DNA of 41,837 nt from positions 14,996-56,832 of the forward strand of contig MHRI01000007.1 of the NCBI GenBank assembly GCA_001820935.1, in the 5' to 3' direction. The position numbers and the translations under genes were made by a program. The notes below the pieces were generated by a model, which ran no database searches, was not told the DNA's origin, and saw only the letters and a list, made by a program, of their open reading frames with translations. Origin of the DNA: Candidatus Taylorbacteria bacterium RIFCSPHIGHO2_01_FULL_51_15 (GTDB lineage: Bacteria; Patescibacteriota; Minisyncoccia; Phycocordibacterales; UBA10002). The stretch's first letter is position 1. Every line of letters begins with the position of its first letter. Shown one piece after another: positions 1 to 41,837 of the stretch.

Positions 1-1348
1 AGCCGCAGGACTTGGAATGTTGCGATACGACTTTGCGGAGATGAGAGGCGCGAAAACCGGATTTGAGTCTTCAGTGGGGAAGACGATCACTCTTGAAGGG
101 CTGATTGCTGATGAACCTGACGTGAGGGAGAGCAATACAAGATATGTCTTGCGTACCACCCCCTCTCCTGTCTCCCCCTCTCTAGAGGGGGAGAGGAAGA
201 AGGGAGAAACGAAGGTGCTTCTTACCATGCCTCATGAACCGCAATTTCGCTATGGAGACAAGGTGACTGTAGCAGGAAAGCTGGAGCGGCCGGAGAATTT
301 CACCGATGAAAAGACACTGCGCGAGGTGAACTATGTCTCCCACTTGGAGAAAGACGGGATCTACTTTGAGATGTTTCGACCCAAGATCACCCGCGCCGCT
401 TCCGGAGAGGGGCACGCGATTGTCGAAACACTATTTGCGTTCAAACACGCATTCATAAAAAACATTAATACGCTTATTCCCGAGCCACACGCCTCTCTCT
501 TAGGCGGTCTTGTCGTAGGGGCCAAACAGTCGCTCGGGAAAGAACTCTTGGATGACTTTCGCAAGGTCGGAGTAATTCACATCGTCGTCCTCTCCGGCTA
601 TAACATCACCATCATCGCCCTCTTCATCGAATGGATCCTCTCTCGTTTGAAGAAGAATGTCCGACTTCTCTTCGCGGCCATGGCGATGACACTCTTCGCC
701 ATCATGGTCGGCGGGAGCGCGACTGTAATCCGCGCGACGGTTATGGCGATTCTTGTACTCCTTGCTCGAGGAACAGGAAGAGTCTATGAGGTGACACGAG
801 CACTTCTTGTCGCCGGAGTGATCATGCTCCTCCACAACCCGAAGATACTCGTGTTCGACACCTCGTTTCAGCTCTCCTTTCTGGCGACGGTCGGTCTTAT
901 CTATGTCTCGCCATTTATCGAACCGAAAGTGAGGTGGATCACGGAATGGTGGCACATGCGGGAGATCGTGGTTGCCACCGTTGCGACACAATTGTTTGTG
1001 CTCCCATTCCTTCTCTATAAAACAGGCATGCTCTCGATCGTTTCGCTTCCGGTGAACTTACTTATTCTGACCGCGATCCCGCTTACGATGCTCTTCGGAT
1101 TTCTCGCCGGTATGGCGGCTTTCGTATCAACCGCGCTCGCTTTCCCTTTTGCCATGCTCGCTTACGCGCTGCTCGCGTACGAACTTTCCATAGTGGAGTG
1201 GTCTTCCTCGCTCTCATTTTCCGCCGTGTCCATACCGTATTTCCCTTTGTGGCTAGCCATATTCTCTTATGGCGTCTATGCAATGCTATTTATTCTGTTG
1301 CGTAAGAAGAAATCAACAGTGCCTTTCAGAGAAGGTCTGCTATCATAA
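1..1348 (+). CDS. comEC: ComEC/Rec2 channel domain protein, 5'-truncated by window
   Basis: The reading frame is open to the window edge (AAGLG precedes the first ATG at 17), so the N-terminus lies upstream. The visible part has an OB-like soluble region (about residues 20-125) and then the multi-TM Competence domain, with the family signature around IHIVVLSGYNITIIA (about residue 190) and at least six hydrophobic segments to the C-terminus. ComEC forms the inner-membrane channel for single-stranded DNA uptake in transformation. It stops without the usual C-terminal metallo-beta-lactamase domain, which is encoded separately at 2473-3333. Odd: residues about 49-65 (PSPVSPSLEGERKKG) are encoded by a GC-rich palindrome and look like an in-frame insertion. 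Confidence 0.9.
   Translation, partial: AAGLGMLRYDFAEMRGAKTGFESSVGKTITLEGLIADEPDVRESNTRYVLRTTPSPVSPSLEGERKKGETKVLLTMPHEPQFRYGDKVTVAGKLERPENFTDEKTLREVNYVSHLEKDGIYFEMFRPKITRAASGEGHAIVETLFAFKHAFIKNINTLIPEPHASLLGGLVVGAKQSLGKELLDDFRKVGVIHIVVLSGYNITIIALFIEWILSRLKKNVRLLFAAMAMTLFAIMVGGSATVIRATVMAILVLLARGTGRVYEVTRALLVAGVIMLLHNPKILVFDTSFQLSFLATVGLIYVSPFIEPKVRWITEWWHMREIVVATVATQLFVLPFLLYKTGMLSIVSLPVNLLILTAIPLTMLFGFLAGMAAFVSTALAFPFAMLAYALLAYELSIVEWSSSLSFSAVSIPYFPLWLAIFSYGVYAMLFILLRKKKSTVPFREGLLS
171..194. repeat. REP-like palindrome inserted in frame in comEC
   Basis: Arms TCTCCCCCTCT and AGAGGGGGAGA pair perfectly over 11 bp around a 2-nt loop. A near-identical 24-nt palindrome (one changed base in the left arm) lies at 30935-30958 and a shorter relative at 30992-31010. 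The sequence is translated inside ComEC. Confidence 0.65.
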
Positions 1349-1369
1349 GACTTTAGAACTCTCCTTGTT

Positions 1370-1819
1370 ATGAGAAATCTACAAACCCTTGATCGAGGGG
1401 GCTTCATTGATGTGCTCAGCTCTTTGTCGCCGGGCATTTGGACAGCGTCCATCGTAGATAGATGTATTCATTTGTGCCATGCAAACGATGAGCACATTCA
1501 TTCACCATCCACTGCTGTCTACTTTCATTTGACGGGGGACATCCTTCACCGTGGATCATTTTGGCATCCCGAAATCACCAAGCGATTCAATTTACCCTGG
1601 TGGATCGTTCTCGAAATTACCTACGCGGAAACGTGCTGCTCGGCAGGTGGCCGATGCTATGATAGTGAACTTCGGCTAGCGCTTCTCGAAGCAGTTGCCC
1701 CGCTCATACGCGAGGGCAATCTCACAATGTTTATGCGTGAGCTCAATCTCGAAAACCTCAAACACAAAGGGGTCGTTCGGGAATTCATCACCCCCACAGG
1801 GTCTCGTCTTACCATCTAG
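1370..1819 (+). CDS. hypothetical protein (149 aa)
   Basis: I do not recognise a family. The protein is soluble, with several His and Cys residues in its first half (CIHLCH, HIHS) and a Cys-rich patch ETCCSAGGRC near residue 90; the C-terminal half is predicted helical. It follows comEC by 21 nt and is followed by the convergent sod gene. A possible extended -10 box (TGCTATCAT, 1339-1346) lies just upstream, so it may have its own promoter. Cys/His spacing could bind metal, but no standard zinc-finger pattern is evident. Real gene status is likely from length and position, not proven. Confidence 0.5.
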   Translation: MRNLQTLDRGGFIDVLSSLSPGIWTASIVDRCIHLCHANDEHIHSPSTAVYFHLTGDILHRGSFWHPEITKRFNLPWWIVLEITYAETCCSAGGRCYDSELRLALLEAVAPLIREGNLTMFMRELNLENLKHKGVVREFITPTGSRLTI

Positions 1820-1860
1820 CTCTCATCGCCTCTCGCGATTTGAGCTAGTATTCTTTTCGT

Positions 1861-2454
1861 CTACTTTTGAGCTTCTTTAAAATTCTTTTCGATTACGTCC
1901 CAATTTAGATTCGCAAAAAAATCTTCCACATACTGTTTCTTTCCGCTTGGCTGATAGTCGGCAACATATGAGTGTTCCCACATGTCGAGGCCAAGGATGA
2001 GTGAGCAGGCTTGTAGTTGCCCGAGGTGTTGCTCATCAACCCACGCGTGCAAGAGCCGTTTTGACGCCGGATCATAGTAGAGCATGGCCCAACCGATGCC
2101 GCGCGTGAGCGCGATTGCCTTACACTCCGCGAGCCAGGCATCAAGGGAACCCCAAGTTTGCCCGACTGCTTTTGCGAGAGGGCCGCTTGTGGAGATGGGA
2201 GTCGGACCTCCCTCCAAACTCCTGAAATACACCTCATGATTTCGCATACCATTAAATTCAAACCCGAATCGGCGCATCACCTCGCCTAACGCATACGCAT
2301 TTTTTTCCGCGTCTTCTTTAAGTTCCTCAATCTTCTCCAAAACGAGGTTCGCGTGCTTCACATAGCCCGCGTAGAGTTTGAGATGCTCCTCGATATTCCT
2401 TTTTGAGATTCCCTTTAACTCTGGGATGTTGAATTTTTGCTCAATGAATGACAT
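1861..2454 (-). CDS. sodA: superoxide dismutase, Fe/Mn family
   Basis: The 197-aa protein matches the Fe/Mn superoxide dismutase family, which converts superoxide to oxygen and hydrogen peroxide. Metal ligands are visible as His24 (IEEHLKLY), His73 (NGMRNHEVYF), Asp157 and His161 (DMWEHSY). Gly69 at the N-terminal second-sphere site and the Gln142-His143 pair (DEQHLG) where Mn enzymes carry Gln or His argue against a classical Fe-SodB; Gly155, two before Asp157, also suggests Mn use. This is inference, and the symbol is provisional. The canonical HH of the first motif is replaced by LY. The gene is transcribed opposite to the comEC pieces on either side, and a -10-like TATGAT ends 6 nt before ATG. 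Confidence 0.88.
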   Translation of the reverse strand: MSFIEQKFNIPELKGISKRNIEEHLKLYAGYVKHANLVLEKIEELKEDAEKNAYALGEVMRRFGFEFNGMRNHEVYFRSLEGGPTPISTSGPLAKAVGQTWGSLDAWLAECKAIALTRGIGWAMLYYDPASKRLLHAWVDEQHLGQLQACSLILGLDMWEHSYVADYQPSGKKQYVEDFFANLNWDVIEKNFKEAQK

Positions 2455-2458
2455 ATCG

Positions 2459-2470
2459 CTATCATATCAT
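2459..2470. promoter_or_regulatory. overlapping divergent -10 elements for sod and the ComEC lactamase gene
   Basis: Two overlapping TATCAT words read rightward (2460-2465 and 2465-2470); read leftward they give TATGAT (2466-2461). The first ends 7 nt before the ATG at 2473 and the leftward box ends 6 nt before the sod ATG, so both mRNAs could be leaderless. No good -35 box was found. Confidence 0.5.
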
Positions 2471-2472
2471 GT

Positions 2473-3333
2473 ATGGGAAGACTCTTGAAACATCTACCTT
2501 GGTATCTGCTTGGATTCATTTTTGTGGCTACATTTTTCATCTGGTATGTCATGGCGCGCGAAGATCGAGGAGGACTTCTGACGGTCGCCTTTTTGGATAT
2601 TGGGCAGGGAGACGCTATTTTCATCGAGTCGCCGACGGGCGCGCAGATGCTTATTGACGGCGGCCCGGGAGCCATCGTGCTTCGAGAGCTGGGGAAAGTC
2701 ATGCCCTTTTACGACCGCTCCATCGATCTACTCCTTGTATCCAACCCTGACAGCGACCACATGTCCGGATTTCTTGATGTGCTTCGCTCATTCACCGTAA
2801 GCACTCTTGTCGAGCCGGGAACCGTGGGAGCTTCGGCTGATTATCGTTCTCTGCTGGAAGAAGTTAAAAAGGAAGGAGCCTCGCATGTTATCGCCAAACG
2901 AGGACAAAACCTAAACTTAGGTGGCGGAGCATATTTTGAAATCCTCTTTCCCGACCGTGATGCGTCGGGTCTTTCAACCAATGACGGATCAATTATAGGC
3001 AAGCTTGTGTACGGGACTACATCATTTCTCTTTCCTGGAGACACCACGACTGCCATAGAGGAGTATGTCGCGTCAGTGGATAGAGAACACCTTGATGTTG
3101 ATGTGCTAAAGGTCGCGCATCATGGCTCAAAGACTTCTACGAGTGAGGCGCTCCTTGGGTTCGCATCGCCCAAGATGGCTGTCATCTCCGCGGGCAAGGA
3201 CAACAAGTACGGTCATCCGCACAAGGAAGTGCTCGATCGGCTGGAACAGTTTGACGTGGAAACCCTCGGTACGTATGAAAAGGGAAGCGTGGTCATGGAA
3301 TCAAACGGAGAAACTATTTGGATAAAAAAATAG
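2473..3333 (+). CDS. ComEC-type metallo-beta-lactamase domain protein, membrane anchored
   Basis: One N-terminal TM segment (about residues 9-28) is followed by a metallo-beta-lactamase fold: FLDIGQGDA, LIDGGPG, SNPDSDHMSG and VLKVAHHGSKTS are the motifs of the ComEC C-terminal domain. That domain is thought to act in processing incoming DNA. The first His of the usual HxDxDH motif is Asn here. The domain is fused to the channel in most bacteria; here it is a separate gene 1.1 kb away with its own membrane anchor, separated by a hypothetical gene and an oppositely oriented sod. A stand-alone hydrolase is the alternative, but the closeness to the channel gene favours a split ComEC. Confidence 0.85.
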   Translation: MGRLLKHLPWYLLGFIFVATFFIWYVMAREDRGGLLTVAFLDIGQGDAIFIESPTGAQMLIDGGPGAIVLRELGKVMPFYDRSIDLLLVSNPDSDHMSGFLDVLRSFTVSTLVEPGTVGASADYRSLLEEVKKEGASHVIAKRGQNLNLGGGAYFEILFPDRDASGLSTNDGSIIGKLVYGTTSFLFPGDTTTAIEEYVASVDREHLDVDVLKVAHHGSKTSTSEALLGFASPKMAVISAGKDNKYGHPHKEVLDRLEQFDVETLGTYEKGSVVMESNGETIWIKK

Positions 3334-3350
3334 CCAGAGACAGCTCTGGC
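3323..3350 (-). terminator. Rho-independent terminator, minus strand
   Basis: Stem GCCAGAG/CTCTGGC with a 4-nt loop; read on the minus strand it is followed by a run of seven T. It lies just after the stop of the membrane gene at 3359-3772 and overlaps the end of the convergent plus gene. Confidence 0.7.
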
Positions 3351-3358
3351 CAAGGCGC

Positions 3359-3772
3359 TCACCACTTTTTGGGCTCAAAGTTATACGATCTCTCCGCGTA
3401 CCACTTGTAGTGACGCATCTCCCTCCGATCCCTATCTTCCGGATACAGTGAAAGATGGATCGAGACAGTGTTATCGAGAATTCTGACGAGTTGTTTATAG
3501 TAACCCACATTTTCCGCATTAATGGCTGTTTCGCCCGTCCAGCGGTGGAGTACTTTGTACACTCGCTCGCATTCCATCCGAGAGCGCGCGCGATTTTTGA
3601 TCTCACACAACGCTTCAGAGACGGGAGACCATGCCATGCAAATCCCGCAGATGCCCGCCGCAGTAAGAAGCAGCGTACCCGTAAACTCACGAAGAAAGTG
3701 ATGCCAATAGGAAAAAGTCATGAGAAGGGCCAGCAGAGCAAGCCCCAATATACGGAAAAGGACAGTGCTCAT
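3359..3772 (-). CDS. hypothetical membrane protein (137 aa)
   Basis: Two hydrophobic segments sit at the N-terminus (about residues 5-20 and 30-48). A basic and acidic cytoplasmic tail with many Arg, Glu and Tyr residues follows. No family is recognised. It is convergent with the ComEC lactamase gene and has a clear terminator at its end. A +-strand frame of 110 aa overlaps it, but the membrane-protein composition and the terminator support the minus strand. Confidence 0.6.
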   Translation of the reverse strand: MSTVLFRILGLALLALLMTFSYWHHFLREFTGTLLLTAAGICGICMAWSPVSEALCEIKNRARSRMECERVYKVLHRWTGETAINAENVGYYKQLVRILDNTVSIHLSLYPEDRDRREMRHYKWYAERSYNFEPKKW

Positions 3773-3864
3773 ACGATCTGCCTATAGGATATCCGTCTTA
3801 CAATCCCGCAGCAAGCGAGTGCGCTCCTTTTCCTTCTACTAGCTACTTTCTATGTACTAGTGGA

Positions 3865-4104
3865 TTAGATGAGTCCCGCTTTTTTGAGCGTGGCATAAGC
3901 GCCATTTTTGTTGATGGTCTTAATGGCTCTTGTGGAGAGCACTATTGAAATAGACTTTTTAAGCTCCGGGATGTAGATGCGCTTCTTTTGCAGGTTTAAC
4001 TGACGGCGGCTCATGCCGGTTGGATTGAACTGCGTCGCGCGGGTGCGGTTACTGTAGCCTCCGGCGCGCTTCGGACCTCGTTTGGTGATGGGACAAATCT
4101 TCAT
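3865..4104 (-). CDS. rpmB: 50S ribosomal protein L28
   Basis: The 79-aa protein shows the bL28 pattern: MKICPITKRGPKRAGG at the start, then NLQKKRIYIPELKK and STRAIKTINKNG. It is a large-subunit structural protein. Length is normal. It is transcribed away from the M50 protease gene across a spacer rich in CTAATT words. No Shine-Dalgarno is visible before ATG. Confidence 0.93.
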   Translation of the reverse strand: MKICPITKRGPKRAGGYSNRTRATQFNPTGMSRRQLNLQKKRIYIPELKKSISIVLSTRAIKTINKNGAYATLKKAGLI

Positions 4105-4119
4105 ACAATTATTCTGATT

Positions 4120-4245
4120 GATCTAATTACTCTAATTATTCTAAAGAATCGACAAGTCTCAATTCCTAAATTGAGAATTGGCCATTGAGTTTTCCTTAGG
4201 TCAATTAGATTAATTAGAAGAATTAGGTTAATTCCGATTTAGGCT
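4120..4245. promoter_or_regulatory. word-repeat spacer between rpmB and the M50 protease gene
   Basis: The left arm has CTAATTACTCTAATTATTCT and the right arm AATTAGATTAATTAGAAG-type words that complement it. A perfect inner hairpin CTCAATT/AATTGAG lies near 4156. A possible -10 (TATCAT, 4255-4260) follows, 12 nt before the protease ATG. Confidence 0.5.
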
Positions 4246-4272
4246 TCACGATGGTATCATAATTCCACCAAC

Positions 4273-4884
4273 ATGCAACTGGACGTTATCTTTCAAATCG
4301 CAGTACTTATCATGTCTGTCGTGGTTCACGAAGTCTCCCATGGCTTTGTGGCCAACTACCTCGGTGACCCGACGGCGCGGCTTCAAGGAAGATTGACGAT
4401 AAATCCCCTCCCGCACATTGACCCCATCGGGTCGGTACTGGTACCGCTTCTTCTTTTCTTCTCAAGCACCGGTGTCTTATTTGGCTGGGCGAAGCCGGTG
4501 CCGGTGAATCCGTACAATCTTCGCGGAAAACATGGAGAAGCTCTTGTCGCGGCCGCCGGTCCGCTTTCAAACATCGCCATCGCCCTTATCTTCGGTTTCC
4601 TTATCAGGGCGGGAGAGAGTCTGTTACCGCCCTCCTTTTTAGAGATAGCCGTATCAGTGGTCATCATTAACATCGTTTTGGCTATTTTTAACCTCGTTCC
4701 CATACCGCCACTCGATGGTTCCAAGGTGTTATTTTCTTTTTTACCGTATGAACTGCAGAGTATCCGTGATTCGCTCGAACGCTATGGGTTCTTCATCGTC
4801 CTCATCTTTATCGTCTTTCTCTGGCAGTATCTAACGCCAGTCATTGAGTTCATATTTTCCCTCGTAACTGGTCTACGGCTCTGA
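4273..4884 (+). CDS. site-2 protease family membrane metallopeptidase (M50)
   Basis: The 203-aa protein has five or six predicted membrane segments. The zinc motif HEVSH is at residues 19-23, with the partner motif NLVPIPPLDG near residue 145, where Asp completes the zinc site. These are the hallmarks of M50/S2P intramembrane proteases. The compact form lacks a PDZ domain and resembles the short YwhC-like branch. The substrate is unknown. It sits between rpmB and the rpsL promoter and is probably its own transcription unit. Confidence 0.9.
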   Translation: MQLDVIFQIAVLIMSVVVHEVSHGFVANYLGDPTARLQGRLTINPLPHIDPIGSVLVPLLLFFSSTGVLFGWAKPVPVNPYNLRGKHGEALVAAAGPLSNIAIALIFGFLIRAGESLLPPSFLEIAVSVVIINIVLAIFNLVPIPPLDGSKVLFSFLPYELQSIRDSLERYGFFIVLIFIVFLWQYLTPVIEFIFSLVTGLRL

Positions 4885-4885
4885 T

Positions 4886-4914
4886 TTGCCTTTCTATAGG
4901 GACTATAGTAGAGT
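4886..4914 (+). promoter_or_regulatory. candidate promoter for the rpsL (str) cluster
   Basis: TTGCCT (4886-4891), a 17-nt spacer and TAGAGT (4909-4914). It lies just after the protease stop and before the A/T-rich hairpin leader of rpsL. The match is moderate. Confidence 0.4.
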
Positions 4915-4924
4915 ACTGGGGCTG

Positions 4925-5030
4925 TAATTTTCAATTTGCAATTTACAATTTTCAAATAAAACTCAAAATTAAAGAATTTCTAAATTAGACATTGACTGAA
5001 AATTGATAATTGAAACTTGGAAATTTGCTT
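4925..5030 (+). promoter_or_regulatory. rpsL leader hairpin of CAATTT/AAATTG words
   Basis: The 5' arm repeats CAATTT-type words and the 3' arm holds their complements (AAAATTGATAATTGAAAC). The ATG at 5037 follows with no Shine-Dalgarno. Confidence 0.5.
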
Positions 5031-5036
5031 TAGGAT

Positions 5037-5450
5037 ATGTCTACCATTAATCAACTCGTCAAACGCGGTCGTAAGACTGCCGCGCGTAAGAGCAAAACTC
5101 CCGCACTCACGAAAGGTTTTAACGTTCTCAAAAACAGACCGGTCTTTTACAATGCCCCTTTTAAACGAGGCGTGTGTACGAAGGTAACCACGAAAACTCC
5201 CCGCAAGCCCAACTCCGCAATCCGTAAAATCGCCCGTGTGCGCCTTACCAACGGCATGGAAGTCACCGCCTACATCCCTGGTATGGGACACAACCTACAG
5301 GAGCACGCGGTAGTACTCCTTCGTGGTGGTCGAGTCAAAGACGTTAACCTCCGTTATCAAATCGTTCGAGGCGTACTCGATGCCGGTGGAGTAGAGAAGC
5401 GTATGAAAGGGAGAAGCTCGTATGGTGCCAAGCGGCCAAAAGCCGCTTAA
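5037..5450 (+). CDS. rpsL: 30S ribosomal protein S12
   Basis: The 137-aa protein starts [13 protein letters not shown] and carries the conserved S12 core [20 protein letters not shown] and [10 protein letters not shown], which lies at the decoding centre. Lysines in the streptomycin-resistance motifs (TPRKPNSA and [10 protein letters not shown] regions) are present. A basic, slightly extended C-terminus ([17 protein letters not shown]) follows. It is the first gene of the str cluster rpsL-rpsG-fusA-tuf-rpsJ. Confidence 0.97.
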
Positions 5451-5454
5451 GAAT

Positions 5455-5515
5455 ATAGAATAATGAATTAGGAATTAAGCTTAATTCAGAATTCATACTT
5501 CATAATTCATCTACA
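5455..5515 (+). promoter_or_regulatory. rpsG leader hairpin of AATTCAT words
   Basis: GAATTAGGAATTAAG on the left pairs with CTTAATTCAGAATTC on the right through a central AATTAAGCTTAATT palindrome; further ATTCAT words run to the ATG at 5517. No Shine-Dalgarno. Confidence 0.55.
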
Positions 5516-5516
5516 A

Positions 5517-5987
5517 ATGAGACGCAAAGTAAAAAACCGAAAAGAGTTAGCTCCCGATGCGATCTACAACTCGCAGAAGGTGACGAAGCTCATTAACTAC
5601 GTGATGGAAGACGGCAAGAAGGAGGCCGCGCGGAAAATCGTATTCGGTGCATTCTCCATTATTAAAGAGAAACAGAAAGTGGAGAATCCGCTTGAAGTTT
5701 TCGATACGGCGCTTAAAAACATCACTCCACTTATGGAAGTGCGTTCTCGTCGTGTCGGTGGTGCCAACTATCAGGTGCCTGTAGAAGTTCGCCCCGACCG
5801 TCGCACCGCGCTCGCGTTTCGATGGCTCATCGGTGCGGCTCGCGGAAAGAAAGGAAAACCGATGCGGATGAAACTCGCCGAAGAGCTCATGCTCGCCGCC
5901 AAAAACGAGGGTGACGCGGTGAAAAAGCGCGAAAATGTCCACAAGATGGCCGAGGCCAACAAGGCCTTTGCGCATTTTGCGTGGTAA
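5517..5987 (+). CDS. rpsG: 30S ribosomal protein S7
   Basis: The 156-aa protein has the normal length for uS7 and begins [19 protein letters not shown]. Conserved features include the [12 protein letters not shown] helix, the [19 protein letters not shown] hairpin that contacts 16S rRNA, and the [12 protein letters not shown] end. It organises the small-subunit head. A T-rich hairpin downstream (6073-6098) may end or weaken transcription before fusA. Confidence 0.97.
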
Positions 5988-6072
5988 CACAAACCAGCTG
6001 TTAGCTTCTAGCTGATAGCTTTTAGGAAAGAAAGCTCAGCTTTGCATTTTTGTCTTCTATAGGCTATTCTAC

Positions 6073-6098
6073 GAATGCCTTTGAGGCATTTTCTTTTT
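6073..6098 (+). terminator. candidate terminator between rpsG and fusA
   Basis: AATGCC/GGCATT stem with a 5-nt loop, followed by a T-rich tract. The stem is short, so it may only attenuate. Confidence 0.5.
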
Positions 6099-6119
6099 AT
6101 AAGAAACTCACGAATCAAG

Positions 6120-6199
6120 CACGAATTGAAGAACGCGAATTCCTCGAATCCGATTCGGGATTATTCGAGTCAGAATTAGAGTTTGATTAGCGATTATTC
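6120..6199 (+). promoter_or_regulatory. fusA leader with CTCGAAT/ATTCGAG hairpin and TTAGAGTTTGATT box
   Basis: CGAATC/GATTCG pairs inside CTCGAAT/ATTCGAG. TTAGAGTTTGATT (6176-6188) then precedes the ATG. Related boxes precede rpsJ (9830-9842, one change), rplB (13482-13494) and rplV (14957-14969). Confidence 0.6.
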
Positions 6200-8344
6200 A
6201 TGCAACGAGACTACCCATTAGAGAGAGTGCGTAATTTTGGAATCATCGCACATATCGACGCTGGCAAGACGACGACCAGCGAGCGCATTTTGTTCTACAC
6301 CGGCATGATCCACAGAATCGGCGAGGTGCATGAGGGCGAGACCACGACCGATTGGATGGAACAAGAGCGCGAGCGGGGTATCACCATCACGGCCGCGGCC
6401 ATCACCTGTTTCTGGAATCCGACTTATTCCCCAAAGGGCGACATCTCGCAGAAGCATCGTTTCAACATCATCGACACCCCCGGGCACATCGACTTCACCG
6501 TCGAAGTGAAGCGCTCTCTTCGCGTACTTGACGGAGCCGTTGTCGTCTTTGACGGTGTCGCTGGCGTGGAACCTCAGTCTGAAACCAACTGGCGCTACGC
6601 CGACGAAGGAGAAGTGCCTCGTATTTGCTTTATCAACAAGCTCGACCGCATGGGCGCGTCTTTCGAGAAATCATTTGCTTCGATCCTGGACCGTCTCAAC
6701 AAAAACGCGGTTCGCATGCAGATCCCTATCGGACTTGAAGAACATTTTGAAGGCGTCATCGACCTTCTGAAGATGAAAGCCTACGATTTTCAAGGCGAGA
6801 AGGGTATTGAGGTGATCGAAAAGGATATTCCTTCCGACTATGTCGAGGAAGCAAAGAAGTATCGGGCTGAGCTTATCGAGAGAATCGTTGAGCAGGATGA
6901 CCGTCTGTGCAGCGAGTATCTCGAAGGCAAGGAACCTCCTCTTGAAGTGCTGAAAGCCACCCTCCGAAAAGCGGTCATCGCAAATAAGATTTTTCCCGTC
7001 TTTACCGGATCGGCTCTCAAAAACAAAGGAGTACAGCTTGTGCTCGACGCCGTCGTTGATTACCTGCCCTCTCCGCTTGATATGCCCGCCGTTAAGGCCA
7101 CGGACGTAAAAACAGGTGAGCCCGCGCTTCGCCACGCGAGCGACGAAGAGCCGTTTTCCGCACTCGTCTTTAAACTTCAGAGCGACCCTTTCGTTGGCCA
7201 ACTCGCGTTTTTCCGAGTGTATTCGGGAAGTGTTGAAGCGGGAACGTATGTCTACAATTCCACGACGGGAAATCGAGAACGCCTTTCCCGCATTGTTCGC
7301 CTGCAGGCTGACAAGCGCGAGGAGGTGAAGAAAGTATTTGCCGGAGAAATTGCGGCGGCGGTGGGCCTCAAAGACGCAAGAACGTCGCATACCCTCTGCG
7401 ATGAGGCGCATCCAATCGTACTCGAAGCGATTAAATTCGCGGATCCGGTTATCTCACTTCGCATCGAACCAAAAACGAAAGCCGATCAGGAGAAGATGGG
7501 TTTTGCCCTGAAACGTCTTGCGGATGAAGACCCCACCTTTAAAATCAAGAGCGATCAGGAAACGGGGGAGACGGTCATTATGGGCATGGGGGAGCTACAG
7601 CTTGAGATCATGGTTGACCGAATGAAACGCGAGTTTGCCGTAGTCGCTAACGTCGGTAAGCCGCAAGTGGCGTACCGCGAGACTATTCAAGGTGAGGCGG
7701 AAGCGGAGAATAAATACATCAAACAGACGGGTGGTCGAGGCCAGTACGGCCATGTCAAAGTATCCGTTCGCCCAATGAAGCCAATCGACCCTGAAGCAAA
7801 GGTCAAGAAGAACGTCAAACGCTACGATCACTTTGAATTCATCGATTCGATCAAGGGAGGCGTCATCCCCCAGGAGTTTATTCCGGCAGTTGAAAAAGGA
7901 GTCAAGGAGGGACTTGAGCACGGCGTGGTTGCCGGTTTTCAACTCGTCGACGTTTCCGTCGAACTCACGTTCGGTTCGTATCACGACGTTGATTCATCGG
8001 AGATCGCGTTCAAAATCGCCGGTTCGCAGGCGGTCCAAGATGCCTGCAAGCGCGCACGCCCGGTCATTCTCGAGCCGATCATGAAGGTGGAAGTAGTGAC
8101 GCCGGATAAATTCCTCGGCGATGTCACGGGGCACCTCAATTCAAAACGAGGGGAAGTGCAAAACGTATCCGACCGCGGCCTGAATAAAGTCGTGGCCGCA
8201 AAAGTACCCCTCGCCGAGATGTTCGGGTACATCACAACGCTACGGTCCATGACCGAAGGGCGAGCGAGCTTTACCATGGAGTTTGATCATTATGAAGCGG
8301 TGCCTCCAAACGTGGCGCAGACGATCATAGAGTCCAGAAAATAG
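6200..8344 (+). CDS. fusA: translation elongation factor G
   Basis: The 714-aa GTPase drives ribosomal translocation. G-domain motifs are clear: AHIDAGKTT (residues 17-25), the switch region [16 protein letters not shown] and NKLD. Domains II to V follow, with [23 protein letters not shown] (domain III) and [12 protein letters not shown] (domain IV). There is a short insertion after the switch ([12 protein letters not shown]). The length is close to the bacterial norm. It starts at ATG with no Shine-Dalgarno, after a word-repeat leader. Confidence 0.97.
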
Positions 8345-8349
8345 CGCGA

Positions 8350-8378
8350 TTGCACTTTCCCCGCCTTTTTGTTACTAT
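8350..8378 (+). promoter_or_regulatory. promoter for tuf
   Basis: TTGCAC (8350-8355), a 17-nt spacer and TACTAT (8373-8378), with TG just before the -10 (extended -10). It begins 6 nt after the fusA stop, giving tuf its own start and a leader of about 180 nt. Confidence 0.7.
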
Positions 8379-8384
8379 ACTCCA

Positions 8385-8563
8385 GCATGCTTTTGCCCTA
8401 ATGGGCCTAGTTGTGTGTCCACATTATTAGCTGGGTAATAAGAATCCGAAGCACGAAATCTGAAATCCGAGACAAATTCAAAGCTCCAAGCGACTCACTA
8501 AGGTCGCTTAGAATTTAGATATTGTTTCGAATTTCGATATTCGAATTTCGAGTTTTCAAAAAT
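8385..8563 (+). promoter_or_regulatory. tuf structured leader
   Basis: The leader holds a small GCCC/GGGC hairpin near 8400, an AAGCGAC/GTCGCTT hairpin near 8490-8510, and paired CGAAAT/ATTTCG-type words around them. It ends in TTTTCAAAAAT before ATG, without a Shine-Dalgarno. Confidence 0.45.
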
Positions 8564-9760
8564 ATGGCAGAGGAATTTAAAAGGGATAAACCGCACGTTA
8601 ACGTTGGAACTATCGGTCACGTTGACCACGGCAAGACCACGCTCACCGCGGCGATTACCGCCGTGCAGGCTAAGAAAGGGCTTTCAAAACCGATCTCCTA
8701 CGATCAAGTAGCGAAAGCATCGGAAAAGGAAGGTCGCCGCGATCCGTCCAAGATCATCACGATCGCGATTTCCCACGTCGAGTACTCAACCGACGCTCGA
8801 CATTACGCGCACGTTGACTGCCCCGGACACGCCGATTACGTAAAGAACATGATCACGGGTGCCGCTCAAATGGACGGCGCTATTCTCGTTGTGTCCGCGG
8901 TTGATGGTCCGATGCCCCAAACTCGGGAGCATATCTTGCTCGCGAAGCAAGTCGGGGTGCCTAAAATAGTCGTCTTTCTCAACAAAGTGGACCTTGTCCA
9001 AGACAAAGATCTCCTTGATCTCGTCGAGGAAGAAATTCGGGAACTCCTCACCAAATACGGCTTTGATGGCAAAGAGGCTCCTATCGTCAAGGGTTCGGCA
9101 CTGAAGGCTTTGGAAGGAGACGCCGAAGGAGTAAAGTCGATTGAGGCGCTCCTCACAGCTCTCGATACTTACATCCCGATCCCGACCCGCGAAGTGGATA
9201 AGCCATTTCTCATGCCTATTGAGGACATCTTCTCGATCGAAGGCCGCGGCACCGTCGTGACCGGACGCATCGAACGCGGAAAGGTGAAGGTTGGCGAGGA
9301 AGTGGAAATCATCGGTCTCAAACCGACAACCAAGACGACGGTTACAGGTATTGAAATGTTCAACAAAAACCTTCAAGAGGGTATGGCGGGAGACAACGCT
9401 GGCGTGCTTCTCCGAGGCACCAAGAAGGAAGACGTGCACCGCGGTCAGGTGATCGCAAAACCCGGTACGACTACGCCACACACCGATTTCGAATCAGAAG
9501 TGTACATCTTGAAGAAAGAGGAGGGAGGCCGCCACACTCCGTTCTTCGCGGGGTACAAACCGCAATTCTATATCCGCACCACCGATGTTACCGGTGAAGT
9601 TACGCTTCCGGAGAAGACAGAGATGGTGATGCCGGGAGATACCATTCAGTTCAAAGTAAAACTTGTCGCACCTGTGGGACTTGAAGAGAAAATGCGTTTT
9701 GCCATCCGCGAGGGAGGAAAGACGGTAGGTGCGGGAGTAGTCACCAAAATTGTGGCATAA
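8564..9760 (+). CDS. tuf: translation elongation factor Tu
   Basis: The protein is 398 aa from the ATG at 8564 ([20 protein letters not shown]); a TTG 42 nt upstream would add a non-conserved tail. It shows the P-loop GHVDHGKTT, switch [17 protein letters not shown] and NKVD, then the two beta-barrel domains ending [19 protein letters not shown]. It delivers aminoacyl-tRNA to the ribosome. It lies directly after fusA but has a strong own promoter. Confidence 0.97.
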
Positions 9761-9848
9761 TCGCGAATCGTACTCGAATTGAAGAAACACGAATAACCCG
9801 AAATCGGATTCGAGAGATTGGAGACTACATTAGCGTTTGATTAGAGAT

Positions 9849-10244
9849 ATGGCCGTTAAATCCACAACCGAAAAATCCCCTAAGACCCTAAAACGGAAGC
9901 GCGCTCCGCGAGCAAAGAAAGCGGCAAAATCAGAAGTAGTGCCAAAACTTCGCATTCGGGTCCGCGCCTATGAGCACAAGATCCTGGACGCGTCGATCAA
10001 GCAGATTCTCGACACCGCGTTCCGTTTCGATGCCACCGTGCAGGGTCCCATTCCGCTCCCGACCGAAATCAAGAAATATACCGTTAATCGCTCGTCATTC
10101 GTCTACAAAAACGCGAGAGAGCAGTTCGAGATGCGCGTGCATAAACGTCTCATCGATATCATCAACCCCACGCCGAAACTCATCGAAGCCCTGACAAACC
10201 TCTCACTTCCCTCCGGAGTGACGATTGATGTGAAGATGTTGTAG
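9849..10244 (+). CDS. rpsJ: 30S ribosomal protein S10
   Basis: From the ATG at 9849 the protein is 131 aa. The uS10 core ([20 protein letters not shown] to [10 protein letters not shown]) is complete. It is preceded by about 30 Lys/Ala/Arg-rich residues ([16 protein letters not shown]) not found in most S10 proteins. It assembles in the small-subunit head. rpsJ closes the str cluster and is followed by a strong terminator, unlike the usual S10 operon where it runs straight into rplC. Confidence 0.96.
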
Positions 10245-10321
10245 AAAATAAGGAGTCGTTCTTACGGCGACTATATTTTCAAAATCCCGATGAGTTTTCC
10301 TAAACTACATCGGGGCTCCTC

Positions 10322-10357
10322 AAAATCGCCCCGAAGAAAGCCGGGGCGATTTTGTTT
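10322..10357 (+). terminator. strong terminator after rpsJ
   Basis: Perfect 12-bp stem AAAATCGCCCCG/CGGGGCGATTTT with an 8-nt loop, then GTTTG. It separates the str cluster from the MOSC gene. Confidence 0.85.
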
Positions 10358-10383
10358 GCGTGTTGCCTTTTTCTGGATAGAAT
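10356..10383 (+). promoter_or_regulatory. candidate promoter for the MOSC gene
   Basis: TTGCGT (10356-10361), a 16-nt spacer and TAGAAT (10378-10383), directly after the rpsJ terminator. Confidence 0.5.
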
Positions 10384-10409
10384 GTCCGCAGAAAGGAGAA
10401 AAGAACAGT

Positions 10410-11324
10410 ATGCCCATATACGTTTGCGCTATCGGGCGCACCTGCATTAAATCAACCGCATTTAACTGGCCGCAATCTGTCGAAGTAAATGAGCATGGCA
10501 TGGAAGGAGATCGGGAATTCGTTGTGGTTGAGGATGGAATGTTTGTCGCGCAGCGACACGGCACGCTTCCCGCGCCATTGCCAAAGGCGATTACAAACAA
10601 GCTTGCTTCACTCGGACTTGGAATTGAAGTGCGCACCATGTGTCAAATCGTTTCCAGAGTTGACGGTGGCACGTTAACTGTTAGGGCGCCGGGGATGTCA
10701 GAGCTTTGCGTCTCGCTTTTGGACACAGCTCCAAGTGAAGCGCGCGTGCAAGTGTGGAAGGATAGCGCGCTTCCCGCAATCGATCAGGGAGCCGAAGCCG
10801 CGCAGTGGTTCACCGCATTTCTTTCCCGCGAGCGAAAAGGACACTATCGCTTGATGCGGATGGCGCGATCGTGCGCGAGGAAAAGCAAAGGAGGCGACGC
10901 ACTCTTGCGATTCCACGACGCCTTCCCATTCATGATGGTTTCGAGCGCTTCGCTCGGGTCATTGAACGGCAAACTGATTTCACAGGGTGAACTCGCTGTG
11001 CCGATGACTCGTTTTCGCCCGAATATCGTGCTCCAAGGGTTGAAACCCCATGAGGAAGATCGCATCGCCCGACTGCGAATCGGCCAGATCGAATTCACAG
11101 GCAAAACACTCTGTGATCGATGTGTGGTAACCTGTACGGACCAGAAAACCGCCGTCCGTATGAAGGAGCCTCTCCGTACGCTTAGCACATACCGGAAAGG
11201 CAGTCACATCGGCATTACGGACAAAGGCGTCAACAAAATATACTTTGGACGTAATTTCGATCACTGTGGTACAGGAGTAATCCGTGTGGGGGACGCGGTT
11301 GAAGTACTCGAGTGGAAGCAATAA
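10410..11324 (+). CDS. MOSC domain protein, YcbX-like
   Basis: From the ATG at 10410 the protein is 304 aa. The start is set by AAAGGAG at 10393-10398, one of the very few Shine-Dalgarno sequences in the window. The N-terminal MOSC beta-barrel part (EHGMEGDREFVVVE) is followed by the MOSC domain, with TRFRPNIVLQG, PHEED and the cysteine motif CDRCVVTCTDQ, as in YcbX/mARC-type proteins that handle sulfur or use molybdenum cofactor. No cofactor genes are nearby, so the activity is unclear. It interrupts the rpsJ-rplC junction as a stand-alone unit with its own promoter and terminator, which suggests acquisition or rearrangement. Confidence 0.82.
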   Translation: MPIYVCAIGRTCIKSTAFNWPQSVEVNEHGMEGDREFVVVEDGMFVAQRHGTLPAPLPKAITNKLASLGLGIEVRTMCQIVSRVDGGTLTVRAPGMSELCVSLLDTAPSEARVQVWKDSALPAIDQGAEAAQWFTAFLSRERKGHYRLMRMARSCARKSKGGDALLRFHDAFPFMMVSSASLGSLNGKLISQGELAVPMTRFRPNIVLQGLKPHEEDRIARLRIGQIEFTGKTLCDRCVVTCTDQKTAVRMKEPLRTLSTYRKGSHIGITDKGVNKIYFGRNFDHCGTGVIRVGDAVEVLEWKQ

Positions 11325-11343
11325 CCAGTCTGCGCTATCGGAG

Positions 11344-11376
11344 AGCGGCCTTGAGGGAAGGCCGCTTTACTTTTCT
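11344..11376 (+). terminator. terminator after the MOSC gene
   Basis: Perfect 9-bp stem AGCGGCCTT/AAGGCCGCT with loop GAGGG, then a T-rich tract. Confidence 0.85.
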
Positions 11377-11384
11377 CAAGTCAT

Positions 11385-11411
11385 TTGTTAGTGTTCTCCC
11401 ACTGCTATCTC
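11385..11411 (+). promoter_or_regulatory. candidate promoter for rplC and following genes
   Basis: TTGTTA (11385-11390), 15-nt spacer, TATCTC (11406-11411) preceded by TGC. The spacer is short, so this is tentative, but a promoter is needed here after the MOSC terminator. Confidence 0.4.
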
Positions 11412-11427
11412 GACATTCGCTTCACGC

Positions 11428-11545
11428 GGAAGTCCGGGACAAGCCGAACGGATGACACGGAAGAAGGAGAACCGCCAGTGTACCCGCCGAAGCTCGAAAG
11501 AGCGTAGGAGGGTTGCTGTGTTCACAGAATAAAGACTCCTCTTTT
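11428..11545 (+). promoter_or_regulatory. candidate structured leader RNA upstream of rplC
   Basis: An extended hairpin at 11476-11518 has nested helices: CAG/CTG, ACCCGCC/GGAGGGT (one mismatch) and GCTC-GAAA-GAGC with a GNRA tetraloop. GGAAGTC at the left and GACTCC at the right could close a multi-stem domain. This is where the L4-responsive leader lies in other bacteria (known biology); any such control here is inference. Confidence 0.4.
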
Positions 11546-11586
11546 TCTATGTTTGTACCTTCGTATCGATTCGTAATTCGTATTGC

Positions 11587-12204
11587 ATGAAATTTCTGCT
11601 CGGCACAAAGGTGAATATGACGCAGGTCTGGGATGAACAAGGTCATGTTCGTCCGGTGACGGTTATCTTAGTAAAGCCTAACGTCATTACACAGATTCGG
11701 ACAGTGGAGAAAGACGGTTACAGCGCCGTTCAGGTTGGATGGGGAACCCGTAAAGCAAAGAACGTGAACAAGGCGATGAAGGGGCACGTAAAGGATCTTG
11801 GCAGTTTCGCCGGACTTCGCGAATGGAGACTTGAGGCTCCCGCGACAGAGGCAGTGGGCGACAAGATCGGCGTTGATGTGTTTAAGAAAGGCGATGAAGT
11901 GACTGTGAGCGGCGTTTCAAAGGGTAAGGGATTCCAAGGCGTCGTGAAGCGGCATGGCTTCAAGGGGGGCAGCCGCACGCACGGTCAGAAACATTCCGAG
12001 CGCGAGCCGGGAGCTATCGGCGGAGGCGCGCGAGCCGGTGGCCGCGTTGCGAAAGGCATGCGCATGGCAGGCCGTATGGGGGGTGAGCGCGTGACCGTAA
12101 AAAACCTGAAAATCATTGATATTGTGCCGGAAGAACATCTGCTTTTGATTGGAGGCGCGGTGCCGGGAAGGAGGGGGACCGTCCTTGAGATACAAGGAAG
12201 CTAA
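11587..12204 (+). CDS. rplC: 50S ribosomal protein L3
   Basis: The 205-aa uL3 begins MKFLLGTKVNMTQVWDEQGHV. It carries the GVSKGKGFQGVVKRHGFKGG loop and the MAGRMGGERVT region that reach toward the peptidyl-transferase centre. The length is normal. It starts a new transcription unit after the MOSC insertion. The leader ends in ATTCGTAATTCGTATTGC directly before ATG, without a Shine-Dalgarno. Confidence 0.97.
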   Translation: MKFLLGTKVNMTQVWDEQGHVRPVTVILVKPNVITQIRTVEKDGYSAVQVGWGTRKAKNVNKAMKGHVKDLGSFAGLREWRLEAPATEAVGDKIGVDVFKKGDEVTVSGVSKGKGFQGVVKRHGFKGGSRTHGQKHSEREPGAIGGGARAGGRVAKGMRMAGRMGGERVTVKNLKIIDIVPEEHLLLIGGAVPGRRGTVLEIQGS

Positions 12205-12286
12205 TGTTTTAGATGTGGTAAATGTCATAGATGTAAAGACAAATATCACACCTACAACAAATACATCATTTACAACGCATAACACT
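12205..12286 (+). promoter_or_regulatory. rplD leader hairpin of GTAAATG/CATTTAC words
   Basis: GTAAATG and GATGTAAA on the left complement TACATCATTTAC on the right, ending about 12 nt before the rplD ATG. Confidence 0.5.
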
Positions 12287-12943
12287 ATGGAAAGTATTCT
12301 CTACAACCAAGAAGGCAAAGAGATCGGCAAGATACCTCTCCCTGAGAACGTCTTTGGCGTAAAATGGAATGCGGATCTTCTGCATCAGGTGGTACAGTCG
12401 ATGCAGTCAAATCAGCGGCAAGGGAGCGCGCATACGAAGAACCGAGGTGAAGTGAGCGGAGGGGGAAAGAAGCCCTGGAGACAAAAAGGCACTGGCCGAG
12501 CCCGCCACGGCTCAATTCGCTCGCCACTCTGGGTTGGCGGCGGAGTCGCGCATGGGCCCCGAAGTGATAAAAATTATGCCCGTAAAGTCAATCGAAGACT
12601 GAAACGCCAGGCACTCCTCATCGCGCTCTCCAAGAAACTGAAGGACGGCGAAATACTGTTCCTTAATGGCATCGAAATGCCAGAAATCAAGACGAAAGCC
12701 GCCAAGGGAGTGATTGGAGCCCTTGCCCGCGTGAAAGGATTCGAGGCCATGTCTAAGAAACAAAATGCGGCTTTTTTCCTTCTTCCGGCAAAAGATACGC
12801 CTGTTGAAAAAAGTTTCAGGAACTTCAGCAATCTTGCCATCGGAGAGGCCCGTAACTTGAATGTCCTTGACGTGCTTCAATATCGGTACCTGGTTATTAC
12901 GAATCCGGAAGAAAGTTTGAAAAATCTGTCAGTCCAAAAGTAG
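12287..12943 (+). CDS. rplD: 50S ribosomal protein L4
   Basis: The protein is 218 aa from the ATG at 12287 (MESILYNQEGKEIGKIPLP). An upstream start inside rplC would add a non-conserved tail translated from the spacer. The long conserved loop AHTKNRGEVSGGGKKPWRQKGTGRARHGSIRSP, which lines the exit tunnel, is present. L4 represses its own operon in Escherichia coli; whether it binds the rplC leader here is not known. Confidence 0.96.
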   Translation: MESILYNQEGKEIGKIPLPENVFGVKWNADLLHQVVQSMQSNQRQGSAHTKNRGEVSGGGKKPWRQKGTGRARHGSIRSPLWVGGGVAHGPRSDKNYARKVNRRLKRQALLIALSKKLKDGEILFLNGIEMPEIKTKAAKGVIGALARVKGFEAMSKKQNAAFFLLPAKDTPVEKSFRNFSNLAIGEARNLNVLDVLQYRYLVITNPEESLKNLSVQK

Positions 12944-12949
12944 ATAGTA

Positions 12950-13025
12950 CTTAGTAGCTAGACCTGAAAAAAGATTCTTATTCTATATTCTGATTACTAG
13001 CTACTAGCTACTAGTTACTTCTCCA
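12950..13025 (+). promoter_or_regulatory. rplW leader hairpin of TAGTAGCTAG words
   Basis: AGTACTTAGTAGCTAG on the left complements CTAGCTACTAGTTACT on the right, just before the rplW ATG. The same CTAG-type words occur before the Nudix gene at 24.78 kb. Confidence 0.5.
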
Positions 13026-13030
13026 ATATC

Positions 13031-13414
13031 ATGTCACTACTTAACTTACGAAAAAAGAATACCCCAAATATCACCGCCGCCAAAGGTGGGGTTTTGGCGC
13101 AGACTCCCGTCACAGAGAATAAGATCGAAGCACACGCGCACGCGCTGTCGGATATTCTCGTGCGCCCGCATATTACTGAGAAATCTGCCACGACTGCGGA
13201 GCGAGGGAGCTACGTCTTTGAAGTTGCGGTGAGCGCGACTAAGCGAGACATTGCCCTCGCCGTTCACCGCCTGTTCAAAGTGACCCCGGTAAAAGTAACG
13301 ACGGTGACTATGCCGAGGAGACGCATTATGGTGAAGGGGCGTCCGGGTTTTCGGAAAGGGAGGAAGAAGGCATATGTGTACTTGAAGAAAGGGGAGAAGA
13401 TAGAATTGGTGTAA
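13031..13414 (+). CDS. rplW: 50S ribosomal protein L23
   Basis: The 127-aa protein has a normal uL23 core from about residue 42 (ILVRPHITEKSATTAERGSYVFEV) through VKVTTVTMPRRRI to the end. It is preceded by about 40 extra residues that are low in complexity and not typical of the family. L23 surrounds the exit tunnel and docks trigger factor and SRP, so the extension may alter the exit rim. No Shine-Dalgarno. Confidence 0.95.
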   Translation: MSLLNLRKKNTPNITAAKGGVLAQTPVTENKIEAHAHALSDILVRPHITEKSATTAERGSYVFEVAVSATKRDIALAVHRLFKVTPVKVTTVTMPRRRIMVKGRPGFRKGRKKAYVYLKKGEKIELV

Positions 13415-13419
13415 TCACG

Positions 13420-13500
13420 AATAGCACTCGAATTAAAGAACGCGAATCCCACGAATCCGATTCGGGAGATTAGAGAATAGATTAGAGTTTGATTGGCGAT
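13420..13500 (+). promoter_or_regulatory. rplB leader, CGAATC/GATTCG hairpin plus TTAGAGTTTGATT box
   Basis: CGAATCC/GATTCGGGA words form a short hairpin; TTAGAGTTTGATT (13482-13494) lies 6 nt before the ATG. It is the same leader family as fusA, rpsJ and rplV. Confidence 0.6.
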
Positions 13501-14358
13501 ATGAAAACTTACAAACCCACATCCAAATCACGCCGTAGCATGACCGGTATTAATTATCGGGAGTTTTTGACGACGAGTACGCCGCACAAGGCTCTCGTTT
13601 CCGGAGGAAAGCGCGACAAAGGGCGCAATAACTACGGGCGCATCACGGTGAGGCATCAGGGAGGCGGCCACAAGCGCCTGCATCGCGACGTGGATTTTAC
13701 CTATAACAAATTCGATATCCCAGCGCGTATCACAAGTGTCGAGTATGACCCGGACCGTAGCGGCTTTATCGGGCTTGCGGTATATGCAGACGGCGAAAAG
13801 CGCTACGTACTCCTCCCCCAAAGTGTCAAAGTAGGTCACACGTTTTCCGTTTCCGAAAAAGCGCCCGTACTGCCCGCTAATCGTCTTCCCCTTCGCGCCA
13901 TACCGGTTGATACCTTCGTGTACAACGTCTCCTTAAAACCGGGTGGAAAGGCACTTCTTGCCCGTTCGGCAGGCAATGCGGCCAAGGTGAAAGCACAAGA
14001 GGGCAACTACACTTTCATTGAGCTTCCCTCCACCGAAGTGCGAAGAATTATCAATACCGCGTGGGCGACGATCGGGACCGTATCGAACGAGGAAAACCAT
14101 CTCGTATCCATAGGTAAGGCCGGACGTTCGCGCTGGCTCGGGATTCGACCGACTGTGCGAGGTTCCGCTCAAAATCCTCCTGACCACCCCTACGGAGGAG
14201 GCGAAGGTCGGCAAGGTCGGGGACTTCGCCGCGCGAAAACAAGGTGGGGGAAGCCTTCCGGCAAAGGGCAAAAAACACGAACGCCGAAGAAATATTCGAA
14301 CGTCTTTATTGTGTCGCGGCGCAAGGTCGGATCAAGGCGCGGAACCGCGTTGCACTAG
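13501..14358 (+). CDS. rplB: 50S ribosomal protein L2
   Basis: The protein is 285 aa from the ATG at 13501 (MKTYKPTSKSRRSMTG). It shows HQGGGHKRLHRDVDF, the SH3-like domain, and the C-terminal GIRPTVRGSAQNPPDHPYGGGEGR loop; the conserved His-rich MNPVDHPHGGGEG is changed to QNPPDHPYGGGEG. L2 is required for subunit joining and peptidyl-transferase assembly. The family length is normal. No clear terminator follows, but a strong promoter for rpsS starts 57 nt downstream. Confidence 0.97.
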   Translation: MKTYKPTSKSRRSMTGINYREFLTTSTPHKALVSGGKRDKGRNNYGRITVRHQGGGHKRLHRDVDFTYNKFDIPARITSVEYDPDRSGFIGLAVYADGEKRYVLLPQSVKVGHTFSVSEKAPVLPANRLPLRAIPVDTFVYNVSLKPGGKALLARSAGNAAKVKAQEGNYTFIELPSTEVRRIINTAWATIGTVSNEENHLVSIGKAGRSRWLGIRPTVRGSAQNPPDHPYGGGEGRQGRGLRRAKTRWGKPSGKGQKTRTPKKYSNVFIVSRRKVGSRRGTALH

Positions 14359-14414
14359 AACTCATCCCGAAACAAAAGGAGAGAAATCCGGCGCCCCTCG
14401 TTTGAAAATCACTG

Positions 14415-14444
14415 TTGACTTATTAGTCTTATTCTTGCTAGTAT
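14415..14444 (+). promoter_or_regulatory. internal promoter upstream of rpsS
   Basis: TTGACT (14415-14420), an 18-nt spacer and TAGTAT (14439-14444) preceded by TGC. The same hexamers recur upstream of rpsN (18815-18843), followed by the same leader words. Confidence 0.75.
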
Positions 14445-14459
14445 GGCGGGACTCTCGTT

Positions 14460-14541
14460 AGAGAGCAGGCGCTAGATATTAGGCGCTAGGCTCCAGGATT
14501 TTTCCTAAAGCCTAAGGCCTAGTGCCTAGAGCCTTTTTGTT
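14460..14541 (+). promoter_or_regulatory. rpsS leader with GGCGCTAG repeats
   Basis: GAGCAGGCGCTAG and ATTAGGCGCTAGGCT on the left face CCTAAAGCCTA, GCCTAGTGCC and TAGAGCCTTTTTGTT on the right, forming a long imperfect hairpin. Its words match the rpsN leader at 18860-18955. Confidence 0.65.
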
Positions 14542-14544
14542 ATA

Positions 14545-14889
14545 ATGACAAGATCAGTTAAAAAAGGACCCTATGTTGATCCTCGCGTTCTTAAAAAGAT
14601 CGCGGGGAAGAGACCGGAATCTGCCGCGGCTATAAAAACATGGTCGCGCGCCTGCGCGATCACTCCTGAAATGGTAGGGTTCAAATTCTTGGTCCATAAC
14701 GGCAAAGATTTTCCTGAAGTCCTCGTGAATGAAGACATGGTGGGGCATCGCCTCGGAGAATTCTCGCTCACTCGAAAGTTCGTGAAGCACGGAGGCAAGA
14801 TGCAAAAAGAGCTTGAAATGAAGAAGAAGGAAGCAGAAATCGCGGCTTCGCAAACAGCAAAGACGGCTGCGACTGAAGCCAAGAAGTAA
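14545..14889 (+). CDS. rpsS: 30S ribosomal protein S19
   Basis: The 114-aa protein starts [19 protein letters not shown] and contains [38 protein letters not shown], which is typical of uS19. About 25 extra C-terminal residues rich in Lys, Ala and Glu extend past the usual end near residue 92. S19 contacts the A-site region of the head. It follows an internal promoter. Confidence 0.96.
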
Positions 14890-14983
14890 TCACTAAGAGA
14901 CCTCGAATTGGAGACGCCAATCACGCGAATCTCATTCGAGAGAATTCGAGTAACTATTAGAGTTTGATTTGGGAGTAGCGAGT
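14890..14983 (+). promoter_or_regulatory. rplV leader, ATTCGAG-type hairpin plus TTAGAGTTTGATT box
   Basis: CTCGAATT on the left pairs with GAATTCGAG on the right; TTAGAGTTTGATT (14957-14969) precedes GGGAG and the ATG at 14984. GGGAG could serve as a weak Shine-Dalgarno. Confidence 0.55.
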
Positions 14984-15361
14984 ATGCGAGCTATATTAAA
15001 CAACTATCGTCAATCTCCCCGCAAGATGCGCCTTGTCGCGACCGCGGTAAAAGGGAAAACAGTGAAAGAAGCTGAAATACTACTTAGCCTCATGCCAAAG
15101 ACCGCGACGGTTCCTCTCCTCAAGCTCCTCCGAAGTGCGGTCGCGAACGCGAAAGAAAATCAGAAAGTTACCGACAGTGAAGGACTCATGATAGAAGATT
15201 TTCGTGTTGACGCGGGGGTTGTGCTTAAGCGCTCCATGCCTCGAGCCCACGGTTCCGCGTATCAGATCCTGAAGAGAACGAGCAAGGTAATGCTAATCCT
15301 CGGAGAACAGAAAAAATCACCAATCACCAATCACCAATCACCAAAAAAGAAAGCAAAGTAA
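14984..15361 (+). CDS. rplV: 50S ribosomal protein L22
   Basis: The protein is 125 aa from the ATG at 14984 (MRAILNNYRQSPRKMRLVATAVKG). A TTG 15 nt upstream is less likely. It contains the tunnel-facing beta-hairpin (VVLKRSMPRAHGSAYQILKRTSKVMLIL). The last residues, SPITNHQSPKKKAK, are encoded by four perfect tandem copies of AATCACC (15315-15342). These form the 5' arm of the next spacer hairpin, so a spacer element has become coding sequence. Confidence 0.95.
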   Translation: MRAILNNYRQSPRKMRLVATAVKGKTVKEAEILLSLMPKTATVPLLKLLRSAVANAKENQKVTDSEGLMIEDFRVDAGVVLKRSMPRAHGSAYQILKRTSKVMLILGEQKKSPITNHQSPKKKAK

Positions 15362-15398
15362 GTTTGGTTACTGTTTCTTGGTTATTGATTGTTACACC
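15315..15398 (+). promoter_or_regulatory. rpsC leader hairpin whose left arm lies in rplV
   Basis: Four AATCACC repeats (15315-15342) face GGTTACTGTTTCTTGG and GGTTATTGATTG on the right. GTTTCTTGGTTAT recurs in the rpmI-rplT spacer near 37420. Confidence 0.6.
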
Positions 15399-16070
15399 AT
15401 GTCCCACGTCGTCCACCCATATTCACATCGTCTTGGTATCATCAAGGATTGGAAATCCCGCTGGTTCGGCGTGAAAGGAGAATACCAAAAACGTCTGAAG
15501 GGGGATATTCTTATTCGTGAACTCTTGGCGCGGCGCCTTCGGGGAATGTACGTAAGCAGCGTGGATATTGAACGCGGGTCCAAACTTTTTCGCATCATCA
15601 TTAGAACATCCCGCCCGGGCATGCTTATCGGCAAGAGCGGCGAGGGAGCCGTCAAGCTTAAAAATGAGATTTTGGACTTCGGGAGGAGACAGCATCTTTC
15701 CGGCCTTCTCAATCTCAAACTTGATATCGAGGAGGTTCGCTCTCCCGAATCGAATGCCGCTATCGTGGCTCATATGGTGGCGGAAGGACTGGAAAAACGT
15801 CTCCCATTTCGGCGCGTGATGAAACAGACGATCGATAAAGTGATGGCCAATCGAGATGTCAAAGGCGTGCGGATCTACCTCGGAGGACGGCTCGGTGGCG
15901 CGGAAATGGCTCGCACGGAGGAACTAAAGCGAGGACGTATTCCGCTACAGACACTCCGAGCCGATATTGATTTCGCTCGCGAGCGCGCACACATGACATA
16001 TGGCGATATTGGAATCAAGGTATGGGTGTATAAAGGGGAGGTATTTTCCGAAAAACAACGAACAAAGTGA
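15399..16070 (+). CDS. rpsC: 30S ribosomal protein S3
   Basis: The protein is 223 aa from the ATG at 15399 (MSHVVHPYSHRLGIIKDW). The KH domain shows the motif MLIGKSGEGAVKLKNEI; the C-terminal domain has GVRIYLGGRLGGAEMARTE. It lies at the mRNA entry tunnel. An upstream ATG in the spacer would add a short non-conserved tail. Length is normal. Confidence 0.96.
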   Translation: MSHVVHPYSHRLGIIKDWKSRWFGVKGEYQKRLKGDILIRELLARRLRGMYVSSVDIERGSKLFRIIIRTSRPGMLIGKSGEGAVKLKNEILDFGRRQHLSGLLNLKLDIEEVRSPESNAAIVAHMVAEGLEKRLPFRRVMKQTIDKVMANRDVKGVRIYLGGRLGGAEMARTEELKRGRIPLQTLRADIDFARERAHMTYGDIGIKVWVYKGEVFSEKQRTK

Positions 16071-16144
16071 GTATGTTTTTCGAGAACTCCCTCACTCGAC
16101 CCTAAAGACACCATATAGAGCATGAGGTTTGGGATTACAAGTAT

Positions 16145-16225
16145 CAATCAATTGCAAATTATTCATTAGCAAGTTTGAGTGAGGGGGTGGCGATTTTCTA
16201 AACTCGCTACGCTCGCAAGAAAATC
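16145..16225 (+). promoter_or_regulatory. rplP leader with GATTTTC/GAAAATC start-proximal hairpin
   Basis: GATTTTC (16192-16198) pairs with GAAAATC (16219-16225), enclosing ACTCGC and GCTCG words. The ATG at 16230 follows exactly 4 nt later. The same hairpin with the same 4-nt gap precedes rplN and rplF. Confidence 0.75.
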
Positions 16226-16229
16226 AGCC

Positions 16230-16646
16230 ATGCTATTACCGAAGAAAGTTAAATATCGAAAATGGCATACCATGCGGCGTAATGCTAAAAAGCCGCAGGT
16301 GGAAACCCGCGGGACCGAGGTATCGTTCGGTTCTTTCGGCTTGAAAGCATTTTCTCCCGGGCGCATCCGCTCGAATCAAATTGAGGCGGCGCGAAAAGTG
16401 CTCGCTCGAAGCGCGGGCAAGGGCGGAAAAGTATGGATCCGCATTTTCCCCGACATGCCTTATACGGCAAAGCCACCGGAAGTTGGCATGGGTAAAGGAA
16501 AAGGCGACCCCCAAGGGTACTGCTTTGAGGTGAAAGCGGGGCGAGTGATTTTTGAAGTTGACGGCATTGAGGAAGCCTTGGCTAAGGAATCACTTCGCAA
16601 AGCTGGTACCAAATTACCCGTAAAGAGCAAAGTGGTTTCAAGGTGA
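16230..16646 (+). CDS. rplP: 50S ribosomal protein L16
   Basis: The protein is 138 aa from the ATG at 16230 (MLLPKKVKYRKWHTMRRN). It shows ARSAGKGGKVWIRIFPDMPYTAKP and EVGMGKGKGDPQGYCFEVKAGRVIFEVDG, which are typical of uL16. This protein helps to form the A-site tRNA pocket. Longer upstream starts run through the leader hairpin and are not conserved. Confidence 0.96.
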   Translation: MLLPKKVKYRKWHTMRRNAKKPQVETRGTEVSFGSFGLKAFSPGRIRSNQIEAARKVLARSAGKGGKVWIRIFPDMPYTAKPPEVGMGKGKGDPQGYCFEVKAGRVIFEVDGIEEALAKESLRKAGTKLPVKSKVVSR

Positions 16647-16717
16647 TTTGCGCTTTTACCGATTTTAGATTAGGCTGTGATACTTTCCACTTCTCCCGTC
16701 ACCAACCCTTACTATCT

Positions 16718-16927
16718 ATGTCAGAGTACGCCAAAAAAACTAAGGAAGAACTCGACCGATTGGTGAGAGATCATCGTGAGAAGTTGCAAGCCTTTCGTTT
16801 TGCCATCACTGGGAGCAAGGCAAAGAACACAAAGGAGGGAAGAAATCTCCGGAAAGAGATTGCCCGCATACTGACGGAAGTGCAAAGACGCACTATCGAA
16901 TCTCGAACATCTAATATCAAAAAATAG
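16718..16927 (+). CDS. rpmC: 50S ribosomal protein L29
   Basis: The 69-aa protein starts at ATG 16718 (MSEYAKKTKEELDRLVRDHREKLQAFRFAITGSKAKNTKEGRNLRKEIARILTEVQRR). It is the two-helix uL29 near the exit tunnel, of normal length. It is followed after 17 nt by rpsQ. No Shine-Dalgarno is visible (CTTACTATCT precedes ATG). Confidence 0.92.
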   Translation: MSEYAKKTKEELDRLVRDHREKLQAFRFAITGSKAKNTKEGRNLRKEIARILTEVQRRTIESRTSNIKK

Positions 16928-16944
16928 ATCAATACCCAGAAAAT

Positions 16945-17208
16945 ATGACAGCTGCTATAAAAAGACACGCAGGTAAAACCCTCACGGGAACCGTCGTTTC
17001 CACCAAAATGAAAGACACCGTCGTGGTCGAGGTAGATCGCTTTGTCGCACATCCGAAGTATCGAAAATATCTCCGTCACACCAAGCGTTTTAAAGCGCAT
17101 GATGCGGGCAACAAGAAAAAAGTGGGGGAGAAAATAACTATCGTCGAATGCGCCCCGATATCCAAAGGGAAACATTTTAGAGTTTTAATGAATGAGCAAA
17201 GCGAATGA
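16945..17208 (+). CDS. rpsQ: 30S ribosomal protein S17
   Basis: The 87-aa protein has the OB-fold pattern of uS17: LTGTVVSTKMKDTVVVEVDRFVAHPKYRKYLRHTKRFKAHD and GEKITIVECAPISKGKHFRV. It binds 16S rRNA early in assembly. The spacing to rpmC is 17 nt, one of the shortest in the cluster. A three-way-junction RNA element starts 13 nt after its stop. Confidence 0.95.
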   Translation: MTAAIKRHAGKTLTGTVVSTKMKDTVVVEVDRFVAHPKYRKYLRHTKRFKAHDAGNKKKVGEKITIVECAPISKGKHFRVLMNEQSE

Positions 17209-17221
17209 GTGTAAAACTCTA

Positions 17222-17277
17222 ACCCTGTTAAATCCCGCCATGCGGGCTTTCGCCAAAGGCGAAAGATTTAACAGGGT
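17222..17277 (+). promoter_or_regulatory. three-way-junction RNA element, copy 1 (before rplN)
   Basis: Outer stem ACCCTGTTAAAT/ATTTAACAGGGT (12 bp), inner hairpins CCCGC-CAT-GCGGG and CTTTCGCC-AAA-GGCGAAAG. All pair perfectly with no unpaired junction base. Copy 2 before rplF (19709-19764) differs only in the first loop. Confidence 0.85.
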
Positions 17278-17280
17278 GAT

Positions 17281-17315
17281 GATTTTCAAAAACTCGCCGA
17301 CTCGTTAAGAAAATC
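17281..17315 (+). promoter_or_regulatory. start-proximal GATTTTC/GAAAATC hairpin before rplN
   Basis: GATTTTC (17281-17287) pairs with GAAAATC (17309-17315), with ACTCGC and CTCG words in between. The ATG follows 4 nt later, as at rplP and rplF. Confidence 0.75.
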
Positions 17316-17319
17316 AATC

Positions 17320-17691
17320 ATGTTACAGCCTCGAGCCATTGTCAAAATCGCGGATAACTCCGGAGGGAAAATCGGACGGATTTTCAAGGTGCTTGGGTCT
17401 TCAAAAAAGCGCTACGCCGAAATTGGCGAGCTCGTCGTTCTTTCGGTGCAAAAAGCTGAACCTCGAAAGACGGTGAAGAAAAAGGATGTGTTGCACGCCG
17501 TCGTTGTTCGTCAAAGGAAGCCATTTCGCCGAAAGGATGGCTCCTATATCCGTTTCGATGAGAACGCTGTCGTGATTCTGGAAAAGGGGAAGAAGGACCC
17601 GCTTGCCGGCCGCGTCTTCGGCCCGATTCCAAGGGAGCTTTCGGAGAAAGGATTTCATTCGATCACCTCAAAAGCTGCTGAAGTCGTTTAA
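17320..17691 (+). CDS. rplN: 50S ribosomal protein L14
   Basis: The 123-aa uL14 starts MLQPRAIVKIADNSGGKIGRIFKVLG and has AVVVRQRKPFRRKDGSYIRFDENAVVIL and DPLAGRVFGPIPREL, the subunit-interface pattern. The length is normal. Its TAA stop lies inside the 95-bp repeat that also precedes rplE. Confidence 0.97.
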   Translation: MLQPRAIVKIADNSGGKIGRIFKVLGSSKKRYAEIGELVVLSVQKAEPRKTVKKKDVLHAVVVRQRKPFRRKDGSYIRFDENAVVILEKGKKDPLAGRVFGPIPRELSEKGFHSITSKAAEVV

Positions 17692-17781
17692 TAATACGAA
17701 TAGCGAATCAATACGAATATACGAATGAAGAAGAAAATACGCAAAGAATATTTGTAAATTCGTACCAATTCGTTATTCGTA
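17687..17781 (+). repeat. 95-bp identical spacer repeat, copy 1 (rplN-rplX)
   Basis: Identical over 95 bases to 18083-18177. It contains the stop of rplN. TACGAATAGCGAATC words on the left complement ATTCGTACCAATTCGTTATTCGTA-type words on the right, so the RNA folds into a long hairpin ending 6 nt before the rplX ATG. Confidence 0.9.
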
Positions 17782-17787
17782 GTAATC

Positions 17788-18087
17788 ATGAACATACATA
17801 AAGGAGACAATGTCATAGTCATTTCTGGTTCCCAAAAGGGAAAGAAGGGGACCATCAGTCGCGTGCTTGCCGAGAAAAACTTGGTCATTGTGGAGGGCGT
17901 GAATTTACGCAAACGACATGAACGACCTCGCAAGAGCGGGCAGAAAGGGCAGGTCGTAGAAAAGGCCATGCCCCTTCATCGCTCTAACGTGGCAATCCTC
18001 GAGAGTGGCAAGGGAGTTCGAACAGGCGCGAAGCGCGTCGGTGAGAAATGGATCAGGGTCAGCCGAAAAACAGGCAAGGAAATTTAA
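17788..18087 (+). CDS. rplX: 50S ribosomal protein L24
   Basis: The 99-aa uL24 has the KOW motif near its start (MNIHKGDNVIVISGSQKGKKGTISRVL) and EGVNLRKRHERPRKSGQKGQVVEKAMPLHRSNVAI. It is an early assembly protein. Its coding region is flanked on both sides by the same 95-bp spacer, so it sits in a direct-repeat cassette that could recombine to delete the gene. Confidence 0.95.
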   Translation: MNIHKGDNVIVISGSQKGKKGTISRVLAEKNLVIVEGVNLRKRHERPRKSGQKGQVVEKAMPLHRSNVAILESGKGVRTGAKRVGEKWIRVSRKTGKEI

Positions 18088-18177
18088 TAATACGAATAGC
18101 GAATCAATACGAATATACGAATGAAGAAGAAAATACGCAAAGAATATTTGTAAATTCGTACCAATTCGTTATTCGTA
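18083..18177 (+). repeat. 95-bp identical spacer repeat, copy 2 (rplX-rplE)
   Basis: Identical to 17687-17781; contains the stop of rplX and ends 6 nt before the rplE ATG. Confidence 0.9.
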
Positions 18178-18183
18178 ATAAGC

Positions 18184-18732
18184 ATGAAAACTCTAAAGGA
18201 AAAACAAAAAGAGGCATATACTGCTCTAAAAGGATCGATGGGCTACACCAATCCGATGCAAACGCCGCGGCTTCTCAAAGCCGTCGTAAGCGTAGGAGTC
18301 GGGTCATTCAAGGACAAAAAGAAGATAGATGTCGTAGAAGATCGCCTTGGGAAGATCACTGGACAGAAAGCCGTAAAACGGGGGGCGAAGAAATCAATTG
18401 CCTCCTACAAGACGAGAGAAGGCGATACCGTCGGCATGCAAGTCACGCTTCGCGGGCCGCGCATGTATGGGTTTTTGGATAAGCTTTTGCACATCGCCCT
18501 TCCCCGTACGAAAGATTTCAGAGGCATTTCTCCCTCGGCGATTGATGAGATCGGAAATCTTACGATTGGCGTGCGAGAGCACACAATCTTTCCCGAAGCG
18601 TCCGACGAGGATTTGCGAGATGTCTTCGGCATGGGAATCACGATCGTGACCACCGCACGGACGAAAGCTGAAGCGAAAGCATTTTTTACCTATCTCGGCG
18701 TTCCCTTCAAAGAGGAGGTGGCAAAGAAATAG
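18184..18732 (+). CDS. rplE: 50S ribosomal protein L5
   Basis: The 182-aa uL5 shows MQTPRLLKAVVSVGVGSFKDKK, ITGQKAVKRGAKKSIASYKTREGD, VTLRGPRMYGFLDKLL and the C-terminal FGMGITIVTTARTKAEAKAFFTYLG. It binds 5S rRNA and contacts P-site tRNA. The length is normal. The gene ends before an internal promoter for rpsN. Confidence 0.96.
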   Translation: MKTLKEKQKEAYTALKGSMGYTNPMQTPRLLKAVVSVGVGSFKDKKKIDVVEDRLGKITGQKAVKRGAKKSIASYKTREGDTVGMQVTLRGPRMYGFLDKLLHIALPRTKDFRGISPSAIDEIGNLTIGVREHTIFPEASDEDLRDVFGMGITIVTTARTKAEAKAFFTYLGVPFKEEVAKK

Positions 18733-18814
18733 TAGCCACAAAAGACTTACGCGCGTGAATATTCCCCCACGCAACCCCGCTTCAAAAGGGTTGAGCGAGG
18801 AAGATAGCCCTCGT

Positions 18815-18843
18815 TTGACTTTCCAGGCCAAGTTAGCTAGTAT
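18815..18843 (+). promoter_or_regulatory. internal promoter upstream of rpsN
   Basis: TTGACT (18815-18820), a 17-nt spacer and TAGTAT (18838-18843). The hexamers are identical to the rpsS promoter. Confidence 0.75.
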
Positions 18844-18857
18844 TTCGGCACGCTCGC

Positions 18858-18955
18858 AGGAGCAGGCGCTAGGAATTAGGCGCTAGGCTTTAGGAAGAAG
18901 CAGCGCTTGCCTTTTTCTAGAGCCTAAAGCCTAATACCCTAGAGCCTTTTCGTTC
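18858..18955 (+). promoter_or_regulatory. rpsN leader with GGCGCTAG repeats
   Basis: GAGCAGGCGCTAGG and ATTAGGCGCTAGGCTTTAGG on the left face TAGAGCCTAAAGCC and CCTAGAGCCTTTTCGTT on the right. The words match the rpsS leader; the loop regions differ. Confidence 0.65.
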
Positions 18956-18957
18956 AT

Positions 18958-19143
18958 ATGGCCAAGGCATCAGTTAAAGCAAGGGCGCTAAAGAAGCCCA
19001 AATTCAGTACTCGCATCGTGCGACGTTGTTTCCGTTGCGGACGAAAACGCGGCTTCATGAGGGATTTCGGGCTCTGCCGCATCTGTTTTCGAGAGTACGC
19101 GAACGAAGGAATGATTCCGGGAGTTAAAAAGTCAAGTTGGTAA
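18958..19143 (+). CDS. rpsN: 30S ribosomal protein S14, zinc-binding type
   Basis: The 61-aa protein has four cysteines in two CxxC pairs at residues 24/27 and 40/43 (CFRCGRKRG and [10 protein letters not shown]) and ends IPGVKKSSW. This is the short zinc-dependent type Z uS14. It follows its own promoter and CTAG-type leader. Confidence 0.96.
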
Positions 19144-19149
19144 GAACTA

Positions 19150-19258
19150 TTGATACGAATGCAACGAATTACCATGCGAATGCTACCAATCTACAAATCC
19201 GCCTCTCTCATTCGTATATTCGAAGCATTCGTGCGTTAATTTGTAACATTCGTATCAA
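19150..19258 (+). promoter_or_regulatory. rpsH leader hairpin with long matched arms
   Basis: TTGATACGAATG (19150-19161) pairs perfectly with CATTCGTATCAA (19247-19258). Further in, CGAATTA and CGAATGC words meet TAATTTG and GCATTCG. This is the clearest long-arm spacer in the window; the ATG at 19265 lies 6 nt after the stem. Confidence 0.75.
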
Positions 19259-19264
19259 GGCACT

Positions 19265-19645
19265 ATGGATCCAATTTCCGATTTTTTGAATACGCTTAAG
19301 ATGGCCAGTCGCCAGGGACTCCCGACGTTTACCTTTCCCTCCTCGCGCCTCATTGTCGCGATCGCGCAGGCGCTTGAAAAGAAGGGGTATGTGGAGTCGT
19401 CAAAGAAAGCGAAGAAAGGGTATCACCTTGAAATCACGCTTCCCACGGAAGAAATGGGTCGTAAGGTGCACGCGGTAAAACGAATTTCCCGCCTCTCCAA
19501 ACGCATATACAAGAAAGCTCATGAAATCTATCCGGTGAGAAACGGTTCGGGAACGGCGGTGCTCTCTACTCCAAAGGGAATTCTTATTGACAGCGAGGCG
19601 CGCGCGGCGAAGCTCGGAGGAGAGGTACTTTTTGAGATATGGTAA
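19265..19645 (+). CDS. rpsH: 30S ribosomal protein S8
   Basis: The 126-aa uS8 begins MDPISDFLNTLKMASRQGLPTFTFPSSRL and ends RAAKLGGEVLFEIW. The usual STSKG/GGV-type C-terminal motif appears as VLSTPKGILIDSEARAAKLGGE. It binds the central domain of 16S rRNA, and in Escherichia coli it represses the spc operon; a target site here was not identified. Confidence 0.94.
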   Translation: MDPISDFLNTLKMASRQGLPTFTFPSSRLIVAIAQALEKKGYVESSKKAKKGYHLEITLPTEEMGRKVHAVKRISRLSKRIYKKAHEIYPVRNGSGTAVLSTPKGILIDSEARAAKLGGEVLFEIW

Positions 19646-19650
19646 TGGCT

Positions 19651-19702
19651 CGGCCCGCAGTTTCGGGATTCAGTCTTCTGAATATCGAAACTGCGGATGC
19701 CG
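19651..19702 (+). promoter_or_regulatory. strong hairpin between rpsH and rplF
   Basis: Perfect 11-bp stem CCGCAGTTTCG/CGAAACTGCGG, an inner ATTCAG/CTGAAT stem with loop TCTT, and an outer CGGC/GCCG. It has no T-run, so it does not look like a terminator. It sits 6 nt before the three-way junction. Confidence 0.75.
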
Positions 19703-19708
19703 AACAGT

Positions 19709-19764
19709 ACCCTGTTAAATCCCGCTTCGCGGGCTTTCGCCAAAGGCGAAAGATTTAACAGGGT
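19709..19764 (+). promoter_or_regulatory. three-way-junction RNA element, copy 2 (before rplF)
   Basis: Same outer 12-bp stem and second hairpin as copy 1. The first hairpin is CCCGC-TTC-GCGGG instead of CCCGC-CAT-GCGGG, so only a loop changes. Confidence 0.85.
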
Positions 19765-19767
19765 GAT

Positions 19768-19802
19768 GATTTTCAAAGACTCGCAGACTCGTTAAGAAAA
19801 TC
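19768..19802 (+). promoter_or_regulatory. start-proximal GATTTTC/GAAAATC hairpin before rplF
   Basis: GATTTTC (19768-19774) pairs with GAAAATC (19796-19802). The ATG follows 4 nt later, as at rplP and rplN. Confidence 0.75.
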
Positions 19803-19806
19803 AATC

Positions 19807-20340
19807 ATGAGCAGACTTGCTAAAAAACCAATAGTCATCCCCGAAAAAGTGGAGGTGGTGGTGCAGAACGGAAACGTGTCGGTCACCGGCCCCTTAGGCA
19901 CGCTTTCAAGAAGCGTACCTGGAGCTATTTCCTTGGTGGTAAAGGACGGCGGCATTGTGGTAACGCCGAACAACAACGCGCTCTCAACAAAAATGCTCGT
20001 CGGCACCACGGTGGCGCACGTACGCAACATGATTAAAGGCAGTACCGAAATGTTTGTAAAGAAACTCATTATTGAAGGTATCGGCTTCAAAGCCGAAGTT
20101 AAAGGCTCCTCCTTGCAACTTGCCCTTGGTTTTTCTCACCCCGTGACGGTAGCTATCCCGAAGGAACTGAAGGTTGTTTCGGAAAAAGGACTCCTTAGCA
20201 TAAGCGGCGGGAATATTGAGACCGTTGGAGCCTTTGCGGCACGTGTCCGCGCCTTGAAAAAGCCCGAGCCCTATAAGGGAAAAGGGATACGTTACGAAAC
20301 CGAAGTGATTAGAAGGAAGCAGGGAAAGAAGACCACCTAA
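19807..20340 (+). CDS. rplF: 50S ribosomal protein L6
   Basis: The 177-aa uL6 has the two related domains of the family: VTGPLGTLSRSVPGA in the first; IEGIGFKAEVKGSSLQLALGFSHPV and the conserved KPEPYKGKGIRYETEVIRRKQGKK end in the second. The length is normal. It lies under the most elaborate leader of the cluster: hairpin, three-way junction, start-proximal hairpin. Confidence 0.97.
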   Translation: MSRLAKKPIVIPEKVEVVVQNGNVSVTGPLGTLSRSVPGAISLVVKDGGIVVTPNNNALSTKMLVGTTVAHVRNMIKGSTEMFVKKLIIEGIGFKAEVKGSSLQLALGFSHPVTVAIPKELKVVSEKGLLSISGGNIETVGAFAARVRALKKPEPYKGKGIRYETEVIRRKQGKKTT

Positions 20341-20450
20341 AGTAAATATCGAATATCCAATCTCGAATATCGAAGAAATTTAAATATTCAATATTGAAAA
20401 GTTAAGTATTTTCGAAATTAGGTATTTGAGATTTGAAATTGAAAAAGACT

Positions 20451-20801
20451 ATGAGTACCATACACCAAAAAACAGAGAAGAGACAACGTCGCCATCGGCG
20501 AATTCGGGCGAAAATCTCGGGCACGGCTCTCCGCCCGCGTCTTTCTGTATTTCGTTCAAATAAAGCGGTGTATGGGCAGATTATTGATGATGAGAAATCC
20601 ATGACACTCGTCTCCGCTTCTTCTCTCCGGGTGAAAGGCAAAGGATCGCTAGAAAAAGCAAAGGCCGTGGGGAAGAGTATCGCCGAGCGCGCCAAGGAGA
20701 AGCACATTGAGCGAGTAGTATTCGATCGCGGGGGGTACCTCTACGCGGGGGCTATCAAAGCGCTTGCGGACGGCGCCCGAGAAGGAGGACTCACCTTTTA
20801 G
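20451..20801 (+). CDS. rplR: 50S ribosomal protein L18
   Basis: The protein is 116 aa from the ATG at 20451 ([47 protein letters not shown]). A TTG 18 nt upstream is less likely. It ends with [26 protein letters not shown], typical of uL18, which binds 5S rRNA. The leader is built of ATCGAATAT and ATATTGA-type words. Confidence 0.96.
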
Positions 20802-20841
20802 GAAAAAGGAATATCTAATATCTAAATTCTAATATCTAAAA

Positions 20842-21534
20842 ATGACTGATGACATTAAAATTGAACCTACCTCTACTTCACCGGCATCTCCAGCAAGTGC
20901 CGCGCCGGCGAGTGCCGGAGGAGCGCCGTCTTTTCGAGGTCGCACTAGTGCTCGTCGCGTAGGACGCGGCGGAGCCGGTTCGCGCGCGGGAGACCGAGGG
21001 GGGAGTCGACGTGGCGGTGGAGGACGAGAGGAGAGAGCCCGCCCCGAATTCGATCAAAAGATGCTTAATGTGCGGCGCGTGGCCCGCGTGGTTGCCGGTG
21101 GCAGACGGTTCAACTTCAGCGTACTTATGGTAATCGGTAACCGTAAGGGTTCAGTCGGTGTGGGCACCGGTAAGGCGGGGGATACCGCTCTTGCTATCGA
21201 AAAAGCGACTAAAAACGCAAAGAAGCACATGATTCGCGTTGAGCGCACATCGAACCATTCCATTCCGCATATACTCGAAGCAAAGTACTCGAGCGCGCGA
21301 ATCGTGATTCGTCCCGCTCCTCATAAAGGTCTTACCGCGGGAAGCGCCGTTCGCTCCGTGCTCGAGCTGTGCGGCATCAGTGATGTGAACGCCAAGGTAC
21401 GTTCCGGCAGTAAGAATAAGCTCAACCTGGCACAGGCAACTATCAAAGCTCTTTCAGAGATTACTCTGAAAGTGAAATCTGAAGCACAACATCCCCGCTC
21501 GAGCGAGAGTTCAGTCGGGCTGGCGAAATCCTAA
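20842..21534 (+). CDS. rpsE: 30S ribosomal protein S5 with Gly/Arg-rich N-terminal extension
   Basis: The 230-aa protein is about 65 residues longer than usual. The first 70 residues are Ser/Ala/Pro-rich and then Arg/Gly-rich, with repeated RGG-like motifs (VGRGGAGSRAGDRGGSRRGGGG). The normal uS5 starts near residue 75 (NVRRVARVVAGGRRFNFSVLMVIGN), followed by KGLTAGSAVRSVLELCGI. The extension may bind RNA (inference). The next gene is rplO; rpmD (uL30), normally between them, is absent. Confidence 0.95.
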   Translation: MTDDIKIEPTSTSPASPASAAPASAGGAPSFRGRTSARRVGRGGAGSRAGDRGGSRRGGGGREERARPEFDQKMLNVRRVARVVAGGRRFNFSVLMVIGNRKGSVGVGTGKAGDTALAIEKATKNAKKHMIRVERTSNHSIPHILEAKYSSARIVIRPAPHKGLTAGSAVRSVLELCGISDVNAKVRSGSKNKLNLAQATIKALSEITLKVKSEAQHPRSSESSVGLAKS

Positions 21535-21575
21535 ATTGGATTCGTATATTCGTACTAATTCGCAGTTCGTATTCT

Positions 21576-22019
21576 ATGCAATTCCACACATTAAAGCGCA
21601 CCCACCTCAACAAACGTTCCGCACAGGTCGGGCGAGGAGGGAAACGCGGCAAAACGTCGGGACGGGGCGGGAAAGGTCAAACGGCTCGCGCCGGGCATAA
21701 AATGTACCCGGAAATTCGCGATATGATAAAGCGCATCCCGAAACTGCGCGGCCGCGGCAAGCAGTCGCTTAAAAGCTTTCGCGAACCGTTTACGCCGATC
21801 CATCTCGATACCCTTGAACGGGCGTTTGCTCCCGGAAGCACGGTAAGTCCAGAGACCCTTCTTTCGGCATCACTCATTTCCCGCGCAAACGGTCGTCTTC
21901 CCCGCGTAAAAATTCTCACTCGTGGCGCACTTAATAAGAAGCTGATTATTTCGGACTGCTCTCTCTCCGCGTCGGCGAAGGCCGCGATTGAGAAGGCCGG
22001 CGGTTCTGTAGCGAAGTAA
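21576..22019 (+). CDS. rplO: 50S ribosomal protein L15
   Basis: The 147-aa uL15 starts with the glycine-rich rRNA-binding tail (GRGGKRGKTSGRGGKGQTARAGHK) and ends with the conserved globular part. It is a late-assembly large-subunit protein. The spacer before it is the ATTCGTA word family. It is followed by secY after 83 nt. Confidence 0.95.
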   Translation: MQFHTLKRTHLNKRSAQVGRGGKRGKTSGRGGKGQTARAGHKMYPEIRDMIKRIPKLRGRGKQSLKSFREPFTPIHLDTLERAFAPGSTVSPETLLSASLISRANGRLPRVKILTRGALNKKLIISDCSLSASAKAAIEKAGGSVAK

Positions 22020-22024
22020 GAATA

Positions 22025-22100
22025 ATGAATACTGAATTCTGAGTCAGAGGCAGTCTTCTTCCCCCTTTTTTCATAATTCATATTTCATAATTCATCTTCA
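22025..22100 (+). promoter_or_regulatory. secY leader hairpin of TGAATT/AATTCA words
   Basis: AATAATGAATACTGAATTC on the left complements TTCATAATTCATATTTCATAATTCAT-type words on the right. These are close relatives of the rpsG leader words. Confidence 0.5.
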
Positions 22101-22102
22101 TT

Positions 22103-23371
22103 ATGGATTTCCTACAAAAACTTAAACTCGCATGGCACGACACGTCGCTTCGCAAGCGTCTGTTTTTCATCGCGGTTATGCTTGTCGTATTTCGTTTTCT
22201 TTCCGCGATTCCGATTCCGGGTATCGATATCGCGCGCCTCGAAAGCTTTCTCTCAGGCAATCAATTTTTCGGACTTCTGAACATCTTCTCCGGCGGAGGG
22301 CTTTCCAACCTCTCGATTGTCATGCTCGGAGTCGGTCCCTACATTACGGCGTCCATCATCATGCAGCTCCTCACCATGATGTCCCCAAAGCTTAAGGCGC
22401 TCTACCAGGAGGAAGGCGAAGCGGGGAGAGCCAAGTTTTCGCAGTACTCCCGACTCCTTTCGGTACCGCTCGCGCTGATTCAAGCCTTCGGTTTTTTGGT
22501 GCTTCTCTCGCGCCAAGGAGTGCTTACCGACCTTGGACTTTTCTCCACGCTTACTAACGTCATTATCATCACGGGAGGATCCGTGCTCATCATGTGGATA
22601 GGGGAGCTCATGACGGAATACGGCATCGGTAACGGCACTTCGATTATCATCTTCGCCGGTATTGTCGCCGCGCTTCCCGCGGCGGTGAGTCAGCTTGCCT
22701 TCACGTTTGATCCGAGCGCGATACCTACTTACGTCGGATTCCTTGCGCTCGCGGCGCTCGTGGTATGGGGCGTGGTTGTCGTTACCGAAGCGGAACGGCC
22801 GATTCCGGTAACGTACGCGAAGCGCGTCCGCGGAATGAAAGTCTATGGCGGTGTCTCGACCTACCTCCCACTTCGGGTCAATCAAGCGGGAGTGATTCCA
22901 ATTATTTTCGCGCTTTCCATCCTTCTTTTCCCTCAAATGATTGCCACGGTGCTCGGCGCTTTTGACAGCGCGCTCCTCAAAACGATATCGGGCGGCCTCA
23001 CGACCATTTTCTCCAACGCATGGGTGTATGCCGCACTATATTTTATTCTCGTGTTTCTGTTTACCTATTTCTATACCGCAGTCACGTTCGATCCGGAGCA
23101 AATCTCGGTCAATCTGCAGAAAAATGGGGCATTCATCCCCGGAGTACGTCCGGGAACTCCGACTCGCGATCACATCGCTTCGGTGGTTACGCGCATCACA
23201 TTAGTGGGAGCCACGTTCCTCGCGTTTGTCGCCGTGCTTCCTCTCGCAATGCAGGGTATCACGGGGAATACCAATCTTGCTATCGGTGGTACCGCGCTTC
23301 TCATCGTCGTTTCGGTCGTACTCGATTTCATCAAGAAAATTGACGCGCAAGTGTCGATGCGGGAGTATTAA
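22103..23371 (+). CDS. secY: protein translocase subunit SecY
   Basis: The 422-aa protein has ten membrane segments. Visible family motifs include IPIPGIDIARLE (plug region), GVGPYITASIIMQLLTMMSPKLKALYQEEGEAGRAKFSQYSR, and NLQKNGAFIPGVRPG in the large cytoplasmic loop. It forms the SecYEG protein channel. The position after rplO is standard for the spc operon. The length is near normal. Confidence 0.97.
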   Translation: MDFLQKLKLAWHDTSLRKRLFFIAVMLVVFRFLSAIPIPGIDIARLESFLSGNQFFGLLNIFSGGGLSNLSIVMLGVGPYITASIIMQLLTMMSPKLKALYQEEGEAGRAKFSQYSRLLSVPLALIQAFGFLVLLSRQGVLTDLGLFSTLTNVIIITGGSVLIMWIGELMTEYGIGNGTSIIIFAGIVAALPAAVSQLAFTFDPSAIPTYVGFLALAALVVWGVVVVTEAERPIPVTYAKRVRGMKVYGGVSTYLPLRVNQAGVIPIIFALSILLFPQMIATVLGAFDSALLKTISGGLTTIFSNAWVYAALYFILVFLFTYFYTAVTFDPEQISVNLQKNGAFIPGVRPGTPTRDHIASVVTRITLVGATFLAFVAVLPLAMQGITGNTNLAIGGTALLIVVSVVLDFIKKIDAQVSMREY

Positions 23372-23377
23372 AATCAG

Positions 23378-23465
23378 ACTATAGTAGTTAGAATATAGTA
23401 TATAGATCTGATCCCCATTCTCGTCCCCAGTCTATAATCTACCTACTATTTACTAAGTACTGATC
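23378..23465 (+). promoter_or_regulatory. adk leader hairpin of CTATAGT/ACTATA words
   Basis: AGACTATAGTAGTTAGAATA on the left complements TATAATCTACC and TACTATTTACT on the right, just before the adk ATG at 23468. Confidence 0.45.
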
Positions 23466-23467
23466 TT

Positions 23468-24058
23468 ATGACTCCTTGCACTTTCATCTTCGCTGGCCCG
23501 AGCGGCTCGGGAAAAGGCACTCAAGTCGACCTGCTCAAGGCCTACCTCAAACACAACACACCCGAGATTCCCGAGTTTAGTTCTTACACGGGAGACGGTT
23601 TTCGCGCGCTCATGAACGGCGATACGCTTGCCGCGCATCTCGCCAAGGAGATTCAGAACGCGGGGCTCCTCCAGCCGGAGTTTCTCGCTATTTATCTCTG
23701 GGCGGACAATTTCATTAAGAATGTGACGGGAAAGGAGCACTTGTTCATCGACGGCTCTCCCCGCAAGCCCGCCGAAGCCATCGTGCTCGATTCCGCGATG
23801 GAGTTTTATAAGCGCGAACCCGTGCATATCATAGATGTCGTTGTTTCCGACGCGGAAACACGGCGGCGGCTACTCCTCCGCGCTCGTCACGATGATACAA
23901 ACGAGGGTATCGACCGCAGACTCGCCTGGTATAAGACGGAGGTGGTGCCGGCGATCGAATACCTCAAAAAACAGCCACGCTATCGATTTCACCGCATTAA
24001 CGGGGAGCAGGCGCCGGAGCAAGTGCATCGTGATATTTTGAAGGCACTTGTTCTGTAA
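23468..24058 (+). CDS. adk: adenylate kinase
   Basis: The 196-aa kinase has the P-loop GPSGSGKGTQ (residues 10-19), the NMP-binding region after it, the motif IDGSPRKPAEA in place of the usual DGFPRT, and RRRLLLRARHDDTNEGIDRRL with a short LID. It interconverts ATP, AMP and ADP. The zinc-type LID of many Gram-positives is absent. adk follows secY in the classical spc layout. Confidence 0.88.
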   Translation: MTPCTFIFAGPSGSGKGTQVDLLKAYLKHNTPEIPEFSSYTGDGFRALMNGDTLAAHLAKEIQNAGLLQPEFLAIYLWADNFIKNVTGKEHLFIDGSPRKPAEAIVLDSAMEFYKREPVHIIDVVVSDAETRRRLLLRARHDDTNEGIDRRLAWYKTEVVPAIEYLKKQPRYRFHRINGEQAPEQVHRDILKALVL

Positions 24059-24075
24059 TCCTTAAAGAATGTCCA

Positions 24076-24771
24076 ATGAGTTCAAACGAAACCATTTTAA
24101 TCTCAGTCGGCGGTTCAATCATTATTCCTGAAGAGATTGATGTCGGGACGGTGCGCGAGTTTAAGCGCGTCATTCTTTCCGAAGTCTCGGAGGGAAAGAG
24201 ATTTATCTTGATGGTTGGCGGCGGTAAGACTTGTCGCAAGTATCAAGCGGCAGCTAAAGCCATCGAGCCGACGCTCACGAATAACGATCTTGATTGGATC
24301 GGTATCCATAGCACCCGCTTCAATGCGCACTTCCTTCGCCAAATTTTCCAAGAACACGCGTTTGAAGATATCATTCTTGACCCGAATATTCCGGTTGAAA
24401 CTTCAAAGAGTATCATCGTTGCTGGAGGGTGGCGACCGACTGCAAGCACCGATCACAGCGCTGTGTTGGTTGCAAAAGCCTACGGTTTAAAGAGAGTAAT
24501 CAACCTCTCCAACATTGACTATGTATACGATAGTGATCCGAAAAAGAATCCAAGTGCCAAAAAGTTAGAGCGTATTTCTTGGAAAGAATTTCGCAACATC
24601 ATCCCCAAAACGTGGGGTCCGGGTATGAACGCGCCCTTCGATCCCATCGCGGCGGGAGAAGCCGAGAAACTTGGCCTCGAGGTGGCGGTTATGAACGGAA
24701 CTAACATTGGAAATTTAGAGAATTACCTCCGTGGGAAGACGTTCAAAGGAACGGTGATATCCAGTGAGTAG
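24076..24771 (+). CDS. pyrH: UMP kinase, archaeal-like branch
   Basis: The 231-aa protein belongs to the amino acid kinase superfamily: VGGSIIIPEEID at the start, MVGGGKTCRKYQAAAK, STDHSAVLVAKAYGLKRVINLSNIDYVYDSDPKKNP and WGPGMNAPFDPIAA. These patterns fit archaeal-type UMP kinase (UMP to UDP), more than the usual bacterial PyrH. It lies 17 nt after adk and is likely cotranscribed, pairing two nucleotide kinases. The position between adk and map is not typical of the spc operon. Confidence 0.82.
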   Translation: MSSNETILISVGGSIIIPEEIDVGTVREFKRVILSEVSEGKRFILMVGGGKTCRKYQAAAKAIEPTLTNNDLDWIGIHSTRFNAHFLRQIFQEHAFEDIILDPNIPVETSKSIIVAGGWRPTASTDHSAVLVAKAYGLKRVINLSNIDYVYDSDPKKNPSAKKLERISWKEFRNIIPKTWGPGMNAPFDPIAAGEAEKLGLEVAVMNGTNIGNLENYLRGKTFKGTVISSE

Positions 24772-24796
24772 AGAGTAGCTAGTAGTGAGTAGAAAA

Positions 24797-25240
24797 ATGC
24801 AGATTTCTCCACAGAGTCGATCAACATTCCCGGTAGGGGTTACCACGCTTGTCATTCGGGATGGAAAGATCCTGCTGGGAAAAAGAAAAGGCGTGCACGG
24901 TGACGGCTGCTGGGCGCTGCCTGGGGGACACCTAGAACGAAAAGAACCAATGGAATTGGCGGCAAAGCGGGAACTTTTTGAAGAGACTGGTCTTATCGCT
25001 GAGAGAGTACTTTTTCACGTCTTGGTAAATCACCCAAATCGCCTAGACAGCGATCATTATGTGCATGTCGGTTTCTTGGCAGAAGGGGTAGCCGGTGAGG
25101 TGCAGAATAAAGAGCCCGATAAATGCAGTGAGTGGGGGTGGTTTCTACTAAGCGCGCTTCCTTCACCGATCTACTTCTCCCACGGCGAGATTATACAGGC
25201 GTTCAGAGATGGTAACGCGTTCAAAAATATATCCGAGTGA
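24797..25240 (+). CDS. Nudix hydrolase
   Basis: From the ATG at 24797 the protein is 147 aa; a GTG 12 nt upstream is an alternative. The full Nudix box is present (GHLERKEPMELAAKRELFEETGL), with WALPGGHLE ahead of it. The substrate cannot be read from the sequence; a cleansing or nucleotide-sugar role is possible. It follows pyrH by 25 nt across CTAG/AGTAG words. Confidence 0.88.
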   Translation: MQISPQSRSTFPVGVTTLVIRDGKILLGKRKGVHGDGCWALPGGHLERKEPMELAAKRELFEETGLIAERVLFHVLVNHPNRLDSDHYVHVGFLAEGVAGEVQNKEPDKCSEWGWFLLSALPSPIYFSHGEIIQAFRDGNAFKNISE

Positions 25241-25294
25241 GGAAGGTAAAGATGCTTTTTAGGGGACAAAAGACTTAGTAAGCTTATTATCTGC

Positions 25295-26071
25295 ATGGGA
25301 GTAACGGTCAAAACAGCTAAAGAAATAGAGATTCTCCGGGAAGGAGGCAAACGTTTAGGGGAGATCTTGCAGAAGGTCGCGGCAGAGGTGAAGCCGGGAG
25401 TTTCAGGCAAGATGCTGAACGACCTCGCGGAGACACTCATGCGGGAGAAGGGGGACAGCCCTTCGTTTTTAGGATATTCTCCCCGGGGAGCTAAGCGGGC
25501 ATTCCCCGCCGCGCTCTGCGTTTCGGTGAATGATGAGGTCGTGCATGGTATCCCCAATGAGAAAGAAAAAATCTTGCGCGAAGGAGATATCGTGGCCCTC
25601 GACGCCGGCCTCATACATAAAGGGCTGTTTACGGATAGCGCGATGACGATCGGGGTGGGGAAGATAGACGAGGGAGGGCAGAACCTTATTGACACGACGA
25701 AGAAAGCTCTCGCGGTCGGTATTGGAGCGGTGCGTGCAGGAGCGACAACCGGAGATATCGGATTCGCAATTGAAAAGTTTGTGACCTCCGCCGGGAGTTT
25801 CGGTATTGTTCGAGACCTGGCGGGCCACGGAGTCGGCTACAGCGTGCACGAGGAACCGCTCATACCCAATTTTGGAAAGAAAGGCGAGGGCACCGCACTC
25901 AAGGCAGGTATGGTGATCGCGATCGAACCGATGCTAAATGAAGGCAAAGCGGCGGTAAAGATTGACGGGGACGGATACACCTACCGTACCAAAGATGGCA
26001 CACGGAGCGCCCATTTTGAGCACACCGTTGTCGTGACCGAGAAAGGGGCGGAGATTTTGACGAAAGTGTGA
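25295..26071 (+). CDS. map: methionine aminopeptidase, type I
   Basis: The 258-aa protein removes N-terminal Met. Metal-binding motifs are visible: DIVALDAGLIHKGLFTDSAM, LAGHGVGYSVHEEPLIPN, VIAIEPM and the final HFEHTVVVTEKGAEILTKV. The length is normal. Its last 15 bases before the final codons (GGCGGAGATTTTGAC) recur at 26675-26689, beyond the toxin-antitoxin pair, within a second copy of the map tail. Confidence 0.95.
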   Translation: MGVTVKTAKEIEILREGGKRLGEILQKVAAEVKPGVSGKMLNDLAETLMREKGDSPSFLGYSPRGAKRAFPAALCVSVNDEVVHGIPNEKEKILREGDIVALDAGLIHKGLFTDSAMTIGVGKIDEGGQNLIDTTKKALAVGIGAVRAGATTGDIGFAIEKFVTSAGSFGIVRDLAGHGVGYSVHEEPLIPNFGKKGEGTALKAGMVIAIEPMLNEGKAAVKIDGDGYTYRTKDGTRSAHFEHTVVVTEKGAEILTKV

Positions 26072-26077
26072 TATACT
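26069..26077 (+). promoter_or_regulatory. extended -10 promoter of the toxin-antitoxin pair
   Basis: TGATATACT overlaps the map stop codon (TGA, 26069-26071) and lies 9 nt before the antitoxin ATG. Confidence 0.5.
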
Positions 26078-26086
26078 TGATCCGAT

Positions 26087-26242
26087 ATGCAAAAGGCTAA
26101 ACTAAAAAGAGTCCGTATAGATCCGTGGAATATGAGCGGGGCCGAACGCCTCGCTATTTGGAGACGTGCGCAAGCGGTATGGAGCAAGCGAAGAGTTGAC
26201 CCAATAAAAGAATTAAATAAGATAAGGCGAGAGTGGCGTTAA
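26087..26242 (+). CDS. small putative antitoxin (51 aa)
   Basis: The frame encodes MQKAKLKRVRIDPWNMSG and then AERLAIWRRAQAVWSKRR, a basic, Trp-rich helical peptide ending KIRREWR. It ends 3 nt before the PIN-domain gene, the usual antitoxin-toxin layout. No DNA-binding fold of the VapB, Phd or RelB families is recognised, so the antitoxin role rests on position and size. Confidence 0.6.
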   Translation: MQKAKLKRVRIDPWNMSGAERLAIWRRAQAVWSKRRVDPIKELNKIRREWR

Positions 26243-26245
26243 TTC

Positions 26246-26620
26246 ATGGTAACGCTTGATACGAATGCGGTTATTTATTACCTAAAGGGTGACGTTGCCG
26301 CGACGGCCGTGCTCGAGCCGATTATTCGCGGGTACACTCCCATGTTTATCGCCACTATTACCGAGGTTGAATTATTCAGTTTGCCTACCATTACTGCAGA
26401 AGAAAGTGGACGAATTGAGCTATTACTCCCCCTTTTTTCTATCCTCGCGCTCGATTCGCGGATGGCGCGCAAAGCAGCCGAACTCCGTCGGCTCTATCCG
26501 AAACTCAAAATAGCAGACAGCATCGTCGCGGCCGCTGCGCTTTTCACCCACTCGACTCTTTTGACGAGAAACGTAAAGGACTTCAAAAGGATTTCAGGCC
26601 TCTCCGTACAATCCGTTTAA
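26246..26620 (+). CDS. PIN-domain ribonuclease toxin (VapC-like)
   Basis: The 124-aa protein shows LDTNAVIYYLKG (Asp5), TEVELFS (acidic residues 40 and 42), KIADSIVAAAA and LLTRNVKDFKRISGL: the complete acidic set of the PIN fold. Such toxins cleave tRNA or rRNA to stop translation. With the upstream 51-aa gene it forms a type II-like toxin-antitoxin pair. It is placed exactly at the map 3' end, followed by a leftover map tail, so it looks inserted. Confidence 0.85.
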   Translation: MVTLDTNAVIYYLKGDVAATAVLEPIIRGYTPMFIATITEVELFSLPTITAEESGRIELLLPLFSILALDSRMARKAAELRRLYPKLKIADSIVAAAALFTHSTLLTRNVKDFKRISGLSVQSV

Positions 26621-26624
26621 CTTG

Positions 26625-26699
26625 TACGATTCAGTAGGCCTATTCGAACACACGCTTCTTGTGGCCGAAACAGAGGCGGAGATTTTGACTTATGTATAA
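26625..26699 (+). pseudogene. remnant of the map 3' end
   Basis: The frame reads YDSVGLFEHTLLVAETEA and then EILTYV, with a TAA stop. It aligns with the map C-terminus (HFEHTVVVTEKGAEILTKV) and shares 15 identical bases. No start or upstream domain is present. It is best read as the original map tail displaced when the toxin-antitoxin pair entered. Confidence 0.75.
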
Positions 26700-26728
26700 A
26701 AAAGAGGCCTGGATTGCTCCAAGCCTCT
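26698..26728 (-). terminator. terminator of the 480-aa minus-strand gene
   Basis: GAGGC-TGGA/TCCA-GCCTC stem; on the minus strand it is followed by TTTTTT. Confidence 0.75.
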
Positions 26729-26750
26729 CGTGAAGAACTGTCGTGGCTAT

Positions 26751-28202
26751 TTAGGCGGCCACCGGCGCTTGCTCGTCTTTCTCAGACGATGTTTTCCTTC
26801 CCCGCGGCTTTTGAGGTTTTGCGTTGTTAATCGCCTCCTCTAAGTCGTTGGTTCCCGCAGCCGCCGTAGCTGGCTCGGGTGAAGGATCAGTCGGTTTAGC
26901 CTCCGACGTGGGCTGATGTGCTACGCTCCGCTTTCGGGCGATAATTCCTTGTTCTCGCATCCATTTCGGGACGCCGTAGGAGTGGAATGCGTGTTGGATG
27001 GCGTAGAGGAGCGCCTCTCCCTTGATGGCCGTTGCTGGCACGTCCCCCTGGCTGAATCCATTCATGATTTTCTTCTTGCGGAAGATGTACTTCCACTTAT
27101 CCTGAATGTCCGCATGGGTATCCACCACCTTGAGAGCTTGCCACGGAATGTTCCGTGGGTTCCACCCGGACGCGAGGAGTTCCAGCGTCTGAATCATCTG
27201 CCAGAGGCAGACGAGACTGACGGGGAGCTTTTGGTCCATGTAAATGGCCAGATTCCCCGCGACGTTTTGCACTACGACAATCCCGATCCCCTGCACCTCT
27301 TTGCTATGGCTGGCGTGGGGGATGAGTGGATTGTCCGTTTGCACAAAAATCGCCTTGATCTCGGTCTCCTTGCCGTAGTGTTGGGTCTTCACGGTGTGGC
27401 GCTGTGCCGTTTGGCACAGGTCCACCGCTTCCCAGTACAGCAATTCATCCTGATAGAGGCCGCGAAGGAGATTTTGGACAATCTTCTTGCCCTCCTTCGG
27501 CCCCTCTTCGCAGATGAGACAGTCTGTGATGGCGGAGAGTTCCAGAATACTGTTGTTCTTGCGTTCAACACTTTTCTGGACCAACTGCCGCAGACTCTTG
27601 CAGGCCCGCTCGTCGGTAAAGAGTGGCGACTTCCCCCCGCACATCTCCTCGTAAAAGGAGAGCAGGGTTCCATCGTCAACATTCTTCACCCGCCGGTGAA
27701 TCAAGCCATGATGCACGTAATGCATGACGGCGATGATGTAGTTAGCGACGGCGTGTCGGTTAATGACGCGGTGCATAATCCGGATAATCGCGGGGAGCTC
27801 GGTCCGGCTCCCCGCGTCCTCCACAGTCTTGCGGACTGCGGCGGTGATGCGTTGGAGCGGCCGGTCTTCCTCAATTCCGAGGAATTCAGTCATCGCCTCG
27901 GTTGCGGACTCTCCGAACTTCCCGAATCGGCCTCCACCCGTCCCAATGACGAGCTCTTGCCGCTTCTGAAAATACGATTCCGGCTGGTTCGCGATTCCCT
28001 CACTGAGTTCCAGTGTCGCGGTTTTGAGCCCTGGAAAACGCTCGTCTCCCTGTTTGAAGGAGCGCGCGCGGCGGAGTGCCTCAATGGCGTCCAATCTGAG
28101 AAACTTTGGGAGCCACACCTTGTTGACTCGGTAAGATGCGAAGGTGAGGGCTTCGGACGGTTCGGCGGTGGGCGGGGTGTTTTCTGTTTTCATAATTTCC
28201 AT
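26751..28202 (-). CDS. hypothetical protein (483 aa)
   Basis: The longest frame starts at 28322, inside the -35 box of a strong promoter, so I place the start at the ATG of 28202 (MEIMKTENTPPTAEPSE). A His-rich segment HYVHHGLIHRR lies near residue 165 and a Cys pair CLIC near 225; the stretch AIFVQTDNPLIPHASHSKEVQGIGIVVVQN recalls hypothetical CPR proteins, and MYG1-like DHH hydrolases only distantly. The last 70 residues are disordered and Lys/Pro-rich. No function is assigned. A good promoter and terminator frame it as a monocistronic unit. Confidence 0.75.
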   Translation of the reverse strand: MEIMKTENTPPTAEPSEALTFASYRVNKVWLPKFLRLDAIEALRRARSFKQGDERFPGLKTATLELSEGIANQPESYFQKRQELVIGTGGGRFGKFGESATEAMTEFLGIEEDRPLQRITAAVRKTVEDAGSRTELPAIIRIMHRVINRHAVANYIIAVMHYVHHGLIHRRVKNVDDGTLLSFYEEMCGGKSPLFTDERACKSLRQLVQKSVERKNNSILELSAITDCLICEEGPKEGKKIVQNLLRGLYQDELLYWEAVDLCQTAQRHTVKTQHYGKETEIKAIFVQTDNPLIPHASHSKEVQGIGIVVVQNVAGNLAIYMDQKLPVSLVCLWQMIQTLELLASGWNPRNIPWQALKVVDTHADIQDKWKYIFRKKKIMNGFSQGDVPATAIKGEALLYAIQHAFHSYGVPKWMREQGIIARKRSVAHQPTSEAKPTDPSPEPATAAAGTNDLEEAINNAKPQKPRGRKTSSEKDEQAPVAA

Positions 28203-28293
28203 CTTCGTTCTATGCAGTGTAGGGCTAACGAAAAAGGCCCCGTTTTTGGTATACGGAAAGTAGCTTACTTCTGTCGAAGAGCCACTGCAGACT

Positions 28294-28322
28294 ATAGTAG
28301 CATATTTAACTGTATAAGTCAA
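28294..28322 (-). promoter_or_regulatory. strong promoter of the 483-aa gene
   Basis: On the minus strand: TTGACT (28322-28317), exactly 17 nt, TACTAT (28299-28294). Predicted leader about 85 nt to the ATG at 28202. Confidence 0.8.
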
Positions 28323-28422
28323 TAGTTACAGGGTCCCAAAAATAGCGTATTTTAAGGGTTAAATAGTTTTACTCCCCCTACCTTGGAATCCATTAGAAAC
28401 CTGTTGTGCTAAACTAGTTCCC

Positions 28423-29151
28423 ATGACAAAAGCAGAAGGATCTGGATTTGAACTCCCAGAAAAACCACCAACTTTTGATCTCTCCGATGAATCTCCTGAC
28501 CCGGAAGATGTCGTTCTGCCGTCTTCAGGTCAGCACATTGATTCTGCAGCAAAAGAAAGAGAAAAGTCTCCCACTGTTCACCCAACTGGGGAAGGAGTCC
28601 TACCTAAAGCGGTCGAAAAGAAACCTGAAGAGAAAATTCTCCCAGTTTCCCAAAAGAATGTTCCGGAGCGGACAAGGACTTCAGCGGAAGAAAAAGCGCG
28701 AGCTTTTAATGACTATTTCAAACCGGTAAAGACAGGCACACAGCTTATAGATTTGATTGTCGATATGCCATACAGTTCCAAGCTGCAGGAGATCATGAGC
28801 GTTCGACAACTTGAAACATTTGCAGGTCAATTTCATAAGAAAGTTCTCGCATTCTTTCGTGATTTTGAGGAGGGGAAGGAGGCGAAGACCATGGAGGAAC
28901 TAGAAAAGGCTGGTGAAGACTTTATCTCTTCTGAGAAAATTCCTTCTGGGTGCAGGACTGCCATCCGCGCCATTGTGAATGCCGATATTCAGAAGAAACT
29001 TCAGCCAAAGGCCGAGGCTCTTGCTCCAGAAGCGGCGAGGGAGGTAAAGACCGAGGGATCCGCCTCTGAAAAACCAAAGCCGCTTAGCGCCGCACAAATA
29101 GTAGAAAACTATCGGAAAAGGAAAGAGGCTGAAAAGAAGGAAAAAGCTTAA
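28423..29151 (+). CDS. hypothetical protein with disordered N-terminus (242 aa)
   Basis: The first 90 residues are Pro/Glu/Ser/Lys-rich and probably disordered. A predicted helical core follows (NDYFKPVKTGTQLIDLIVDMPYSSKLQEIMSVRQLETFAGQFHKKVLAFF), then a charged C-terminus ending RKRKEAEKKEKA. No family is recognised. An extended -10 TGCTAAACT (28408-28415) ends 7 nt before ATG, so the mRNA may be leaderless. It heads a row of same-strand genes ending with the TraG/VirB4-like ATPase. Confidence 0.7.
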   Translation: MTKAEGSGFELPEKPPTFDLSDESPDPEDVVLPSSGQHIDSAAKEREKSPTVHPTGEGVLPKAVEKKPEEKILPVSQKNVPERTRTSAEEKARAFNDYFKPVKTGTQLIDLIVDMPYSSKLQEIMSVRQLETFAGQFHKKVLAFFRDFEEGKEAKTMEELEKAGEDFISSEKIPSGCRTAIRAIVNADIQKKLQPKAEALAPEAAREVKTEGSASEKPKPLSAAQIVENYRKRKEAEKKEKA

Positions 29152-29158
29152 CATCTCG

Positions 29159-29186
29159 TTGCACAAAAAAATCCCCATACTACTTA
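29159..29186 (+). promoter_or_regulatory. candidate promoter of the coiled-coil gene
   Basis: TTGCAC (29159-29164), 16-nt spacer, TACTTA (29181-29186); ATG at 29208. Confidence 0.4.
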
Positions 29187-29207
29187 GTCACCTTCAAGTC
29201 TAATTCT

Positions 29208-30560
29208 ATGACCACTTCTCCAGAAACTGCCCCGGTAGAAAAAAAGCGCACTCTCGATGAGATGCTTGACGCTGACGGGTTTAGCTCATGGCTCGAGCGG
29301 GTTCCTGCTGCGAAGGGCCTTAACATGAGCGATGCCAATCGCGATCAGGTTGAGAAGTTCTATAAGGCTTGGGAAGCGAGCAAAGCCGTGGCTGAAAAGT
29401 CCGAGGAGATCTACAACCAAAAACTGGCCAGCGAAGAATTGGGTAACCTTACTTCTGAAGAAGCCGCAGAGATTGCGGCACTCGTCGGTAATGAGGCGGT
29501 TCTGCATCCTGAAAGCATGGTGGCGCGGCAAGAGCAATTTGAACTTTTGGAGAAATTACCTAAGGACATCGCGGCCGGGGAACAAGAACTGGCCGAACTT
29601 GCCGCGAAAACGGGAGGCATTGATGACCTTAAGCAGAAAATTAAGGAGGCAAAAGAAAAAAATGAGGATTTTAAGAAAGGGACGGCTGATCTTCCTAAAG
29701 AAGTCCAACTTACCGTTCGAGAATCTCTTTCTCGCTTATTTGAACGATGGAAGCCCCTGGGAAAGAGTCTGGACCAGAAAATCAAAGATGCAAAGGATGA
29801 TAAAAACACCGAAGCCGAAGCAAAGTTTTCGAAGCTTAAAAAACGACTCGAGGAAGAAGAGAAAATAGCGAAAACGCGAGCTGACATAGAGACAAAATAC
29901 CAGACGTCGTTCAGTGCTGCCGGCTGGAAGAATGAAGTTGGAGAATTAGACTCAAAAATCAAGCAGTTTGAGGAGGATTTAAAGAATAGAGAAACTGGTA
30001 AAACTCTACTCGATGCCACGACGGAAAGAGTAAAACAGCTCAAAGAGCAAAGCTCTAACCTGCGAAGACAGGTCTGTGCCAAGATTCCAGTCCATGCCGC
30101 CGTCCATAAGCGCGTAAGTGAAGAGGTGCAGGCGAAACTCATAAGTGCCACCTCGTCTAAAGAACTCTACGTCATTGAAGAGGCGGTGCAAGAAACACGG
30201 CGCCTCGAAGCCCTTGCAAAAAGTGGAGGAAGTGGGAGTAGCTATTTGGATGATTTACCAGTGCCCGTTTCAGAATACAAAACGGATATCAACGCTCAGA
30301 TTGAGCTTGTGGTTAACAAGATGCTTGTAAAAGCCATAGATGAAATACCGACAGGTGTGTCCATGACACTCTTCGAATCAGAGCTCCAGGAGTTCATGGA
30401 CAAGGCGAGAGCGGGACTTGGGTTCAAGACACCAGATGAGAGCCGGAGGTTTGTCATCGGCATACTCGAGGAGCAGAGGAAAAAGGCGGCGAAAAATCCT
30501 GGTACCGGGAGGGCGACATATCTAAGCCGACTCATCTGGAAACTTGCACACGGGAAGTAA
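29208..30560 (+). CDS. coiled-coil hypothetical protein (450 aa)
   Basis: The protein is rich in Lys, Glu and Ala, with long predicted coiled coils (residues about 60-300, for example KLKKRLEEEEKIAKTRADIE). There is no signal peptide or TM segment. A C-terminal helical domain (residues about 360-450) ends ATYLSRLIWKLAHGK. I recognise no family. It could be a scaffold or a partner of the ATPase encoded downstream; this is inference from position only. Confidence 0.75.
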   Translation: MTTSPETAPVEKKRTLDEMLDADGFSSWLERVPAAKGLNMSDANRDQVEKFYKAWEASKAVAEKSEEIYNQKLASEELGNLTSEEAAEIAALVGNEAVLHPESMVARQEQFELLEKLPKDIAAGEQELAELAAKTGGIDDLKQKIKEAKEKNEDFKKGTADLPKEVQLTVRESLSRLFERWKPLGKSLDQKIKDAKDDKNTEAEAKFSKLKKRLEEEEKIAKTRADIETKYQTSFSAAGWKNEVGELDSKIKQFEEDLKNRETGKTLLDATTERVKQLKEQSSNLRRQVCAKIPVHAAVHKRVSEEVQAKLISATSSKELYVIEEAVQETRRLEALAKSGGSGSSYLDDLPVPVSEYKTDINAQIELVVNKMLVKAIDEIPTGVSMTLFESELQEFMDKARAGLGFKTPDESRRFVIGILEEQRKKAAKNPGTGRATYLSRLIWKLAHGK

Positions 30561-30599
30561 ACGAATCACTCTATTTAGCACCATCTAGTTCTCTCATCC

Positions 30600-30887
30600 A
30601 TGAAAGAGTTTGTCGCACAATTTAAGGCATTACTCGATGCCGGTAAGCTCGAAGAAGCGAAGGCTCTTCTCTCGACGCTTGGCAGTCTCCCAGAAACGGC
30701 GGAAGAGCGCGCGGAGGCCAAGCTCTTTATGACAGACCTCTACGTACGTCTTACCAACGCGGCGAACCAAGCGTACCTCGACATCCTTCATGACTCCATA
30801 GCTAAACTGAAAGTACTCGCCGCGAAAGATAGAGACATTGACGAAGCGGCAAAGCTCGCGAAAGCGCGGGCGAGCCTTGCGGAGTAG
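30600..30887 (+). CDS. small helical hypothetical protein (95 aa)
   Basis: The protein is all helical, alternating Leu/Ala with Lys/Glu (MKEFVAQFKALLDAGKLEEAKALLSTLG). It looks like a compact two- or three-helix bundle, weakly reminiscent of TPR-like hairpins. It lies 39 nt after the coiled-coil gene and just before the palindrome cluster upstream of the ATPase gene. The function is unknown. Confidence 0.65.
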   Translation: MKEFVAQFKALLDAGKLEEAKALLSTLGSLPETAEERAEAKLFMTDLYVRLTNAANQAYLDILHDSIAKLKVLAAKDRDIDEAAKLAKARASLAE

Positions 30888-30934
30888 TCTTCGTTAGGCG
30901 GGCCGCACTCGCGAATTAGGCTTTTTTTCTTGCT

Positions 30935-31010
30935 TCTCCACCTCTTTAGAGGGGGAGATACAGAGGGGGGTGCTCTCACCCCACCTCAATCTTCCCCTCT
31001 GAAGAGGGGA
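30935..31010. repeat. pair of REP-like palindromes upstream of the ATPase gene
   Basis: TCTCCACCTCT/AGAGGGGGAGA (30935-30958) matches the palindrome inside comEC; TTCCCCTCT/AGAGGGGA (30992-31010) is a second, shorter one. GAGGGGGG and CACCCCAC words lie between them. Confidence 0.6.
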
Positions 31011-31049
31011 GGAGGAGCCTCGTGCTTTCAGGTTTTTGCGCCCTTTCGT

Positions 31050-31057
31050 GGTACTAT
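31050..31057 (+). promoter_or_regulatory. extended -10 of the TraG/VirB4-like ATPase gene
   Basis: TGG-TACTAT ends 7 nt before the ATG at 31065, predicting a leaderless mRNA. No clear -35. Confidence 0.5.
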
Positions 31058-31064
31058 ATTTGCT

Positions 31065-33818
31065 ATGGAACAGACTGGGGTTACCGGAATTGAGCAGAAA
31101 TTCGCCTCTCCTGAAGCGGAGCTTAAGTTCTTGCGCGAAGAGGTCCTCCGAAAGGAAGAAGCTCTCGCTGAAAAAGGTCTCTCTCCTGAACGCGCGGAGC
31201 TCACGAGTGATACCGTCAGGGTTTACGCGAAAACTCCAATTAAAGAACTCATTGCTCCCGGGGCGCAGCTCCCGCAAGATGAGCAAGAAACGATCGTGCT
31301 CGACCTCTCGCCCGAGCCGCATGACAAGCAGATGGAAGCGCTCGTCGCTATCATGCAAAAGAAGGGACTCCGGAACGCGTTTTCGGTAGTCGAGAAGATG
31401 CACAATCTCCATCTTTACGATGACTTTCATCGCTTCCTCGTCCAGTACATTCAAAGCGGCCTGCCCGTGAAGGGTCTTAAAGAGAGAAGCCCGCTCTCGC
31501 GAGAGCTCCACATGACACTCTTTGAAATCTCTCTTCCGGAAACGACCAAAGAGGAGGGTGACAAAGAGTTGAAGGCGCTCATCGCGGGGATGGAGCAATT
31601 TTATTCAGGCATGCTCTCCGTTGCCGACGCGGGGAAGCGTGATACCTACTTTACCGTCGAGATCGCGAACGCGAATGGGAGCGATGAGATCATTTTCTAC
31701 GTTTCCGTGCCTACGGCGAAGAAGGCGCTATTTGAAAAGCAGTCGAAATCCCTCTTCCATAACGCCAAGATCAAAGAAATCAAGGATGATTACAACATCT
31801 TCAACGAAAGCGGCGTTTCGCTCGGCTCACTCGCCACGCTTCAGAAGAATCCCATTTTTCCCATTAAGCTTTACGAGGATTTTCAGGTAGATCCCTTGAG
31901 CGTCATTTTGCACAGCTTTTCTAAAATTGACAGGGATGGAGAGGGGGCGGCGATACAACTTCTGCTGCGTCCGCCACAGCATGCCTACAACCAGCGTTAT
32001 GAGTATGCTTTGCGCCAGATTCAGAAGGGTATGTCGGTCCGCAAAGCCATCAATATACCCTTCACCATTACGGGGCAGGTTTTCAAGACTCTGAAAGATG
32101 TCTTTTCTAATGAAGACGAAAAACTCCGGAAAAAGCAGAAGGAAGATAGGCAAGGACCCAAGGTAGACGAACTTGTTGTTGAGGAAATCAAGAAGAAAGT
32201 GGGAGCACCCATGCTCGAATGTGTGATTCGCGTCGTTGGCTCCGCTGGCACGAGGGAAGCGGCGGAAGAAATTATCGCCGATATCGAAGCCGCTTTCAAT
32301 CAGTTCGGAAGCGGTACGGGCAACGCGATCCGGTTTAAGCGAAAGACCAAAGGTTCCCTTGTCAGGCTCCTGCGGCAGTTTAGTCTTCGCGAGTTCGACG
32401 CGAGTGCGAAGCTACCCCTTAACATTAAAGAGCTTACGACGCTCGTACACTTTCCCTCTACTCGTCTGAAATCAGCGCCAGCGCTTAAACAGGCGAAAGC
32501 AGGTACGGCTCCGGCACCGGCAGGACTTCCAAGCTCCGGTCTCCTTCTAGGCGTCAACCGCGTGCGAGGAGAGGGCGTACCCATCTATATGACGCCGGAT
32601 GATCGCCTTCGGCATTTCTACACCATCGGTCAAACCGGCACGGGAAAGACGACACTCCTCAAGCATATGATCGCGCAGGACGTAGCAAACGGCGAAGGTC
32701 TTTGCTTTATCGACCCGCACGGCGTGGATATTGTCGATGTCCTCTCGATGATTCCTAAGGAGCGTTACGAAGATTTGATTTACTTCGATCCTAGCAACAC
32801 GGCACGGCCGATGGGCCTTAATATGCTTGAGTACGACACGAGGTTTCCGGAACAGAAAACCTTCGTGGTGAACGAGATGCTCTCGATTTTCGACAAGCTT
32901 TTCGACATGAAGACCGCGGGAGGTCCGATGTTCGAGCAATACTTCCGCAACGCGGTGTTGCTTACGATTGAAGACCCGACTTCGGGCTCGACACTTCTCG
33001 ATGTCTCCCGCGTGCTCGCGAGCAAGGAGTTTCGAGAGCTTAAACTCTCACGCTGTCAGAATCCGGTGGTTACGCAGTTTTGGAAAGAGGTTGCGGAAAA
33101 AGCCGGCGGGGAAGCATCACTCCAGAACATCGTGCCGTACATCGTCTCAAAGTTCGATAACTTCCTCTCAAATGAAATCATGCGTCCGATTATCGCGCAG
33201 GAACGCTCGACCTTTAATTTCCGTGAGATCATGGACAATAAGAAGATTCTTCTCGTGAACCTCGCCAAAGGCAGGCTCGGCGATCTTAACGCGAACCTCA
33301 TCGGTCTCATCCTTGTCGGCAAGATTCTCATGGCCGCTCTTTCACGCGTTGATTCATTCGATAAAGTGCTTCCGCCGTTCTACCTCTACATTGACGAGTT
33401 TCAGAATATTACGACACCATCTATTTCCTCGATCCTTTCCGAGGCTCGCAAGTACCGCCTTGCCCTCATTATCGCGCATCAATTCATCAAGCAGCTCGAT
33501 GAAAAGATAAAAGACGCGGTGTTCGGTAACGTCGGGAGCATGGCGATGTTCAGAGTCGGAGCGGAAGACGCCGAATTCCTGGCCAAACAGCTTGAGCCCG
33601 TATTCACCGAGCAGGATCTCATTAACCTCGACAACCGGAGCGCCTACATGAAGCTCCTCGTGAACGGGAGGCCGGTCAAACCATTTTCCCTCGAGACGCT
33701 CCCGCCGCCGGAAGGAAAACGAGAGAATATCGAGAAACTGAAGGAACTTTCCTTTCTCAAATTCGGCCGGCCGAAGGAAGAGGTGGAGGCGGAAATACTC
33801 GCGAAATACAAGAAATAG
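31065..33818 (+). CDS. large TraG/VirB4-like conjugation-type ATPase
   Basis: From the ATG at 31065 the protein is 917 aa; upstream extension would read through palindromic repeats. The first 500 residues are mixed alpha/beta with no clear TM segment. The P-loop GQTGTGKTT is at residues 522-530 and Walker B YLYIDEFQNI near 777, followed by SEARKYRLALIIAHQF, as in the TraM-recognition/TraD_N type domains of coupling proteins and DUF87-type ATPases. CPR bacteria commonly carry such ATPases, perhaps linked to type IV pili or DNA transfer. No other type IV secretion gene is in the window. Confidence 0.85.
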   Translation: MEQTGVTGIEQKFASPEAELKFLREEVLRKEEALAEKGLSPERAELTSDTVRVYAKTPIKELIAPGAQLPQDEQETIVLDLSPEPHDKQMEALVAIMQKKGLRNAFSVVEKMHNLHLYDDFHRFLVQYIQSGLPVKGLKERSPLSRELHMTLFEISLPETTKEEGDKELKALIAGMEQFYSGMLSVADAGKRDTYFTVEIANANGSDEIIFYVSVPTAKKALFEKQSKSLFHNAKIKEIKDDYNIFNESGVSLGSLATLQKNPIFPIKLYEDFQVDPLSVILHSFSKIDRDGEGAAIQLLLRPPQHAYNQRYEYALRQIQKGMSVRKAINIPFTITGQVFKTLKDVFSNEDEKLRKKQKEDRQGPKVDELVVEEIKKKVGAPMLECVIRVVGSAGTREAAEEIIADIEAAFNQFGSGTGNAIRFKRKTKGSLVRLLRQFSLREFDASAKLPLNIKELTTLVHFPSTRLKSAPALKQAKAGTAPAPAGLPSSGLLLGVNRVRGEGVPIYMTPDDRLRHFYTIGQTGTGKTTLLKHMIAQDVANGEGLCFIDPHGVDIVDVLSMIPKERYEDLIYFDPSNTARPMGLNMLEYDTRFPEQKTFVVNEMLSIFDKLFDMKTAGGPMFEQYFRNAVLLTIEDPTSGSTLLDVSRVLASKEFRELKLSRCQNPVVTQFWKEVAEKAGGEASLQNIVPYIVSKFDNFLSNEIMRPIIAQERSTFNFREIMDNKKILLVNLAKGRLGDLNANLIGLILVGKILMAALSRVDSFDKVLPPFYLYIDEFQNITTPSISSILSEARKYRLALIIAHQFIKQLDEKIKDAVFGNVGSMAMFRVGAEDAEFLAKQLEPVFTEQDLINLDNRSAYMKLLVNGRPVKPFSLETLPPPEGKRENIEKLKELSFLKFGRPKEEVEAEILAKYKK

Positions 33819-33867
33819 CTTTCAGGTTTTAGCTGTTAGCTTTTAGTAAAGTAAGACAAGAAGAGAT

Positions 33868-33942
33868 ATGTCAGAAAAAATACCCACATTTGAATCGGAA
33901 CCAGAGCAGAAGAAATCGTCGTCTGCCGGCATTGAACTATAA
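33868..33942 (+). CDS. possible 24-aa peptide
   Basis: ATG after AAGAAGAGAT, encoding MSEKIPTFESEPEQKKSSSA and then GIEL. It may be a real micro-protein, a remnant of a longer gene, or chance. Support is weak. Confidence 0.25.
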   Translation: MSEKIPTFESEPEQKKSSSAGIEL

Positions 33943-34026
33943 GCGAAATTGGCTTTTTGATTCCTATTTGTTAGGATTGTTCACATTCTTATTCGTATAT
34001 CCGTACTAATTAGTAATTCGTATTGT

Positions 34027-34632
34027 ATGGCGCACCCAAAAACAGAACGCACTCTTGTCGTCATTAAGCCGGACGGGCTTCAAAGAACACTCGCGGGAGA
34101 AATTATCAGGCGCTATGAGCGTCTTGGCCTCAAGCTCGTGGGGATGAAGTTTCTTGTCCCAACGGCCTCGCACATCGAGAAACATTACAATCTCGATCCG
34201 AATTGGAAGCGAATCGTTGGCGAGAAATCCATCGAAGCCTACCAAAAAAAGGGTCTTAAACCGCCGTCCATGGATCCAATAGTACTAGGAGACAAGGTCA
34301 TTGACGCACTCCAGAAATATATGACGAGTGGTCCCGTGATCGCCATGGTCTGGCAAGGCGCTCACGCGGTAAAGATCGTTCGCAAGGTGACTGGGGGCAC
34401 AGAGCCGCTCACATCGGATGTAGGCACCATTCGCGGTGATTTCGTTCATGATTCGTATCAAATGGCGGACACGGATGGCCGGGCGGTGCGCAACCTCATT
34501 CACGCTTCCGGTTCCGTAGAAGAGGCTGAAAATGAAATTAAGCACTGGTTTAAAAAGGACGAGCTTGTGAGTTACCGCCTCGTGCAAGAACAAATTCTCT
34601 ATGACGTGAATCTCGACGGATTGCTCGAGTAG
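34027..34632 (+). CDS. ndk: nucleoside diphosphate kinase, enlarged
   Basis: ERTLVVIKPDGLQR at the start, the catalytic His159 in RNLIHASGSVEEAENEI, and TIRGDF identify NDK, which balances nucleoside triphosphates. At 201 aa it is about 50 residues longer than usual. The extra sequence lies mainly between residues 50 and 90 (PNWKRIVGEKSIEAYQKKGLK), with further residues at the C-terminus. The leader is an ATTCGTA-word spacer with no Shine-Dalgarno. Confidence 0.9.
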   Translation: MAHPKTERTLVVIKPDGLQRTLAGEIIRRYERLGLKLVGMKFLVPTASHIEKHYNLDPNWKRIVGEKSIEAYQKKGLKPPSMDPIVLGDKVIDALQKYMTSGPVIAMVWQGAHAVKIVRKVTGGTEPLTSDVGTIRGDFVHDSYQMADTDGRAVRNLIHASGSVEEAENEIKHWFKKDELVSYRLVQEQILYDVNLDGLLE

Positions 34633-34658
34633 GACACACTATTTCCATTTCGTGCAGA

Positions 34659-34686
34659 TTGCTTTTCGCTTCCTCCTTGATACAAT
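34659..34686 (+). promoter_or_regulatory. promoter of a candidate noncoding RNA
   Basis: TTGCTT (34659-34664), 16-nt spacer, TACAAT (34681-34686) preceded by TGA (extended -10). Confidence 0.6.
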
Positions 34687-34692
34687 TGGGTG

Positions 34693-34945
34693 AGGTTACT
34701 TGAGATGTTACCTCTATAACACTCTTTTAGGGAGTTCGAATCATTGTTTGCTGTTGCCCCCCACTTTTGACTTCAGTTTTTGAGGTGAAGTGGAGGAGCC
34801 TAACAGATTCTTGCGTAACATTTTCGCTGGAATCAAAAGTGGGGGACACTTACATTCAATTGAGAACACCCACCTGGATTCGTTCTAGGGAACATCCGAG
34901 TAACCACTAGAAAATCCGTGCGCCGACTGGCGGAACGGATTTTTT
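34693..34945 (+). ncRNA. candidate structured noncoding RNA (about 250 nt)
   Basis: This gene-free stretch has a promoter at its left and a strong hairpin followed by T's at its right. Internally, CCCCCACTTTTGA (34758-34770) pairs perfectly with TCAAAAGTGGGGG (34833-34845), CGAATC pairs with GATTCG outside that stem, CTTCA/TGAAG forms an inner hairpin, and GAGGT(T)AC/GTTACCTC forms a 5' hairpin. There are no conserved RNase P or SRP motifs; a long irregular hairpin of this size would fit a 6S-like RNA, but that is speculative. Confidence 0.45.
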
Positions 34946-34950
34946 AGTGG
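34904..34950. terminator. long hairpin, likely terminator of the candidate ncRNA
   Basis: CCACTA/TAGTGG, AAAATCCGT/ACGGATTTT and CGCC-GACT-GGCG nest into one 47-nt hairpin with TTTTTT on its right arm. Confidence 0.6.
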
Positions 34951-35083
34951 AGAAAAACCGCGAAGTATTTCAAAAACTGGACAGAGTCGCGCGCTATTCA
35001 AGACATACGCTCTCCTCTCTTTCGTTTGGTTTTTTATGCACTGTGCTTTGAAGCGTTTGTTTAGTATTTGGATACTACGGATT

Positions 35084-35095
35084 GTGCTATATAAT
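35084..35095 (+). promoter_or_regulatory. extended -10 of the YjdF-like gene
   Basis: TGTGC then TATAAT (35090-35095), ending exactly 7 nt before the ATG at 35103. TTGGAT (35068-35073) is a possible -35. Confidence 0.6.
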
Positions 35096-35102
35096 TAATC
35101 CT

Positions 35103-35519
35103 ATGTCACGACAGAGCCTACTTGCCGCGATCGCGGTGCTTATAGGTTGCATCACGGCACTTCACTTTATAGCGACGTCTTTCTACTTGTATTGGCTTTT
35201 CTGGTGGTATGATATCATCCTGCATTTTCTCGGAGGAGCGTTTTCTGCTCTGCTACTTCTCTGGCTACGATTTTTTTCAGGATACTTCGGCACTCCTCGG
35301 ACCCCCTCAGCATCAGAAGCAGTATTCTTTGCCTTTTTCGCCGCGCTCTCCATCGGAGCTGGCTGGGAAGTCTTCGAGCGCGTCCTTGGGCATACCTGGA
35401 GCGTTGAGGGGTACGTCCTCGACACCAGTCTAGATATGCTTCTTGACACTACCGGGGCAATTGGCGCTCTTCTCTTTTTTAGAAATAGGCAAGGTAGTAG
35501 TTATGCATACCACGTCTAA
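35103..35519 (+). CDS. YjdF/DUF2238-like membrane protein
   Basis: From the ATG at 35103 the protein is 138 aa; an in-frame TTG upstream overlaps the -10 box. Four TM segments are predicted, with WWYDIILHFLGGAFSALLL, GAGWEVFERVLG and DTSLDMLLDTTGAIGALL, typical of the DUF2238/YjdF family of unknown function. The next gene overlaps its end by 17 nt, indicating translational coupling. Confidence 0.75.
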   Translation: MSRQSLLAAIAVLIGCITALHFIATSFYLYWLFWWYDIILHFLGGAFSALLLLWLRFFSGYFGTPRTPSASEAVFFAFFAALSIGAGWEVFERVLGHTWSVEGYVLDTSLDMLLDTTGAIGALLFFRNRQGSSYAYHV

Positions 35520-36912
35520 GGCAACACTCTCGTTTTATGGCGGCGTTGGCAGTGTGACCGGGGCCAATTTCTTGCTCACCGGGGAACATACGAAGGTGCT
35601 TATCGACTGCGGACTCATACAGGGGGAAGCGTTCGCGCATAAAGCGAATCGAGAGCCTTTTGCCTATGATCCTGCGACTACTCAGTATCTTCTTGTCACC
35701 CACGCGCATATAGACCATATCGGGCGCATTCCGAAATTGGTTCGAGACGGGTTTCGCGGCAAGATTATAAGCACCCCGCACACACTCGATCTCGCGCGGC
35801 TCATGCTTCCGGACGCATTTTCGGTGCTTCGAGCGGAGCTCGCTTCTGGGGAAGAGCCTTTTTACGACGAAGCCGATATTAAAGCCGCCTTTTCCCTTTG
35901 GGACACCGTCCCGTACCACCACCCTTTCACGGCAGGGGAATTTGACGTCGTAGTGAAAGACAGCGGACATATTCTCGGTTCGGGCATGTTTGAGATTAGG
36001 AAGCATATCGAGATTTCGGAAAGCGAGGGGGGAGTCGTAGAGCCAGAAAGAAGGAGTATTGTGTTTACGGGGGATCTAGGCAACTTTCCCACCCCGCTCC
36101 TTAAACCCGCGGAGGTCATCACGGACGCCACCTACCTTGTCATGGAGAGTGTGTACGGGGATCGAACTTTCGACGGCAAAGAGAGAAGGAAGGAGCGTCT
36201 CGCCGAGGTTGTACGTGCTAGCGCGCAAAAAGGAGGAGTCCTCCTTATCCCTTGTTTTTCACTGGAGAAAACACAGGTGCTTCTTTATGAAATCGATGAC
36301 CTTCTCACGCGCGGTAGTATTCCGCGCATTCCGGTATTTTTAGACTCCCCGCTCGCCATCAAGGTTACCGATGTCTACCGGCGCTCCGCGCAGTCGTTTA
36401 ACGAAGAAGCGCAGGCACGCCACAAGAAGGGTGATGATCTCTTTTCCTTCCCTAATTTGCGGATCACGATGGATGCGGCGGCTTCAGCCGATATCGCTCG
36501 TACGCCGGATCCTAAAATCATCATTGCCGGTTCGGGTATGTCTGCGGGCGGGCGCATTTTGGATCATGAAAGACGCTACCTCACCGATCCGCGTAACACC
36601 ATTCTCTTTATCGGCTATCAGGTCGTGGGGGGCCTAGGTCGGCAGATACAGGAGGGAATGGCACATGTTCGCATTAACCATGAGACGATCAAGGTGAAAG
36701 CAGATGTGGTCACCATTACGGGATACTCGTCCCACATGGACGGAGAGCATCTCCTCGAATTTGCCGCGAGAGGTGAAGGTACGACAGAAAAGATATTCGT
36801 CGTGATGGGCGAACCCAAATCGGCTCTTTTTCTTGCGCAACGCATCCGCGACTATGCCGGTATCGACACTCATGTACCGCAGGCCGGAGAGAGCGTAGAA
36901 ATTAGCTTATAG
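35503..36912 (+). CDS. beta-CASP metallo-beta-lactamase ribonuclease
   Basis: From the ATG at 35503 the protein is 469 aa. It shows THAHIDHIGRIP (HxHxDH), GHILGSGMFEI, VFTGDLGN, and the beta-CASP motifs MESVYGDRTF, IIIAGSGMSAGGRILDH and TGYSSHMDG. This is the YsaA/TTHA0252-like exonuclease group that processes or degrades RNA. No KH domain is present. It overlaps the YjdF-like gene and faces the infC-rpmI-rplT operon. Confidence 0.92.
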   Translation: MHTTSKATLSFYGGVGSVTGANFLLTGEHTKVLIDCGLIQGEAFAHKANREPFAYDPATTQYLLVTHAHIDHIGRIPKLVRDGFRGKIISTPHTLDLARLMLPDAFSVLRAELASGEEPFYDEADIKAAFSLWDTVPYHHPFTAGEFDVVVKDSGHILGSGMFEIRKHIEISESEGGVVEPERRSIVFTGDLGNFPTPLLKPAEVITDATYLVMESVYGDRTFDGKERRKERLAEVVRASAQKGGVLLIPCFSLEKTQVLLYEIDDLLTRGSIPRIPVFLDSPLAIKVTDVYRRSAQSFNEEAQARHKKGDDLFSFPNLRITMDAAASADIARTPDPKIIIAGSGMSAGGRILDHERRYLTDPRNTILFIGYQVVGGLGRQIQEGMAHVRINHETIKVKADVVTITGYSSHMDGEHLLEFAARGEGTTEKIFVVMGEPKSALFLAQRIRDYAGIDTHVPQAGESVEISL

Positions 36913-36919
36913 CTTTTAG

Positions 36920-36953
36920 AAAAAGAAGAACTCCGGAGTGAGAGGAGCTCTTC
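36920..36953 (-). terminator. terminator of the infC-rpmI-rplT operon
   Basis: GAAGAACTCC/GGAGCTCTTC stem (one mismatch), followed on the minus strand by TTTTTC. Confidence 0.7.
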
Positions 36954-36989
36954 CGTAAATCATATATCTTAAATCCTAAATCGCTCCTT

Positions 36990-37334
36990 TTACTTCACCT
37001 GCGCGACAACTCGCTCGAATGTGTTAGGTTCGTCCTTGGCAAGACCGGCGAGGATCTTGCGGTCGAGCTTCACACCCTTCTTTTTCAGGGCGTGAATGAA
37101 CTTACTGTAGGAGAGGCCTTGGGGACGAACGGCGGCGTTAATACGAATGTTCCACAGCGCGCGGAAGTCATTCTTCTTGTCTTTGCGATGAGCAAAAGCG
37201 TACTTCCCCGCGTGCACATAGGCCTCCCACGCCATGCGCTCCTTCTTTGAACGGCCATGACGGTACCCTTTCGTCTTTTTAAGGAGAGTTCTGCGAAATT
37301 TCAGTGCATTTACTCCTTTTTTTACTCTAGCCAT
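36990..37334 (-). CDS. rplT: 50S ribosomal protein L20
   Basis: The protein is 114 aa from the ATG at 37334 ([32 protein letters not shown]). [40 protein letters not shown] fits bL20. A further upstream start runs into the spacer and is not conserved. It is the last gene of the classical infC-rpmI-rplT operon. L20 represses this operon in Escherichia coli; a binding pseudoknot was not sought here. Confidence 0.96.
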
Positions 37335-37448
37335 AATTTTTGTGTAAATAATCAATAACCAAACACCAATCACCAAACAACCTTCAATCATCAATACTCA
37401 AACTCTGAATTTGGGTGTTGTTTCTTGGTTATCGGTGTTTCCAGATTT
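37335..37448 (-). promoter_or_regulatory. rplT leader hairpin of AACACC/GGTGTT words
   Basis: On the plus strand AATCAATAACCAAACACC and AATCACCAAAC face GGGTGTTGTTTCTTGG and GGTTATCGGTG. The words match the rpsC leader near 15.3 kb. Confidence 0.5.
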
Positions 37449-37634
37449 TTACGCATTCGGTAAAAATCTGGCGATGTCTCCTTTCTTCATATGAAGCGCG
37501 CTCATGCGTTTGCGCCCAAGTTGTGCTCGGCGACGCGCCTTCGCGTTAAAGTGATTCTGCCCTTTACCGCGCATCAAGATCTTACCATTTTTGGTGACCT
37601 TTAAGCGTTTGCTGAATGATTTGTTGGTCTTCAT
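37449..37634 (-). CDS. rpmI: 50S ribosomal protein L35
   Basis: The 61-aa bL35 reads MKTNKSFSKRLKVTKNGKIL and then MRGKGQNHFNAKARRRAQLG, ending near GDIARFLPNA. The length is normal. It is the middle gene of the infC operon. Its leader is of the GATTAGAGTTT/GTTTGATTAGAGAT word family, also seen at fusA, rpsJ, rplB and rplV. Confidence 0.92.
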   Translation of the reverse strand: MKTNKSFSKRLKVTKNGKILMRGKGQNHFNAKARRRAQLGRKRMSALHMKKGDIARFLPNA

Positions 37635-37729
37635 ATTCGATGAAATCTCTAATCAAACTCGAATTAAAAACTCTAATCTCCCGAATCTCTTCGCTGTCAT
37701 TCGCGCCTGAATTCGGGTTTGATTCGGGA

Positions 37730-38242
37730 TTAACTCTTTTCAATGATGATCGTCAGTCCTTTCATTCCTTTTTTTACCGGGTCCGCCACTTTATAGGCGA
37801 CCGGTACGAGTTTCAGTATTCGCTCGAGCCGCTCCTGCAGGAATTTAAACTCCATGTACTTCGATCGGCCGACGAGGAAGAGGTCAATCTTCACCTTGTT
37901 TCCCTCGCCTAACCACTCTCCGACGCGCTTCGCCTTCAGTTCCAAGTCGTGCTCGCTCGTGCCGATCTTAATCTGTATATTCTTCACCTCAACGGTGTGC
38001 ACTTTCGCCTTCGCGGCCTTCTGTTTCTTGTTTTCAGCGTACTGAAACTTACCATAATCCATGATTTTTGCAACCGGCGGCGTGGCATTCGGGGAAATCT
38101 CGATCAAATCAAAACCGGCTTCCTCGGCTTTACGCAAGGCGTCCTGCAGGGTGATGACCCCGAGGTTCTCCCCTTCAGGTCCAATAACGCGAAGTTCCCC
38201 CGCGCGGATCTGGTGATTGATTCTGACTCGTGGCGTGCTCAA
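37730..38242 (-). CDS. infC: translation initiation factor IF-3, TTG start
   Basis: The 170-aa protein starts STPRVRINHQIRAGELRVI; it has the IF-3 N-domain (LGVITLQDALRKAEEAGFDLIEISPNATPPVAKIMDYGKFQY) and C-domain (KVKIDLFLVGRSKYMEFKF). No ATG or GTG fits: the first codon is TTG at 38242. Rare infC start codons let IF-3 regulate itself in other bacteria (ATT in Escherichia coli). The -10-like TATAAT (38259-38254, minus) predicts a leader of only about 4 nt. Confidence 0.95.
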   Translation of the reverse strand: MSTPRVRINHQIRAGELRVIGPEGENLGVITLQDALRKAEEAGFDLIEISPNATPPVAKIMDYGKFQYAENKKQKAAKAKVHTVEVKNIQIKIGTSEHDLELKAKRVGEWLGEGNKVKIDLFLVGRSKYMEFKFLQERLERILKLVPVAYKVADPVKKGMKGLTIIIEKS

Positions 38243-38253
38243 TGTCGGAAAGG

Positions 38254-38259
38254 ATTATA
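38254..38259 (-). promoter_or_regulatory. -10 element of infC
   Basis: TATAAT on the minus strand, 11 nt before the TTG start. The -35 is weak. Confidence 0.45.
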
Positions 38260-38304
38260 GATGCTGTATTTATAGCATGGAACGGCCTAAAAGCAAAGAA
38301 AAAC

Positions 38305-38336
38305 AAAACACCCCCGCCGTGAGGCGGGGGTGTTTT
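38305..38336. terminator. bidirectional terminator between infC and csp
   Basis: Perfect 14-bp stem AAAACACCCCCGCC/GGCGGGGGTGTTTT with loop GTGA. It serves csp on the minus strand (T-rich run follows). Confidence 0.9.
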
Positions 38337-38346
38337 GGTGGGCGAG

Positions 38347-38544
38347 TTAGGCTCGCTGCACGTTGACTGCGTTCATTCCCTTCGGAGACTCTTCAGTCTC
38401 GAAAGAAACCTTGTCTCCTTCCTGGAGATCGGTGAACTGCACTCCTACGAGGCCCTTGCTGTGAAAGAAAAGATCTTTCTGCAGACCCTCGGCGGAAATG
38501 AATCCAAAACCTTTGTCAGTCAATTTCTTGATTGTTCCGGTCAT
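38347..38544 (-). CDS. cold-shock domain protein
   Basis: The protein is 65 aa from the ATG at 38544: MTGTIKKLTDKGFGFISAEG with RNP1 KGFGFIS (residues 11-17) and RNP2-like DLFFHSKGL. It is a single OB-fold RNA chaperone of the CspA family, of normal length. It is transcribed from a near-consensus promoter with a leader of about 70 nt, and ends at a strong terminator. Confidence 0.93.
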   Translation of the reverse strand: MTGTIKKLTDKGFGFISAEGLQKDLFFHSKGLVGVQFTDLQEGDKVSFETEESPKGMNAVNVQRA

Positions 38545-38621
38545 CTTTTGAATAGATACGATTAAAACAAAAGTAGTATGTCTTGAATCGACGCTTTCTT
38601 CCACACTTCTTTATGGGGAAG

Positions 38622-38650
38622 AGCTTAGCATAGAATGATATGCATGTCAA
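38622..38650 (-). promoter_or_regulatory. strong promoter of the cold-shock gene
   Basis: On the minus strand TTGACA (38650-38645), exactly 17 nt, then TAAGCT (38627-38622) preceded by TGC. It has the best -35 in the window. Confidence 0.8.
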
Positions 38651-38690
38651 TTCAAGGTACAAATAGCCGCCGTTTCACTATCTCGCTACG

Positions 38691-39275
38691 CTACTCTTTT
38701 TGCAGACGCTTTGCGAACCATGTCGGTCCAAATCTGACGATGAGTACGAGAAGGACAATGATAAAGAGTACGTATTTTGCGTCAGAAAGCACAGGGATGA
38801 CATTAACGATACTTTTTCCCGCCAGCCAGCCGACAGCCACGACCCCCACAAGCCACACAAAGGTACTAAGGAGATTCACCAATAAAAATCTAACGACCGA
38901 CAGTTTTTCAAGCGAGAGGTAAAGAATCGTGAGGATGCGCGTTCCGTACACAAATTTGCTGATGAGGAGGACACGGAAGGGTCTTTTAGCATAGAGCGTA
39001 TCAAGACTCATAAGTACCTTCTCGCTTCGAGTCCTGATCTTTTCAAAACGGTGCGCGAATCGGAACAGGGAAGGGCCGATAAAAAACCAGAGCATGTCCG
39101 CGCAGACGGTACCTAGATATGTTATGGAGAAGACCTGAGTAAGCGAGAGGATGCCTTGTCCCGCGAGAAAAGCTGCCGGGATGATGACGGTTTCGCCAAA
39201 AAAGAACCCTCCTAAGAACAGCGCCGGGAATTCGTACGCATTGAGGAGTGCGAGCGTTGTGGTGCCAAAGTTCAT
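38691..39275 (-). CDS. DedA family membrane protein
   Basis: From the ATG at 39275 the protein is 194 aa with five or six TM segments. GETVIIPAAFLAGQGIL, GTVCADMLWFFIGPSLF and SKFVYGTRILTILYLSLEKLSVVRFLLVNLLSTFVWLVGVV match the DedA/SNARE-associated family, implicated in lipid flipping and membrane homeostasis. An extended -10 TGTTAGAAT on the minus strand ends 7 nt before ATG, predicting a leaderless mRNA. Confidence 0.85.
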   Translation of the reverse strand: MNFGTTTLALLNAYEFPALFLGGFFFGETVIIPAAFLAGQGILSLTQVFSITYLGTVCADMLWFFIGPSLFRFAHRFEKIRTRSEKVLMSLDTLYAKRPFRVLLISKFVYGTRILTILYLSLEKLSVVRFLLVNLLSTFVWLVGVVAVGWLAGKSIVNVIPVLSDAKYVLFIIVLLVLIVRFGPTWFAKRLQKE

Positions 39276-39282
39276 GCGGAGT

Positions 39283-39291
39283 ATTCTAACA
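39283..39291 (-). promoter_or_regulatory. extended -10 of the DedA gene
   Basis: TGTTAGAAT (39291-39283, minus), ending 7 nt before the ATG at 39275. Confidence 0.55.
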
Positions 39292-39318
39292 CAAGTGTAT
39301 TTGGCCACACGGGCGTAC

Positions 39319-39599
39319 ACAGGCTTCGATTCCGCACGCGAGCAAATAAATTTGCTCGCTCCATCTCCACTCAAAAACAAAAGCGCCCGAAGGCGCTCAT
39401 GTTTTAACGAGTGGAGATGGGCTCAACTCGACCCTTACAGGGTCAGTACCCGTGTTTGGGTTTTTTGCTGTTACTTGCACCACAAAAAACACTCAAACAG
39501 GCTTCGATTCCGCCGAAAGCTCCCCCGGAGCTTTCTCCATCTCCAATAAGAAAAATCGCCCCGCAAAAAGCGGAGCTGATTTTTCAAAATTGGAGATGG
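39319..39599. repeat. two repeat units copied from the tmRNA 3' end
   Basis: Each unit has ACAGGCTTCGATTCCGC (39319-39335 and 39497-39513) on the plus strand, a small hairpin, CCATCTCCA, a terminator-like hairpin, and the inverted TGGAGATGG. The arms CCATCTCCACTC/GAGTGGAGATGG (39361-39372/39409-39420) and CCATCTCCAAT/ATTGGAGATGG (39537-39547/39589-39599) pair perfectly. The right half of unit 2 is the true tmRNA acceptor end. No protein gene lies here. Confidence 0.75.
39549..39590 (-). terminator. tmRNA terminator
   Basis: AAAAATCGCCCCGC/GCGGAGCTGATTTTT stem (one mismatch, one bulge) directly after the tmRNA 3' end. Confidence 0.75.
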
Positions 39600-39998
39600 G
39601 CGGAATCGAACCGCCGTGCATATACACGCCTTGAGTGTTTCTACAAAGTATAGGTGTGCTTATCCGCCTTAGGCGGAGTTTAAGTGTATCGGCTCAAAGC
39701 AACCGAAATGTCGATACACCGAGCTTCGCAAGCTTAGGAGAGAATCGAAGCCGCTTCTCTCTGCATTCCGAGTGTATTACACCTATGTATCCCTATCGGA
39801 CGTTGGGAAGATAGATGTCACTTACGCCGAAGCGTAAGCGAAAGCGAGCTCATGTCCGCCGAAATACGGCGAGACAATGGACTTGGCTTTTGAAATTAAG
39901 GTTTTGGCACTTAATTGTTTCCATAAGTTTAAGGAGATTTTGGAATACTCCACTTTGCACATTCAAAGTCAGGTTATATGTCTAGGCCGATCATCCCC
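39591..39998 (-). ncRNA. ssrA: transfer-messenger RNA
   Basis: The minus-strand 3' end GGCGGTTCGATTCCGCC CATCTCCA is a tRNA-like T-arm and acceptor. The 5' end GGGGATG at 39998-39992 pairs with CATCTCC (one G-U). CCA is not encoded. The probable resume codon GCC is at 39887-39885 and a TAA at 39824-39822 lies inside the hairpin CTTACGC-TTCG-GCGTAAG. The tag would be 21 aa, beginning AKSIVSPYFG and ending ELAFAYASA, longer than the common tags of about 10 residues. smpB is directly upstream on the same strand. Confidence 0.85.
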
Positions 39999-40070
39999 CT
40001 TCAAGCCATAAATCATGAAACATAGACCATGAAATATGAGCTGAAGGCGAATGACCGTAATTTTCAATGT

Positions 40071-40508
40071 TCAGCCTTTCATCTCGCGCCGCATGTCCCG
40101 CTCGACATCTCGCTTCTTGATCGTCTCCCGCTTGTCGAACTTTTTCTTGCCGCGCGCGATCGCGATCTCAACCTTGATTTTTCGACCTTTATTGTACACC
40201 GATATGGGCACGATTGTCAATCCTTTTTTAGTTTCAGACGCCGCCAGCGTTTCGATCTCTTTCTTAGTCACTAGCAATTTACGATTACGCCGCTCATCAT
40301 ACCCCTTCTCGACGTTTTTCGGCTGATAAGCGGGGATGTAGCTGTTTACAAGGAATGCCTCCTTCCCTCTAACGATCACGTAGGCGCCTTCGAGTGAACC
40401 TTGCTTCTGTCTTAGCGATTTGACCTCAAAGCCAAAAAGCTCGATCCCCGCCTCGAGCTTTTCTAGAAGTTCAAAGTTAAATGCCGCTTTTTTGTTTGCA
40501 ATCAGCAT
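40071..40508 (-). CDS. smpB: SsrA-binding protein SmpB
   Basis: The 145-aa protein starts MLIANKKAAFNFELLEKLEAGIELFGFEVKSLR and has GSLEGAYVIVRGKEAFLVNSYIPAYQ, a degenerate KLLVTKKEI motif, and a basic C-terminal tail KKKFDKRETIKKRDVERDMRREMKG that enters the decoding channel. It works with tmRNA in rescuing stalled ribosomes. A -10-like TATGAT lies 9 nt before ATG on the minus strand. It is divergent from the small membrane protein. Confidence 0.95.
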   Translation of the reverse strand: MLIANKKAAFNFELLEKLEAGIELFGFEVKSLRQKQGSLEGAYVIVRGKEAFLVNSYIPAYQPKNVEKGYDERRNRKLLVTKKEIETLAASETKKGLTIVPISVYNKGRKIKVEIAIARGKKKFDKRETIKKRDVERDMRREMKG

Positions 40509-40588
40509 CGCACTGTCATCATAACAAAGGCCTATTTCTTTACAAAGGAATCAGCACAGGTTAGTCTTCACGGAAAAGGAGTTCAACT

Positions 40589-40747
40589 ATGTTCTTCCAA
40601 CTTATACTGGTGGTTTTTGTCTTCGTCGTTGCTCTTGCGCGGGGAACCGGTTCATTCTTTATTCGGGCAGCAAGGAGGATTTTCAGTGCAAAGAGAGACT
40701 TTGCCGGGCAGTTCGGGGTAGAGAGATATGACGATGAGGGATGGTAG
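40589..40747 (+). CDS. small membrane protein (52 aa)
   Basis: AAAAGGAG (40574-40581) sits 7 nt before ATG, one of the only two clear Shine-Dalgarno sequences in the window. The peptide starts MFFQLILVVFVFVVALARG (one TM segment), then a basic stretch FFIRAARRIFSAKRDFAGQF and an acidic end. It is followed by a good terminator. The function is unknown. Confidence 0.7.
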   Translation: MFFQLILVVFVFVVALARGTGSFFIRAARRIFSAKRDFAGQFGVERYDDEGW

Positions 40748-40770
40748 TCTGTTTTCGCTTTGTTGTGCGG

Positions 40771-40803
40771 CCTCGTCTCCGTTCGGGAGGCGAGGTTTTT
40801 TCT
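40771..40803 (+). terminator. terminator after the 52-aa gene
   Basis: CCTCGTCTCC/GGAGGCGAGG stem (10 bp with one G-U), loop of 5 nt, then TTTTTTC. Confidence 0.85.
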
Positions 40804-40840
40804 TTCCAAAGACTCAAAAGTGCGTTAGAATCCCCTTGCT

Positions 40841-41837
40841 ATGGCTCCGATTAAAGACAACATGAAGGAGGCGAAGGAAAAAGGGAAGAAGGTCCTTAAA
40901 TCTCTCGTACAAAAGGATGGCAATGGCAAATTCACGCCACCGCCCGCGCCTCGGCCTCGGCGCGAATTCCTGAACAACGCGATGGGAATGCTTTTTATCT
41001 TTCTCGTGCTCATGACGGTCTACTCGCTCATCTCCGAGAATCGGACGAAGTCAACCCTGATTCCGATCTCGGAAGTTGCCGCCGATGTCGCGCGGGGCGA
41101 TGTTGCCGAAATTAAGGCGGCCGGGGAAGGACTCACCGTACTCTACAAAAAGGGCAACATTACGAAACTATCCCAAAAAGAGCCCGGCGTTGGACTTTCC
41201 GAGACTCTGGTGAACTACGGAGTCCCTGCGGAACGTCTCCGCGAAGTGAAGATTTCCGTGGAAAAGGAAAGCGGTGTTGGGTTTTGGCTTCGCAGTCTCG
41301 CCCCCTTCATCATCCCGATTCTTTTCATCGCGGTGTTCATCTGGTTTCTCACTCGCCAAGTAAAGGGTGCGGGCATGCAAGCATTCACTTTTGGGCAATC
41401 CAAACCTCGCGTCATTTTCCCACACGACAAAAAACAGAAAGTAACGTTTAAAGATGTGGCCGGCGTGAGGGAGGCAAAACAGGAACTCGCTGAAATCGTG
41501 GACTTTTTGAAGAGTCCGAAGAAGTTTCTGGACATTGGCGCTCAAATTCCCAAAGGCGTCCTGCTTATGGGCGCAGCTGGCACAGGGAAGACGCTGCTTG
41601 CAAGAGCGGTGGCGGGGGAGGCGGGTGTGCCGTTTTTCTCTATTTCAGGCTCTGAATTCGTGGAGATGTTCGTTGGCGTCGGCGCTTCGCGGGTGCGGGA
41701 TCTCTTTAAGATGGCAAAGCAAGCCTCACCGTCAATCGTCTTCGTGGATGAAATAGACGCAGTGGGCAGGGTGCGCGGAGGGGGAGTGGGAGGCGGCAAT
41801 GACGAGCGCGAACAGACGTTGAACCAAATTTTGGTTG
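40841..41837 (+). CDS. ftsH: ATP-dependent zinc metalloprotease FtsH, cut by window end
   Basis: At least 332 aa are visible: a Lys/Pro-rich N-terminus, TM segment 1 (about residues 48-65, [16 protein letters not shown]), a periplasmic part, TM segment 2 ([17 protein letters not shown]), then the AAA domain with [10 protein letters not shown], Walker A GAAGTGKT, the pore loop EMFVGVGA and Walker [13 protein letters not shown]. The zinc HExxH domain lies beyond the window. FtsH degrades misfolded membrane and some soluble proteins. The start ATG at 40841 is 9 nt after TAGAAT. Confidence 0.93.

Follow-up and report, generated by a model that had tools for sequence, protein, structure and literature searches.

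Toxin-antitoxin pairs bracketed by duplicated ends of neighboring genes at map and other loci in Parcubacteria

The map locus and its insert

The window considered here, a stretch of 41,837 nt, belongs to a genome of 0.85 Mb whose congeners are Parcubacteria, one of them bearing the name Candidatus Taylorbacteria. On the forward strand, the anchor gene map (25295 to 26071), coding for a type I methionine aminopeptidase (TIGR00500, E = 2.5e-79; PF00557, E = 3.6e-44), is followed by a VapBC-type toxin-antitoxin (TA) pair and then by a second map tail. In the repeat alignment, the intact tail of the gene contains the first copy (26015 to 26061) of a 47-nt direct repeat, whose second copy (26643 to 26689, 79% identity) is part of the displaced tail, which reads FEHTLLVAETEAEILTYV and a stop codon and occupies positions 26643 to 26699 of the same strand. 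The displaced tail starts 23 bases past the toxin stop and runs in frame to its own stop codon at 26697 to 26699. In addition to the alignment, the repeat was recovered by blastn within ±3 kb (E = 5e-6), and its score of 54 was not reached when the downstream sequence was put through 200 Markov shuffles (best shuffle, 40). These results support the first-pass annotation, according to which the 3' end of map received a TA pair, the gene was rebuilt, and the old tail was left behind. The 15 identical bases on which it had remarked, GGCGGAGATTTTGAC, do occur at 26047 to 26061 and 26675 to 26689, whereas the remnant, which it had started at 26625, reads as a map tail from 26643 onward, the 18 nt ahead of it (26625 to 26642) having no reliable map match.

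No integrase or recombinase was found within the insert. Beyond the remnant, on the reverse strand, lie a terminator-like hairpin of a convergent gene (26702 to 26729), the T-tract of which reaches into the remnant's stop codon, and a convergent ORF (26751 to 28322; about 500 and up to 523 amino acids) with no Pfam match, which was also found 3' of map in several congeners. The further suggestion that the insert splits a secY-adk-map-infA order had to be abandoned: the order in the window is secY-adk-AA_kinase-NUDIX-map, a motif search recognized no infA near map in the window or in the congeners, and in TA-less relatives map is followed by ndk (sister clade) or by a convergent ORF. Since map-ndk is the arrangement found in such relatives, the insert does not interrupt a map-infA order.

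Other repeats of the window occur in the intergenic regions between the ribosomal protein genes of the operon, namely a near-identical pair at 17692 to 17785 and 18088 to 18181 (94 nt, 99%) and two further pairs at 17222 to 17322 and 19709 to 19809 (101 nt, 95%) and at 13411 to 13494 and 14886 to 14969 (85 nt, 78%).

The TA pair and its putative promoter

The toxin (26246 to 26620, forward strand) is a VapC-type protein with a PIN domain (PF01850, E = 5.8e-16; PDB VapC 7by2, E = 3.4e-13), whose acidic active-site residues D5, E40, D91, and D112 are invariant (alignment A2). Directly 5' of it, in the VapB position, lies a short antitoxin gene (26087 to 26242, forward strand; 51 amino acids), and the pair is retained in G000, G001, G004, and G005. 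Judging from its sequence, the gene pair after map is a genuine toxin-antitoxin pair. It resembles type II VapBC systems in that a single operon encodes a small antitoxin followed by a toxin with a PIN domain, but it differs from them in that the antitoxin belongs to no named family of the searched libraries (no match to Pfam, NCBIfam, or PADLOC models) and in that transcription of the operon seems to start from a promoter that includes the stop codon of the upstream gene. As the antitoxin falls outside the recognized VapB families, we refer to a VapC-type pair and do not file it under a VapBC subfamily.

The putative promoter element, TGATATACT (26069 to 26077, forward strand), is overlapped by the map stop codon and may serve the TA operon as an extended -10 box. 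It has this form in three of the TA-bearing genomes and the form TGATATGCT in G005, with TGATATRCT conserved throughout. The antitoxin ATG lies 9 nt past the box in the window, and 6 to 9 nt past it across the TA-bearing congeners; with so short a distance, the mRNA is probably leaderless. The overlap of a putative -10 box with the new map stop, already proposed in the first-pass annotation, is conserved, but the consensus promoter scan of the window did not call the box, for want of a -35 element. The conserved box and its distance from the antitoxin start point to a promoter of the extended -10 type and to an mRNA that lacks a leader.

The map region in congeners

The map gene is present in all 12 congeners. 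It is followed by the TA pair, with the antitoxin ahead of the toxin, in G001, G004, and G005, and by the antitoxin alone in G002, while in G003 HicAB separates map from ndk (L014, 2305 to 2735), two genes that are directly adjacent in its near relatives G006 and G010. Two TA families, VapBC and HicAB, therefore occur directly 3' of map within one genus. G001 shows the same succession of map, TA pair, and tail as the window, with the second map tail right behind the toxin (83 nt, 76%, E = 5e-12). The remnants of G000 and G001 are 56% identical and share no derived base, which gives no support to one ancient event behind both.

In support of an insertion, no second tail matching above shuffles was found in the TA-less genomes G008, G009, G011, G006, and G010 or in the antitoxin-only G002. 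The exception is G012, which is TA-less and nevertheless has an old tail 111 nt past the map stop; this tail agrees with the map of G008 in 27 of 31 positions, as against 17 of 28 for the map of G012 itself. In the same genome (L007), a long palindrome, ATGTACCACATATCTGCGGTCGCAGATATGTGGTACAT, lies between the map stop and the old tail. The congeners without the pair are only 68 to 71% identical at map, too distant for the boundaries of the insert to be fixed by comparison.

As for the window itself, identity of the remnant amounts to 74% with its own map tail and to 68 to 70% with the tails of three congeners, and the two map tails differ as much as do those of different species (74%), neither copy being clearly foreign. 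Because the remnant is not clearly nearer to any other species, target duplication followed by decay could also account for the copies at map. The excess of differences at third codon positions between map copies is weak (8 of 14 and 10 of 19), and a scan of sliding identity between map and its congeners, in search of a crossover point, gave no clear breakpoint. The TA DNA of G005 and G000 is 74% identical, compared with 61% for their map genes; the likeness begins exactly at the map stop, and no donor tail is visible at the G005 map. This may reflect an exchange limited to the TA region, between two loci already holding it, or else some preference for that point. The toxin frame of G005 (L045 and L013) enters unrelated sequence near the contig end, possibly a chimeric one.

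The same signature at other genes

Duplicated gene ends around other TA pairs, as the first-pass annotation had anticipated, were found at several genes of the order, in two separate sets comprising 21 loci of related PIN toxins and 60 loci of the ParE family. Among the PIN loci, the bracketing copies derive from map (twice), from the head of an MxRKTK gene (in two congeners), from the head of uvrC (377 nt, 81% identical), from the tail of murA (63 nt, 87% identical), and from tatD, the head of which is copied across the TA pair. In the ParE set they derive from the heads of transketolase and glycosyltransferase genes, from the tails of groEL and rpmB, and from one further head. Repeat lengths span 34 to 377 nt, and some copies are nearly identical (groEL, 97%; transketolase, 93%; glycosyltransferase, 95%; MxRKTK gene, 100%). 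About 85% of the TA loci have no remnant.

At rpmB and transketolase, three gene-end copies alternate with two TA pairs of unrelated families (ParE and HicAB at the former, ParE and Gp49/HTH at the latter); it follows that tandem amplification of one pair fails as an explanation. The outer remnant of rpmB is 93.5% like the gene and the inner one 84%. The name rpmB reflects our reading of a 69-amino-acid protein, presumably ribosomal protein bL28, which had no match in a Pfam search. At a further locus, L117 (1600 to 5191), repeats of about 70 nt separate an SGNH-like hydrolase gene and TA pairs of the RHH/RelE type, of which there are three, an arrangement that resembles a cassette array.

Counts and controls

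By an automated rule, in which the end of a neighboring gene had to match the far flank at an E value of at most 1e-4, 13 of the 80 TA loci examined in the order were positive compared with 9 of 265 non-TA genes (p = 2e-4), the latter being made up of 7 of 205 genes in the same loci and 2 of 60 NUDIX loci. After inspection, which was carried out by the analyst and not blind, 12 of 80 TA loci and at most 2 of 265 non-TA genes were convincing (p = 7e-7), with map and the MxRKTK gene, each counted in two species, not being independent loci; with the four discovery loci left out, the TA count was 8 of 76 (p = 1e-4). The comparison of ParE alone with NUDIX alone (5 of 60 versus 2 of 60) was not significant (p = 0.22), so that the claim depends on the sets taken jointly. 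Among 60 ParE loci from beyond the order, the rule gave 4 positives, only one of them convincing (L226, an aminotransferase tail).

The one TA positive removed on inspection, L084, is a dispersed repeat, as are L209 and L245, whereas the repeats of L241 and probably L251 were set aside as gene paralogues, and that of L076 (190 nt) was not counted, being intergenic. Inspection of the control positives revealed TA genes that had escaped labeling, dispersed repeats, the VR/TR-like pair of L107, and the NUDIX locus L164. At L107 (3840 to 6235), a 49-nt repeat at the 3' end of a gene and downstream of it, set aside as a VR/TR-like pair, adjoins a reverse-transcriptase-like ORF, and the whole looks like a diversity-generating retroelement. 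At L164, a perfect 260-nt direct repeat (2087 to 2346 and 3566 to 3825) brackets the NUDIX gene.

Divergence between the copies

Of the 73 differences between the two uvrC copies, 54 affect third codon positions (p = 1.5e-12), which indicates that both evolved as working alleles and were later brought together; in a decaying target duplication, differences would be expected to be spread over the codon positions on the side of the outer copy. A comparison with five family members, which has no power for this purpose, did not identify the native copy. In the other pairs pooled, with uvrC excluded, third positions account for 61 of 107 differences (p = 4e-7), a weaker excess, as part of it could stem from selection acting only on the active copy and as stacked copies are not independent. 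Thus, the divergence at uvrC and the old tail of G012 favor an exchange with a diverged allele.

Possible routes of arrival

We consider it probable, though well short of certain, that the pairs arrived by homology-facilitated illegitimate recombination, a one-sided homologous exchange through the neighboring gene combined with an illegitimate join in the end of the resident gene. At map, the TA pair would have come in on foreign DNA that included the terminal part of a map allele. On one side this DNA would have recombined homologously with the resident map, and on the other it would have been joined illegitimately within the last 50 to 80 bases of the resident gene. Such an event would leave map intact, though with a tail of donor type, followed by the TA operon under a promoter using the map stop codon and, as a fossil, by the displaced tail of the resident. 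The allelic copies at uvrC fit such a course of events. Entry probably followed natural DNA uptake, after which the pair may have been retained through its addiction property, and repeated events at one gene end would stack TA pairs, each with a further displaced end behind it. The ComEC family (PF03772) occurs in 12 of 13 congeners, with a copy at the start of the window (509 to 1306); its presence is consistent with DNA uptake and does not prove it.

A rather unlikely explanation is insertion with long target duplication (Nobusato et al. 2000), in which a transposon-like entry with a long stagger would copy 30 to 380 bases of the target and the outer copy would then decay. The architecture is as described for restriction-modification genes in PMC1643837 and PMC3874152, several copies are 93 to 100% identical, as reported above for groEL, transketolase, glycosyltransferase, and the MxRKTK gene, and the remnants of the window and of G001 are each marginally nearest to their own map tail. 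Against it, the uvrC copies have diverged as functional alleles do, the G012 tail fits the allele of another species, and at rpmB it is the outer remnant that is nearer to the gene, the reverse of simple age decay. That a dedicated site-specific system with a recombinase in trans integrates at the map stop codon, after the manner of elements at tRNA and tmRNA genes, seems very unlikely to us, even though VapBC and HicAB both lie directly after map in one genus, TGATATRCT is conserved, and the likeness of G005 begins at the stop: related TA pairs stand at many unrelated genes and at both of their ends, the repeats vary widely in length, and the insert carries no recombinase. Where the first-pass annotation had left homologous and site-specific exchange side by side, the former fits better, because there are about ten anchor genes, both 5' and 3' ends are involved, no integrase is present, and the uvrC copies represent diverged functional alleles.

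Two tails would also be expected if a tandem copy of map had decayed to its end and the TA pair had come later. We regard such a relic of ordinary gene duplication as highly improbable, given that what is left is in every case the terminal piece, located right beyond a TA pair, and that the same is seen at about ten genes, with stacked copies accompanied by different TA pairs. Least credible of all is chance similarity or an assembly artifact: the genomes are metagenome assemblies, in which repeats may cause misassembly, but no shuffle reached the score of the map repeat, most copies differ by 5 to 25%, unlike a duplicated stretch of reads, and the pattern recurs in independent assemblies of several species.

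Comparison with known systems

Homology-facilitated illegitimate recombination, as defined in PMC3240628, shares with the events proposed here a homologous crossover at one end of linear DNA and an illegitimate join at the other, and it has been described in naturally competent bacteria; it is known from laboratory experiments, whereas our case is deduced from genome sequences of uncultured bacteria and concerns TA pairs. For restriction-modification genes, insertion with long target duplication has been reported (Nobusato et al. 2000 and Furuta et al. 2010, both through PMC3874152 and PMC1643837). Here, too, direct repeats of the target, tens to hundreds of bases long, stand on either side of the module. 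Such insertions are similar also in involving a small addiction-type module, without a recombinase of its own, and target repeats of variable length, of the order of 100 bp; they differ from the present loci, which hold TA pairs of several families, gene-end repeats with an intact gene, possible diverged alleles, and stacking.

The resemblance to integrative elements at tRNA and tmRNA genes, which the first-pass annotation had drawn, extends to the restoration of the 3' end of an essential gene and to the persistence of the old end beyond the insert, but it does not hold further, since anchors and ends vary, with 5' ends and many kinds of protein genes being involved, and the insert has no integrase. 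Reviews on TA mobility mention long target duplication for restriction-modification only. A literature search whose coverage mostly excluded subscription papers found no such report for TA pairs.

Implications

How chromosomal TA pairs move without a mobile element is a long-standing question. The pattern, so far reported for restriction-modification genes, is here extended to TA pairs, and the displaced gene ends provide a countable trace for each arrival, so that donor and insertion order become testable by comparison of alleles. It would also tie the spread of TA pairs to DNA uptake in ultra-small, mostly uncultured bacteria. It is possible to hypothesize, tentatively and with slightly more doubt than conviction, that the TA pairs of Parcubacteria are anchor-riding cassettes, which would spread between species by homologous exchange through an adjoining housekeeping gene, borrow the end of that gene (in map, the stop codon within the promoter), pile up, and leave a stratigraphy of displaced ends that records their arrivals.
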